From NCBI GenBank assembly GCA_002224055.1, contig AZLU01000250.1:1-57736 (forward strand): a stretch of 57,736 bases of DNA, in the 5' to 3' direction. Of the stretch, positions 1 through 57,736 are shown one piece after another. Below the pieces are notes generated by a model. It made no database searches and had not been told where the DNA came from. It saw only the letters and a program-made list of their open reading frames with translations. Both the position numbers and the translations under genes were made by a program. How positions within the stretch are numbered: the first letter of the stretch is position 1; each line of letters opens with the position of its first letter. The DNA comes from Pezizomycotina sp. ARF18 (lineage: Eukaryota; Ascomycota).

Positions 1-110
1 AAAAGAAAAAGGTAAGAAAAAGGAAAGAAAAAGGAAGGAAAGAAGAAAGAAAGAACAAGAAAGTTGATCTACAGACGAAAAAAAAAAAGAAAAAAGAAAA
101 AGAAAAAACA
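1..110. repeat. Purine-rich low-complexity tract
   Basis: Almost pure A/G on the plus strand, built from irregular AAAGG and AAAGA units. No coding signal is visible. It may continue beyond the window edge. Confidence 0.85.
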
Positions 111-417
111 ATTATAACGATACTGGTACCTCTATGCCAGTCTCTTCTTTGCTTTCGTATATAAGGTACTACATGTACCGAGAAGAACACTTTATTGGGA
201 TCCTAGACTTTTGAATACTTCGCAGGTAATTCAGGTACTTAGTATTATTACAGACTCAAGAGAAAACTTATATTACTCATTATAAAAAGCGGCGTTTCTC
301 GCTTCAAATAAAGGAGACCAGTTACACGATTCGTGTGTATTTCCTATGCAAACGGTGACGACTCGAGAACAGGAGGTATCGGCGCGGATTGGGGGTTGAT
401 GCAGTTTCACTACAAAC

Positions 418-570
418 ATGTTGCTTTTTTGATATAAACATTGCGTTTTGTCTATAATTAATTGCTCCTTGAAATTGCAAATTCGTAGTAGTTGAATTGC
501 TTTTTATAAGATTATTGCTTTTTATCGGCAGAATTGCTTTTCGAGATACCATAATTGCTTTTGAGATGGT
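418..570. repeat. Short-period array with ATTGCTTTT core
   Basis: The word ATTGC followed by a T run recurs at 496, 514, 533 and 554 (spacing 18-21 bp), with weaker copies upstream at about 418-470. The copies are degenerate. The same core appears in the larger array at 1545-1830. Open frames across it, in either direction, reflect the repeat and not a recognisable gene. Confidence 0.6.
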
Positions 571-2600
571 AACTTCCTTGAAAGTTGAAGTTCCGCCTGC
601 AATAGAAAAGCAAGTCGAAACTATGCACAAAAAGCAAAAAATACGTCGTGAACAAGTCGGGCTGGCGGAACTTTTCAAACACTTTTTCTCACAAGTGGAA
701 AGGGCCTGAGCGAGGTGCTTTGACTTCAAGTCATAAGGTGAGCCGTACCCACGGTTATGGTTGTCTCAATTGAGATCTGAGACAACCTCGGGGCACTTCG
801 ACGACGAGGCCCAAAGCTTCTTAACCTGTAATCCCTGTCTGCGACAGAAGCAATAAAACCCGAGAATATGTACCGCAAGGGTTTCCTAACAGAGACACGT
901 GGACTCCGCTTGCAACGCAAGGAATACGGATTTTTTTGATATCGAAGCAGCACGAGCTGACGCTTTAGTATAGCCTAAAAGGCATCTGAAGGCTTTTTTT
1001 TGCCTGCCAATCTCGGACCTGCGGGATCCGAGATAACTTTCGGAAATCCGACAGTATGAACTCCGGCTCCGGCAACGAACCGCCAAGATGATTGAGGTTT
1101 TTATCAGATCGTACGATAATCAGATAACAGCACCCCCACCCCCCGACGCTTAGTGTAGGCAATGTTTATCGTCGCCTAGCGTGGATCATAAATATATCTT
1201 TGCTCGAGCTCCAACAATCCTTCTTGCTCTCCAGAAAGAGAAAGCAAAAGGTCTCTGTAGAGAGAAAAGCAAGATCTGTTTACAAAAGCCCCCCTCTTTC
1301 GAAGATGATACTCGCCGCCAGCGGTTCCATGATACTTCATCTGCGGGCTTTGCTTGTTTTTCACATTAGGTGTAGGTTTATACCCTCTACATAATACTAT
1401 ATCGATGGGCAAGGATGAACGAAGAAAGATGAGCATCTTTCGTCTTAAAGATGTATATGGCTGCCAACCTCAAAGACTCATTTATTTGTCCCTAGACCTC
1501 CGCTAACGATACAATAAACTTTCCTTCCTTTTGTTTTCTTTTTTTAACATGCAGATTGCATTGCTTTTTCTCTTTTTGCTTTTCTTTTCTTATTTATTGC
1601 GCTTGCCCTTCCTGCCTTGCTTTTTTCAAAGATTTTATTGCCTTTTGCTCCTCTGTTGTTTCTTTTTCTTCATGTATTATTGCTTTTTCGCTCTTCTTTT
1701 CTTTCTTTGTCATGATATGATTGCTTACTCCTTTTTTCTTTCTTTTTCTTAATGTATATTGCTTTTGCCTTTGTTTCCTTTCCTTTCTTCTTTTTTTTAA
1801 AATATATAATTCCTTTGCTTTTCTTCTTTCTCTTTGTCAGAGAAACATGATACAAAAAAGCATAAATGATGATCTTGTGGCCAGGCCGTCTTCGCACTTC
1901 GAATGCATGGGACTTCGAGCATTTAGCGAGAAGGTGCAGGAGTGCAGTTGAGTAACTATATAGCCGTAGGACTTGCTAGAAACAGGCTCGGACCTAGCTA
2001 GGCATGGGTACGAGACGGTAAAATATTTTAAATCTATAGTAAATTACCTCCAACTCTACAGATACTTGTAGTTATCCTAGAACGACTCGAGAGAGCCTTG
2101 TATTACTAAATGGATAAAAAGCACTACTTTCAAAACGTTAACATTGGTTCTAATCTCGTAGTAGCATTATTATGGAATTATCTTTAACCTGTCTTATTTT
2201 CTTAGTTGAATTAGCAATGATACCTTATACATATCTATATCTATATGTCCATACATTGTTATTTTTTCTTAGAAAAAAGTCGTCTTATAGATTATAGAAA
2301 TATTTTTTATATCATGAGAGTATTTTAAATTATTAATAAACGCTCGTTAATATAAGTGGAGCGGTGTAAATATATGTATCTCAGTGTATACTTAAGTATA
2401 TTTAATTTACTTATACTTCTAAACAAAGAAATGAAATAAGGTATCCGCAAGCCTTATGGGCTGGGTTACCCCCTTGTGGGGGGGGGGGGGTCTCCAGAGT
2501 ACTAGGTTCGTACGCAATCACACAAATCCTGATCCCATTCGAACGCTATGATATAAATTGGCAGTCCTCCCAGATCCAGCCAAATTCTCAGAAAGAATTC
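571..2600. other. No supported gene (apart from the 1545-1830 array)
   Basis: From 571 to 1544 only short frames in conflicting directions are seen. From 1950 to 2450 the DNA is A+T-rich and non-coding. At 2469-2490 a C5 run and a G13 run face each other. Nothing here could be tied to a gene. Confidence 0.5.
1545..1830. repeat. Degenerate ~41-bp pyrimidine minisatellite
   Basis: ATTGC starts recur at 1596, 1637, 1679, 1720 and 1758, a period of 38-42 bp, with an extra pair at 1555/1560. Each unit is roughly CATGTATATTGCTTTT followed by a C/T-only tail. About six units are present. The plus strand is nearly all pyrimidine, so it reads as Phe/Leu-rich on one strand and Lys-rich on the other. 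Such open frames are low-complexity artefacts. Confidence 0.65.
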
Positions 2601-2662
2601 ACACATCCTTCTTAGACACCTTCACTATTGTTCTGTGTCTTCCTTCATCAGATTTTCTCGCG

Positions 2663-4075
2663 ATGTTCGAAAGACTGCTTTGACATTTAAGCTGTGGCTT
2701 ACTTCTCCGGGTTTCTCGCCTGGTACGCTGGCCGCTCGTTCCGGGCCACATTAACCGCATACAAGCAAAGTTTATCCGCCAGAAGGCGCCCAAGGATGGA
2801 ATCCCTGATGCCGAAGCCAAGAATATCGTCATCGTAGGTGCGTCTTACGCGGGTTACTGGCGGCCAAGTTCCTCACGATGCTCCTGCCCCGAGTAGTCCC
2901 TTTACCGTCGTCGTGATTGAGCCACATACCCACTTTCACTTCACGTGGTCCTTCGCGAGGTTCTGCGTGGTGGAGGGCCACGAGCACAAAGCGTTCATCC
3001 TTACGGGCCCACCGTCAGCTCGGCTCCGAAGGGAAAACTCAGGTGGATACGCGACGGGTCGCCGCAGTCGATCAAGGTTGCGTACGGCTACCAGAGCGGA
3101 GAAGAGATACCTACGAATACCTGCTCATCGCTACCGCGCTACCGGCAAGCTTCCGAACCGCATAGATTCCGATAATAAGGCCGGAAGCGTAGCTGAGATG
3201 AAGGAGATGCAGAAGAACATTTAAGGAATCTGGTAAGCTAGTCGTAGTAGGAGGAGGTGCCGCTGGAGTGGAGCTGGCTACGGACGCGAAGTCTTTGTAT
3301 CCGATAAATCTGTTACCCTCGTTCACTCGAGGGACGCCGTGCTGCATCGATTTACACCCGAGCTTCAGAAGCAGGCACTCGAAGGTTTACAGAATTAGGT
3401 GTGGAGGTTATCCTTGGCGAAAGGCTAGTAGGTGAGGACAAAGAGCAGGGCACCGTAACTCTTAGAAGCGGCAGGAAGCTTGAATGTGATTTCTTGTAAG
3501 CCAAATCTCCTACTGTTTATAAATTACGTTAAAACTGTTTGGCAACACGACTAACAATGCCACCTAGGTTAACTGCGCAGGCCAAAGGCCGCTTTCCGGC
3601 TAATCTCGAACTTAGCTCCTAGCGTCATATCGACGACCAGCCATATCCGCGTAAAGGATACGATGCAGCTTGCCGACGAACTGCACCCGAGAATTTACGC
3701 CTGCGAGATGTTGCCGAACTCCAGTGGCAGTCCCAAACCCGAATTCCAGAATTGCGTTTTGTCAGCGGTCGTGGCTGTCGATAACATTCTCCTTGCTACG
3801 AAGAACAAGCCGCCGAACATAAATATAAGCCTCACTGGCGAACAGTACCATTAAATGACATTGGTCTGGTGAGTTACACAAAGATCTTCGTCGTTTTTGG
3901 AGGACTATAACTAATATGATCATGTTACAGGAGAAACTCTCATACACATCACTGATGACAAGGCTATCATGCTCTGGAAACTAAGGGAAAATCGACTTGG
4001 ATGCTTGACGATTGGAGGCAGATGGAGTGAAATCGTTTTGACGACCCGGCCGATGGTGTTGACAAGCCCGTATAG
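2663..4075 (+). CDS. AIF-like FAD/NAD(P) oxidoreductase, frame-broken
   Basis: Pyridine-nucleotide-disulphide oxidoreductase of the fungal AIF/AMID-like group, which transfers electrons from NAD(P)H through FAD. The N-terminal FAD-binding Rossmann motif reads IVIVGASYAG (about 2822-2853), followed by an IEPHTHFHFTWSF segment. The NAD-binding motif VVGGGAAGVELA lies near 3244-3280, and YAC plus a displaced GDVAE (FAD-binding C-terminal site) near 3700. Two introns are visible: 3496-3567 and 3869-3930 (GTGAGT...TTACAG). The end reads FDDPADGVDKPV then TAG at 4073-4075. At least ten one-base length changes break the frame, each in a run of identical bases (for example TTT at 3220-3222). Both nucleotide-binding motifs are intact. 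The start is uncertain: ATG 2663 is the best candidate, but an upstream start or intron is possible. Confidence 0.8.
3496..3567 (+). other. Intron 1 of the AIF-like gene
   Basis: Donor GTAAGC, branch-like CTAAC near 3550, acceptor CCTAG. Removing it joins codons for the conserved DFL and VNCAGQRPL segments, allowing for one missing G at the donor side. Confidence 0.6.
3869..3930 (+). other. Intron 2 of the AIF-like gene
   Basis: Donor GTGAGT, branch-like ATAACTAAT, acceptor TTACAG. Sixty-two bases, typical of a filamentous ascomycete. Confidence 0.65.
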
Positions 4076-4430
4076 CTTTATTAGTAGTCTTAGAACAACG
4101 TATACTGGAAATGAAACAACCTTGGAAAAACACTTTCTTACTGGCACCTTGATCTAAATTGATTTGAGATCGCGATTCTATTAGTTGTACTAGTAGTTGT
4201 ACTATCAGTAGTTGTAATTACGTTACCAATATCATGGTCATTCAAGATTGAACATGGATAGGGCGAAAGCTCGGAAGGCAAGCGTGTAAACCTTGATGAC
4301 TAAAGAAGCGAAGAGCCTCAACAATCTGTGTTCCGTCAGATCAAACAACTATTTCTTAATGGCTGAAATCTAGAAGACTCATGAAGCATCCGCTTCGCCA
4401 GGTTAACTCTCACGCCACAAGCCCGAAAAT

Positions 4431-6627
4431 ATGAAGAGTAACTCGCCAGATATCCTCCAACTACCTTCGAGATCTCAGTGATATCCTCTCGAAGGCTTAC
4501 GATGGGAGGCAGTATTGGCGTCTTGCTAAACTGGCGCTGGTGTGCCGGCGGTTTCCATGCGTCGTCAACCTCCCTGTATTCCTGCGTTACTGTCGCTGGT
4601 AAAAACTCCAAGGGCAAAGCGGGCAAAAGCACATGAGTTTAAAGGAAGCGTCTCTCATTCGTACGCTAGAGGAAAATACGGCTCTAGCAAGCTACGTACG
4701 CACCTGGTGGCAAGCGCAACCGGAGGAGCTTCCAAAGCCTTCCAGGAAAGGCTGGAACCCGCAAATTTCGTGCTTAAGCTTACCGGTTTACGAGAAGCCG
4801 TACTACCGATTTACAACCCTGTTGTCGAGTGTATCGCGCTGCATATCGAAGCGTACGGGGCGCTGAGGAAGCTGGACATCTGCGCTCCCGCTGAAGCTTT
4901 TAATGAGTGGAGTTCTGACATGAAACTGCTCTGGAGGAGCTGAAGGTCCTAGTTGTGTTATCGGTAGTCCGCTTACCGCCGGAAGAAGTCACCAAGAATG
5001 GGCTGGTGGAAAGGGTACGTGACCGCTTACCCGTATTGCGGTAAGGAGGATCTGGATGCCAAGGAAATCACGGCACGGCAGCAGATGAGCATCCAGGCTT
5101 TCATCAACCTGTTACTGGAGTCTGCCCGCGACTACAGTCGCTAGATATAAAAGCAGCGGAGCCCTGCAAGCCATGAGGATCGGCCTCAACCGGGAACTTT
5201 CGATCGGGAGGCCGCTTTGAAGGATATCCCCATGCTTCTCTCGCGCCCGGAGATCCCCGAATCTCACCCGTCGAACGTTCCAGCATCACTAAAACATATA
5301 GGACTCTACTCAATCGCAGAGTTCTTCATCGCGGAAGCGTTAAACATGAGCATACGCACGAAGACGGTCAAGCGGCGGGAGAAGAACCGTCGATTCCGGG
5401 AATTTGTAGAAGCGTTGGCATGCAGCGCACCGCAGCTACAGTCCTTAGGGTGGAGCGTGAGTAATTTTAACAACTGGTTCATCTGCATTGCTCACATAAG
5501 GTATAACACGGGACGGGTATGGAGAACCGGGAGTGCTTCCTCCCGAGAGCTATCATGCCCTCGCTTCCTCAATTGCGGTTCCTTAGGTTGCGGAAGCAAC
5601 CTGGCTAGACGTATACGGCATGGAGAAGGACAACGAAGTCTCCTCCCGATTTCTATCGTACCTGGCGGATACGTATCCGTCGCTCGAGGAGCTAGACTCG
5701 GAACGTTTTTCTCCTACATGGAAATATTTACGAATTTTGCCGCACGGAGCTTGAAAGCCCTCCATCCACCGTTGATACACGCAGAGGCTTGCGGTTTGAC
5801 AGATTGAGGATTTAACTATCATTTCCGGTTTACCGGACACATGAGACGCTACGGCGATGTCCGTCACTTTAACAATTATAACCAATGGGTGTCTTATCAT
5901 CCGAGGGCTTCTTCAAATACTTTGTCAGTACTCAAGTCTTAACTCTTCCTTCTAGTTCGTGGGTTCTTCCCTCTAGTTCGTGGGTCCTAAGGCAGAACTT
6001 GTGAGCAAATACAGGGGAGCAGCTGAAGACCAAATATTGAATAGGCATACTGACTGACTCGGGTTCCTCATTCAGGGCATGTATGTTATCAACCTCCCAC
6101 TGTCGCTCGAGAAGCTTAAAATCTCAGCGCAAATGATGGGAATACCGGAGTCGGACTGCGAAAGCGGCCTTCAAGCTTTCTATGAGAATGGCCTTGCAGA
6201 CGTCTTTAAGGGGCTCAGCAATCTTACGTCTTTCACGTTCGATGTGTTTCATAACCGTCAGGAAAGCAAAAGTTACAATTACGCTGATGAGGACGAGGAT
6301 GACGCTGCGTGCGTCCTGAACACTATCGCGGAAAACGGGTTTGTGTGTCGAAGGTGTATTGAAGTTATAGATTCAGCGCATGGCAATGAAGTGGCTGTCT
6401 GGTGGATGAAGAGATGCTCCGAGCAACTAGATCACAGGTTTATTTCGGCGCTCAATACCTTTAACTTAACGATGCCCCAAGGGCAGAACGAGAAGGAAGA
6501 ATCAAAGGGAAGACTTCGTAACTGGTGTGCTGGCCTTTCCTATTCGCTGTACACAGCGGAGGAATATGACAGCATGCACTACTCGGATTGCAAGTGTGAG
6601 GAGACTTCAAAGGCCTACTGGTTGTAA
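4431..6627 (+). CDS. F-box protein, tandem copy 1, frame-broken
   Basis: Degenerate copy of the neighbouring gene at 7049. The N-terminus carries an F-box (about 4449-4560): a split LPSE..LSDILSKAYD followed by YWRLAKLALVCRRF. F-box proteins bind Skp1 and bring substrates to SCF ubiquitin ligases. Residues near 4785-4910 (LREAVLPIYNPVVECIALHI) align with LRKAVFPFYSAIAHSIVINI of copy 2. Residues from 5231 (MLLSRPEIPES) align with MLLSRADVPES. The last exon follows an acceptor CATTCAG ending at 6075 and encodes about 180 residues with an acidic ADEDEDD stretch. The body is probably leucine-rich, but I could not delimit repeats. Frames shift repeatedly, mostly in homopolymers. Start at ATG 4431, chosen because the F-box begins within ten residues. 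Confidence 0.6.
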
Positions 6628-7048
6628 ATGTAGCGCCGAACGATTTGATCTTCACAGCGCTATCTAATGAGTCTGGTTTTCATTACTTGCTATATAGTAG
6701 GCCGAAGCTTTTTGTCCCCGGTTGTTGTGTCCTAAGCTTGCCTGGCTACCTGAGTCAGTTACCTAACTAAAAGATTCGACAAGTTTATCATTCTAGAGCC
6801 ATTAGTAGACATTTGTGACAGGTATACATTCAATACTGTCGTAATGACCAGCTCGTAGGCGTACCGCACTAGCGGCCTCGGAAATCCGGGTGATCATCCG
6901 CAGGATTAAATTCAACAATCACCAAACTGAAACACGCGGCCCCTGAAAAATAGGGTATAAGAAGGAACGCGTTGACCAGACGTCGAGGTTCACTGGCTTG
7001 AATTTTTCTCGTTATTATTGAACAAAATTTCCTTTATACGAAGGCAAG
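6628..7048 (+). promoter_or_regulatory. Intergenic region upstream of F-box copy 2
   Basis: No open frame with coding character. A TATAAG word lies near 6956, about 95 bases before ATG 7049, and the last 60 bases are T-rich, as in many fungal promoters. The assignment as a promoter is an inference from position. Confidence 0.35.
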
Positions 7049-9258
7049 ATGGCGGAATACAAGCCTTACATACTTCGGCTTCCCTACGAAATTCTGAGCG
7101 ATATTGTCCTGCGCGTTTACAAATCCGAGGATTACTGGCTTCTGACTTCTTTATGCCTCGTATGCCGTAGCTTCAACGCCATCGTTACCCCGGAGCTATA
7201 CTCCCACGTCGGCATCTACCCTGACAAGGAAGGATACCTCAGAAAAGCGCGACAAACGTTTCCGGCCCGAGCTCTCCTTCTCACTGGCAGCCCTGCGGAG
7301 CCAACCCCTCCGAGGGGTGGGCCATCCGCAAGGAAAATTTACTGATGAGAACATTTGAAGGCAACGGCAGGTTGGTGAAACATGTACGCGTCTGGGAGGA
7401 ATATGCGCCGGCGGACATTAACGTGGATACGACTTCGTGGTGGGAAGTCCCTACAAACCTATTAGTTTCGCGACTAGTCTTCATAGCCTTCGCAAAGCCG
7501 TGTTTCCGTTCTACAGCGCCATCGCGCACTCCATTGTTATCAACATAGGGAACTATACCTCCCTGAGGGATCTCAAGATTGTGGCACCGGCACATATGTT
7601 CAACTTATGGTCCACAGACCTCAGGCTTCCGCTTGTGGATTTTAGTGTCGGGATGCGGCAGGCGGTGCTCCGGTACGACGAAGCTTACCCAGATGATCTT
7701 CAGCACGACGACATGGGAAATGGCGCAGACGACGATACTCGGAAGCAAATGAAGATCGAAGGGATCATTAACCTCTTCCTCATAATTTGTCCAAGACTGC
7801 GCGTGCTGAAGCTCAAGAGCTGCGGTCTCGATCCGAGACTGGACGACGATTTCACCACTCACAGAACTGTCCGATGCTTCTATCCCGCGCAGACGTGCCG
7901 GAATCGGAACCTGTTCCAGCTCCATCTTTGCAGGAGCTTGGTATCAACGGCCACGGCCAATTCATCCTCGCCGAAACTTCCAATGTTGCGCGCCCCTGCT
8001 ACCAAGCCAACAGAGAGTTTCGGTGTAACCAAATACGATTTTTTGTGCAGACCCTTGCCGAGCGATCCCCTAATCTGCAGTCAGTGCTCTGGAATGCAGA
8101 AAACGTGCTGCTCATGAGCGTAGTCGACGGCTCTGGAGTCCGGCCGGAAGCCGGGCTACCTAATCTCCGATCGATGCATTCCCTGAAATTACGGTGCGTT
8201 CTACCACCGCCGGAATGTACGATAAGGGCGGGAAGTCCGTCCCAGTCGCTTCTCGACTCCACAACCATGATCTGCTTGACTATATCGTCCGCAACCACCC
8301 GAAACTGGAACGTTTGCATTTGCTCGAGGATTTTTCATTCCTCCGAAAGACGATTGAAAATGATCGGAGCAGCACCCAGATAGCGCTGGGCAATCTGCGC
8401 TCCTTGAAACTCGGAATCCAGCTCCCCAATCCGTTCTATCCAGCACTAACGATCTGCAATATTTTAATCGATTCCTCTTCGGGAGTTCATTGATGCGTGG
8501 CGATGAGTTTGCCCGAGGTTTGCTGGTAAGCCTGAATTTTCTTAATCGACGCGCCGTTTTCGTAATTTCTGCCACAGGATACATGGGCTAGCTCCTGAAG
8601 CGTTTCCATGTCGACCCCCTCACCTTCCGTCCTCATTTCCTTCTTGCATCGCATTCCTCCCCGTCTTACTCTCGATCTCCTTTATCCCCACTCCCTTATT
8701 CTCTCCCCCTCTTATCTTCCCTTCCTCCTTGCTTCGGATCTGCTCCTACAATCATCGGAAATGAGTTAACGTCATATACAGAGTAAGCTCGTAGACCGCC
8801 TCCCTTGCTCGTTGGAGAGCCTGACGCTCGTCCTTCACGCCAGAGCCTTTCACATTGACGACAGCGAAATTGCGCGAATACACGAGTTTTTCCCGTGCTA
8901 CTCTTTCCACAAGCTACGGCACCTACATTCCTTGAATCTGAAAGCCTTTATGGCTGAGTGGGACGAGGACGAGGACGAACGTCCGAGCCCCCACCCCGAA
9001 CACGAAATCGTAGCCAAGCGGATAAGGAACGTCGACACGGACCAGCAGGACGCAATGAGCGTCTGGTGGCTGGTGCAAGATGATCGAAGGGAGCGGTACC
9101 ACAGGACCGTGCTCAGGGAATCCAGGGGTGTTTTGTCACCGGATGGATTTTACGAATGTGGCAATTTTCGGGATGTCAAGGGGGTAATTTTTCGGAGACC
9201 ATGTCTCGGCGAGAATGCGTGTTGGAGCACCGTGGAGAGGGATCGATCATTGTGTTGA
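7049..9258 (+). CDS. F-box protein, tandem copy 2, 3' end replaced by LTR
   Basis: The first exon is open for 98 codons and starts with a clear F-box: ILRLPYEILSDIVLRVYKS then LTSLCLVCRSFNAIVTPELY. The rest resembles copy 1 at 4431 and likely forms a leucine-rich substrate-binding part. Frame changes occur near 7330, 7450, 7860 and 8195, consistent with one-base run errors. An intron fits 8526-8781 (GTAAGC...ATACAG) and is strongly pyrimidine-rich. The last exon has an acidic DEDEDE stretch. The copia-1 insertion at 9219/9220 cuts the final codons. The uninterrupted gene would have read ...GENARA and stop at 16551-16553; now it runs into the LTR, gaining twelve LTR-coded residues and a stop at 9258. 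An SCF adaptor role is family knowledge; the target is unknown. Confidence 0.7.
8526..8781 (+). other. Intron in F-box copy 2
   Basis: Donor GTAAGC, branch-like GTTAAC near 8765, acceptor ATACAG. The interior is a long C/T-rich tract. Copy 1 has a matching acceptor at 6075. Confidence 0.6.
9215..9219. repeat. Target-site duplication of copia-1 (left), ATGCG
   Basis: ATGCG directly precedes the left LTR and is repeated at 16540-16544 directly after the right LTR. Five bases is the expected size for a copia integrase product. Confidence 0.9.
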
Positions 9259-9340
9259 TTGATGGATAAGGATGGGAGGAAAGCTCCCCTATTTATGTAC
9301 AATAAGGCATATACATGATCTATGTAATGGTGTTCCTACA
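9220..9340 (-). repeat. copia-1 LTR, left (3' LTR of the element)
   Basis: Begins TGTTGGAGCACC and ends GTTCCTACA. It matches the right LTR over its whole length, apart from one G (GTAATGG against GGTAATGG). It supplies the new stop codon for the F-box gene. Confidence 0.93.
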
Positions 9341-9349
9341 CTCCCACTC
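9341..9349 (-). other. Polypurine tract of copia-1
   Basis: On the minus strand GAGTGGGAG directly abuts the 3' LTR, the position where plus-strand DNA synthesis of the element is primed. Confidence 0.6.
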
Positions 9350-9670
9350 GAGCGCAGTATCACCAATACTGTGATCGCAAGCGCGCGTCGATCAAGACGC
9401 GTTCATCGACGCGTATACGTGGTGAAACGGAACAAAGAAAATGTGAATTATCGACAATTTTGCAGATGTATGAGTAATAGCTTAGGAAATAGTAAACAAA
9501 GAACTATCGATTCTAGTAAACGATTATAGTATAAAGAAGGGGTCTCCCACATCCCATAGCTTCGTTCTCCTTTCCCTCAATTATATCTTCCCGTCTGCAA
9601 TTTCCTAGTTATCGTATATTATTGTCGATTCTCTCATATTTTCTTTCCTACTTATCGATTACATTAAACG

Positions 9671-10578
9671 ATGCCTCCTAAGAAGACTACTAAGCGTACG
9701 CGGATCCTGCGGATGACGGTGACGATAGGCGTAAGAAGAGGCGTCAGGCCAGGCCGTAGGAGGAGGAGGAGGAGGACGATGGCGGTGAAGAGAGGGAACC
9801 GACTAATGCTAACGATGAAGAGGTACCACCGGCGGAAGATAACGGTGAAGCGTCTGATAGTAATGTGAATGACCTGAGCATCGTAACTGCGGGTTATATT
9901 TTTATAATCCCTCCTTCGATCGTCACGAACATCCCAACCGTTATAATAATAACAGTAAAATGCCGTTAATTGAGCTTTATAAAGGGTATACCCTCTATTC
10001 CATAAGGTCTAGATATTATAACGGAAGCTTAAAGCTCGCTTAGTACAAGTAAGTTATCGTTCTACTCTATTCGATCATATTCATCATATAATCGTTGATA
10101 TCGATGTTTATAGTCGATTATACTAACTTATATTATAGGAAGGGCGTATTTATCTCCGTCACCGGCTATAGAGCTAATATACCGTATAAACGTTGTCGTA
10201 AAAAAGCAGGGACCGTTTAAACGATGTAAATATATACCTTTAATCGCTCAGCGTACGATAGCCGTTCGCGAAAATAAAGACTCCCGCGTCGTAAATAAGT
10301 GTAACAACTACACTTTTAATGGGCAAAACTGTCGTAGAGGTATCTTTCCTCATATCGTTACACTATCGTCGACGCGATCGAGACGTAGTATCGAACCGAC
10401 AAAACCTTAAAAGCGCGATATAGATCCGCCGTCGAATAAGGACGATAATATAAATACCAATAGCGAGCCGGAGGATCCTCCGACGAGGGAGCACCCTCGA
10501 GACGATAGGCGTGGCAACCGTGAGGACCCCGAGGACGATAACGGCAATAATCCTATCCCCCCCATTCCGGTCGCTTAA
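9671..10578 (+). CDS. Antisense accessory gene inside copia-1, RIP-damaged
   Basis: A gene on the strand opposite to gag-pol, between RNase H and the 3' LTR. It starts MPPKKTTKRT and then, after a one-base run change, continues with an acidic region and a basic RRKKRRQARP stretch (possible nuclear localisation signal). A middle part follows, with NPSFDRHEHPNRYNNNSKMP. After an intron the frame has spaced cysteines (PFKRCKY, KCNNYTFNGQNCRRG) and ends in a hydrophilic tail with NPIPPIPVA and TAA at 10576-10578. Internal TAG codons at several places fit CAG changed by RIP. The upstream 330 bases (9341-9670) are C/T-rich and little mutated, so they may hold its promoter. I do not recognise the family; the cysteine pattern vaguely recalls small zinc-binding proteins of fungal transposons. 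Confidence 0.5.
10049..10138 (+). other. Intron of the antisense gene
   Basis: Donor GTAAGT, perfect branch site TACTAAC at 10121-10127, acceptor ATTATAG. Ninety bases. The signals read only on the plus strand, so they would not be spliced from the element's own genomic transcript. Confidence 0.75.
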
Positions 10579-11073
10579 TCGATATATATTATCGATAGTA
10601 TTATCGATATGCGTTATCGATGCCTGCGTGGTAGTTCTGGTATCTTCTTTTCCGTGATCTTTTTTATCGTTTCTTATTTAATCGTTTAAAAAAATATCGA
10701 TCAATTTTCTTCCTGCTCGTGCGCGTTCCTTGTATATAATATGCACTTAAAGGATGATCGTACTCTTTTATCGCTTGTGATCGTGCGCTTATCTCGATCA
10801 AAGCTTTCATATCGTTTCCGTCGTCTATCTTCGTTCGTGTGTGCTTTATTACTGTTACTACCGTCATGTCTTATACTTTGTGATTTTTAACATCTTAATT
10901 TATCAATAATTAGTCGATCGTTAAGTATATAAAAGCTAGGGAGCGAGTTGAAAAAATTATATATTATTACCGTATATCGTTGTCGATCGTTAGATAACCT
11001 CATTAAAACCTCTACATATAAAAACCCTGTGGGAAAAGCATGCTAGTAGGAAAAAGAGTATCATCGTCAGATA

Positions 11074-11340
11074 CTAGCGGTAATCATTCCAACTTAGTAC
11101 GTAAGTAACCAAATTGAGGTGACGGTAGTGCTTTAGTAAAGATATCAGCATATTCTCCTTTGAGGCGACGTATGTAATCGACAGTAGCTTTCGATTAATA
11201 AGAGAGCGGATAAAGTGAAATTTTATATCGATGTGCTTAGCTCGATCATGATTCTTTATCGTGCCGGTCAGTGCAATTGCGGCCATATTATCGATATATA
11301 GTGTCGGTTGAGGATAAGTGACGGTCAATGCGCTGATCAA
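11074..11340 (-). CDS. RNase H segment of copia-1 pol
   Basis: Open for 88 codons. Contains YIDNMAAIALTG, NHDRAKHIDIKFHFIR and SITYVASKENM, the conserved C-terminal RNase H blocks of Ty1/copia polyproteins. RNase H removes the RNA strand during reverse transcription. It is one of the few stretches of the element that escaped dense RIP. It has no start of its own; it is the tail of the polyprotein. Confidence 0.88.
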   Translation of the reverse strand: MISALTVTYPQPTLYIDNMAAIALTGTIKNHDRAKHIDIKFHFIRSLINRKLLSITYVASKENMLISLLKHYRHLNLVTYVLSWNDYR

Positions 11341-12009
11341 CGCGCGAAGGGAAGACAGCCTCTTTCGCGGCCTCCCGCGTAATATACTCAGATTCTATCG
11401 TTGATACCGCAACAACCGACTGCTATTTCGAGCGCCAGCTCATCAGACCACCGACGTCGTTCGTCGGTCCTTAAAGCATAAAGCAGTATGCTTCTACTGA
11501 TTTGCGGGTTGCTAGGTCCGCAGCGAGGTCTGCATCGCTAAACCGTTAAAGGCTCTCGATCGTCGAGCGGTAGCAATTATTACCTAGGCGCGGTATGCCT
11601 AGCAGGTAACGTAATACGGTTTTTAATGCGAGAGCGTGTATAGTTATCGGTGAAGTGGTAAATTTTAAGAGACGCGTTATAGCGTATGTAATATCCGGTC
11701 TCGTAGCTATCATAAACTATAGTAATACGCCTAATAGTTGGCGGAACCAGAAGCCACCTTTCGAGTCTAACGCTTCACCATCATCGGCAATAAACGGTAT
11801 ACCCGTCCGTATTAGTATTGACACGGGACCGACACCGTTCATACTAAATCGATCAAGAGTAGCGAGTATAGTATTCGATTGATGTAAAATGATCGTTCGT
11901 TTTTGTCGATGACGTTAAATTTATACACTAAGAACTACTGTGCCTCACCAAGATCTTTTATGCGGTATTTTGCTGCTAGAAGCTTCTTTACTTCTTAAAT
12001 AACTAACCG

Positions 12010-12060
12010 TTATTTAGCTACGATGAGTAGGTCGTCTATATATAGCAATATGTAGTAGAC
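12010..12060 (-). other. Reverse transcriptase active-site box of copia-1
   Basis: The minus strand reads LLYIDDLLIVAK followed by a TAA, probably from CAA by RIP. YIDD (codons 12042-12031) is the RT polymerase catalytic motif with both aspartates intact. Confidence 0.85.
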
Positions 12061-14802
12061 ATCGTCAGTAGCTGTCGATCAAATATAAACCTTTATTAAG
12101 ATCCGATCGTTTAAAGCCTGCGGTGATTAATATACTATAAATTTTATCGTTCCATGCCTTCGGTACCTACTTAAGGCCGTATAAGGCTTTACGAAGGCGC
12201 CATACACTTCTACTATTCCCGTATCGACCGACGACGCGTTTCGATAGCGTACATCGAACAGCGTTACTAATGATAGGCGTCGGTGGTAGTAAAGGAATTT
12301 CTATGTAGATTTCTTAATCGTTAGGCGTTAGCGCATGTAAAAAGGCCGTTGTTACATCCATACCGTCGAGTTCTATATTATCGGCAGCTACTATCGATGA
12401 TAGTATACGAAAGGTAACTAGTTTAGCGACGGGGGCGTAGGTCTCGAACCCGTATTCTCTTATAGGTCCCTACGTATAACTAACCGTGCCTTATATCGAT
12501 AGCTTATATCGGTAACGCCTAGTTTAATAGTGTATACCCATTTGTATTTTAACGCTATTGTATACGCCGGGAGGCTTTAAATACTGTAACAACCGTTATC
12601 TTAAATCGATCGTAACTTATTGATCATCGCTGAGAACCATCGATCAGCATCGTCTCGACTTATCGCTTCTTTTAGCGACTAAGGGTCTATAGTGGCCGTG
12701 CGACTGTTATAGTATATATAGCCTATTATAAATAGTTCGATTAATCGACGACTATATACGGCGTTGTCTAAGAGTTCGACCGGCAACATTTATCGGTAAC
12801 TCCGTTATAAACCTATTGTTTAAGTGAGGCGCGACTCCTACTAACCGACCGGATCCTATCGGTAGACAGGTTATGGCTCCCTCTGCTGGCGGCGAGAGCC
12901 TTCGTACCGCCGCGACCGCTTAATCGTGCGGATTTTTATTTCTTATCGATAGTAGTAGACGTTAAAGGCCGGGTAATAATTTTATCTACTACTACCTGCT
13001 GCTTACTTTTTTACGCTTTATCCTCCAGGACCTGTAGCCGATTACTACTTCTTAGTAATCTAGTACCCGAGGCTAATCGGTAGGTTATATCGATAATGAT
13101 TTAACTTGATTAATAGGTATAAGCGATTCTTTAGTAATCGTCGGCACTCTTTAAAATCTAGCATAAGGTCGTTCGTCTAGTGTGCCGTTCTGAGAAAAGA
13201 TCTCTTATTAAACCGTATATTACCGGTAATAATAAAATCCCGTCTATTATATAGTTATATAGTAATTAATCGTTCGACATAGCCGATCATAACCGCTATA
13301 CGTACACGATTACTAAATTTTCCGTCATAGCGGCGTTACTTAGGTAGGTGAAAGTACGCCTTATATCCAAATAGTCTAAGATGTGTAATCGTCGGCTTAT
13401 AAACAGTAGAGTAGTTTATAAGGAGATTTATAATCAACGTTACCTTTTATCGGTAATCGATTTTAAATATAGGTCGCTGTCTTAATAGCTTCGCCCTAAA
13501 AATCTGGCGGTAGATTAGATTATATTAGTATCGCCGTTACCATCTAATATAGCGTTTAACCTATTTGCTCAGCGACGCCGTTAACGATACATAATATAGT
13601 AGACTCGGTTCCTATTGTATACTATTATCGGTTAGTATTTCCTAAAAATCCTTATTAACGTACTCTCCGCGGCCGTTATCTACGCGAAAGCGTTATATCT
13701 TCTTACCGTCGGCTTCGTTTAATCGTAAGGCCGTCATTTTTTATTAATAAGCTTTAAAGTAAGTTTTAACTTCAGTTTTATACTACATAATGTTAATCTA
13801 TACCATCGAGTATAATCGTCGATAAAAGTAACAAGTATTGAGCGCCTTTATTAATCGTTAAAGGAGTAATTAGGCTATATATCGGAATAGATTAGTTCTA
13901 GCGGAATAGCGCTCGCTCTTATAGTTACCTTTCGTAAGCGGTACGCGCCTTCGATCGTTAACAGATTTTGCACCAAGGCAATATCTTATTAGATCTCGGT
14001 CTTTACACCGACATTATAATCGCTTAAGAAGTGATAAGATTACGCGGTAATAAAGGTGTCCGAGGCGTATATACCAGTCTTACAGACTCGCGGCTCCGAG
14101 CGCTATTAGTACGGGTTTCTTTTGATCGGTTACTATAATCGATGTAGCGGGTATTTAATCAAAGATCATTAACGGTCTAACTTGATTTACGACGGTAAAA
14201 TAAAGTTCCTTACGAACGATGGCTTATAATCCGTCGTCGGTATATCTTATGCCGTCGCAATACCGTTGCGCCTTTAATTATCTCCATTTTATCGCTTATT
14301 ATAATCTTATATCCTAATCGACGTAGACTACCGGTTAAGACTAGACGTCTAGAGAGACCTGGTACCTACTAGACGCGTTTTAAGCGTAATATCGGTATAA
14401 GTTATACGTTACCGTAGCCAGGTAACGATAGTAAGTAACCGTTACTAAGTAGTACTTCGCGAGGTTTTAAGAATTGTCGGTAATTTTGGAGATTATTTTT
14501 ACGCATAGTAAAGTGTACCGACGCGCCCGAGTCTAAGATCTAAGGATTATCGTTAATAGTTATCGATTATATTTCAGTTATTAAGATTTCTAGGGAGGAA
14601 GCCCGTCAAGCTCGGCTTTATAAAGATCTCTCTGATTAGTAGCGTACGTCGATAAATTATTGATTTTAAGATTATTAATCTATTTTATAGATTCTTTAAC
14701 CTTATAACCGTTATCTCTGTTCGTTTGCCGATCGTTACGATATGACGCTCGCTTTTTATTATAAAATTCTTGCTTTCGTCTGTCACCGTACATTTTGGTT
14801 TT

Positions 14803-14844
14803 ACAGTTTCTTTCGATGTGTCCGTGCCTGCCGCAGTGCCAGCA
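14803..14844 (-). other. Gag CCHC zinc knuckle of copia-1
   Basis: The minus strand encodes CWHCGRHGHIERNC, an exact CX2CX4HX4C nucleocapsid zinc knuckle. It fixes the position of Gag and the orientation of the element. Confidence 0.9.
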
Positions 14845-16405
14845 GTTGCGCTGACCGTTAAGTCTATTCGTTCGACGAGAGTCGGTCGATCCTCTAAATA
14901 GGCGTTTCTTGCGTGGGAACAGGCCGGGGTAGCGAGGTCGCGAGAGTTAATATTTTACCGTTACGTCTAGCGACATAGTTGGCTTTAGCGTTTAATATTG
15001 ACGATTGTTGACCGATCGATTTATTATTTTTATACTAGGCTTTGGTGCGAAGTAGCTGCTGTAGCGTATTCTCGAAGCGATCGGTCTGGCGAGTTGAGAA
15101 TATTCTGATAATATACGCTAAACGGTGAGGTTACGCTATTGAGAAGTTTTGATCGAATGTTATCGTCGGTTAATCTTGAAGTAGTTCCGTGAAGCTGTTG
15201 ACGCGTAAGTTGTAATCGAGAGTAGTAAGCGGTAATGTCTTCGTTCTCTCGTATTCTTATAGCGTAGAACTCGTTAATTAGTTGTACGCGTATCTGCTTA
15301 TTAGTACTGGTATCGAATTTATTTTTAATAGCGGTTGTGGCCTTAACCGTTGATATATCTCGATTAATTAGCTGCTGATAGTTGTAGATAGAGAGCTATT
15401 AAGTAAGCCCTATGCCTTATTACCCTTCTCGTACTAGGCCGTCTATGCGGGTCGGTTAACTTAACGCGATCGAAGCGGTCTTTGACCGGTCGAAACGCGC
15501 CTTTGGCGTTATTATTAAAGCGGATATAGACCGGCCTGTACTTAACGATATAGCGTTTAGGTTCGATGGTAGTACCGGTAAAGTGTTCTTAGGCGTTAGC
15601 GGATCGAAGTATAGCTTCGATGCCTGAGAGCCAGCGCGGGTAGTTTAAGGTAGTGAGGCGTTCGACGGTCCTATACTTGTGATGGGTAAAGAATTTGTGA
15701 GTTTGAGAAGATATTATCGATGTACGTAATCGATTAAGAGATATGTGATGATCGATAGCTGTAGTCTGTAGATGAAGGTAAAGATAAGCTGTAGATTGCT
15801 GTCCTTATCGTTAGGTCCCTTCTATTACGGGTGCTACTTAGCTATATTTATGCTTTTTTGAGCTTTTATCGTGCTTAGATATCGATTACTGTGAATGATA
15901 GTGTGTCGGTATTATCGTCCGATATCGTCGGCTATTTTCCGCTATTAGATTTTATCGAGAAGAGCCGTCGGCGAATATAATTTCCTATTTTGTATTAGCA
16001 TCGTTAGAAGATTACGATAATTCTCGTGATCTCGCTAAGCTAGAATTAGAGATTTATAGTGGGGTAATATGTATAATCTTGTAGAATTTTATAGCTTATT
16101 ATGCCTACGTTCCTCGGTACTAGAATTTTCGTTTAATATTGTCGATTAACTGCTAAATTAAGTATATGCTCGCGCTATCGGAGCACCCCGACGGTGAGAT
16201 TATATATTAATACCAGCCTCGAACGTTAGCTGTTCTCGGTATATTATCGTGACATGTGAGCAGTGAACTAGTCTATCGGACTTAAGCTCCCCTCGACGGA
16301 GCTTAGTAGATAAGAAAATAAGATAGTAATTAATAATTTAAATTTAAAATTTTTAAAGATTGTATCGCAACTTGTAATCGGTTAAAGAGCAGTAGAACGT
16401 CTACC

Positions 16406-16417
16406 GGGCTCATAACC
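16406..16417 (-). promoter_or_regulatory. Primer-binding site of copia-1
   Basis: GGGCTCATAACC on the plus strand directly abuts the right LTR. It equals the anticodon stem-loop region of initiator tRNA-Met (anticodon CAU), so the minus-strand RNA genome would pair with an internal tRNA fragment. Copia-2 has the same site. Confidence 0.7.
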
Positions 16418-16539
16418 TGTTGGAGCACCGTGGAGAGGGATCGATCATTGTGTTGATTGATGGATAAGGATGGGAGGAAAGCTCCCCTATTTATGTACAA
16501 TAAGGCATATACATGATCTATGGTAATGGTGTTCCTACA
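16418..16539 (-). repeat. copia-1 LTR, right (5' LTR of the element)
   Basis: Begins TGTTGGAGCACC and ends GTTCCTACA, followed by the ATGCG duplication. It is unmutated relative to the left LTR except for one extra G. Confidence 0.93.
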
Positions 16540-16544
16540 ATGCG
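16540..16544. repeat. Target-site duplication of copia-1 (right), ATGCG
   Basis: Direct repeat of 9215-9219. The nine bases that follow, AGAGCGTGA, hold the last two codons and the stop of the interrupted F-box gene. Confidence 0.9.
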
Positions 16545-16553
16545 AGAGCGTGA

Positions 16554-17006
16554 GGTTTGCGCGGGATGACATCTCAGGGGACGAGGAACTTGGGGAACTG
16601 CGGAAATACCGCGAGGGCTCGGATGGAAGGTGTCCGAGACGCTAGCGATAGAAGTGCGTGAGTATATACTGTTATGATATTGTTACTTTATATGTGCTTT
16701 ACAGTATAAGGGCCTGTGTATTTATAGTACCATTGAAATCATAAAGTTTACATATATGAGCAACCTTAGCTCTGACTATCGGGCACTAGGACACTGAGTA
16801 AACCACTATTAAGCTTGTAATTATTAACCAAGGGGTCTCCGCCGCTGTGGTGATACGACTAAGTATTGATCCTCCCCTTCAAGTTCTCGTCACGTCAGTT
16901 ACTAAATTGCCGATATTGAAACATCTACCAGGTACGGTAGCTATGGTACATATATATATGACCAGTATATCCTCTGATGGTTTGATTAGTTTGTAAAGCC
17001 CGTAAT
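16554..17006. other. Former 3' region of F-box copy 2; no gene seen
   Basis: Separated from its gene by copia-1. Non-coding in all frames. It lies between the F-box stop and the 3' end of the minus-strand HET gene. Confidence 0.5.
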
Positions 17007-20000
17007 CTAATGACTATGAGACGTCCCTGGTCTGTGGTTCCCCCCGACCCCCAAACCCATACTGGCTTTACTCCAACAACCGCCCCCTCCATGCCGGTAT
17101 ACTTTCTTCATTTCCCTCGTATCCGCACGTCCGTCCGCGTCCTGGTAGGGCCCGAAGACCCATTGCAAAATATAATTCGTCCAGTCGACCACCTTCTCAG
17201 CCAACTTGGCCCACTTCAACTCCTCCGCCGCGGCCGGATTGTGCCGGAAGCTCGCAAGCCGCTCCCCGTACACTCCTGGGACGATCCAGCACTTTACAAC
17301 CGCCCAGAGCGAGCTCGCGAAAACGGTCAGCGTATTGAGAAGAAAGCGGGCATTGACACGCCGCCGAGGCCCACGACGTAGTTCGAAACGATACTTACTG
17401 TGGCTAGTGGCGGTAGGACACGGCAGTGCCGCCAGCAGATGCGATTTAGTTCGGCCAAGCTCATCCGGTTTAGCCACGTTTCCACCACCATCATAGGGAT
17501 GAGGACTACACCGGTGAACAGGCCGTACTGATAGGCTCGGGGTCGCAGTCGTATCTGAGTACTTCTGGGACAATCTAAGTAGAGCTGAAAACTATTAATA
17601 TATCGAGTATATCAAATGAATATGGTGAGAAGTCCAAAAGTGTCAAGCGCCTTGTCCAGAGAGACAGCGAGTGAGGAGAAGAGGAGACAGGGAGGTCGGA
17701 GTTAGGGATCCAGAGATTATGTTCTTACGCTGATGCATTTCAAAGACAGTGGTGTATCTGGCGACACGGAATGTAGAACTTCACGACCTCGTCCGGGTGG
17801 TTCCTTCCTCGCGTAGTTGCATAGATGTCGTTATGAATATGTGCACGGGGCAATCGTAAATTGCGGTGAAGTGAATTTTCGGCTCCAGGCCTCCTTCGGG
17901 CGGTACCGGCGAACTCTTCGTTCCTCCACGCCTTTTCCCTCCTGGCCTCGCCTAAGACGTGCAGGTACGCGCCTCGGAGCCCGTGAAGTTGGCAGCCCAA
18001 AGTCTCCGCGGTTGGTGAGCGTAAACCATGATACAGCTCGCGACGAAACGGTCCGGCTGGCCTAAGTAGCGCCGTGGGCCCTCCGGCCGAATGAACTCAA
18101 TGCGGCGCAAGTTGTCTCCCTGCCAGTACTCGTAATTATCCGCGCTCGCCAGCTGCCCCCCTCCAAACCACTACAAAGATGTATCCTTAGGATTACTCTC
18201 GACGTATAGGTACTATTATCTTCTCCTTCCTCTTCCTTCCAGAGCATGGGGGTGTCATTTAAGAGCTTAAGACTACCAGCGCAGCGGGGTATCTACCTGT
18301 TGAACTCGCGCGCCTCGTCGTCCGTTTGGGTCCGGATCAAAAAGCAGCCCCAGGGGTATCTCGACCATGCTTGCAAGCAACGACTCCATGGGGAATTCAG
18401 CCCCGCTGATCTTGAACGTGTTTTGGTCCATGAGATTCGATAGAATCAGCATTTGTTCACTCCGTGAAGTCTGCCGGCCTGCAAGTTTGCTCCATACAGC
18501 TCGAACGCAACACGATGTCATTGGGATTCCACCCGCCTGGTTTGTGAATCATTTTCTTGGTCTGCATTAATGAAAATGCTTCTTGGAAGTTCGAGATTAG
18601 TGGATCGGCGAGTATCTTCCGGACCCTTCTCTCGATTACACGGTCTTTATGGTCTGCCGCGGAAGGCGTTTTCGATATGGTGCGTGTCCAGAAATTTCTC
18701 CAGAGTATCGTAGCCGCCCACTGCATCATTTAGGCGAGAGTTGGTCGAAAGAGAGCGTATATACCCTGGCCCTGCTCTTTCCACGTCGCGTTGAGGTCAA
18801 AGGCGCCATCTACCAGCTGCAGTTGGGCCGACCGACTCAGTGCTCCCTTTTCTAGCGTCCAGCACCTGCTGATCTACGAAGAGTACAAGATACGAACGGA
18901 AGTCTCAAGAGGATCTGACGTGCTGCGAGCGTTGTTCATAATTTTGGTATCAATAATGATGCCCCTTGAGGCCCCGGCGAAGATAGGCGCGATGTTGTTG
19001 ATCGCCTTACGCTTCAGCTCCCTCGTTTCTTTCGCGTACAACTCATCCACCGCTCCTTGCTACCCGGCCACAGGTGCGCAGGTAGGCATAACGTATCTAG
19101 CCTGAATAGCTTCGTCTTGTAAGTCGAGGAAAATCGCGTGATATCCAGCCCGATAATGTTGCCGCCTCCCCAGCTCTGCGCCAACCTCGAGACGCTTCTG
19201 AGGTGATCGTCCAGCTTCTCCAGCTGGCAACGCGGCAACGAATTTGAATACGGATTATCCATCCCGTCGGAACAACGTGCGAAAAGGCTACGTATAGTTC
19301 CTCGGCTTCCCAGCTTGAACTCACAGCGAACACATTTTCCGACCGTACTTTGCCAGCGGGATGCCTCCCTCTCCATTTATTCGCCTCATCTCCTCTGCGG
19401 GCACGGCAACAAACTCGCACTCGCACCCCTCCGTCAAGTGACGCGTCTTATATGTGTATGGATCGATATTGAAGGCAACGCACCCGCCCACTAAGCAACC
19501 CGCGTGCGTTATATCTGCCCTGTGGTATCTCCTTATCTGCGAAATATACAACACAACCGTGATCGGATACGTTACCACCATGTGCCTGATCTGCGCCGGA
19601 CACCAGGCCTTCCGCGCCAACTCTCTGCAAAGTTTCCTGGTTATGGCCAAAGATGTCGTTTCGGGACCGTCCAGGTGCCACGCTATAGGGTGGAGCTTCA
19701 CGTAGAGTCTACCGCCGCAGGCTAAGAAAATCGTTCTCGGGAGCACCCTAACCGATAGAAGCATAGTCGGCGGCGGCTCCGGGTACGCGCGGTACATCTT
19801 ATCAATCTCCGTGCACTTTTTCTCCACGTAGCGCATTCGCACTTCGAACAGTCGTTTCTGGTGATCATCGTCGGCCAAAACTCCCAAGTCTTCGTCGCTA
19901 TCCGGCTTCTCGGTAGGATATAACGGCAGGTCGGCTATCTTCTTCAGCGCTGCAGACGACACGTATCGGCGACCGTCAGCATCCTCGGTGATGAACATCT

Positions 20001-20235
20001 TTTGTCGGTTGGTCGCTGCAGCAACTCGGTCAGGAAGCCGAAGTACAGCCGCCACTGCACGAAGGCGGTAATCTCTTCGGCAGTGTGCTTGGTGTCTTTA
20101 GCTGGAAGTTGAAGCCATGCAACAAGGGAAATGGGCAAAGTGCCTGGCTCCCTGAGGATACTTGTACTCGTAGCGGTCGCTGAGGTAGGGGACTTTGTAG
20201 GCCTCAGTCCCGGCAGGGCGCGGTAAGTGGTCCAT
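17007..20235 (-). CDS. HET-domain (heterokaryon incompatibility) protein, frame-broken
   Basis: Large minus-strand gene. ATG at 20235 opens MDHLPRPAGTEAYKVPYL. The longest clean frame (19321-20055) includes MFITEDADGRRYVSSAALKK and CECEFVAVPAEEMRRI. The HET hallmark follows at about 19060-19300, split over frames: YVAFSHV, then DGMDNPYSNSLPRCQLEKL, then a DTLCLP block. HET proteins trigger cell death on contact between unlike strains. A middle region (18270-18730) is long and helix-rich. The C-terminal part (about 17240-17400) has a hydrophobic stretch, FLLNTLTVFASSLWAVVKCW, that could cross a membrane. Many one-base changes break the frame; the jump into MFITED is one A short of a run. The stop at 17007 is the end of the last frame and is less certain. 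Confidence 0.72.
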
Positions 20236-20642
20236 TCAGCAACTCGCAAAGGAGATACCAGCTTAAATCCGTTAACTGTGATATAGCCCGTTTCCCTTCT
20301 TGCTACGCGGCTTCTAAGACCGAACTGATATTAAATGAAAAGGCTACAGAGTAGAATTAATCACCAGCAAGACTATACTATAGATTCTATATGTCCTATG
20401 GTGCTCCTCAGTGATATACTGTTTTTGCTCTTGAGCTGCGGGACCCGCAGGAACTTGAGCCTCATATACGGGGCTCTGAAAACTCACTTTTCAGCCCCAT
20501 GGACCATGGCCAGGACCTGCGAGTTCTTACCCAATCGCTTTCAAGTTGCAAATGCAAAGTCAATCTACCTTTTCTCCATATTTTTTTTTTCCGCTCATAA
20601 CATTTAAACTTCCTGAGGCGATTCCCTAGCCTAGCTTTTACA
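20236..20642. other. Divergent intergenic region
   Basis: Separates the minus-strand HET gene from the plus-strand 2EXR-like gene and so should hold both promoters. A T10 tract at about 20581-20590 and a C/T-rich leader precede ATG 20643. No gene is seen. Confidence 0.45.
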
Positions 20643-21593
20643 ATGTCTGGGACGATCAAGGGCAGCGAACCTCACAAGCTCACGTCGGGGTCCAAGCCTT
20701 CTGCTGTCGTTGGTTCTACCAAAGAACTGGAGCGCGTCAATAGCCCCGCCGACCGTGAACCCCCTGAAAATAACAACCGCGAAGATGGCCTCTTTCCGTT
20801 CCTCTCGCTCCCTCCTGAACTCCGCCAGCACGTATACGCAGCACTCCTGACCATAACCTACGGGAGGCTATGCATCATCGATCGATATTACCCGAACCAG
20901 AACGAGCCACGTATACTCTCGTACTACGCCTCAATCCGTGAGGATGACCACCCCGCTCACCGGCTCTACCCATACCCGACGCTTCTAATCTGCCGCCAGA
21001 TACATGACGAGGCAATCCGTTACCTATATTCACGTAACACCTTCTCGATCGCATTTTCCGGCCATCGGTTCTTCCCGGTCATCGGTGAGAGAAACGTGAT
21101 GCTTCTCACAGATATCGTTATCGCGTGGTCTGAATCTCTGGAGTACCCAGTAACGCCGGAGAGTGAGCCTAAAGTTTACAGCCGTGCTTCGGCACGTTGA
21201 AGATGCTGAGACTGTTCGGACAGATGCCGAGCTTAAGGAGAGCTAAGATCACGTTGATACACGATCATCCGCCGCCTTTTGTATGCTGGGGCACGTCGCG
21301 GCGCAGGGGATGACTTGGGTTTATAAGAGGAAGGTGGACGATTTCGTCGTGCAGACTCTCCGAGGAGGAGGCGGGCGGATGGCGGAAAAGGAGGTACTCG
21401 TTTGCATAGGTAACTCCTCGTCTATCTGCGTTGATATCACGTTTAATAAGGTATTTTTGTCCTCTCTCAATCGCTCATCTGTACTAGTCTGCACCACCGA
21501 AATTGGGGAATGGACCTATTTGAACTAACTAACTAACCATGTTCTTCGTTGTTTTATCCAGGAGCACATATTAGATTGCGATGGAAGCTGTGA
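20643..21593 (+). CDS. 2EXR / F-box-like domain protein, two run errors
   Basis: The start ATG 20643 follows a C/T-rich leader. The N-terminus is a hydrophilic tail, then FPFLSLPPELRQHVYAALL and, about 70 residues on, LLICRQIHDEAIRYLYSRNTF. This pairing is the signature of the ascomycete 2EXR/F-box-like family, whose members often act as adaptors. The frame is open for 185 codons. Two breaks follow: CC at 21182-21183, where three are needed, and GG at 21300-21301, where three are needed. With those allowed for, the frame continues (FGTLKMLRLFGQM, MTWVYKRKVDDF) to an intron at 21410-21561 and ends at TGA 21591-21593. Probably an intact gene. Confidence 0.75.
21410..21561 (+). other. Intron of the 2EXR-like gene
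   Basis: Donor GTAACT, repeated CTAAC branch-like words at 21525-21537, acceptor TATCCAG. The splice keeps the frame through to a near stop. Confidence 0.6.
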
Positions 21594-21702
21594 GCATGGT
21601 CTTGATATGACGTCCTAAAGTCGGCTCTTAAATTTGAACGTCCATTACTGGGATCTTTCCACTCTTTGTTTGGAACATGAGCTCCTTATGAAAACTAGCA
21701 CA

Positions 21703-23151
21703 TCAGAATCGCCTTAAGCGAGCAGTCTTACCTGTATGTGTGAAAAACGTATCTGCCCGAGCCGTTGCGACCGAAGTTTTGGAGGTACGGGTCCTAGCAT
21801 ATTGTATGTGCTCGGCAATGTCTTTGTCGCTGTCTTGGTTTCCGGACCTCACTTCTGAAAAGTATTCTTCGCAAATGAATCGAAAAATCTGTCCCATGAT
21901 GTGGAAATTATCAGAGATCATCGAGAATAGAGTAAGGTAGAGAGCTTATGAAACGTGAGGAACATCGCTTTTTACACACTTAGCAGCCAAAGTTCCAAAT
22001 ATCGACTTTGGTCGTGATAGTCATGCCAAAAATTTTGCTCTGGACTTCGAGGGTGCAAACGTGTAGGACAGCACTCTACCAATGTCCTAGATTTCGCGAC
22101 TGGAGACGCAAAAATAAATTAGCATAAACGCACTCGTGCTCACAGACATCCAGAATAAATAGGCAACCGAGACTTGCCAGTACCAAAATCCGCAATCTTA
22201 AAAACAAGACTTTCGCCCTCTTTACCAAAAACTGTCCATTTTGAGATTCATCATCCATACAGTACAGTACACATACTCCGGAGCACGCGGTTGGACAGGT
22301 TTCCCGTCTATACGTCGGACCTTCAGCCTATCGTACTGCTGTTCCAGGTATATGTCCTCAAGAATACTAGTGTTCCGAGAACGTATTAATATCCTCGTGG
22401 CGACCAGAATGTTATTGAAGTAAAGTCTTGATGGACGAAACCGTTTTTATGAATGAGGGACAGCCCTTTAGTAAGTGCGCACACATGCGTTTAAGCCCTT
22501 CTCTGAAAACATCGTGGTTCGCCCCATGGGGGTGAGGTCTAGGGACTGCATAACATCGAAAACAAGGCATTCGCGCTCGCCATTCAGTCTGAGATGATTA
22601 AAACTGTCTAGCGGCTTAAGGATTTATTGGCGGCCAATACGTCCGGGGAAGGAACTCGATACGGTGCCGAGTATCGCCTACTCGCTCGGTTCCGTACTTG
22701 TTGCGAGGAGCACATTGAGTGCGATAAACTTTTGTAGTCTAACGTGTCTGATTAGCAACTGAGTTCAATTGGAGCTAAGATCCAAGATGTTGTTCTCATG
22801 ATACTCACTTGGTGTCCTTGGTCAACCATACTGTGCCGTAACTGCCATACCGTAGTTTTCGCATGGCTTGATACCGGCCGGACGCGAATGTGCCCCCGAG
22901 GTTAACGGGACGGAAGACGCCTCCCGATAATATTTGAGCTCTTCGAAATCGGTGCCGGGTAATTCGTAGATGCGCTCATAGCCAAAATTTTCCGTAGGGG
23001 GTTCGGATTCGGGTGTCTGACGGAACTCGCTGTCTATGATCGTAGTGGTTTTGCCCCATGCATCGTCATCAGCCGGGTCTGCCATCCCCCGCGGAAGTTT
23101 TTTAGAATGTTCGAGGTCTAAGCGGAATACGTATGGCGGTGACGTCTCCAT
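21703..23151 (-). CDS. SRPK-type Ser/Thr protein kinase, frame-broken
   Basis: Minus strand from ATG 23151. The N-terminal part has ERIYELPGTDFEELKYYREA, the leader seen just before the kinase domain of SR-protein kinases. The catalytic loop lies at 22404-22433 (HQDFTS then NNILVA across a one-base gap), the magnesium loop KIADFGTGK at 22173-22199, and subdomain IX VDIWNFGC at 21983-22006. The upstream segment CLVFDVM fits the hinge. SRPKs phosphorylate Arg/Ser-rich splicing factors, but fungi have many divergent copies of unknown target. The usual lysine of the catalytic loop is replaced by FTS, as in other divergent fungal members. Several frame breaks; the C-terminus is uncertain. Confidence 0.75.
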
Positions 23152-23283
23152 GACGGTCCATGAGTAAACCGCCGAAATAAGACTCGAAAACCAAAGACCA
23201 AAGGCTATTTAACAGGGTGTACGCAAGGGTAAATCAGGGCATCATATGACACACTTCGGGCTTGAACGCAAACAAGCTCCGAG

Positions 23284-23290
23284 TATATAA
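23284..23290 (+). promoter_or_regulatory. Possible TATA box for the gene at 23440
   Basis: TATATAA about 150 bases before ATG 23440. Position and sequence only. Confidence 0.35.
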
Positions 23291-23439
23291 TGCAAGAGTA
23301 TCGCATCGTTGAAAGTTGGTTCACTTTAGCTATCATCATCACTTTCGAAATTCGAGAAAGCAATATTAACTACCATTAAATACACCTCTTAAACAACTGA
23401 AAGCCCATTCAACTTAATTCCCACGAACAAGAAAACACC

Positions 23440-24058
23440 ATGTCTGACGACCAGAAGCACGCTCAAATCCCCGAAGCCGCCGGCGTCGGTATGACCATGG
23501 AAGATGCCACAAGGGGTGGAAGCCCGCCACGGTCATCAGTCCGGGCACCACATGTCGCCCGCTGATATCGTAAAGAAGGATAGGGCAAAAGCTGTAAGTA
23601 CTTCTTTCCTCAATTCCCACACGTTTCATATCCATTTTCTACAACGCCCCCGCTGCCCATGCAATTTTCACCATGGGACCCGCTGCTGGTACCTTGGCTA
23701 GGGAGAGGGTCGCCGCTACTGGGTTTTTACCCATCATTCGACGTCCCTTCCCGCCGCCGTCAGGAAAGCCGAGCTGTCCGGAGAACTGGTATAATTTTCC
23801 GCCGCATCATCGCTCTGATTCCCCATCCGCTCTGTTTCCCCATCCAATGCACTGGGCAAACCCCCGTCCCTCTCTTTATATCCCGTCATTATCACAGTAG
23901 TCCAGGACGAAGAAGAAGAAATAAACCAAACTGATCGGTTCACGAGATTAATCGAGTTGGCTGACGATAAGAAACCAATAGCACACATGGCGGAACTTGC
24001 GAAACAAGCGAAGCTCGGTAAAGACGAAGTTCACACACAAGACGAGACGAAGGGATAA
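23440..24058 (+). CDS. Small hydrophilic protein, unrecognised, frame-broken
   Basis: ATG 23440 opens MSDDQKHAQIPEAAGVGMTM. After a likely missing G the frame continues GHQSGHHMSPADIVKKDRAKA and then meets a GTAAGT donor. Further coding-like pieces are PAAGTLARERVAATGFLP and VRKAELSGEL. An acceptor ATCACAG near 23898 precedes a final exon with QDEEEEINQTDRFTRLIELA and ends at TAA 24056-24058. The composition is charged and alanine-rich, without signal peptide or membrane segment. I do not recognise the family. The exon borders are not settled. Confidence 0.4.
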
Positions 24059-24383
24059 TAAAGATTTGGGAGGAAACAGAGTTCACGTTTGTACGATTAA
24101 GAGTACTAGGGAGTCTCGAATAAAACATAAAACACGATACCATAGCTATGACAACGAAAGCATTTATTCTAATTTATCATAAGGATTATAATGTTAAACG
24201 ATGTGATAATGCAGATTCTCTCAAGTTGAAATGCCCTCCGTGTGTATAGAAATGTAATTTCACGCCGTATTTCAACGATGGAGAGGATTGAGGCTTTATG
24301 GACAAGTCGTCGGATCCCATTCTATTACAATTATATTAGCGAACATCTATTACGTGATAACGAAGAGATAACTTGCTTACCGT
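24059..24383. other. Intergenic, no gene seen
   Basis: A+T-rich, lying between two convergent genes; expected to hold only 3' ends. Confidence 0.45.
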
Positions 24384-25205
24384 TTACCAGATGCTCATCC
24401 AGTCTCCCAAAGCATCCATAAGTTCATCGTTTAATCCCCATCCAACAACACCATCCAGGTTCTCAACCATTCTCTCTCTCCTCACCGTCTTCGGCAGCGG
24501 GACGTACCCCTTCTGCAAACTCCACTTTAGCAAAACCTGCGCGTTCGTTTTGCCCGCCTTCTCCGCGACCTTCGTGACAGCAGGATGGTTAAGCCTCAAA
24601 TTCGCCGTTGTCGGTCCGTAAGCCTGCAGCACGATCCCTTACTTTTGCAGAACTGCACAAGCTCATCTTGCGTGTTTAAACGGTTTAATTCGATCTGGTT
24701 CACGACAGGCAAGTAATCTGGGAATAATTTTTCGAGTTCCTGGAGGTGTTTAATGCGAAGTTACTGACGCCGGGGACTTGATTTTGCCGGCTTTTACCGC
24801 GTCGACAACGGCGCGGTAGCATTCACGTCGGATTTCGGGACGCCATGGGGTGCGTGAAGGAGGTACAAGTCGATGTAGTCCAACCCGGAAAGTTTGAGAG
24901 ATTTATCGATCGCGGAGGCCGTGGCGTCGTAGAGACGTTGTCTTTGAGCTTTGTCGTGAAGAAGATATCTGAGCGCGAAAACGGAGGAAGAAGAGACGAA
25001 GCTGCTTATTGGCATGGCCGGCGCCTTCTTCGTTTTTCGTACCATTCTGCTGTGTCGACTCTTATGGAAAGGTTAGCGGTGATGGGTAGAGCCAGGGGAC
25101 GGGGAAAGATCCATACCCGCGGTATCCAACTTCCAAAGCATTCTTTACGACTTCCTCCGTGGTTATATCTTCGACGAGATACGTCCCGAAGAATATCTGA
25201 GGCAT
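24384..25205 (-). CDS. Aldo-keto reductase, frame broken at homopolymers
   Basis: NAD(P)H-dependent reductase of aldehydes or ketones, AKR superfamily. ATG 25205 opens MPQIFFGTYLVEDITTEE. An intron at 25061-25116 joins YRG to VDTAEWYE, placing the catalytic Asp and Tyr (DX4Y) at 25039-25056. LDYIDLYLLHAP carries the conserved His. LPVVNQIELNRLN, KTNAQVLLKWSLQKGYVPLPK and a C-terminal ENLDGVVGWGLNDE complete the barrel. The length is close to the family norm. Four breaks, each one base in a run: T5 at 25033-25037, G4 at 24772-24775, T3 at 24749-24751, C3 at 24636-24638. No substitution stop is needed to explain them, so the gene is probably real and intact. Confidence 0.82.
25061..25116 (-). 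other. Intron of the aldo-keto reductase
   Basis: On the minus strand GTATGG donor, GCTAAC branch site, CATAAG acceptor; 56 bases. Splicing restores YRGVDTAEWYE. Confidence 0.75.
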
Positions 25206-26087
25206 CGTGAGGCCATTGAGGAGCTAAAGTAAGACCGCGACCGAAGGTTAGCAAGAGCGCTCCAAATAGCGAATTTGACCGAACTCTATCTGGGTTTATC
25301 GGTGAAGGGTAGGGTTCCGGCAGTAACCTTGACGCGCGAATCTTTTGTTAAAGTCTGCCATGTCTCCAATGCTAACAGTTTTTATCGGAAGGCAGAGTAG
25401 TTTGGACTCTGCTGGCGGTTTATGAAGCCGTGAAGGTTGAAGCTGCAAGATGAAGATAACAAACACGTCGATAGATTTTAGCTTGTGAATTTTTTTAGCT
25501 TGTGAATTTGGTTGAACTTTTTTTAATCGTTAAGAATTTCGAACCCCTGCAGGCTGCGAGATGATGGCGTAATAATGTTGAGCCGCGGCTTGAAGCCTCC
25601 GTGCAGATCTGCTAGAGAGTTCATGCCTCTCGATGTACGTCTTTTGAGTGTTAAAAAGAAAGCGATATCACGCTGAATAGTTATGGTGTTTTCAGATACT
25701 TATACGGATAATAGCTGTGTTTTACTAAACTCGAGTTATCGTGTCATTGAGAGGCATTTGTTACCAGTTCTATAGAAGCTTACTTGGATAACTTGCGGGC
25801 GAGCGAGAGGATACTGGCTAGTATTAAGAGAACTCAAGCTGGAGGATATTGAATATTGAAATACTGATCATACACTACCGAGCTGAGCACTATCTGAAAG
25901 CGACTAACTAGTATGATCGAATACCATGGAAATGAAAAGCAGAAATTGAACACACTCTCCCCAGAAGCAGCGATAGTACGGTGTAACAGAAAAAATAAAA
26001 ATAAAAAAAATACAAATACAATACAAATATAAAAACGACTTCGCATCCTCCCTTCCCAACAGTTCAATTGAAGATGTAAACCTCCAT
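25206..26087. other. Intergenic, no gene seen
   Basis: Contains a short direct repeat (TTTTAGCTTGTGAATTT at about 25476 and 25495) and an A-rich tract at 25985-26035. No coding frame stands out. Confidence 0.5.
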
Positions 26088-26438
26088 CTAGGTCCTCCTA
26101 AATACAAAGTCTACAGTAGCATTGTTGCCCTGTCCGCCGCTCCTGTCGATCGTAAACCCTGGCGGCGCACCGGAGTTGTACTGGTTGCTGCCGGAGAACG
26201 GATATCCAGTAGAAAAAGGCTGTCTTGCCGGTCCCCGCGACGGTGTAACTAAGAGAGCCTTCGGTGCCTGTTGCGAAGCCGTCGGATTCGGAACCCCACT
26301 GTCCGAAACCGCGGGCGGTATGACGGTGGGAGCGTATTGAGACCATTCACCGTGCTGGAGAGACTGCGAGGACGTGACCAAAGCGAGGTCGCGATCGGAG
26401 GCATTGATGAGGAAGACGGTAACGGAGCGGGCTGGCAT
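26088..26438 (-). CDS. Small crystal-protein/aegerolysin-like protein, two offset frameshifts
   Basis: A 116-codon frame from ATG 26438. Both ends and, in a second frame, the middle resemble small beta-sandwich proteins of the crystal-protein ET79 / aegerolysin-like group; the clearest sign is a GTEG-containing block preceded by SES. Members are membrane-active or lectin-like proteins in bacteria and fungi. The middle third (about 26190-26310) is shifted relative to the ends, so two opposite one-base changes leave the whole frame open but with an altered centre. If real, the product would have lost the family core; if these are run errors, the gene is normal. No signal peptide is seen. A TATA-like word lies upstream. 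Confidence 0.55.
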   Translation of the reverse strand: MPARSVTVFLINASDRDLALVTSSQSLQHGEWSQYAPTVIPPAVSDSGVPNPTASQQAPKALLVTPSRGPARQPFSTGYPFSGSNQYNSGAPPGFTIDRSGGQGNNATVDFVFRRT

Positions 26439-26610
26439 TGTGGTTTTGAGAACTGGAGGAAGTTTCCTTGGGTCTGGAAGACAGTCGTTAGAAATCGAAG
26501 CTATTTTAGAGATTGGAAAGATTTAACTAATATGGCTCGTAGTGACTGGACTGTTGTTTTGTGTTGAACTGCTTCTGATGATGGGTTTTCAAGTCGGGGA
26601 CACGGAGCAC

Positions 26611-26618
26611 TATTTATA
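26611..26618 (-). promoter_or_regulatory. TATA box of the crystal-protein-like gene
   Basis: TATAAATA on the minus strand, about 170 bases before ATG 26438, followed by an A/C-rich leader. Confidence 0.5.
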
Positions 26619-26765
26619 CACGAAGTATCAACCTCGAAGATCTTGAAGTTCTACGAACTCTCGGGATCTGGCAACCCGTAACAGTAAAGTTTTTCCTCTA
26701 GGATGAGGCAGTACAAGCCAAAAGCGGTACTCGCCATATTCCTTTCTCGAGCAATACAGCATATA

Positions 26766-27002
26766 TCAAATGTGTAAGTGGAAAGATACAGACGGATGAA
26801 GCTTTTCTAGATCGCGAAGATGTTTGCTGTTGCTACATCGCCAAGCATACACCACAGATGTTTCGCGGTCGTGATCTTGGCTCGTATCACAAATGTCACA
26901 CTGCCGGAGTCTTATTGGGCCTTGTCTCTTGCGGGCGATGCTTAAGTGCTTTTTAGGAAGTTTAATGTAGCGAGCAGGAGTAGGAGGCTTTGGTGGTACC
27001 AT
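26766..27002 (-). CDS. Short hypothetical frame with clustered Cys
   Basis: Open for 78 codons from ATG 27002: a basic MVPPKPPTPARYIKLPKKHL start, then CDIC and a later C before SNSKHLRDLEKL. The Cys spacing might bind a metal, but there are too few residues to call a domain. Copia-2 is inserted 82 bases upstream, so any upstream exon or promoter has been moved. Not recognised; may be chance. Confidence 0.25.
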   Translation of the reverse strand: MVPPKPPTPARYIKLPKKHLSIARKRQGPIRLRQCDICDTSQDHDRETSVVYAWRCSNSKHLRDLEKLHPSVSFHLHI

Positions 27003-27083
27003 TCCGTCATGGCGCAGCAGGTAGCTATTCCTACTAGTTGTTCTCTCAGGGTCAGTCAGGGAGTGTCTCGATTGGCCAATCCA

Positions 27084-27088
27084 GGCTG
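27084..27088. repeat. Target-site duplication of copia-2 (left), GGCTG
   Basis: Repeated exactly at 31993-31997, directly outside the other LTR. Confidence 0.88.
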
Positions 27089-27401
27089 TGCTGGCGCAGA
27101 TGTATGGTATAATATCTAATAATGTAGGATAGGATCGAACTTGTGGATTTAACTATAGAACTAACTAGACTAACTGAGGAATACACGATACTATATATAA
27201 TAAACTAATAATACTATAATCTTAATATAATATATACAGTCTGCCTCGACGGCTCGCAGAGCCTTATCGTCGTAATCTCCTTAACATCTATAGCTAAAAT
27301 CTTAATATCTCTAACTAAAGTTCCTTATTCCTTAGCTATATAAGTATTATCTCGATACCTATAGATTTATTATACCTCTTTAGTATACCTAATAGCTAGT
27401 A
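27089..27401 (-). repeat. copia-2 LTR, left (3' LTR)
   Basis: Starts TGCTGGCGCAGATG, ends AGCTAGTA (original CTAGCA). Both LTRs share the unmutated block CTGCCTCGACGGCTCGCAGA. Confidence 0.88.
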
Positions 27402-27411
27402 CCTCCCCTTA
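27402..27411 (-). other. Polypurine tract of copia-2
   Basis: The minus strand reads AAGGGGAGG directly before the LTR. Confidence 0.6.
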
Positions 27412-28386
27412 TCGATAATACTAGTAATCTTTATCTTATCTTCTTATACCTATAGCCTTTATAGCGCTATCGTAAGATATCTTTATAAGCGGTTTAGTAA
27501 GTATATCCGCGATATTATCTTTTAATTTTATATATCGAGGCTTAATAGTTCCTTCTTAAACTAGTTCCCTTATAAAGTAATATTATATATCGATATACTT
27601 AGTTCTACTATAGTATTTAGGATCTTTCATAATACTAATAGTACTTTAATTATCTATATATATCTCGATATTATTAGGAGCCTTAAACTTAAATACTCGC
27701 TATATATCCTTTAATATCTAAAATATCTAGAAAACTTTCTATAAAGCCTCCCTATAGCTATATATTCTACCTTAGTACTACTAGTAGCTATAGTACGTTA
27801 TTTTTTAAATAATATAAAATAGCTATTCTATAAACGTTACTACATAGCCGTAGTAGATCTACGAGTAAGCTTATATCCGGCCTATCGGCGTCTACGTAGA
27901 TATATAGATCTAGTATCTTATCCTCTATCTTACGAGCATAGTACGTAAGCGCACGATCGAGGAATCTTCCCTAATATTATAATACTCTTCTTACTACCTT
28001 TTATAAGTTTAGTTTACTTCGCTAACGTATTACTCTAACGTCGAGATAGTAAGGTATCGGTTAGCTTAGTAAATAGAGTATAGATTAAACTTTCTACTAT
28101 CTATTAATACTATACTACTAATATAGTATCCTAATCTCCGTTTAAAGGATACCTCCCTTTCTATAGGAATACTAATCCCAAAAGTATCCTCAAGCCTAAA
28201 TCTCTTAAGAAGCGATTATATATATAGACTAATATAGTACTAGGCGACGTTAATCTCTAGACCTAGTTCGTTCTATCTATATATTTAAGAAATAGGCTAC
28301 TAGCCCTATATCTTTTATCTTAAAGTATAAACTAAGATCTTACTTAAGTATCTTAATTTATATTTATTAGATCTAGCTATTAATAG

Positions 28387-28398
28387 ATTATTAACGTA
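28387..28398 (-). other. Mutated RT box of copia-2
   Basis: Minus strand encodes YVNN followed by LLIA. Both catalytic Asp codons have become Asn, the G-to-A change expected from RIP on the other strand. Confidence 0.75.
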
Positions 28399-31300
28399 GA
28401 TAATTATTATTAGCTAATAATCCTTATTAATAAATAAGTTATTATCGAGCCGATAAACTTTAAACTTTAGTAATTTAAGAACTAAAATAAGTTCTCTATA
28501 CTATTCTCGAGGTAACTATTTAAAGCTATATAGAGTCTTTATTAACTAAACTAATCTATTAATTCCGCTTTTTTTTAGAGGTCTAACGATAATTTTTACT
28601 TTAGTTTAGGTACGAGGAAGGCCGTTATTATATCTATCTACTTATATTCGAGATCGAGCTAGGCTACTAATATAAAGAATAGCCTTACTATTAATATCTT
28701 AGCTACCGGTACGTATATCTCGTTATAATCGATCCTTACTTTATATAAAACCTTAAGTAACTAGTCTCGACTTAAGTATCGTAATCTAACCGATAGTATC
28801 GCGCTTATACTTAAATACCTATTTACTATCGACGATATTATCTTCCGAGAGGAGATCTTAAAAATTTATAGGTTTCTATACGTCTTATTCTTTAATCGAG
28901 GATAGTTCTCGATCTATTAATACACGCTATTTTTATAGTTCGCAGAGCTTATAGCCTCTTTATAGGTAAGTAGCTCTAGTTTATCGATATATACTATTAA
29001 TCCTTTATAGGCCTTTTCTCTAAGGCGTATAGCCGTTAGATCTTTACTAACGTATCTAGCCTATAGGGTATCTTCGTAGTTCGACTACTAGATCTTATCT
29101 TTAGCGATTCTAGAATACGCTTATTATCTTTAGTTAATCGTTATAGATCTGTCTTATAGTATTTACGTAACTTCCTCTACGAGAGCGAGTATCCTTAAAT
29201 CTTAGCTATAGACTAGCGTTATCGAGATCTTTATTCTTATCCTCGGGCTATTCTAGCGTAATCGTCTCGTAGATATCTAATTAATAATCGGAAGTTAAGT
29301 TTTAATCGTAATCTAACGCCGTCGCTATTTATCCTAAACCTATTCTAAAGTATCTTTAACGTACTCGAGAGGATCTTTATTATCCTCTATAAAGTTACGT
29401 ACTTTAAAGGTTAATTTAATCGGGAATCTAATATCTCTACAGATTAATACTTTACGGATAGTAGAATCCTAGACTTAGTAAATTATAAGCCTCTAGGCCT
29501 ATAAAATATATCTTCTTAATAATATTATCTAGCTTTTTAAAGTTTACTATTAATATATATATAATATAGTTTACTAAATATTCTAAAGTTCGAGATATCG
29601 GAGTTCTACCTTCCTATCTTTCCTACGATATCGTCTATTTACTATTCTTTAATATCTCGAGCGGCCTTAATAACGTATAGTTATAGATTAGATTATAATA
29701 ATTTACCGCCTCTATCTATAGCTACGACGGTAATTCGATACGGTTAATATTACCTTCGATCTATCGATAAAAATCTAATTAAGCTTCTTAGGTACGCTAT
29801 TCTATTAAGATACGTATATAGCTAAGGTATAGACTACGATCCCTACTTTATTATAGTATCTATCGATTAAGGTATATTCTTTATCTCTATCGTATTATAG
29901 CTTAATAAGCTTAAGGTTTGACTAACGTTTAGCTATCTTAAAAGTACTATTAAAGTACGAGAGTATCGTCTCTACCTTTTTATCTTTTATAAAGTAAATC
30001 TAGGACTTATAACTATTCCCTTTAAGGAAGGTAATAAACCCTATATAATCTCTAAAGCTCTTTATATACGCCTATTAGTAAAAATCTAAGAAGATTATCT
30101 CTATTAGCTTATACTTACCTAATTAAGGTTTCTCGCGGTTTAGTATTACCTTCGATTTAGTAAGTCTGTAGGCCTTACAGTTAATATAGCCCTAAAGATC
30201 TTTATTATCTTTAGTAATACCGGTAATATTTCTATACTTAATTATTCGCTTAATATAATCCTTACCGATATATCTAAGCCGTTTATATACTTCTTATATA
30301 ATAATAAGAGCTAAACTCTTCTTTATAGATATTATAATCTTACCTAAGATCTCCTATAGTCCTATTTTACGGTAGCTTTAATTCTTAGCCCCGGTCTAAT
30401 TATCGTATATCTACCTTATTAGATTGTTATTATATATCTTACCTTATCTACGCGAGAGATCGAGAATAGGCTATACTTTATCTTTAGAGCGTATAGCGTA
30501 TTCTTAAGTTTAATAAGACTACCGCCGTACTTCCTACTAAGCCTTATAAATACTAAGCTAGTACCGATAGCCTATAGTACTTCTCTATTACCGATTATAA
30601 TATTCTATAGCTTTAAGAGGGGTTTATAGGTAAAGAAACTTCTCTTACTATCGTTATATAAGAAGATACGCCTAAGTTAAAGAACTACCGGATTATTCTC
30701 TAAGAGCCGGTATCTCGTATTAAGGTTCGTGCTATAAGGCCTAATACCCCGTTATTACCGCTATCCTTCTTATTCTTTATACGCTTTCTATAGTCGGCCC
30801 TCTTATATCTAACCTTATCATAGTAGTAGTATTACCCTTAAACTTATAAACCTTCTTATCGTTTCTTTAAGTTTGCCTCGGCTATTTCTTCTAAATAATA
30901 CCTTATTATCCTCGAGCTAACGTCTTGGTATATCGTATTCTATACTTTACCTCTTTAACGAGTAGCGCCTTTTTGAGTATATCGAAAGTCGGTTTCTTTA
31001 CTATTAAATCCGTTATCTACTAAAAGTTTATAATAAACGTCTTTTAGTCGCTACTAAGGTTACTATAGACGAGATTAATAGCCTCTGCTATAACTATATT
31101 ATTCTTTAAGCCTATACCTAGCTCCGTCTTCTTCGCCGTCTCCGCCTTAGTCTTCTTTATTAAGATCGAGCCTAATATCTTATTATACGTTCTAATAAGA
31201 TCTCGATACTTCTATATAAATTCTTAAATATCGACTTTATTCTTAAGTTAAATCTACCTTAGTTATTTCCTAATATAAGGCTTACTAATAGTGTAATAGC

Positions 31301-31666
31301 GATATACGCTAACTTAAGGTATCTTATACCTTATTCGCGCTGCTATTAGTAGATCGTAGATAAGTATATCGAGTCTTTACTTCGTAGTAAGCTTTAATAA
31401 TAGTATACGCCTTTAAGTTATTATCTTAATCTTTAGTACTTAGCTCTACGTCGGCTGCCGTAGCCTTAAGCGGTTTACTAGTAATATTCTAGACTTTATT
31501 ATACTTAAGGAATATAATTATATATATACTCTAATTAAGGTAGTTTATAAGATTAGCCTTTAGCTTTGTCTTATTAAACTTTAGTAAGAGAGATATCGTA
31601 AGATATATCGTTTAGGGGGGAGATTAAGAAGTAAGTCTATACGTTTATTAAGATATATTATTAACC

Positions 31667-31678
31667 GGGCTTATAACC
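31667..31678 (-). promoter_or_regulatory. Primer-binding site of copia-2
   Basis: GGGCTTATAACC directly abuts the right LTR. It is the same initiator-tRNA-Met anticodon-loop site as in copia-1, with one C-to-T change. Confidence 0.65.
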
Positions 31679-31992
31679 TACTAGCGCAGATATATAGTAT
31701 AATATTTAATAATATAGGATAGGATTAAACTTATAGATTTAACTATAGAACTAACTAGACTAACTAAGAGAATATACGATACTATATATAATAAACTGAT
31801 AATACTATAATCTTAATATAATATATACAGTCTGCCTCGACGGCTCGCAGAGCCTTATCGTCGTAATCTTTTTAATATCTATAGCTGAGATCTTGATATC
31901 TCCAGCTAAAGTTCCTTGTTCCTCAGCTATACAAGCATCATCTCGATGCCTATAGATTTGTCATGCCTCTTTGGCATGCCCAATAGCTAGCA
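31679..31992 (-). repeat. copia-2 LTR, right (5' LTR)
   Basis: Starts TACTAGCGCAG (from TGCTGGCGCAG by RIP), ends CTAGCA, followed by GGCTG. Its outer 120 bases kept CA/TG and look less mutated than the corresponding part of the left LTR. Confidence 0.88.
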
Positions 31993-31997
31993 GGCTG
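31993..31997. repeat. Target-site duplication of copia-2 (right), GGCTG
   Basis: Direct repeat of 27084-27088. Confidence 0.88.
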
Positions 31998-32367
31998 TGG
32001 AGTTTCCGAGATGCTATGAATGTTTCTTAAGCCTGGCAAGCCCAAATAACCTATGCATCCTGTAATGACAACTCCAAGACCATGAGGAATGTAAATTTGA
32101 TGAATCCTTTTGATACTTGGATGCGAATTCACTAACTAGACCATAAGTCCTTTGGAGGTTTCAGCAGTCTTACTAGCTTCTAGGTCTGAGATCCTTCCAA
32201 TGCGAAACGCTGCTTCACGAGAATTTAAGTTCCGCTTGCTCATCTCAACGGTGCAGACGGACCTCCAATAAAGGGAACCTAGTGCATTTGATGATATGAA
32301 CGAGCCCAAAAGCAAGTAGCTCGCCTTCTATTGTCAATACACTGGCCTATTCCCATGTACACGGTTA
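31998..32367. other. Intergenic, no gene seen
   Basis: Right flank of copia-2. A 60-codon minus frame crosses the LTR border and has no support. Confidence 0.45.
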
Positions 32368-32973
32368 CTATTGTTCTCGTTCCCACTTTCTATCAAGCTC
32401 ATTCATAAAACGCTTCATAGCTTTAAAAATGAAAGACCGATTATTATTACTGCTCAAATATAGTGACAAAAAGTTACTACAAAACTGCCGCGACCTTCCA
32501 TGATCTACATGATATGCTGCCCTATCGTCCGCTGCTTTCACCTTCTCCAGCTCCGAGTCCTTAGGATCCAAGAGTCTCTCCCAACCCGCGACCGATTTAC
32601 ATAACCCCGATTTTCTTCAAGAAATCGCCTCGGTCTTAAGTGTGTGCGGCGTGCCGTTCGGTTCCTCGTGTGTGAAGAATTTAGCAGTGGCTTTACCTGC
32701 GGACTTTAGTTTCCTGCCGCGGCCATTGCGCCGTTTTTGAATTTCTGCCAGAGGGCACAACTTCTTCCCGCGCGCCCCCCGCCAAGTGCGAGAGAAGTGC
32801 TGGCGGAGGTGGAACCACCGATGCCGTGTTTGTAGAGTTCTGGATCGGCTGCGAGGATTGGGGCGACGACGGAGTACATAGCGACTAGAAATGCCGCCAG
32901 CGAATTGAGGGATAGGGCCGGCTGCTGCGGCGACGACAAGAGAAACGAGGGTGGTGAATGTGGTGAACTTCAT
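32368..32973 (-). CDS. Small secreted protein, frame-broken
   Basis: ATG 32973 opens MKFTTFTTLVSLVVAAAAG, a textbook signal peptide with a likely cut after the Ala run. Coding-like pieces in the other frames follow: a small-residue-rich middle, a basic region with KKLCPLAEIQKRRNGRGRKL and KATAKFFTHEEPNGTPHTLK, and a C-terminal part LDPKDSELEKVKAADDRAA that ends in ELDRKWEREQ and a stop at 32368. The full product would be about 200 residues and charged. No domain recognised; small secreted proteins of this kind are often lineage-specific and may act at the cell surface or on a host. Three or more frame breaks. Confidence 0.55.
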
Positions 32974-33151
32974 TATGATATGGAAGGAATGGTTTTCAGT
33001 AAGATATAGTAGAGTCTTAAGATCTTAGAAGACGATAGGAGACTGAAATGATAAATGAGTGACCACAAAGTTGGTTGAGTATATTGAGGATTGGAGGGAT
33101 CCGATCGCTGATGTGATTTGATGCCATGCCCAGACGACGATTCTCCGGCTG

Positions 33152-33158
33152 CTTTATA
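33152..33158 (-). promoter_or_regulatory. Possible TATA box of the secreted-protein gene
   Basis: TATAAAG on the minus strand, about 180 bases before ATG 32973. Confidence 0.4.
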
Positions 33159-33299
33159 GATTGATTTCCCTTCAATAAATGATATTATATGTAGTGCATG
33201 ATTGACAGCTACGAATAGTGCTCGTCTGGGGTGAAATATCGGGCACCAAGCTACTCGATTTGCGCTTCGTGAATGCTTTAACGATCGCCGCAAGGGATC

Positions 33300-35198
33300 T
33301 TCTTCGCTTCAACTCCCGGCGATCTCAATCGCGTTATCTTTTCATCTAAATTCGGGTATCTCTGGTGAAACAAATGTCCTGTTGTTTATTTTGACGTGTA
33401 TAATACTTCCTTCGCGTATCGTATCGAGATCATGATACAGAGTCCAATTCTGTGTTGGAATCTTACATGTTCTGCGCCGGATCGTCCATCGTTTCCCCAA
33501 TTTAGGTATAACCTCGCATCTCCTCTGCAGATTTTATATATAAAAAGATCGTGAGAACAGCCAAGTGATGAGGAAACGCCGTTGCTTGTATCTCTTAACA
33601 AAATTGTCGCTCGGCGAGGAAGGACCTTTTTGGAGGATTTCGCGAGACTCGGACCTGGCTCCGCCGCTCGAACCCCTTTGGAGACTATGCACCGGTCTAA
33701 ACCCTAAGAAATAAGCTAGCTAAATTCTTCACAGCTAAAAAGAGATCCAAACGCTAAACGCTGTATTAAACTTCCATAAGGAGTGATACTAAGAAGTAGC
33801 GTGACTTCTTCTCCGAAGTCCCGCGTGTAAATTAATCAACTACTGCCCGAGGCCGAGTCTCGAAAGAATTACGTGATGATGCTAGGTTTGAAAAAAGAGA
33901 ATGCTCCTCAGCCGGGTTGTCTTCGATATCGTACGATAACTGAACGGAGACAATTCTTCCACGGGGGCTATATACTTTGAACGTTTCAATTCCAAAAACG
34001 GTCTTCCTCAGGGCTGCCTGCTGACCTATCACGGATGTCTATAGCGGGGGTTGTTCTAACAACCCCCGGATTGGTGATATTTTCGGCTGTCAATGCCCCT
34101 GTGAGCCGTGACGAATAAGGGCTCGGGGTACGGAGCGGTGATAGTCAGGCAACAGGGTGGATCCTTCAAGGGATGCAAAGCTAATGCAAGGCAATTACGA
34201 AAATTGCCAAGCATTTCAAAGATGGCGAAAATGAGAATAAGTTGTAATTGTATTCTCCGCCGCTTTGTCATGATGGAGAATACTAAACGACGAGTAGCGG
34301 TTTCAAACATGGTATCTGATTCGAGTTGGAAACGTAGCGCCGTTACTATATATTGAAGTTTCCCAGGTTTAACTACTCTTTCTTCGTTTTAGACACTGCA
34401 AGTTGATGACTAACGTGGGGGATCCCGTTGAAACGAAGGACAAGTGGCTATGTCTTCTAGGGACGTCCGGACGTCATCACCTGTCTAAGACTCGATAACG
34501 GAACTACATTCCGGGTGCCCTAATGATCGTAGATAAACTGCTTAGAAGTATTCCACCGCCCGCCAGATCTGCAACGTTCCCCCTTACCATGCAGCTGTTC
34601 AAAACTTAGACGAGGGTGGCGTTTTAAGGATTGCTGCACAAGAAGCGCAATATCATAAACCAGGATGCCGGGGATTTCCGCTATCGTTATTGGACCGGAT
34701 CTAGGGACTAAATTCATTAGTTAAGTGACATGCATCGAGATGCGCTATGACCGGGGGGCTCTCTTTTAACTCGCGGCAATATCAGGTACGCAGGTACAGT
34801 GGACTTGTGAGTTTTGACCCCGAGTTCTTCGCGGCGCAGAATGTATCTGAGTTTGTTCGACGGCCGTTTTCGCGCTAGCTATCATGATATCCGTCGATGA
34901 ACGCTCCTGGAACGACTGTCTATTTAATGAGCCATTCTTCCGCCTCGTGAACATAAACCATAATCCGAACGAGATAAAAAAATACGCCCACTAATTAATA
35001 CCAACCGTCGTCATGAATCGCAGCCTTTCCGTTCTTTAGCTATCCTTCCTAATTTCGTTTACCTTTGAAGATTCGTTTCTAATAATACAATCTCGTTCCG
35101 AAGAATAGACTCTGCCTTAGAACTTTGATAACCCTTTTCCCTTCCTGCCTGCGGTATTTGCTCCCAGGTCTGAATATCTCTCACTCAGGATTGCCGAG
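33300..35198. other. Long stretch without a supported gene
   Basis: Only short frames in both directions (the longest about 84 codons near 34056-34310), none with recognisable features. A perfect 10-bp inverted repeat GGGGGTTGTT/AACAACCCCC with a two-base loop lies at 34046-34067. The last 200 bases are C/T-rich and probably belong to the promoter of the next gene. Confidence 0.5.
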
Positions 35199-36804
35199 AT
35201 GAGAACCGCCATTCTTATAATATTCAGCTGCACCTGGCGTGCCATGCCTTTTCGGTGTCGGAATCGAAAGATACGAAGTCACTAGACGTGACGAAAAGAA
35301 CCCCGTCATTTGGAAGGTTCATCAGTATAACCGCGCGGGCGCGCTCCCGGTGATTCCACACTTTAAATCCAAGCGCGGCCTGCATATCTCGCCGAATTCG
35401 CCGCACGGGAATGACGACGGCAACTTCGTAAGCGTTGTGGCGGGGGCCCTCTCGAGAAGCGCAGTCCGCACTTCGATGAAGCACAGCGGGACGGCATGAG
35501 TAGCTTTGAGGCGTCGCTCCGCGGGTGTGTGGCCACGCACCCGCCCCCAAAGAGTGCTGACAAGAGCCGTCATCCCCGAAGATCGGAGGAAGCGGATGCT
35601 CGCGATGGCATGGAGGAGAATATCCCGAACGAGGCCGATAAAGACCCCGAAATAGCGAAGCGCGATCCGCGCAACACCAACACCAAAGCTGATCGTAGCG
35701 GCTTCGCGCAATGTTTCGGCCACGTCCGTGGAGTCGTGAGCGGCTGGGAGGACGACTACTACTTCAAGCATGACGGCTTTAAACAGGACAAGAAGCCGAA
35801 GAAACAAACGTCGGACTCTGGAAAAAGATCGCATCATAAGAGGCGAGATATATTTGCCGAAAGCAAGACTACGAAGCGCAACCCGGCTCGATCGAATACG
35901 GACGGCCAACCAAGTGAATGGGCTAGGCTTTATTCTTACGTGCGCCAAACCGCGCCGCGCGTCTCTACCTGGAGAAATCACTTATTGGCGCCGGACAGCG
36001 GTCAAGATTCGAAAGATGATTCGGATAAAGACGGGAAGAGTGCTTCTGAGCACACGTCCCATCATAAGAGATCTGACGTGACTGAGGATATTGGTCTGGA
36101 GAAGCGCGAGCCGAGCTTTCCGGAAATATCGTGGGGAGGCCAACAGTGGAACGAACACGGGCCGGGTGGTATGCGCGGTATCATTGGCATTTATTGGCTG
36201 CCTGACACGGAGAGGAGCGGAAACTCAGATGGAGAAGGGTCTAACCAGCGAAAGTCTCGCGTTAAGCGATCGGGTGTTTCTCCCAAACTACGGAAGAGGA
36301 CACGTGCACCGCGTATCCCTGGCGGCTTCGAACCGCGCCTCAGAACGTGCGCATGGCTATGCCGTCTCAGCCTATGATTCACACACCAGACTCCGGGTCA
36401 TCAAAAGGCAACAAGAGCTCTCATAAGGATGACAAGAAGTCTAGGGACCACGACGGCCAAAAATCACACCACAAGGTTAAGAGAGCTTCTCTCAGCGGGA
36501 GAAGTACTTTGAAATCCCGGCCACAGCAATTTAGGATAGCTACCCACATTATGGATTGGCTCGGTCTGGGCGGGGAGCGTGACGGCGGGACCATTCTTAG
36601 GTAGGCCTTACAGCGGTCGCAAGATATAACTTTCCGTTTATCAGAAACTATGGCTTTGAAGCTGACATAAAGTTAAGCGGGTCGGGCGCAATTCCAGCCG
36701 AAAACATCAGTGGATCAATGGAACACTGGAAGCATGCGATAAGGAGGACTATTCCAAGAGATCGGGAAATTCTCAAATCCAGCGGAAAAGGAAGGCCGCA
36801 ATGA
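35199..36804 (+). CDS. Secreted Kex2-type repeat precursor (multi-peptide), frame-broken
   Basis: ATG 35199 opens MRTAILIIFSCT, and with one missing T continues LACHAFSVSESKDTK: a signal peptide. Lys-Arg pairs followed by X-Pro recur with codons at 35294, 35457, 35658, 35874 and 36102, giving units of roughly 55, 67, 72 and 76 residues that begin NP (or TP), SP, DP, NP and EP. Each unit has a variable, aromatic-rich core, a hydrophilic spacer ending in a basic site (SRHPRR, SHHKRR, SHHKR, KSRVKR, SHHKVKR) and a short, mostly acidic linker before the next KR. One frame is open from 35496 to 36377. Breaks lie near 35228, 35298, 35445, 36350 and 36605, all in or beside runs. The last part (to TGA 36802-36804) is a less regular unit with YNFPFIRNYGFEADIKLS. 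The likely path is secretion, kexin cleavage after KR, perhaps X-Pro trimming. The peptides are unknown. Confidence 0.65.
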
Positions 36805-37492
36805 AGCCACACCACTGGGCAGCCGGCGCCCGCCATCCTGTTATTGTCTTAGCTACTCTTGGCAAGCCCTCAGCCAGCTAATGACGATGGGGGTTTCTCT
36901 AAAATTGGTAGTGCATCCACTATAGCTAATACCTAAGGTAGTGATTAATAGCAAAGCCCTCCGTCTTGCCCCTTAGACAAGTTATGATGATGATTGACCG
37001 AGTAGGTAGCGACACCTTATAACCAGTTTACCCAGTTTGAAGTCTTCCCCGTTCATAATCAGCACTATTATCTAATGTGATTACTCACTTCGCATAGGAC
37101 CTCAGCTCCGACGTTTTTCTTATTGTGACAACGAAACCGCTAGCGTGACGTGCCATTGGTTCATTTTTGAAGATGACAATCCTTCATTCATGCTAGGTAA
37201 AAGATGAAATGCTCCGTAGTTACAATTTCATATCGTTACCTAGGTTGATTGAGATATCGGACCTCTCCTGTTATAGGCGCTTTATTCGCGCTTATCGCGC
37301 TAGATTTCGGTGTCGACTGGGAGGGTTTTGAATGTTTTAGAAGTGCATGGATAGGAGGTTATTTTTGGCGACAGTTATTTAATTATTTTTATCAAGTATT
37401 TTTTAGCCAACAAATTTCCTATACTTCTTTGTTTACTCTTTCCAACAAAATAACCAACACGCGATCTCCATTCAACATCATCACCATGGACC
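36805..37492. other. Intergenic; promoter side of BTB-A
   Basis: No supported gene. The last 60 bases before ATG 37493 are rich in CAACA and TTCAACATCATCACC-like leader sequence, common in fungal 5' UTRs. Confidence 0.4.
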
Positions 37493-39797
37493 ATGGCATC
37501 TGAAAGATCAGGGACGGAAGGGGTTCAGAAGGCCCTCGTCCGATCGATCGCAACGCTAACGATACTACCAAATCTCCTAGTTCTGGCGGCAAGGACGATA
37601 TGAAGAAGGATACCACCGGTAAAGATGAAATAAGGAAAAGCTTAGAGGGGAACATCCTTTGCATGAGGGTCAACAACCAGTCGACAAGAGCCCCAAAGGC
37701 AAATATGACTCCGAAAAGAAGGAAAAGCCCGACGATCACGGCGTCAACAAATCGGCTGCGTCTACCAGCGATGCACTGGAGCGAAACTGCCTGAATCAGA
37801 CGCCCCGGAGGAGGTTGAAGCGGCTAAGACACCAATCAAATATTTGGAAGTCTGCGAGAACGCGGACCTTGTCATCCAGCTTACAACGACCGACGGCCAC
37901 ATCATCCACATCAGGAAAAGTTCCAGATGCATTCGTGCATGCCCTGGACTTCAGAATGGACCTAAGGTCATTTTGCCATTCTAAGCTCATTCTATGTCGT
38001 TTTATGTCGTTTTATACCGTTAGCTGTTAAAAATTAATAAAATATTGATAAAATGCATCCACACCTGTTAAAATTAAGCGAAATAAAGCACTATACCTTA
38101 AAAAGTAATATAAACAACGTAAAATGAGACTCCGCAGCGCCGAAACACGCTAAAAAAAAACAAAATAAACTGTATACGTACGCGAATAACTTATAATTCG
38201 ATCGATTCCCACTTTTTTTTAATATTCAAACTTAACTTTTTATTTTTTTTAAGTACGATATTATAAGTACGCTTACTCACTAACTACTAACTACTAACTA
38301 CTAACTACTAACTACTAACTAATTATCATATAGGTAGGTAGGCAGGCAGGCAGGCAGGCAGGCAGGTATTATTATATAGTATTAGTTAGTTAGTTAGTTA
38401 GTTAAGTTAGTTAGTTCGCGTTATAATAAAATAGTAACAGTATATTTTTTAGCTCGTAACTAATAAAATAATAGGCGTCGTTGTCTATTATTTTATTAGT
38501 TGCGAGCTAAACTTATAAAAATTTAGAGTTATAAGGCTATATAGTTTAATTTTATATATTTTGCATTCTGAACGGGTTTTGTATTCTAAACGGTGTGCCC
38601 ATTCATGCCTGGATATAGCACGGTGGCGTTTTGGCAATTTTGCCATTTTGGGGCATATTGGGGCATATAATGGCAAAATGGGCTCGGTTATTTTTCCAGA
38701 TGCACTACCACGTCTGCAGGTTGATTCTTTCCTTAGCGTCGCCAGTCTTCGCGAAGATTGTCGATAAGGATTCGAGGCTGCCGAGCACGAAGAACAGGAA
38801 GCGATCGGATGATCTGTCTGTCGGTTCCTCGATTTATACGACGATAATCCGGAGGCGATGTTCGTTCTTTTTCTGGCTATCCATCTAAACACCGAGCTCG
38901 TCCCGCCCGGATTAGATTCCGGGAGTTGCTCTCCTTGACGAAGTTGGTAGACAAGTACGATTGCGTCAGGGCGCTCTAACCGTGGAAGGATATGTGGTTG
39001 GATCAGTGGTCGCGGGATGACCTGCCGCTTCAACAAGGGCATGAAGGCTGGCTTACTATTTGCGTGGTTTTCGGAGAAACAAGGAAATTTAAAGAGCTCA
39101 CGAAGGCTTTGATTACCGGACTCGCATCGCCGAGGGATAAGTCGAAGGACCGAAGCAAGTCTTACGTCCGTGCTGGCAGTACTATCCGCTTGAATATTGG
39201 AGATCTGCCAGACCTTGTTTGTAGTAAGTTCTCATGGCTGAATCACACGTTCAGGGGTACATATCCACTAACATGCTTCTTGAAAGCCGATATCCTTGAG
39301 CAACGCAAGGAAGGATTTTGAAGATCCAGGCTCACATTAACGAATATCTTAAGCAACTTCAAGACTCGGAGCAAGCTGCAAATCAAGCATTTAGCGAAAG
39401 CTCTCCCAGCGCACGCTATACTGCCTGATCGAAACCCAATATCTGCAACCAGACATGTAGCGCGATGCACTATGGAATGTTCATGCTGCGATGTATGAAC
39501 AAAGAGAAATTTATGTGGACGTGGCTATTACAAGATGCGCAAGAGTTAGCAAAAGCTACATGGTACATTGGTCTTCCAGGGATAGCCGAGTGGTATCGTC
39601 AAATAATGCAACAATCGGTACAGCATCACGACGTGGTGTTGCATACTTACCCCTGGCCCCCGTGCGGTTTGAAACCATACATCCTCGGAGTAATAGAGAA
39701 GCTCCAAAAGATGAGTGGCAATACCAAAGGTCTCGATCCCGAGAAGTACATGGGTTATAAGACCAAACATCCTGCGGCGTGTAGAAATTGTAAGTAG
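37493..39797 (+). CDS. BTB/POZ protein A, split by a 0.76-kb insertion
   Basis: The N-terminus is Lys-rich and disordered (KDDMKKDTTGKDE, KSPKGKYDSEKKEKPDDHG). The BTB fold starts at about 37850 (LEVCENADLVIQL, TTDGHIIHI) and is interrupted after 37931. It resumes at 38705 with HYHVCRLILSLASPVFAKIV, DSRLPSTKNRKRS, YDDNPEAMFVLFLAIH and VDKYDCVRAL. After it come EGWLTICVVFGETRKFKELT, a helical HINEYLKQLQDSEQ and a C-terminal part to 39797 (WYIGLPGIAEWYRQ). BTB domains dimerise and commonly recruit cullin-3; the C-terminal part is shared only with the other copies here. The start at 37493 is tentative (37486 is an alternative). Besides the insertion there are several one-base breaks. Confidence 0.68.
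38278..38420. repeat. ACTAACT array, GGCA microsatellite and TTAG array
   Basis: Six or seven copies of ACTAACT (from 38278), then GGTA/GGCA repeats (about 38331-38366), then TTAG repeats (about 38382-38416). The first and last arrays are roughly complementary, so the segment could fold back on itself with the GGCA tract in the loop. Confidence 0.8.
38448..38511. repeat. 27-bp inverted repeat (hairpin)
   Basis: Arms 38448-38474 and 38485-38511 are complementary at 26 of 27 bases and are separated by ten bases. The arm begins TTTAGCTCGTAACTAATAAA. It lies inside the insertion in BTB-A and may be the ends of a tiny nested element. Confidence 0.85.
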
Positions 39798-40832
39798 ACT
39801 TTACCTTCCAAGTCCAACTCTTACCGATATACTACTATAACACCAGGTCTTGAAGTATGATCTAACTCATCAAAGTATTCATCTTGCAATGCACACAGTG
39901 ATTTACCTCCACCCAAATCTACCGAAGCCGATAAGAATTAGACCGTGAGATTAATGGGGTCAAAGATTAACGATTAGATGTTGTATTTGGATCAAGTACA
40001 ACACCATATCCACGTAGGACAAAGACGTGCTATTGGACTAGGTTCTACAGGATGTATACCGCCTCTATGATCAGCATTCCTGCCAGTTTAGTTTGTCTCC
40101 ATTAAACGTAACAAAGTAGTACCTACCTACGACACTTAGGTACCTACCAATTGTCCTGTATTGTAGCAAGCCTCCTATAAACAATATTTCCTATGGGTCT
40201 TAATTGCCATTGCCCAAGAAAAAAAAATACATTTCTTGAAATTCCTTCAAGTGGACTGCAAGCTATACATACTTAAACCCCTAGTAGATCACAAGAAGCG
40301 CCCGTGTACCTGTTTGATATGGATTTTATTCACATAACTTCAGATAGGGAGGTGCATAAATCCTAGCTTATAGGAAATTGAGCTGGAGTAACCCAGTGAT
40401 GAAAAAAATTGCTTTATGTTATTAGACCAATATCATGAAAATCAACGACTTGGGAATCGTAGAAACTCGTAGACTTCGCTCGAAGGATTCCCCTCTGGTG
40501 GAGATCAGCTTGTGGCGCGTTCTAGACCTGGGTAGCAAACCGGACATTTAGCATTTCATAACCGGTTATTTCAAGATTAATTGGAACGGGCAGCTACTAC
40601 TGGAACAAAGAAGGCTGCCGCTCCGTATTTGGCAATATAGTTGTGTTGTCTGTTAGATATCGAACCCCTGATTAATCCTCGTCCAAGCTCTTCCGGCAAC
40701 GCGTGTCATATAGCTTTGCTGGATATCTCAGGAAGTGAACACACTCGTATATGTTTGGCTTAATCCTTGACGCGAGCTCTTCTAGTCGAACAGAAACGCC
40801 TTCATCTTCAAGAACATGCTGTGTTCGCGATC
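39798..40832. other. Intergenic between BTB-A and BTB-B, no gene seen
   Basis: All frames are short. Contains TACCTACC-type direct and inverted words near 40120-40150. Confidence 0.5.
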
Positions 40833-41382
40833 ATGGAAAGTCAAAACGCTGAAAGTAGTCGGTCGGGAAGACTTGGCGAAGAAACGACGGCACCAATGTT
40901 TCGGATGCCGCAGTATCATCAACAAATCGTTCGTGACCGCGCCGGAAGGCGTCTCCGACCTTTCTCTGCAGCTCATAACCGTGAACAAGAATATCGTGAA
41001 TTACCGCGTCAAGGAATCTGCCCTCACGCTCGACTCTCCTGTTTTCGCCAAGATGCTTGATCCTTTATCCCGCCTACCGAGTCTGAGGAAGCGGAAACGA
41101 GACGATGGTTCAACGACCGAATTCCTTGCCCTCCGCGATGACAATCCGGAGGCACTCCTGTTGCTGCTCAGGGTAGTCCGCCTACAGACCAATCTCATCC
41201 CGGCCAAAATTAACTTCAAGCCGCTTTTCAACCTCGCGACGCTTTGCGATAAATACGACTGTACGAAAGTCTTGTCACCATGGACTAAATCGTGGACGAA
41301 GCAATGGTCGCGCGCCGGGCATTTTGTACAAAGACGATATCCAGCAGAATATCCTCGGTGGGCAATGACAGAATTCCTCTAA
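40833..41382 (+). CDS. BTB/POZ protein B
   Basis: The best preserved BTB copy. ATG 40833 opens MESQNAESSRSGRLGEETTA; one frame change near 40900-40930 leads into the BTB domain, open to 41382: NIVNYRVKESALTLDSPVFAK, then DPLSRLPSLRKRKRDD, LRDDNPEALLLLLRVV, KPLFNLATLCDKYDCTKVLS and WTKQWSRAG. The basic RKRKR insert between SPVFAK and the DDNPEALL helix is a hallmark of this local family. Downstream frames to about 41580 (CLLEMLENLLE, YEFDTYYYGTPGF) may be the remainder of the C-terminal part. Plus strand, head-to-tail with A and C. Confidence 0.72.
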
Positions 41383-42103
41383 GGTACAGATCAAAGACTA
41401 ACGTCGTTCATTCGAGCTTTGTTGTAAGACGTTTTGAAAAGGAGGCGAAAAATTCTCTAAAAACTGCTATGCGCGTTATTTAACTTTCCGGTGCGGAGTT
41501 CCATGTTTACTGGAGATGCTTGAGAATCTACTTGAGTAGTATGAATTTGATACTTATTATTATGGGACTCCAGGTTTCGTTCTTTAAGCTTCGAGCTAAT
41601 CATTCACCTGATGATTTGATATCTGAACCTTACGAGATAAATTGCTGCTGAGCTGGAAGGAAGCAAATGAGACCACGAGACTACTTTGTTTCCTTGTAGC
41701 ATGTAGTTGATCTACCGTTTTCTGTTTGTTTTCACCAGTTCGACTCATTATCACAGCCTAAACCGCTTCAACTGCCGTGCTCCATATGTAGCTACCAAAG
41801 ATGAAACAGATAGCTAATCTACACAAAAAATAAAACTAAAAATAAAGTAAATTCTGAAATGAGGACTTGAAGAAGTGTTTGGTTCAAAAATAAACTTGAA
41901 CTATTTGGCCATGTAGCGATCGTCACGATGCGAATTCGCGGCTCCGTGCATGCGGAGACTTGTTACTGATGCTAGGCGGCGGCGCGCCAGCTGGTTTAAC
42001 ATAACCACGATAACGCGTAAATGAAACTGAGGTCATCGGTACATCTGTGCTCCGAATTTTAAAGGAAGCCTCTTGATATCGGAATATATTCCACTGCCCA
42101 GCC
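41383..42103. other. Possible 3' part of BTB-B, then intergenic
   Basis: 41383-41580 may encode the damaged C-terminus of BTB-B. From 41600 to 42103 no gene is seen; 41825-41900 is A-rich. Confidence 0.4.
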
Positions 42104-43419
42104 ATGAGTGTCGAATTTGGTAATTCCAGGGATGGTCTCCCGGGAGAGTCCCACGACGTTATAGATTCAGTTATCTCTCCCATAAGGCCCTCATCGTCGC
42201 TCCTCCGATCATGCGGACTTGATAATCCATTTCACAACGACCGAAGGAGATATCATTTATTTCCATGTCAACAAATATGTCGTCGCACTTTCGTCGCCGG
42301 TATTTGCAAAATTGGTAGACCCCGACTCTTGCTTGACTAGCCTGCGGCGAACGGAGGCTCAAGCCGGACGAAGGGGTGCCAAAGCGCTGTTCCTGGACGT
42401 CTACAACGACGACGCAGAAGCGCTATTGGTCCTCCTCAGAATTCTCCACTTTCAAACGGATTCGGTTCCGGCTCGTGTCGAGTTCCAGCAACTATTCCAA
42501 CTCGCCGTTGTTTGTGATAAGTCTGACTGCGCGAAGTCCATCTCGCCATTGGTCAAGCTGTGGGTTAACAAACTGCCGGACACGGTTACTCAGGTACAAT
42601 GGTTATACACATCCGTGATTTTTTTTTTTGAGTCACTGTGGGAAACAACTTCGAGGAAATTACAGAGTCCTTAGTCCTAGGCCTCAACCAGGTGCGGCAA
42701 AACAGGATGGAATTGATGGGTCGGGGGCTACTAGCAAAGAGCGAAGTCCCCGAGGAATATTGGGTGAGTGCAGCCTCAAACGGGTCTAGTAGTTTGCAAT
42801 TACGTATCAGTATACCAGATTGTCCATCGTTGTTTACGATTCTCACGACGTTAAAAATCTCATAGACGATATTATGGAACTCAGGAGCAGAATCTGAGAG
42901 AACCTCCGATTATGCGGCCGCGAGCTCTATACTAAGATATCGAAAGAGCTTGACTTGGCGCCAGGTCCGACAGCAGAGGGGTTCAGGATAGATGTACCGT
43001 GATATGCACCGGCGCTTCATAATCAGTTTTAATCCGCTATATCAGCAGCAAAAGTCTTTGGGTTACTTCAAATCGGACACTGTCGACGTGCGAATCTTCA
43101 ACCTCGTGTGGTCCCTAAAGAAGCTACACGGCGTTATACGGGAGGCTTCAGACAAGCCGAGGAAACTTTGCAAAAAAATTGCCAGAGGCGTCTTTGGGTT
43201 TTCAGTAGAACCTTTTGTGCGCAAATGACATGGGTGGGGCAGTTTGCGGAAAAAATCGATAAAATAGTTGAGGAGGTGCGCGGATTGCTGCATGAGGACT
43301 ACATACGATCACCCGACTCCGAGCCGGCGACATGGAAAGAATGTATGTATTCGTTTCCGCATTTTTTCATTGTTAGCGATGGCTCTGTAGCTGACCATCC
43401 ACCATTCAAGCTGCTTTGA
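42104..43419 (+). CDS. BTB/POZ protein C, frame-broken
   Basis: ATG 42104 opens MSVEFGNSRDGLPGESHDVI. After a break near 42210 the BTB domain runs IIHFTTTEGDIIYFHVNKYV, ALSSPVFAKLVDPDSCLTSL, VYNDDAEALLVLLRILHF and LFQLAVVCDKSDCAKSI. The basic insert here is weaker (RRTEAQAG). A splice or break near 42595-42640 leads to NNFEEITESLVLGLNQ, matching ETRKFKELTKALITGL of copy A. The C-terminal part up to 43419 includes a long helix-prone stretch (ENLRLCGRELYTKISKEL) and EEVRGLLHEDYIRSPDSE. Confidence 0.62.
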
Positions 43420-44215
43420 CTATAACCGAACCGAGCAGGAGGCGCAGGTAAACAGGAAGAGTAATTATACACTGATAATGGCGCGGACTACAATGAGTAA
43501 GGTTTGGTAGATCTAACTAAATGCAGATTATACTCGATGTTATAATAAATCCATATCAGAGGCATTATTGCTTATACAACGAGGAAGGAAACTTCGACTT
43601 GAGAAAAGTGCAAATGACTGAAGCAATAACCCAAACGGTTGCCTACAAATCCGCTCAACCGTTGCGCCAGGGCTTCGAATGTAATCATGGGGGTCCAGTC
43701 CAGCAATTCTCTCGAATATAGTCTTAATATCGTTTCATGTATTACTGACCGCTTTTTGAAACTCATATCATCAGCGTACACCGCAGCGTGGAAAGACTAA
43801 GTTTATCTATATTTATTGAACAGAATTTTTCTGGCTCAGAATATTTGTATCGTGGATGAAGAACTGTGACTCGAGTAAGCTTTCTCAACAGATCTAACTG
43901 CATCACTGTAACCGAAACTCAGTAAGTCACCAATAAAACCGATTTTTATTATAATAGTTTTGTTGCAAAATTATATTATTATCAAGGTGTGAGAATCCCA
44001 TTGCTAGGGTTTCGTCTTCTAGCATCTTACTAAAAAATATACATTAGATATAATGGTTACTAAATGACAATAGATCAACTAACGGGAATTTACAAAAAAT
44101 TTCGGGTATGAATATGAACAATAAATTATATATTACGGATCAGCGTAAACGAAGCTGGGCAATAACAAAGCAGTTTAATTATGACTGTAATACGTGCTCT
44201 CGGTATCTCTCCCTT
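43420..44215. other. Intergenic, no gene seen
   Basis: A+T-rich. A 66-codon plus frame at 43521 has no support. Confidence 0.45.
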
Positions 44216-44766
44216 TTAAGATTGTCGCCCGGGCCTAATGAACCGCTGGCCCTCCTGTAAAGACCGACCGGGGGGTTGATTAGTGGTCTCCAGGCCAGCG
44301 CTTGCCTCGCCCACTTTTCTCAGGAACGGGAAGCAACAGAGTAGCTTTGCTACCCCCTTCAGCGGCGGAGCAGGATGCTCAATCACACCGCCGGGGCTCT
44401 TCACGGTTTGTCCAGGCTGGGTCACTGGCAAATTGAAAGCGGCAACCTCGTCTGGCGTATAGCGCCGAGCGCCGGGAACGACAGTTATCGTATGCGATCC
44501 TCTTTCCATCGAGGACTGTACCGGAGTGCCCGTGAAGTAATCATTTGCCGAGTGGAATGAGGCGACTGATTGTGAACGTTGGAGTGTTGCAGAGGAGGGT
44601 TGAAAGAGTCGACTGATGGTGAACGCTGGAGAGTCGTAGGAGGGTCTTGAAACGTGTTCGACTGGATAGAGGACTGGGATTGGAGGGGTGTTCCCACAGG
44701 AATAGGTACTGCTGTACTGGTAGACATTATCGCGAAGAAGAGAACGAACGAAATGAGGGACCTCAT
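44216..44766 (-). CDS. Small secreted Pro/Ser-rich protein, one frame break
   Basis: ATG 44766 opens MRSLISFVLFFAIMSTSTAV, a clear signal peptide. Two degenerate 15-residue repeats follow (LQRSPSVDSFNPP and LQHSNVHNQSPHS; about 44 bases each in the DNA, near 44560-44650). At about 44536 a TT where TTT is needed shifts the frame; past it the product continues ERGSHTITVVPGARRYTP, DEVAAFNLPVTQPGQTV, HPAPPLKGVAKLLCCFPFL and ends at 44216. About 183 residues. No domain recognised. A TATA box lies 130 bases upstream. Confidence 0.6.
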
Positions 44767-44894
44767 GGTATATGTTCTGTATGAGTTGTTGGAGTTGCTT
44801 TAGTAGATTTGCTGTAGTATGGAGTTTGTTGGGCTTAATGACAGAATGATGGAAACACAGCCAGTAAGATTTCCCACAAGCGGAATCGATTGGA

Positions 44895-44902
44895 TATTTA
44901 TA
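44895..44902 (-). promoter_or_regulatory. TATA box of the secreted-protein gene at 44766
   Basis: TATAAATA on the minus strand, about 130 bases upstream of the start codon. Confidence 0.55.
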
Positions 44903-45029
44903 CTAGCCCTGGCTTTTCCGTGCGGAAAGCGTTACACGGGAGGTTTATATATTGATCGACGAGAAATGCCCGCGCTTTTCCATGGGCCGGCTTGACAGTC
45001 TGTAGATCCAGCTGTCACGGTGTAAATTA

Positions 45030-45814
45030 TCAGTCGGCTTCCAAAGTGGTTCAGAATTGGCGAGCGTTACCGCGTTATGTTTAGAATAGCCGTATTCGCC
45101 TGTCTCGACGCGATGTCTCTGAAACCGTGATATCTAATTTCTTCAACATGAACATATTGAAACACTCACAGTCGTATTTGCATCCAAACTATTATTATGG
45201 GTCATGAATGAAGTTTATAACAATGCGAGTATTCGGAAGATCTACTGCCGGAGAACAGAACGATTCGATTTAAAATGACATTACTGGGGCGACCGCTAAA
45301 TATTTGTACTTTTATTATTTATTATTTTCAAGGTCCCCCCTTATAAATTAATTGATTCGTATTTAAATTTTTTAATATTTATGATAATGTTTTATTAAGT
45401 AAATAAGGCTAAGATTTATACTACTATTATCTACTTAAAATAATATTAAAAATCGGATTAGCGTAACGGTTAAGATTTCCCCCTTATCTTCGTACAAGAA
45501 ATTGTTTGAAGCAAAATAATTATAACTGTAATTCGTATAAATTATATTATACTTTTATCGAAACTTTTGTCCGGTTTTGGACGCTACAGAGAGCGAATAG
45601 CTCTGTCTACATTTCCTTGGGGTGACAAGGTGTTGTGAAATCAAGAGTTCGTATTTAGCTTGAGTTTCTCTATCATTTTTAGATATCGTGCTTCTGCTAA
45701 AATGAACCAATAGTATTATTCCCATCGTATAGTATGTATCGTACTCGGAAGCTGTAAATTAAATGGAACTTGAACCTAGTATCAAGAACAAAGGTCCTGA
45801 TTCGCAAACCCGGG
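45030..45814. other. A+T-rich intergenic island
   Basis: 45290-45560 is strongly A+T-rich, like RIP-mutated repeats elsewhere in the window, but too short and featureless to name. 45451-45519 has tRNA-promoter-like words (see rejected items). Confidence 0.4.
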
Positions 45815-47253
45815 TTATTCTTGATTTGGGAAAAATACTTTGAAATGTTCAGTAGGCGGCCTATGATCCTTCTCCAGGATTTCCATCTTGTTTAGGGTGA
45901 GCCACGCAGCGTCCCTCACGCTGCCTTTTCTCGTCTCGTCCTGCATTATCGCTCTCGCCGAATCTTTCCACTTCCCCCAAGCGTCTATACTTTTCCACAA
46001 AGTCTCGATCTGATCCTGATCTTTCCAAAATGGTTCCTCAACCCTACATAAGCGGAAGAGCATCTCCCGGCAATGTCCAGGAGGCTGGGCAAGGCTTCTA
46101 TCGCAATATCCGTGACCGTTCCTGCGTATTTGTGGGGTTTCTTCCTTGGGTTGTCAACGCCATATATACGTTTATAGGGTCCGAGGGCACCCATCAAGCT
46201 CAGCTTAACCGCCTTCTTGAATGCGCGGTGGCCGTATCGCATGAGATAGGCGCTGAAGTCCACGGTGCGGTTATATTTCGCAATCTCGCGCTTTTTTAAT
46301 GGCTTCCAGCGTGGAATTACCTCTTCTTTTTTTTTTTTTTTTTTTTTTTTGGTGGAAATGTTAGCTATATTTTAGAATGTAAATCTGGGATAACTCTAAA
46401 TAGTGGGCTAAAGAAGAGTAAAATAGGAAGGAAAAGGAAACCGGCCACAAGTGACGTGTGATAGGTCGAGGCGTGGCTGAGGTGGACTGTACGATCCTAC
46501 CTACCTTCAATTCGTCCGACATAAAGCGGTATAGATAGAAATCGCAGTCGGGTTCGCCAGAAGCCCATCTTTGGAACTCTGGTTGGGTAAAGGCATAAGT
46601 TTGAAAATCCGCGATTAAGCTGGCGATGACCCACGTAGCTGCTTGAGGCATCTTGGATTTACCACAATATATTTTGTAATGAAATACCAAAACTCCCAGA
46701 TAGCACGGTTGCAGTGGTCTAATCCATCGTATACGAGGTTTAAGGGCCGTGCCATTGGCGATATCTCTTTCTCAAATTCCCGAAGCAACGCATAAACTTC
46801 TGGGCTAGATCTTTCGTACTTCCGGCCGAGTCGTCGGCTCGGCGGGAATCGAGTCTAATAACCCATATATTAACGGTGCTGCCTTTAGGAGAGACTTGAA
46901 TTGTGTTCTCTCTTCAGCATCCCAATCTTCCAGATCCTCGAGGTCCCCGCGGCAGAGAACATCCAAGAGCCCTATTTTGTCTAAGCGTAAAACCGACATA
47001 TATCGCTGGATGAAAGCGCGGGCGTGCCTGGGGTAGCACAGTCCTTCCCCAACTTCTGAAGGAACTCTTCCACAAACTTGCTGCGGATGAGATATTCCAG
47101 CTTGGCGATAACGTAGTCCCGAGTCATTATTCCAAGATCGCGATGTTGTTTTCGGTGTAAAAATTCTAGGAGTATGCAGAGGTGGCCCGACAGTTTAGCT
47201 CGCGGGCAAAATATGTAATGGATATAGCGGGAAATACTATACGTTCGCTTCAA
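45815..47253 (-). CDS. Unrecognised family, copy P1
   Basis: Minus strand, most complete of three related genes. From the 5' side: RDYVIAKLEYLIRSKFVEEF, LEDLEDWDAEERTQF, SLLKAAPLIYGLLDSIPAEP, then VYALLREFEKEI and AIWEFWYFITK. Next come MPQAATWVIASLIADFQTYA and PEFQRWASGEPDCDFYLYRF, a probable intron from about 46505 (GTAGGT), then VDFSAYLMRYGHRAFKKAV, LMGALGPYKRIYGVDNP, VTDIAIEALPSLLDIAG and a C-terminal DQIETLWKSIDAWGKWKDSA to the stop at 45815. No signal peptide or clear membrane segment. The family is unknown to me; it looks alpha-helical. Copies P2 and P3 share the middle blocks. Start uncertain, may lie up to 47390. Confidence 0.5.
46326..46350. repeat. Poly-T tract
   Basis: About 24 consecutive T on the plus strand, inside the probable intron of P1; on the minus strand, poly-A. 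Confidence 0.8.
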
Positions 47254-47279
47254 ACAAGATGAAGTTGAACTCTCTCAAA

Positions 47280-47975
47280 TCTCTTACAGCAACAGGGTCA
47301 TTCGGAGATATGTCAAATGTCAATCACAGAGCGTGGAGCGAATACTTGTACCACCTCACGAAGCCTTCTTTAAGAGGTCCGATTTAAAAATGTCAAGCGC
47401 CGGACTAATGGACGGTCTAGTCGTGTCGAAGTTCCAAGTATCACCTGACACGCCAAGCCTGTAACCACCACATTTAGATAACACTCCGAATTAGGTTTGG
47501 CATCAAAAGCGCCAGGGATTACTGATCTCTTGAAAGTTAGATATAGGAATATCTCTGAAAGTCTTCTTTAAATTAACTCCTAGAAACCGCTTCAGTATCG
47601 CCACGTAATACTCATCGGCGGCCCATTTTTCCCACTTAGACTTTGTCGAGGTATTCATGGAAGTTCTAGAGCAGGCTCGCTACGACTCAGACTGCGGCTT
47701 CAGGTATACTAACGTTAAGCGCTATTCTAATGATGATTAAATACCAGAAGTCCTCCAAGAGCTCTTCCAAGTGGTCTTCATCCCACGTGAGGTCGCCCGG
47801 TTTCCTATTTGCGATATATACTTACCATCCGTGCATCACGAAACAAGGCGTAGATATTCGCGCGTTGAAGCCTTAGTGCTCCCAAGCGTGTCGTCTGCCA
47901 GTGCATCATCGGCCGCAATCGAATCTAAAACCCGTATATCAACGACGATGCTTTTAAGAGCCATTTTATTTTCAT
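47280..47975 (-). CDS. Unrecognised family, copy P3 (partial)
   Basis: ATG 47975 opens MKIKWLLKASSLIYG, matching LLKAAPLIYG of P1 and MKFTMKAASLIYE of P2. Then, over frames, LDSIAADDALADDTLGSTKA and NIYALFRDARM, matching IYALFRDAVNE of P2. Around 47600-47740 LEDFWYL and EAA-VVASLL-NFHEYLD match the FWYF and MPQAATWVIASLIADFQ blocks of P1, with stops or breaks between. The 3' end runs into the 5' part of P1. Probably a degenerate or badly sequenced copy in tandem with P1. Confidence 0.42.
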
Positions 47976-47999
47976 TGTTCTCCGTAGCTCCAACTTTTC

Positions 48000-49872
48000 G
48001 GGTCGCAGATATGGTATATATGTCGAGGAAGTTTTCTTTATCGACGCGCAAAATCTTGTACTTGCCCGTGAAACCAAGACCGCGCGGGCCGGTTCAGCGC
48101 ATATCTCCCCACTTCTGCCATCAATTTCTCCAATACCTTTTTCTTCCTTCGATTCAATCTTTATTCTGATGACTGACGGAGTTCGTATGATATCAGACTT
48201 TGGGTTTGCTAGAGCATGGAAGCTCTTTCGTTGGCATTAATTCGAGCTTTTTTGGTAGGAGCGAGCTCTAAAAGGAGAGTTACGAAAGCTCACCACAGGT
48301 ATGAAAGTATCAATACTAATATATTATATATAAATTCCCACTATTAGACGCTATCTTGCAAGTACATTCTACGAAAAGTAGAATACACCGTGGAGCCAGA
48401 TTGGTTGTAAGAACCACGAAGCCATTTGAAACCGTCGGAGAAAAAAGGCCGTCCGTCACAGTTCATTTCTTCAATGGCAAAACAGACAAAGCAAGGTTAT
48501 GGACTAAGAGCATGAAGCCTGACACCAGAAGTGAAAACTCGAGCATTCAAGAATTAAGTTACAGAGCAAACTGGCCTGATATCTAAAAGATCCAAGTCGA
48601 CTAGGGAGCAATCACAGATTCTCCAAGTACTTTGTATCATGAAACTTAGACAGATTTAGAGAAATTTAAAGAAATTTAGTTCCGCCAGTTTCTTCGCTAG
48701 AATTTCGTCTCCTATGTTTACAGTATGAGGAATATGTGATTAAAAAAAAAAAAGGAAAAGAAAAGAAAACGGGAATGCGCCGGAATATTCTCATTAAAGC
48801 ACTTCTTCGGGACCAATATTAAAGCTGCCACAATGAAATATCTGAGCTGTCTCAATCGTTCACTGACTTTGTAAGAGTGGCGAGAGTGACACTGGGCGGT
48901 GGAATAGGAATCCGAAGCGATAGTCAAAATCTAAACTGGAGAGTTTCTGTTCTAAGGTAGTGCTACGGAGTCGGATGGCTTGTAATAAGGTATAATACAT
49001 ACAACAAGTTCAGGGCAATTGCAGGTTTCGACTGAGGTCCATTCAACTTCGCATGCGTGATGCCATGACAAAAAGAGGCAAATATCAAGTAGCTCCAAGA
49101 AGGTAATTTCAGCTCACAGAACGTTGCATATACAAGAAATATAATTATTTCGTCGCGAGTTTCGCTCTTTAGTTCTCTACTTCGGATTTAGGTTGCGTAC
49201 TCTGTATGTACTTGAACACGCATGATATTGTTCCAGCAAGTTCGGGGCAAGGTTTTGGAGCCAATCACCTCCGGCCGAGGAGTCCTAAGTAATCCAAAAA
49301 AACAACCCTCCTCTTAGTCTGATAGTATTATATTTACAGATTAAACTAATTACATTGTTTATAAATATCACGATCCCCATCGAATAACATAGGTTGTTAA
49401 CCATATAATAACCAACTTATATCGCTTTGAGACACAAGGAAGGTGACGCCCAAAACGAGCTTATTCATTGTTGCTATATAAACAGGCCACACTTAATGCT
49501 AGTCTTCTTGTCGGTCCCTTTACAGATGGCTCTGTCGAGATGTGAATATGAACCTCCTCTTAGAATAGAGAAGATTTCTCGATCAAGAAAGAATCAAATT
49601 CCAATTATTACTAAAATACCCTACCGAGCACTGAAAAAGCTATTATGTCTCTTGAACAGGCTCTATTTTAACCCAACCAACAAGTGCGTGCACTTGCCAC
49701 TATCGGCTCGTAGCCGTGAACTCAAAGGGGGATTACGATCCTTCTCCGGCGCTACCATCTTGCTAACGATGAGGCTGTAGCGTGTCTCACGTCTGGCGCC
49801 ATGGCTTCATCGTCAGCAATCTCTTTCGCAGACTTTTTCCACGGCACCAAAGGCCCTTTGCGAACTCACCTT
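48000..49872. other. Long stretch without a supported gene
   Basis: Short frames only, on both strands. Simple A-rich (48740-48770) and A+T-rich (49320-49420) tracts. Confidence 0.45.
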
Positions 49873-50839
49873 CTACGTGTTCTGTTCACTGCTCAAGTAA
49901 AAGATCATATTTCCAGCGATATCGAGCACGCTAGGCAAAACCTTTATCTCAGCATCTGTCACGGTAACCACATCCGTGTGGGAGGTGTACTGCTGTGCGG
50001 TTCTTCGACTTTGGAGTCATATATGAACTTGTATGGGCCGAGAGCGGCGAGAATACTATGCGAAACAGTCAAAGCCGCCGCCCTCTTTCTATATCGTAAG
50101 AGGTAGGCGGCGAACTTTACCGTGACATCGTACTCGGCGATGCGCCAGATGTCTTCTGACCCATATATAGGCACATTTCCTATGTTTAGCCGGTTAGTGA
50201 TTTGAGATATCAATAAGATCAGCTGAAGGAGAGAACGGGGGGAGACGCTCGGCCGTAGAAGAAACCCGATCAACGATGAAGGTCGAGAAAGATGGGAAAT
50301 TTTTGAGCCTTACTTTCTACGTGATCATTAAAAATAAGGCTAGCTTGAAAGTCGTAATCAGAACCCTACTCCATTTTTCCCATTCGGGTTGGGTGTAACA
50401 ATACGCCCGAAAAGCTGCCAGCAAGCTGCTATGACCCAGACCGCCGTTTCGGGCATATAGGTGTTTAACGCGATCATTTGATGGTGAAAAACCAAAAGCC
50501 CCACGCGATGTGCGACGTGTAGTTGGCATGCCAGTAATCCGAGGGTTTCCCTCTTTCCTTGACATTCGCTGCTTGATATTCGTTGACGGCGTCGCGAAAC
50601 AAGGCATAGATCTCCCGCACTAGATCTCTCGTGCTTGCGGCCATGTCGCCCGCATCGGCTGGGAACGAATCTAAGTGCTCGTATATCAATGATGCCGCCT
50701 TCATGGTAAATTTCATTTCGATTTATGTGTCGTGCTCCAAAACCTTGTTCTCCGAAGTGGCGTGCACCGAAGAGTTCTGCTCCGAACGGTTGTGCTTCAA
50801 GTCCGTTTCGTTATACGAGTGCTTTTGGTTATGCTCCAT
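49873..50839 (-). CDS. Unrecognised family, copy P2, frame-broken
   Basis: ATG 50839 opens MEHNQKHSYNETDLKHNR, a polar N-terminus not seen in P1, then after a break MKFTMKAASLIYEHLDSFPA, STRDLVREIYALFRDAVNEY and HIAWGFWFFTIK, matching P1. The downstream half has AYLLRYRKRAAALTVSHSI, LAALGPYKFIYDSK and VTDAEIKVLPSVLDIAG, again parallel to P1, and ends at a TAG at 49873-49875, shortly after LSSEQNT. It lacks the C-terminal block of P1. Several one-base breaks. Confidence 0.48.
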
Positions 50840-51332
50840 CTTTACAGTAAATCGGGTTTAAATTTGCTCAATCTTAAATTCTCGATATCAGTATCTGATT
50901 ATTGAAGGAACTATTAATACTTTCAACGTTGCTACCGCGTACCGCGAGCGATGTAGACCAGGAGCTTCAAAGGGATGGGAGGCATCAACATATCTTATAT
51001 ATACTTGGTTTTAATTGCTAGAAGCCTACTAAGTACGGTTTCAGACTTCATCCACCAGAGTATATCTTAGAGCGGAGGACGTCTTTTTTTTTTTTTTTCG
51101 CACTTGGGAATGTGCGTAATACCGGAAACTTGAGGCGTTTGAGCCAATCATCGTCGCGGTGCGGAGCCTCATACAAGTTTCATATTTTCGCACTTTGTGT
51201 TCGTAAATTTCTGATATTGAATTCATCGCAACTTGATCAGGCCCTTATTGCTGCTCAAATGGTGTGGGTTGTGACTTTATCCTTCGCGCTCTCAATCTTT
51301 TAATTATTTCGACGTCTTCACATACTTGAACC
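50840..51332. other. Divergent intergenic region P2 / BTB-D
   Basis: Lies between a minus- and a plus-strand gene, so it should hold both promoters. T15 tract at about 51085-51099. Confidence 0.4.
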
Positions 51333-52315
51333 ATGTCCAAAAGGATTGCCGACGAGATGCGAAGCCCGATGTTGCCCTTACCGGTTGCTTTCTCTCAGGA
51401 TCTTGGAGTGGCGGAGAGGCCGGCGAGAACGTTCCAGATATGTGAGCCGTCGGACCTCATCATACAGCTGAAGACCGATGGTCATATCCTCAATTACCAC
51501 GTATGTCGGTCGGTGCTGGAGATGGCATCGCCGGTGTTCGAGATGGTGGATGAGATGTCGAGGATGCCGAGCACGAAGAGGAGGAAACGGAACGATACGT
51601 TCGCTTTATACTCGACCTGCACGACGACCACCCAGAAGCCTTGCTTGTCCTGTTACGGGAGATACATTTACAAAATGTTCCATCTGATATCCAGTTTTAT
51701 CAGCTACTCTCTATTGCTTTATTGTGCGACAAATATGACTGCGTTCGCCCACTGGCGCCGTGGAAGGCGAGGTGGATGGAGCAGTGGCGCCGATACGGCT
51801 ACGAAGAGCGGCTATAAGGGCTTTCATCAGAAGCTATACCTAAAAAGACCCTGGTATGTATATCTTAAAATGCATAGCAGATGCTAACTTTTTATAGAGG
51901 ATATTGCCACCCGAAGAAAATTCGCGCTCACGGCTATACACTCCGTCGCGGCCAAGTTTCTGCGCGACATGGAACGGTTTGACCTTGACGACACTCCAAA
52001 GTCACAGAAACGATGCTCAACACGTGTTCCGCGGCGCTATACGGTACCTTCGTTCTTCGCGCTCGGATGGCGGGACTATGGGAAGTATTACGGCTGGAAA
52101 CTGGTCCTCCAAGATCAAGAATATGACGCAGTCTCCGTCGGTCTTGCGTGTTCTATTTTAGCTATATTAAACGCGTGCCGGTGCGCGGTCTCGATGGACA
52201 AAATCCTGGAGCACAGGCATCGCAACACTTCTTCCTTTTCGACTCGATGATAGATCGAGCTATCGATGAGCTAGAGATTCACGTTCCAGAATACCCATGG
52301 TTTGAATCCGGATAG
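51333..52315 (+). CDS. BTB/POZ protein D, frame-broken
   Basis: ATG 51333 opens MSKRIADEMRSPMLPLPVAF. Then TFQICEPSDLIIQLKTDGHI, NYHVCRSVLEMASPVFE, DEMSRMPSTKRRKRND and, one frame on, LDLHDDHPEALLVLLREIHL, QLLSIALLCDKYDCVRPLAP and WMEQWRRYGYEERL. After a probable splice at about 51900: RRKFALTAIHSVAAKFLRDM, GWRDYGKYYGWKL and a tail IDRAIDELEIHVPEYPWFES to TAG at 52313-52315. Same layout as BTB-A and BTB-E: BTB fold, basic insert, helical C-terminal part. Confidence 0.68.
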
Positions 52316-53834
52316 CGGAATCGCGTGGAGGAGACATCGACGGCCTGGGAGACCATGTAAGTACCTTAGAACCGCCGCACAAGAACTTTCTAAACAACCG
52401 GATGGACCAGACTAGTGGAACGACTTACCGACTCGATTTCAAATACTCTAGTGATTTGCAACGGCCCATGTAGATAGGACATTAGTAGGCAGATTAGGAC
52501 CCGTTTACTCGGCTTAAGCTCAGAATTTGAAGGCCGGCATGGCATTCGAGGGCGCCCAGGATTCTGCCGTGTTATCTTTTTATGTTGTATGGAATTCTTA
52601 TTAAGGTATTGGTGATCTCAGAGACTTTGGCTATCAATGAAGCAGTCGATGTATGTGATATCTCATTAGCCCCAGGCTCGACATCATTGGAACTGGCATC
52701 ATTAAAACATGCGGAAATAATATATTACAGACTGCTGACATATATCCTCTGGAGAAAATGATTAAAAAGCATCAGCAAAAAAAAAATCCGAGCGCCGGCG
52801 CAGCTCGGCGAAATAGACAACGCGGAGAGAAGCGATAAAAATCTTTTACACCGGGCGCAGAGAGCTTTAGAAGTTATGCCGGCGTAGATATACCTTTTAC
52901 CTTATATATACCTTTTATTTTAATACTTTAGCAGTTTAATTTCTAAGTATATTACTAATTCGTTACTTATTATAATCAGAAAACTAAGTTATTCTATTAA
53001 TTTTACTATATACAGGTAATAACTACTTAATATATCTAAATCTATACTTAAAGGCTAAATTATAATAAAAACCTACTTTTAATATATATTAAAATCTCGA
53101 CAAAAACTCGTTATTATTATAATATAATAAGATCTAGGTTTAGTATAAATTAAGGTTAGTTAATAAAAATATATAGAATTTATATAGAAATAATTAACTA
53201 ACCTTTATATATTTAAAATCTAAATATAAACCTATTCCGCATCTATAAAAGTCGAGTTTAACTATACTATTAGCCTGTAAGTAATAATCTAGATATATAA
53301 GTAAGAATAGCCGATTCCGTAGAGAATCTAGAGAACCTAAGTGTTTATATTGTTATAAGTAAAGATACCTGTAAGAAGTAAAGTAAAAAGACTTAGAAAA
53401 AATTAAGAAATTAAGAGGGGAACGCGTTATTTATATTATTTTATAGGTAGGAGGCTTTTTTTAGGTGGGATTTTCTAGTGTTACCCCTTAATTTTATTAA
53501 TTTGGGTATCCTACCTACCCATTTGGTACTTCTGGTGCTTCCCCACTTAAAAAAACAAATGTAAAGTCGTCTGCCGAGCACACGATAATAACGGGCGTCT
53601 TGCTATTAAATTTCTAGATCCGAGTTGCACTTATTATACAACGCGAAAAAGGCAGATGAGATTGTTGGACTAAGCATCTTTGTTCTGTTCTGATTGTTCT
53701 TGACTCCGGGTAGTTCTCTTGAATATCAGCAAAAGACGTAGTCAACTCAACATATCGGAGACTGGACTTGAACGTTATCGTAGAGCATCAAATGTCGACA
53801 CTTACATTGTTTCCCATGCTGCTGGTCCTTTCTC
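52316..53834. other. Intergenic with a RIP-like A+T-rich island
   Basis: 52880-53450 has the composition of RIP-mutated DNA (TA-rich, few CA/TG) and a large imperfect palindrome (next entry). 52780-52870 is a G+C-rich remnant. No gene is seen. Confidence 0.55.
53135..53234. repeat. Imperfect palindrome in the A+T-rich island
   Basis: AAGGTTAGTTAAT (53152-53164) and its exact complement ATTAACTAACCTT (53193-53205) flank a centre near TAGAATTTATA. Outside them TAGGTTTA (53135-53142) faces TAAACCTA (53227-53234). It may be the core of a fold-back or terminal-inverted-repeat element mutated by RIP. Confidence 0.65.
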
Positions 53835-53835
53835 C

Positions 53836-55239
53836 CTATAGTGCATATAATCCTTTGGATCCAGACCTACGATATTCTGAAAACTGGTGACGATATGGCT
53901 GTAGACGCTCCTGATCAATATTTTCTGGCCGCAGACCGCGATGTGACCCAAATTGTCTCTCGCCACCGCGACCTCGCGAGATTAAATAGTTCCAGTAGTG
54001 CTTTGAAAACGTCGATGGTGAGCATGTCATGCTCTAACCTTCGGTCACCGGGGTCTAGCTTGAGTAGTCCCATAGGCCCATACGGCGCGCGTGGAGGACG
54101 AAAATGCCGTAGCAAGTGGCGGTGCAGGTATCTGTGCAAGTAAAGCGCTTTTGGTAGTCTGAACGGTCCTTACTTGTACCACGCCTGTTAATGGTCTGAG
54201 AGGAAGACGGCGAGGAAGTGTAGGAGTAGGCGGATGACGATGATAGCATCCCGTAGTCTTCGATGCTTTGAAGGAATTTCGATGCAATCGAATGTAAGTT
54301 TACGAGAGCGTCTTTGCGGCAGCGGAGTATGTCCTCTATTCGAATTAGAATTAGTACACAAAGCCGTAGAAGCATCACTTTTATGGTTGGGGGGCTGTTC
54401 CCTACGTAGTAGTTTCTCAGGGATATCATTGTTCGAAGCCTCACGACTCCATCTCTGGATACACAATACTGAACGCGACGGTCTCTGCTATGGCTTCGCA
54501 CGCTCTGGCCGCCAGCACTAGGAGTATTACCGCCACTGCTAGAAACGACTTTCTCTAAGCCAAAGCCGATAATAAGTGCCCACGTGAGGTCTGCAAAATT
54601 TCTCGTCTCGCCGAACACGACGCATATGTGCAGCCAGCCTTCGTGGCCCTCGACCATAGCGACATCGCTCCATAATCCAGCCACTTATCCTTGTACGGCA
54701 GCAGCGCCGCGCGCAGTCGTACTTATCGCACAGGATAGCGATCGAGAACAGTTGCTCAAACTCCACGTGAGCGGTATTAATTCCGCGCGTATGTGCATCG
54801 CGCGAAACAGTAACAGGAGCGCTTCTGGATCATCGTCGTGTAGGTCCAGGTACCATGCCGTTTCGGACCCGCGCTTGCGCTTTTTAGTGGAAGGTAGGCG
54901 TGATTTCGTGTCGACCATGCGGGAAAAAACAGGAGAAGAAATTGATAGGATCGAGCGCGCAGACGTGGTAGTGCAGCACGTGGCCGTCGGTTTCTAATTG
55001 GACGATGAGGTCGGCGGCTGATTCGTCACAGATTTGAAAGGTTTTTATCGGAGTTTCCGCAAGCTCGAGATTGATTCCGCCAGGGTTTCAGTGGTAACGC
55101 TCGATGAGGTATCCGAAGACTCCGCTGGCGGTGAGGGGGCAAGATTCGGGTCTTGGGAGGGGATTGTGGTTCTTCTGTCTCCAACGAACCGCTGCTGATA
55201 GCGGCGAAAGTATAGCTGATCGGGAGAGCTCTGGTCCAT
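53836..55239 (-). CDS. BTB/POZ protein E, frame-broken
   Basis: The only BTB copy on the minus strand. ATG 55239 opens MDQSSPDQLYFRRYQQRFVG, then a disordered SSDTSSSVTTETLAESISSL. The BTB domain is spread over frames: ADLIVQLETDGHVLHYHVC, SISSPVFSRMVDTKSRLPST with KKRKR, LDLHDDDPEALLLLFRAMHI, FEQLFSIAILCDKYDCAR. From 54684: EGHEGWLHICVVFGETRNFA, then VNLHSIASKFLQSIEDY, a Ser/Tyr-rich linker (MLSSSSAYSYTSSPSSS) and a C-terminal TCTDTCTATCYGIFVLHARR, LTIDVFKALLELFNLARSRW. Stop at 53836. Same architecture as BTB-A. Confidence 0.66.
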
Positions 55240-56403
55240 CGCTTTCTAACACAATAAAGCTCTACGCGGACCAATCGGCACGTAATGATCCGATCACAGC
55301 TGAGAGAGGCACCTGAAGAGATTTCGAGAGGGTCCGTGTCAAAAAATGAAACGCGTCTGTTAAACGAAATCTCGCGATTTTGACAAAACGCGCTATATCA
55401 CGTGCGTTAATATTGCCTGATATTAGTGGTAACGCTAGTCCAAGCCCGGAAGAAATCTTAGATGCAAATGTCACCGTTGCAAATAGGCCATATTATTATT
55501 TGTCTGCACGAGTACCAATCCTTGGTTATATCGAATTGTTAAGTCCGTAGTTGGATGACGATTGCCGGGGACATTTAGCTACATCAACATCATGTTTACA
55601 ATGGACCTTGTTATTCCAAGCCCTCTAATGCGCAGCCCAATCGAACGATCTCAGCTGTAAATAGTGAACTCATGTATAGAAGTCAACTTGGGTTCGAAGT
55701 ATGGCAGTCTAAGTCTCTGCTAAGAATTTTGTGGCTATGCTGCTGATTGAGCGAGCGAAACGCTTGAGCCTAATTTCTGATCTACAGCAGCAGTCTCTCG
55801 TCGAGTCCTAAGGGCTAGCTTGGAAGCCAATGTCATATTCGGTTTTATATAATTGCACTACGACGCTATATGACTAAATTTGAGACAGCTTGTTCAAAGG
55901 TGCCTCTGAGCTATTACTTATACCTTTACATGGAACCACCCGAATGTATGGTTAGAATTCATCTCGTGCATAGTGAACAAAGGGTGTTAATGGTGAATCG
56001 AGAGGTTGATATCATAACACCACGCAACGCGGAAACCGAAGCGTCTATTGAAAAACGACTGAAACCTCATATGAGGTTACAGATATGCTCATTATGCTAC
56101 TTTACAAAAAAAATATAATACGATGTAATATAGGTCTCAAGCGGATTGTTCTTAATTTAGCTTAGATTGATTGACGTTGGCTCATGTCGGACATCCACAC
56201 TTCTTAGCCTTTTTTCCTAATATTATAAATCAATCCTGATTTGGGAGCAGAAATTTCGAGTCGCTGGAGGCGATTTATTCTGTACAAGTTACTGTTTCAC
56301 CGGAGGAACTATCCAAAGCCGGAGAGCACTTGGCGAGCGGAGATGGTTCATAGCTGAGGACTACAGCTCGCCATCAATTCTTTCATCGCGGCTGTTTAAA
56401 AGT
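55240..56403. other. Divergent intergenic region BTB-E / BTB-F
   Basis: Contains the promoters of two divergently oriented BTB genes. An 82-codon plus frame at 55870 (MTKFETACSKVPLSYYLYLY) has no recognisable feature. Confidence 0.45.
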
Positions 56404-56969
56404 ATGTGGGCCAAACGCAGCAGACCTGATAGTGAGCTCGTAACCAAACAGGGCTATGTCGTCAGCTATGTCGTGTCGAGTTCCATTCTCTCGACAGCTT
56501 CCCCAGTGTTTGCGAAGATGTTGGAGCCGCACCTACCTTACGCAAATCCACACTGGCCAATTCTAGAGATCTACGACGATGACCCGGAAACGCTATTGGT
56601 TCTCTTCCGAGCAATGCACTGGACAATAACCACGTGCCCTCAGTCCTTTATGATTTTGATGATCTGTAAAGTTGCTGTTGTGGCAGATAAGTATGACTGC
56701 GTAAAATTTTCGAGCCTGGCGGAAATGCTTGTTGGAGCCGTGGAGCAAATAGCGCTGAAGCCGGAATGGAAGATTGGTTGTTCGTGTCGGCTGTATTCGG
56801 TGACGAGAGGAACTTTGAAGAATTGTCAAGGACTCTTATCGAGGAATCTTGGGCCATTCCGACTGAGGGAGACTCGTATTACCAGATCTTGACATCGGGG
56901 AGGCCCGGGCACGATGATATGAATGAGAAGAGATATTATGCATCAGTGAACACCCTTCCTTATTCCTGA
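56404..56969 (+). CDS. BTB/POZ protein F, divergent, one frame break
   Basis: ATG 56404 opens MWAKRSRPDSELVTKQGYVV. BTB elements: SSILSTASPVFAKMLEPHLP, IYDDDPETLLVLFRAMHWTI, VAVVADKYDCVKFSSLAEML. At about 56770 the frame shifts into MEDWLFVSAVFGDERNFEEL, matching EGWLTICVVFGETRKFKEL of copy A. It ends at a TGA at 56967-56969. The basic KRKR insert of the other copies is missing (PYANPHWP instead). No full C-terminal part follows in frame; some residues near 57370-57500 (NALKSAVMAITYSMARL) could be its remainder. Confidence 0.6.
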
Positions 56970-57736
56970 GAGTAGAATAAGTTCGTAGTCTCCCTTCGAT
57001 ACTTCTTTCTATTGCATTCCTTGTGATTCGGTAATTAACAATCGTTATCTAATGAGATTAGGAGACGAAGATTTCAGCTAACCAGCGGCTTCACTTCCGG
57101 CATGGTCGCTAGCCCAGTTTCTCAAAGGCGAATCGATTCCGGTTTGAGCAATGAAGAAACAAGTACGGAAGAGATCTCGTTTCGCCTACGGGCTTCCCTT
57201 GGCCCTCTTAAGAACTCGGCCCATATCTTCCCTCACCGGTTCCACGCCAAACAGGAACAATGATGACAAATGCATGACAGTGGCATACGTTGTTTCGCCC
57301 GGCGAGCACAATGTCTATGCATTTGGGATTACATCCAGATCAACCCATCCGATTTGAAATTGACACTGTACGGAGAGCCCGCTCGTGTTCTACAATGCAC
57401 TCAAGTCCGCTGTAATGGCAATTACGTACTCTATGGCCAGGTTGCGGTATATCTCAGTGTCCATAATAAAGACATACCATAAATGGCAACGGTTGCGAAT
57501 CATGTGCTAGACGCGCTGTTTATCGAGCTATTGATCGAATAATGGGTGTGAGGTTGAAGGCCTCCAGGCTCAGGATTTCTGAGAAATCGGGCGCGAAGAA
57601 CGTTGATGGAGCTATTAAGTAAAATTTGGTCTCCGTGCTCTGGCTGAACGACAAATGACTAATCTTTCGACATTCTCGTAGTGACTTCGACGACACAGAC
57701 TTAGAATCAACAGTTGTTGAGTTAAGGCTATTCCGC
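56970..57736 (+). other. Window end; possible remainder of BTB-F or an eighth partial gene
   Basis: Several short plus frames (57151-57357, 57270-57482) with weak coding character. No start, stop or domain can be fixed before the window ends. Confidence 0.25.

What the first reader, a model, noticed from the sequence alone, without database searches (positions are those of the whole stretch)
35199..36804. Undescribed multi-peptide precursor with regular KR-X-Pro boundaries
Signal peptide, then five Lys-Arg/X-Pro boundaries at 35294, 35457, 35658, 35874 and 36102, with each unit ending in a second basic site (SHHKR type) and a short linker. This is the layout of kexin-processed repeat proteins, but the units are unusually long (55-76 residues), their cores differ strongly in sequence while the processing sites are kept, and an X-Pro start suggests dipeptidyl-peptidase trimming. 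Conserved cuts with diverged cores suggest several different secreted peptides from one gene.
Basis: partly seen in the sequence, partly recalled or inferred. Interest (0 to 1): 0.85.

Follow-up and report, generated by a model that had tools for sequence, protein, structure and literature searches.

The report
Fungal kexin-cut precursor, diverged units
A fungal gene that looks like the blueprint for one secreted protein cut into several different peptides at regularly spaced sites; such precursors are known in fungi, but here the peptides differ so much that searches for repeated peptides would probably miss it, and the sequence is too error-prone to call the gene intact.

Summary
35415-36374 (+) is the longest open frame in the window (320 codons), with Lys-Arg/X-Pro at 35457, 35658, 35874 and 36102 in frame, 67, 72 and 76 residues apart. 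Over the whole frame there are 10 KR against 3.1 in shuffles (p=4e-4) and 4 KR-X-Pro against 0.2 (2 of 20,000 shuffles). Weaker than stated: the fifth boundary (35294) and the signal peptide lie in other frames, and SHHKR is exact in only two units. Units 3 and 4 are related (core p=0.001, 12 tests); other cores are not clearly so. No relative was found, but a control protein of the window found none either. The assembly changes frame inside 7 of 25 DEAD-helicase loci, so the breaks here may be errors, though three in 1.2 kb is somewhat many (p about 0.04). Best reading: a kexin-processed multi-peptide precursor, built like a KEP, whose units are too diverged for the published repeat definition. 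A kexin gene could not be searched for. New variant of a known kind; moderate interest.

The parts
35199..35282 (+). ATG and hydrophobic stretch (putative start of a signal peptide), frame 0; stop at 35283
   Evidence: Three-frame translation; stops. Inferred, no predictor run.
35222..35350 (+). Continuation in another frame: rest of the putative signal peptide, pro-segment ending LDVTKR, first KR-TP boundary at 35294; stop at 35351
35415..36374 (+). Longest open frame of the window (320 codons), central part of the precursor
   Evidence: in 35457-36299 no stop against 4 and 21 in the other + frames
35457..35462 (+). KR boundary LEKR|SP
35463..35663 (+). Unit 2 (67 aa): SP-core-RHPRR-acidic spacer-IAKR
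35658..35663 (+). KR boundary IAKR|DP
35664..35879 (+). Unit 3 (72 aa): DP-core-basic tail (with a further KR at 35823)-SHHKR-12-residue spacer ending TTKR
   Evidence: related to unit 4 (core p=0.001)
35829..35843 (+). SHHKR second site of unit 3
35874..35879 (+). KR boundary TTKR|NP
35880..36107 (+). Unit 4 (76 aa): NP-core-D/K/S tail-SHHKR-12-residue spacer ending LEKR
36057..36071 (+). SHHKR second site of unit 4
36102..36107 (+). KR boundary LEKR|EP
36108..36299 (+). Unit 5 (64 aa): EP-core-S/G/D tail-SRVKR-10-residue spacer ending LRKR (not followed by X-Pro)
36300..36884 (+). Possible further units in shifting frames: K/D/S-rich tail and SHHKVKR (36464-36484) in the frame open 36266-36601; KR and RKR pairs and stops at 36879/36882 in the frame of the main ORF. 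The gene may instead end at the stop at 36375
   Evidence: inferred, low confidence

Best explanation
A fungal gene, with no second copy found, for a secreted precursor. Shown: a long open frame with near-regular KR-X-Pro boundaries and a second basic site 10-27 residues before each next boundary. Inferred: after entry into the secretory pathway a kexin cuts after the (L/I/T)xKR boundaries and, perhaps less efficiently, after SHHKR-type sites. A Kex1-like carboxypeptidase would remove the C-terminal basic residues, and a Ste13-like dipeptidyl aminopeptidase may remove the X-Pro pair. The products would be at least four different peptides of about 38-62 residues, each a core with aromatic residues and a polar or charged tail, plus short spacers. 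The units probably descend from old internal duplications (clear for units 3 and 4 only); boundaries were kept while cores diverged, so the peptides may have different targets. Some or all of the frame breaks would be assembly errors.
For: Longest open frame of the window. KR and KR-X-Pro enrichment over the whole frame and against the other 86 frames. P4 aliphatic at 3 of 4 X-Pro sites, the preference given in PMC8528282 section 4. The four in-frame boundaries share the codons AAG CGC NNN CCG (p=3.7e-4 from the gene's own codon pool, post hoc), and short DNA repeats mark them. Units 3 and 4 related over core (p=0.001) and the rest (p=0.004). pN (0.51-0.63) below pS (0.63-0.90) in all six unit pairs, by little in U2-U5 (0.62, 0.63), and favoured by protein-guided alignment. 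Codon-position GC in frame resembles that of helicase matches. Frame changes without room for an intron occur in 7 of 25 DEAD-helicase loci of the same assembly, about 1 per 1.6 kb.
Against: Three frame changes in the 1.18 kb from 35199 to 36374 where 0.73 is expected (p=0.038), or four in 1.69 kb (p=0.022); without the two less certain helicase cases p=0.016 and 0.007. Signal peptide not in frame. No relative found. Cores other than 3/4 not clearly similar (U2/U3 p=0.037, the other four p 0.28-0.61; 12 tests, uncorrected). Identical aligned residues share codons no more than by chance (30 of 78, 28.5 expected). Codon-usage score favours the frame by only 10 bits over 272 codons and hardly separates right from wrong frames in the helicase control. 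The 35294 boundary uses AAA AGA. Presence of a kexin gene not tested: 11 requests unanswered.
Confidence: 0.58

Rival explanations
1. A former precursor gene of the same kind, now a pseudogene: the frame breaks are real mutations and nothing is made.
For: All three required breaks fall in the first 260 bases, more than the assembly rate predicts (p=0.038). The window holds an AT-rich repeat-bounded stretch. No relatives or paralogues found.
Against: 960 bases without a stop that keep four boundaries. DEAD-helicase domains in this assembly carry the same kind of breaks (7 of 25 loci).
Confidence: 0.22
2. A protein rich in Lys, Arg, Ser and Asp that is not secreted and not kexin-processed; the KR-X-Pro pattern is incidental.
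For: No in-frame signal peptide; 19% K+R; a single-sequence model has mean pLDDT 48.7, as a disordered protein would give, though this says little without relatives.
Against: KR and KR-X-Pro above composition, near-even spacing, second sites with spacers, related units 3 and 4.
Confidence: 0.13
3. Precursor of a dikaritin-type cyclic peptide (ustiloxin, phomopsin class).
For: Signal peptide and units between KR sites are the architecture of those precursors (PMC9769878, passages); this genome has UstYa-family matches.
Against: The 4 UstYa matches lie on contigs C87 and C96, none on this contig. Units are 64-76 aa with different cores, whereas dikaritin cores are highly repeated.
Confidence: 0.03
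4. Alpha-type pheromone precursor.
For: KR followed by X-Pro is an STE13 signature of ascomycete alpha pheromones (PMC6339444 sections 3, 9).
Against: Those peptides are 9-24 aa and nearly identical motifs, with some variation (same paper, section 3); here cores are long and different.
Confidence: 0.02

Closest known systems
KEX2-processed repeat proteins, KEPs (PMC6339444 sections 3, 4 part 1, 9, 24; PMC7329392 sections 6 part 1 and 13)
   Same: Several units between KR sites, X-Pro after the cut as an STE13 signature, unit length under 100 aa.
   Different: KEPs are defined by identical or nearly identical repeats; here units 3-5 are 14-18% identical to unit 2. Signal peptide not in frame.
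Ece1, the candidalysin precursor of Candida albicans (PMC5784256, passages)
   Same: One secreted precursor (271 aa, seven KR motifs) cut by Kex2 and trimmed by Kex1 into several peptide fragments.
   Different: No sequence comparison made. The X-Pro start and the second site with spacer are features of this gene that the passages read do not mention for Ece1.
Kex2-site genes without repeated motifs in lichen RiPP clusters (PMC12048977, passages)
   Same: Putative signal peptides and Kex2 sites without conserved repeats, in lichen-forming fungi, the group nearest to this genome.
   Different: Those lie beside UstY-homologue (DUF3328) genes; this locus does not. No sequences compared.
Rep1 repellent precursor of Ustilago maydis (PMC6339444 section 3; PMC8528282 passage)
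   Same: Kexin releases long peptides (37 aa) from one precursor.
   Different: Rep1 peptides form amyloid-like fibrils on hyphae; not tested here and not compared by sequence.
Kex2-processed pro-domain (K2PP) effectors (PMC8528282 section 4 and passages)
   Same: Aliphatic P4 before the cut.
   Different: One pro-domain and one mature protein; here ten KR pairs in 295 residues.

Membership tests
KEP (KEX2-processed repeat protein) | N-terminal signal peptide | tested here: inconclusive
   Hydrophobic start at 35199, split over two frames; no predictor available
KEP (KEX2-processed repeat protein) | At least three units of 8-100 aa between dibasic sites | tested here: met
   Four in-frame units of 64-76 aa
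KEP (KEX2-processed repeat protein) | Units repeated with high similarity (score above 0.6 in PMC7329392; motif match in PMC6339444) | tested here: not met
   14-18% identity to unit 2; only units 3/4 clearly related. The published pipelines themselves were not run
KEP (KEX2-processed repeat protein) | STE13 signature, X-Ala or X-Pro after the cut (optional) | tested here: met
   X-Pro after 4 of the 10 KR pairs in frame and after the one at 35294; a single X-Pro, not a run of dipeptides
KEP (KEX2-processed repeat protein) | Cleavage by Kex2 | not testable with these tools
   Needs expression; the search for a kexin gene (PF01483) did not complete
Dikaritin RiPP precursor | DUF3328/UstYa gene nearby | tested here: not met
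   4 matches found, on C87 (3) and C96 (1), none on C250; frame-broken genes could be missed
Dikaritin RiPP precursor | Highly repeated core | tested here: not met
Alpha-type pheromone precursor | Near-identical peptides of 9-24 residues | tested here: not met
K2PP effector | One pro-domain and one mature protein | tested here: not met
   Ten KR pairs in 295 residues

The most novel reading that the evidence does not exclude
A fungal 'peptide cassette' gene: cut sites, X-Pro starts and spacers are held constant while each core evolves into a different secreted peptide, so one transcript delivers a mixture of unrelated ligands or antimicrobial peptides. Because detection of KEPs relies on repeat similarity, a class of such diverged-core precursors would be missing from current catalogues.
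Probability: 0.3. Interest if true: 0.7.

Novelty: new variant of a known kind. Interest (0 to 1): 0.45.

Why it matters
The published surveys find fungal peptide precursors by looking for repeated peptides. If genes like this are functional, precursors that release several different peptides have been overlooked, and searches by boundary (regular KR-X-Pro with an aliphatic residue before it) would find them. It would also ask why a fungus packs unrelated peptides into one transcript.

Tried and rejected
Homology: the protein database search of 35460-36290 gave 190 word-sharing candidates, none at E<=1. Control: the window's own frame 19324-20025 (-) also found none at E<=0.001 (545 candidates). 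A DBP4-type helicase of the same genome found 7,994 of 7,994 scored; the top-scoring ones are 76-79% identical and many are named as lichen fungi such as Xanthoria and Blastenia (Teloschistales), with local identities up to 87% over 77% of the query among the 120 listed. Candidates there were limited to 231-735 aa, so the placement is rough. Absence of homologues therefore says little.

Paralogues: protein searches of the own genome found only the locus itself and one weak hit, E=0.82, beside frames that I recall as NOT2-like.

Whole-unit comparisons with a unit 1 and a unit 6 that I had joined across frames gave p 0.008-0.02 for U4/U6, U3/U6 and U1/U5, but core-only values of 0.16, 0.33 and 0.43; not used as evidence.

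Amphipathic helices: maximal hydrophobic moments of units 2-5 were not above shuffles (p 0.10-0.53). The single-sequence model put weak helices in cores 2-4 but no residue reaches pLDDT 70, so no fold search was made.

DBP4 as a frameshift example: its C-terminal part lies in another frame, but the gap of 56-95 bases leaves room for a small intron, so I do not count it.

Intron explanation for the 5' frame changes: no canonical donor with a fitting acceptor was seen by eye between 35340 and 35460; not modelled.

Families: no Pfam or NCBIfam match for the 320-aa frame; a weak RAP1 match (E 0.27, below cut-off) for 36302-36601. Antisense frames (219 and 179 aa): a STIMATE match at E 0.082, below cut-off, and none. 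Pfam scan of 74 of the 87 frames of at least 100 aa (13 overlapping ones left out): DUF7730, copia-type gag, F-box-like, 2EXR, TrcR. Rfam: no match in the window. PDB sequences and plasmid records: none.

Literature: eight searches. SHHKR as letters gave two unrelated cancer papers.

Script problem: the first codon table read minus-strand loci the wrong way round; redone.

Full report
What was checked. The window is contig C250 of a 46.4-Mb, 408-contig genome. By its DBP4 helicase it is a filamentous ascomycete: the top-scoring relatives are 76-79% identical and many are named as lichen fungi such as Xanthoria and Blastenia (Lecanoromycetes, Teloschistales), with Histoplasma close behind (76%). 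That search only considered proteins of 231-735 aa, so the placement is rough.

The frame. 35415-36374 (+) is the longest open frame of the window at 320 codons; the next is 258. In 35457-36299 it has no stop where the other + frames have 4 and 21, and its codon-position GC (0.569, 0.495, 0.601) resembles that of 22 helicase matches of the same genome, extended by up to 150 bases of open frame on each side (0.561, 0.454, 0.596). The synonymous-codon score favours the frame by 10 bits over 272 codons, but in the helicase control it hardly separates right from wrong frames, so I rest on the open frame and not on codon bias.

The boundaries. KR-X-Pro occurs at 35457 (LEKR|SP), 35658 (IAKR|DP), 35874 (TTKR|NP) and 36102 (LEKR|EP) in frame, and at 35294 (VTKR|TP) in another frame. 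Over the whole 320-aa frame there are 10 KR against 3.09 in 20,000 shuffles (p=4e-4) and 4 KR-X-Pro against 0.21, reached in 2 of 20,000. A first test on 35457-36299, with ends at KR sites, gave 9 against 2.58 and 0 of 20,000. The other 86 frames of at least 100 aa hold 1 KR-X-Pro in 11,698 residues. The four in-frame boundaries share the codons AAG CGC NNN CCG; drawing codons from the gene's own pool gives this with p=3.7e-4. That test is post hoc, and the 35294 site does not follow it. Three of the four have an aliphatic P4 residue, the Kex2 preference described in PMC8528282 section 4 (binomial p=0.0026), but so do two of the six other KR sites (Fisher p=0.26).

The units. Lengths are 67, 72, 76 and 64 aa; the last ends at LRKR, which is not followed by X-Pro. 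Each has X-Pro, a core with aromatic residues, a polar or charged tail, a second basic site and a spacer of 27, 12, 12 and 10 residues including the closing KR. The second sites are RHPRR, SHHKR, SHHKR and SRVKR; 'SHHKR type' is exact in two of four, with SHHKVKR at 36464 in another frame. Unit 3 has a further KR at 35823. Units 3 and 4 are related (core p=0.001; rest p=0.004); U2/U3 cores p=0.037 and the rest of U4/U5 p=0.024; the other eight of twelve comparisons have p of 0.28 or more, uncorrected. Silent sites are near saturation (pS 0.63-0.90), so the duplications, if that is what they are, are old. Aligned identical residues share codons as often as chance gives (30 of 78, 28.5 expected), which limits the argument from boundary codons.

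Intactness. Read from 35199 without introns, the gene needs three frame changes before 35457: frame 0 has stops from 35283 to 35412, the frame of 35294 stops at 35351, and the frame between them must be left before 35497. A fourth is needed only if it goes on past 36375. The same assembly has frame changes without room for an intron in 7 of 25 DEAD-helicase loci, 11.3 kb in all (coordinates from the 38 matches); two of the seven (C213, C33) are overlapping matches and less certain. At that rate, three in 1.18 kb has p=0.038 and four in 1.69 kb p=0.022; counting only five sure cases, p=0.016 and 0.007. Errors can explain some breaks; decay of the gene is not excluded.

Relatives. None by protein database, Pfam, NCBIfam, PDB sequences, plasmid records or own genome (word-based searches that can miss diverged copies). 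The control shows that this says little about the wider fungal tree.

How it most likely works (inferred). Secretory entry, kexin cutting after the (L/I/T)xKR boundaries, carboxypeptidase and possibly X-Pro trimming, release of several different peptides of about 38-62 residues and short spacers. The pathway is that of KEPs and Ece1 (PMC6339444, PMC9769878 and PMC5784256, the parts read). What the peptides do is open. Amphipathic helices were tested for and not supported. I lean towards several different extracellular peptides, with low confidence.

Membership. It works like a KEP but fails the repeat-similarity feature by which KEPs are defined, and the signal peptide is unproven; I therefore call it a variant and not a member. 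It is not a dikaritin precursor by neighbourhood, nor an alpha-pheromone precursor by peptide length and identity. Genes with putative signal peptides and Kex2 sites but no repeated motifs have been noted in lichen RiPP clusters (PMC12048977, passages), beside UstY homologues that this contig was not found to have.

In print: the searches listed no paper that I recognised, by title, abstract start or the parts read, as describing a diverged-core, double-site KR-X-Pro precursor; only open-licence papers are covered, and supplementary tables of KEPs were not searched.

Noticed in passing
window 27091-27399 and 31681-31990: Direct repeats of about 300 bases (89-90% identical) bound a stretch with GC 0.29-0.32. 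In the 88 bases shown the differences are mostly C/T and G/A, as in an LTR element hit by RIP (my reading). The scan also found one copia-type gag frame in the window, place not given.
   Followed up: no
window 9220-9324 and 16418-16522: A 105-base exact direct repeat 7.2 kb apart.
   Followed up: no
window 37709-37981, 40786-41379, 42186-42671, 51330-51884, 56221-56889: Frames that look by eye like related BTB/POZ proteins, broken in frame. Only 42186 has a Pfam BTB match, E 0.075, below cut-off; 40786, 51330 and 56221 have none at E<=0.01. A 49-base repeat, 80% identical, links 38755 and 51541.
   Followed up: partly
G000 contig C87:88916-94127 (L034, L036, L037): Three UstYa-family matches within 5.3 kb, which suggests a RiPP-type cluster elsewhere in this genome.
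   Followed up: no
G000 contigs C10, C33, C44, C61, C120, C213, C356: Frame changes inside DEAD-helicase domains: the assembly seems to have many indel errors, which matters for any finding of broken genes in it.
   Followed up: yes
window 20601-21197: DUF7730 protein (E 3.4e-9, above cut-off).
   Followed up: no
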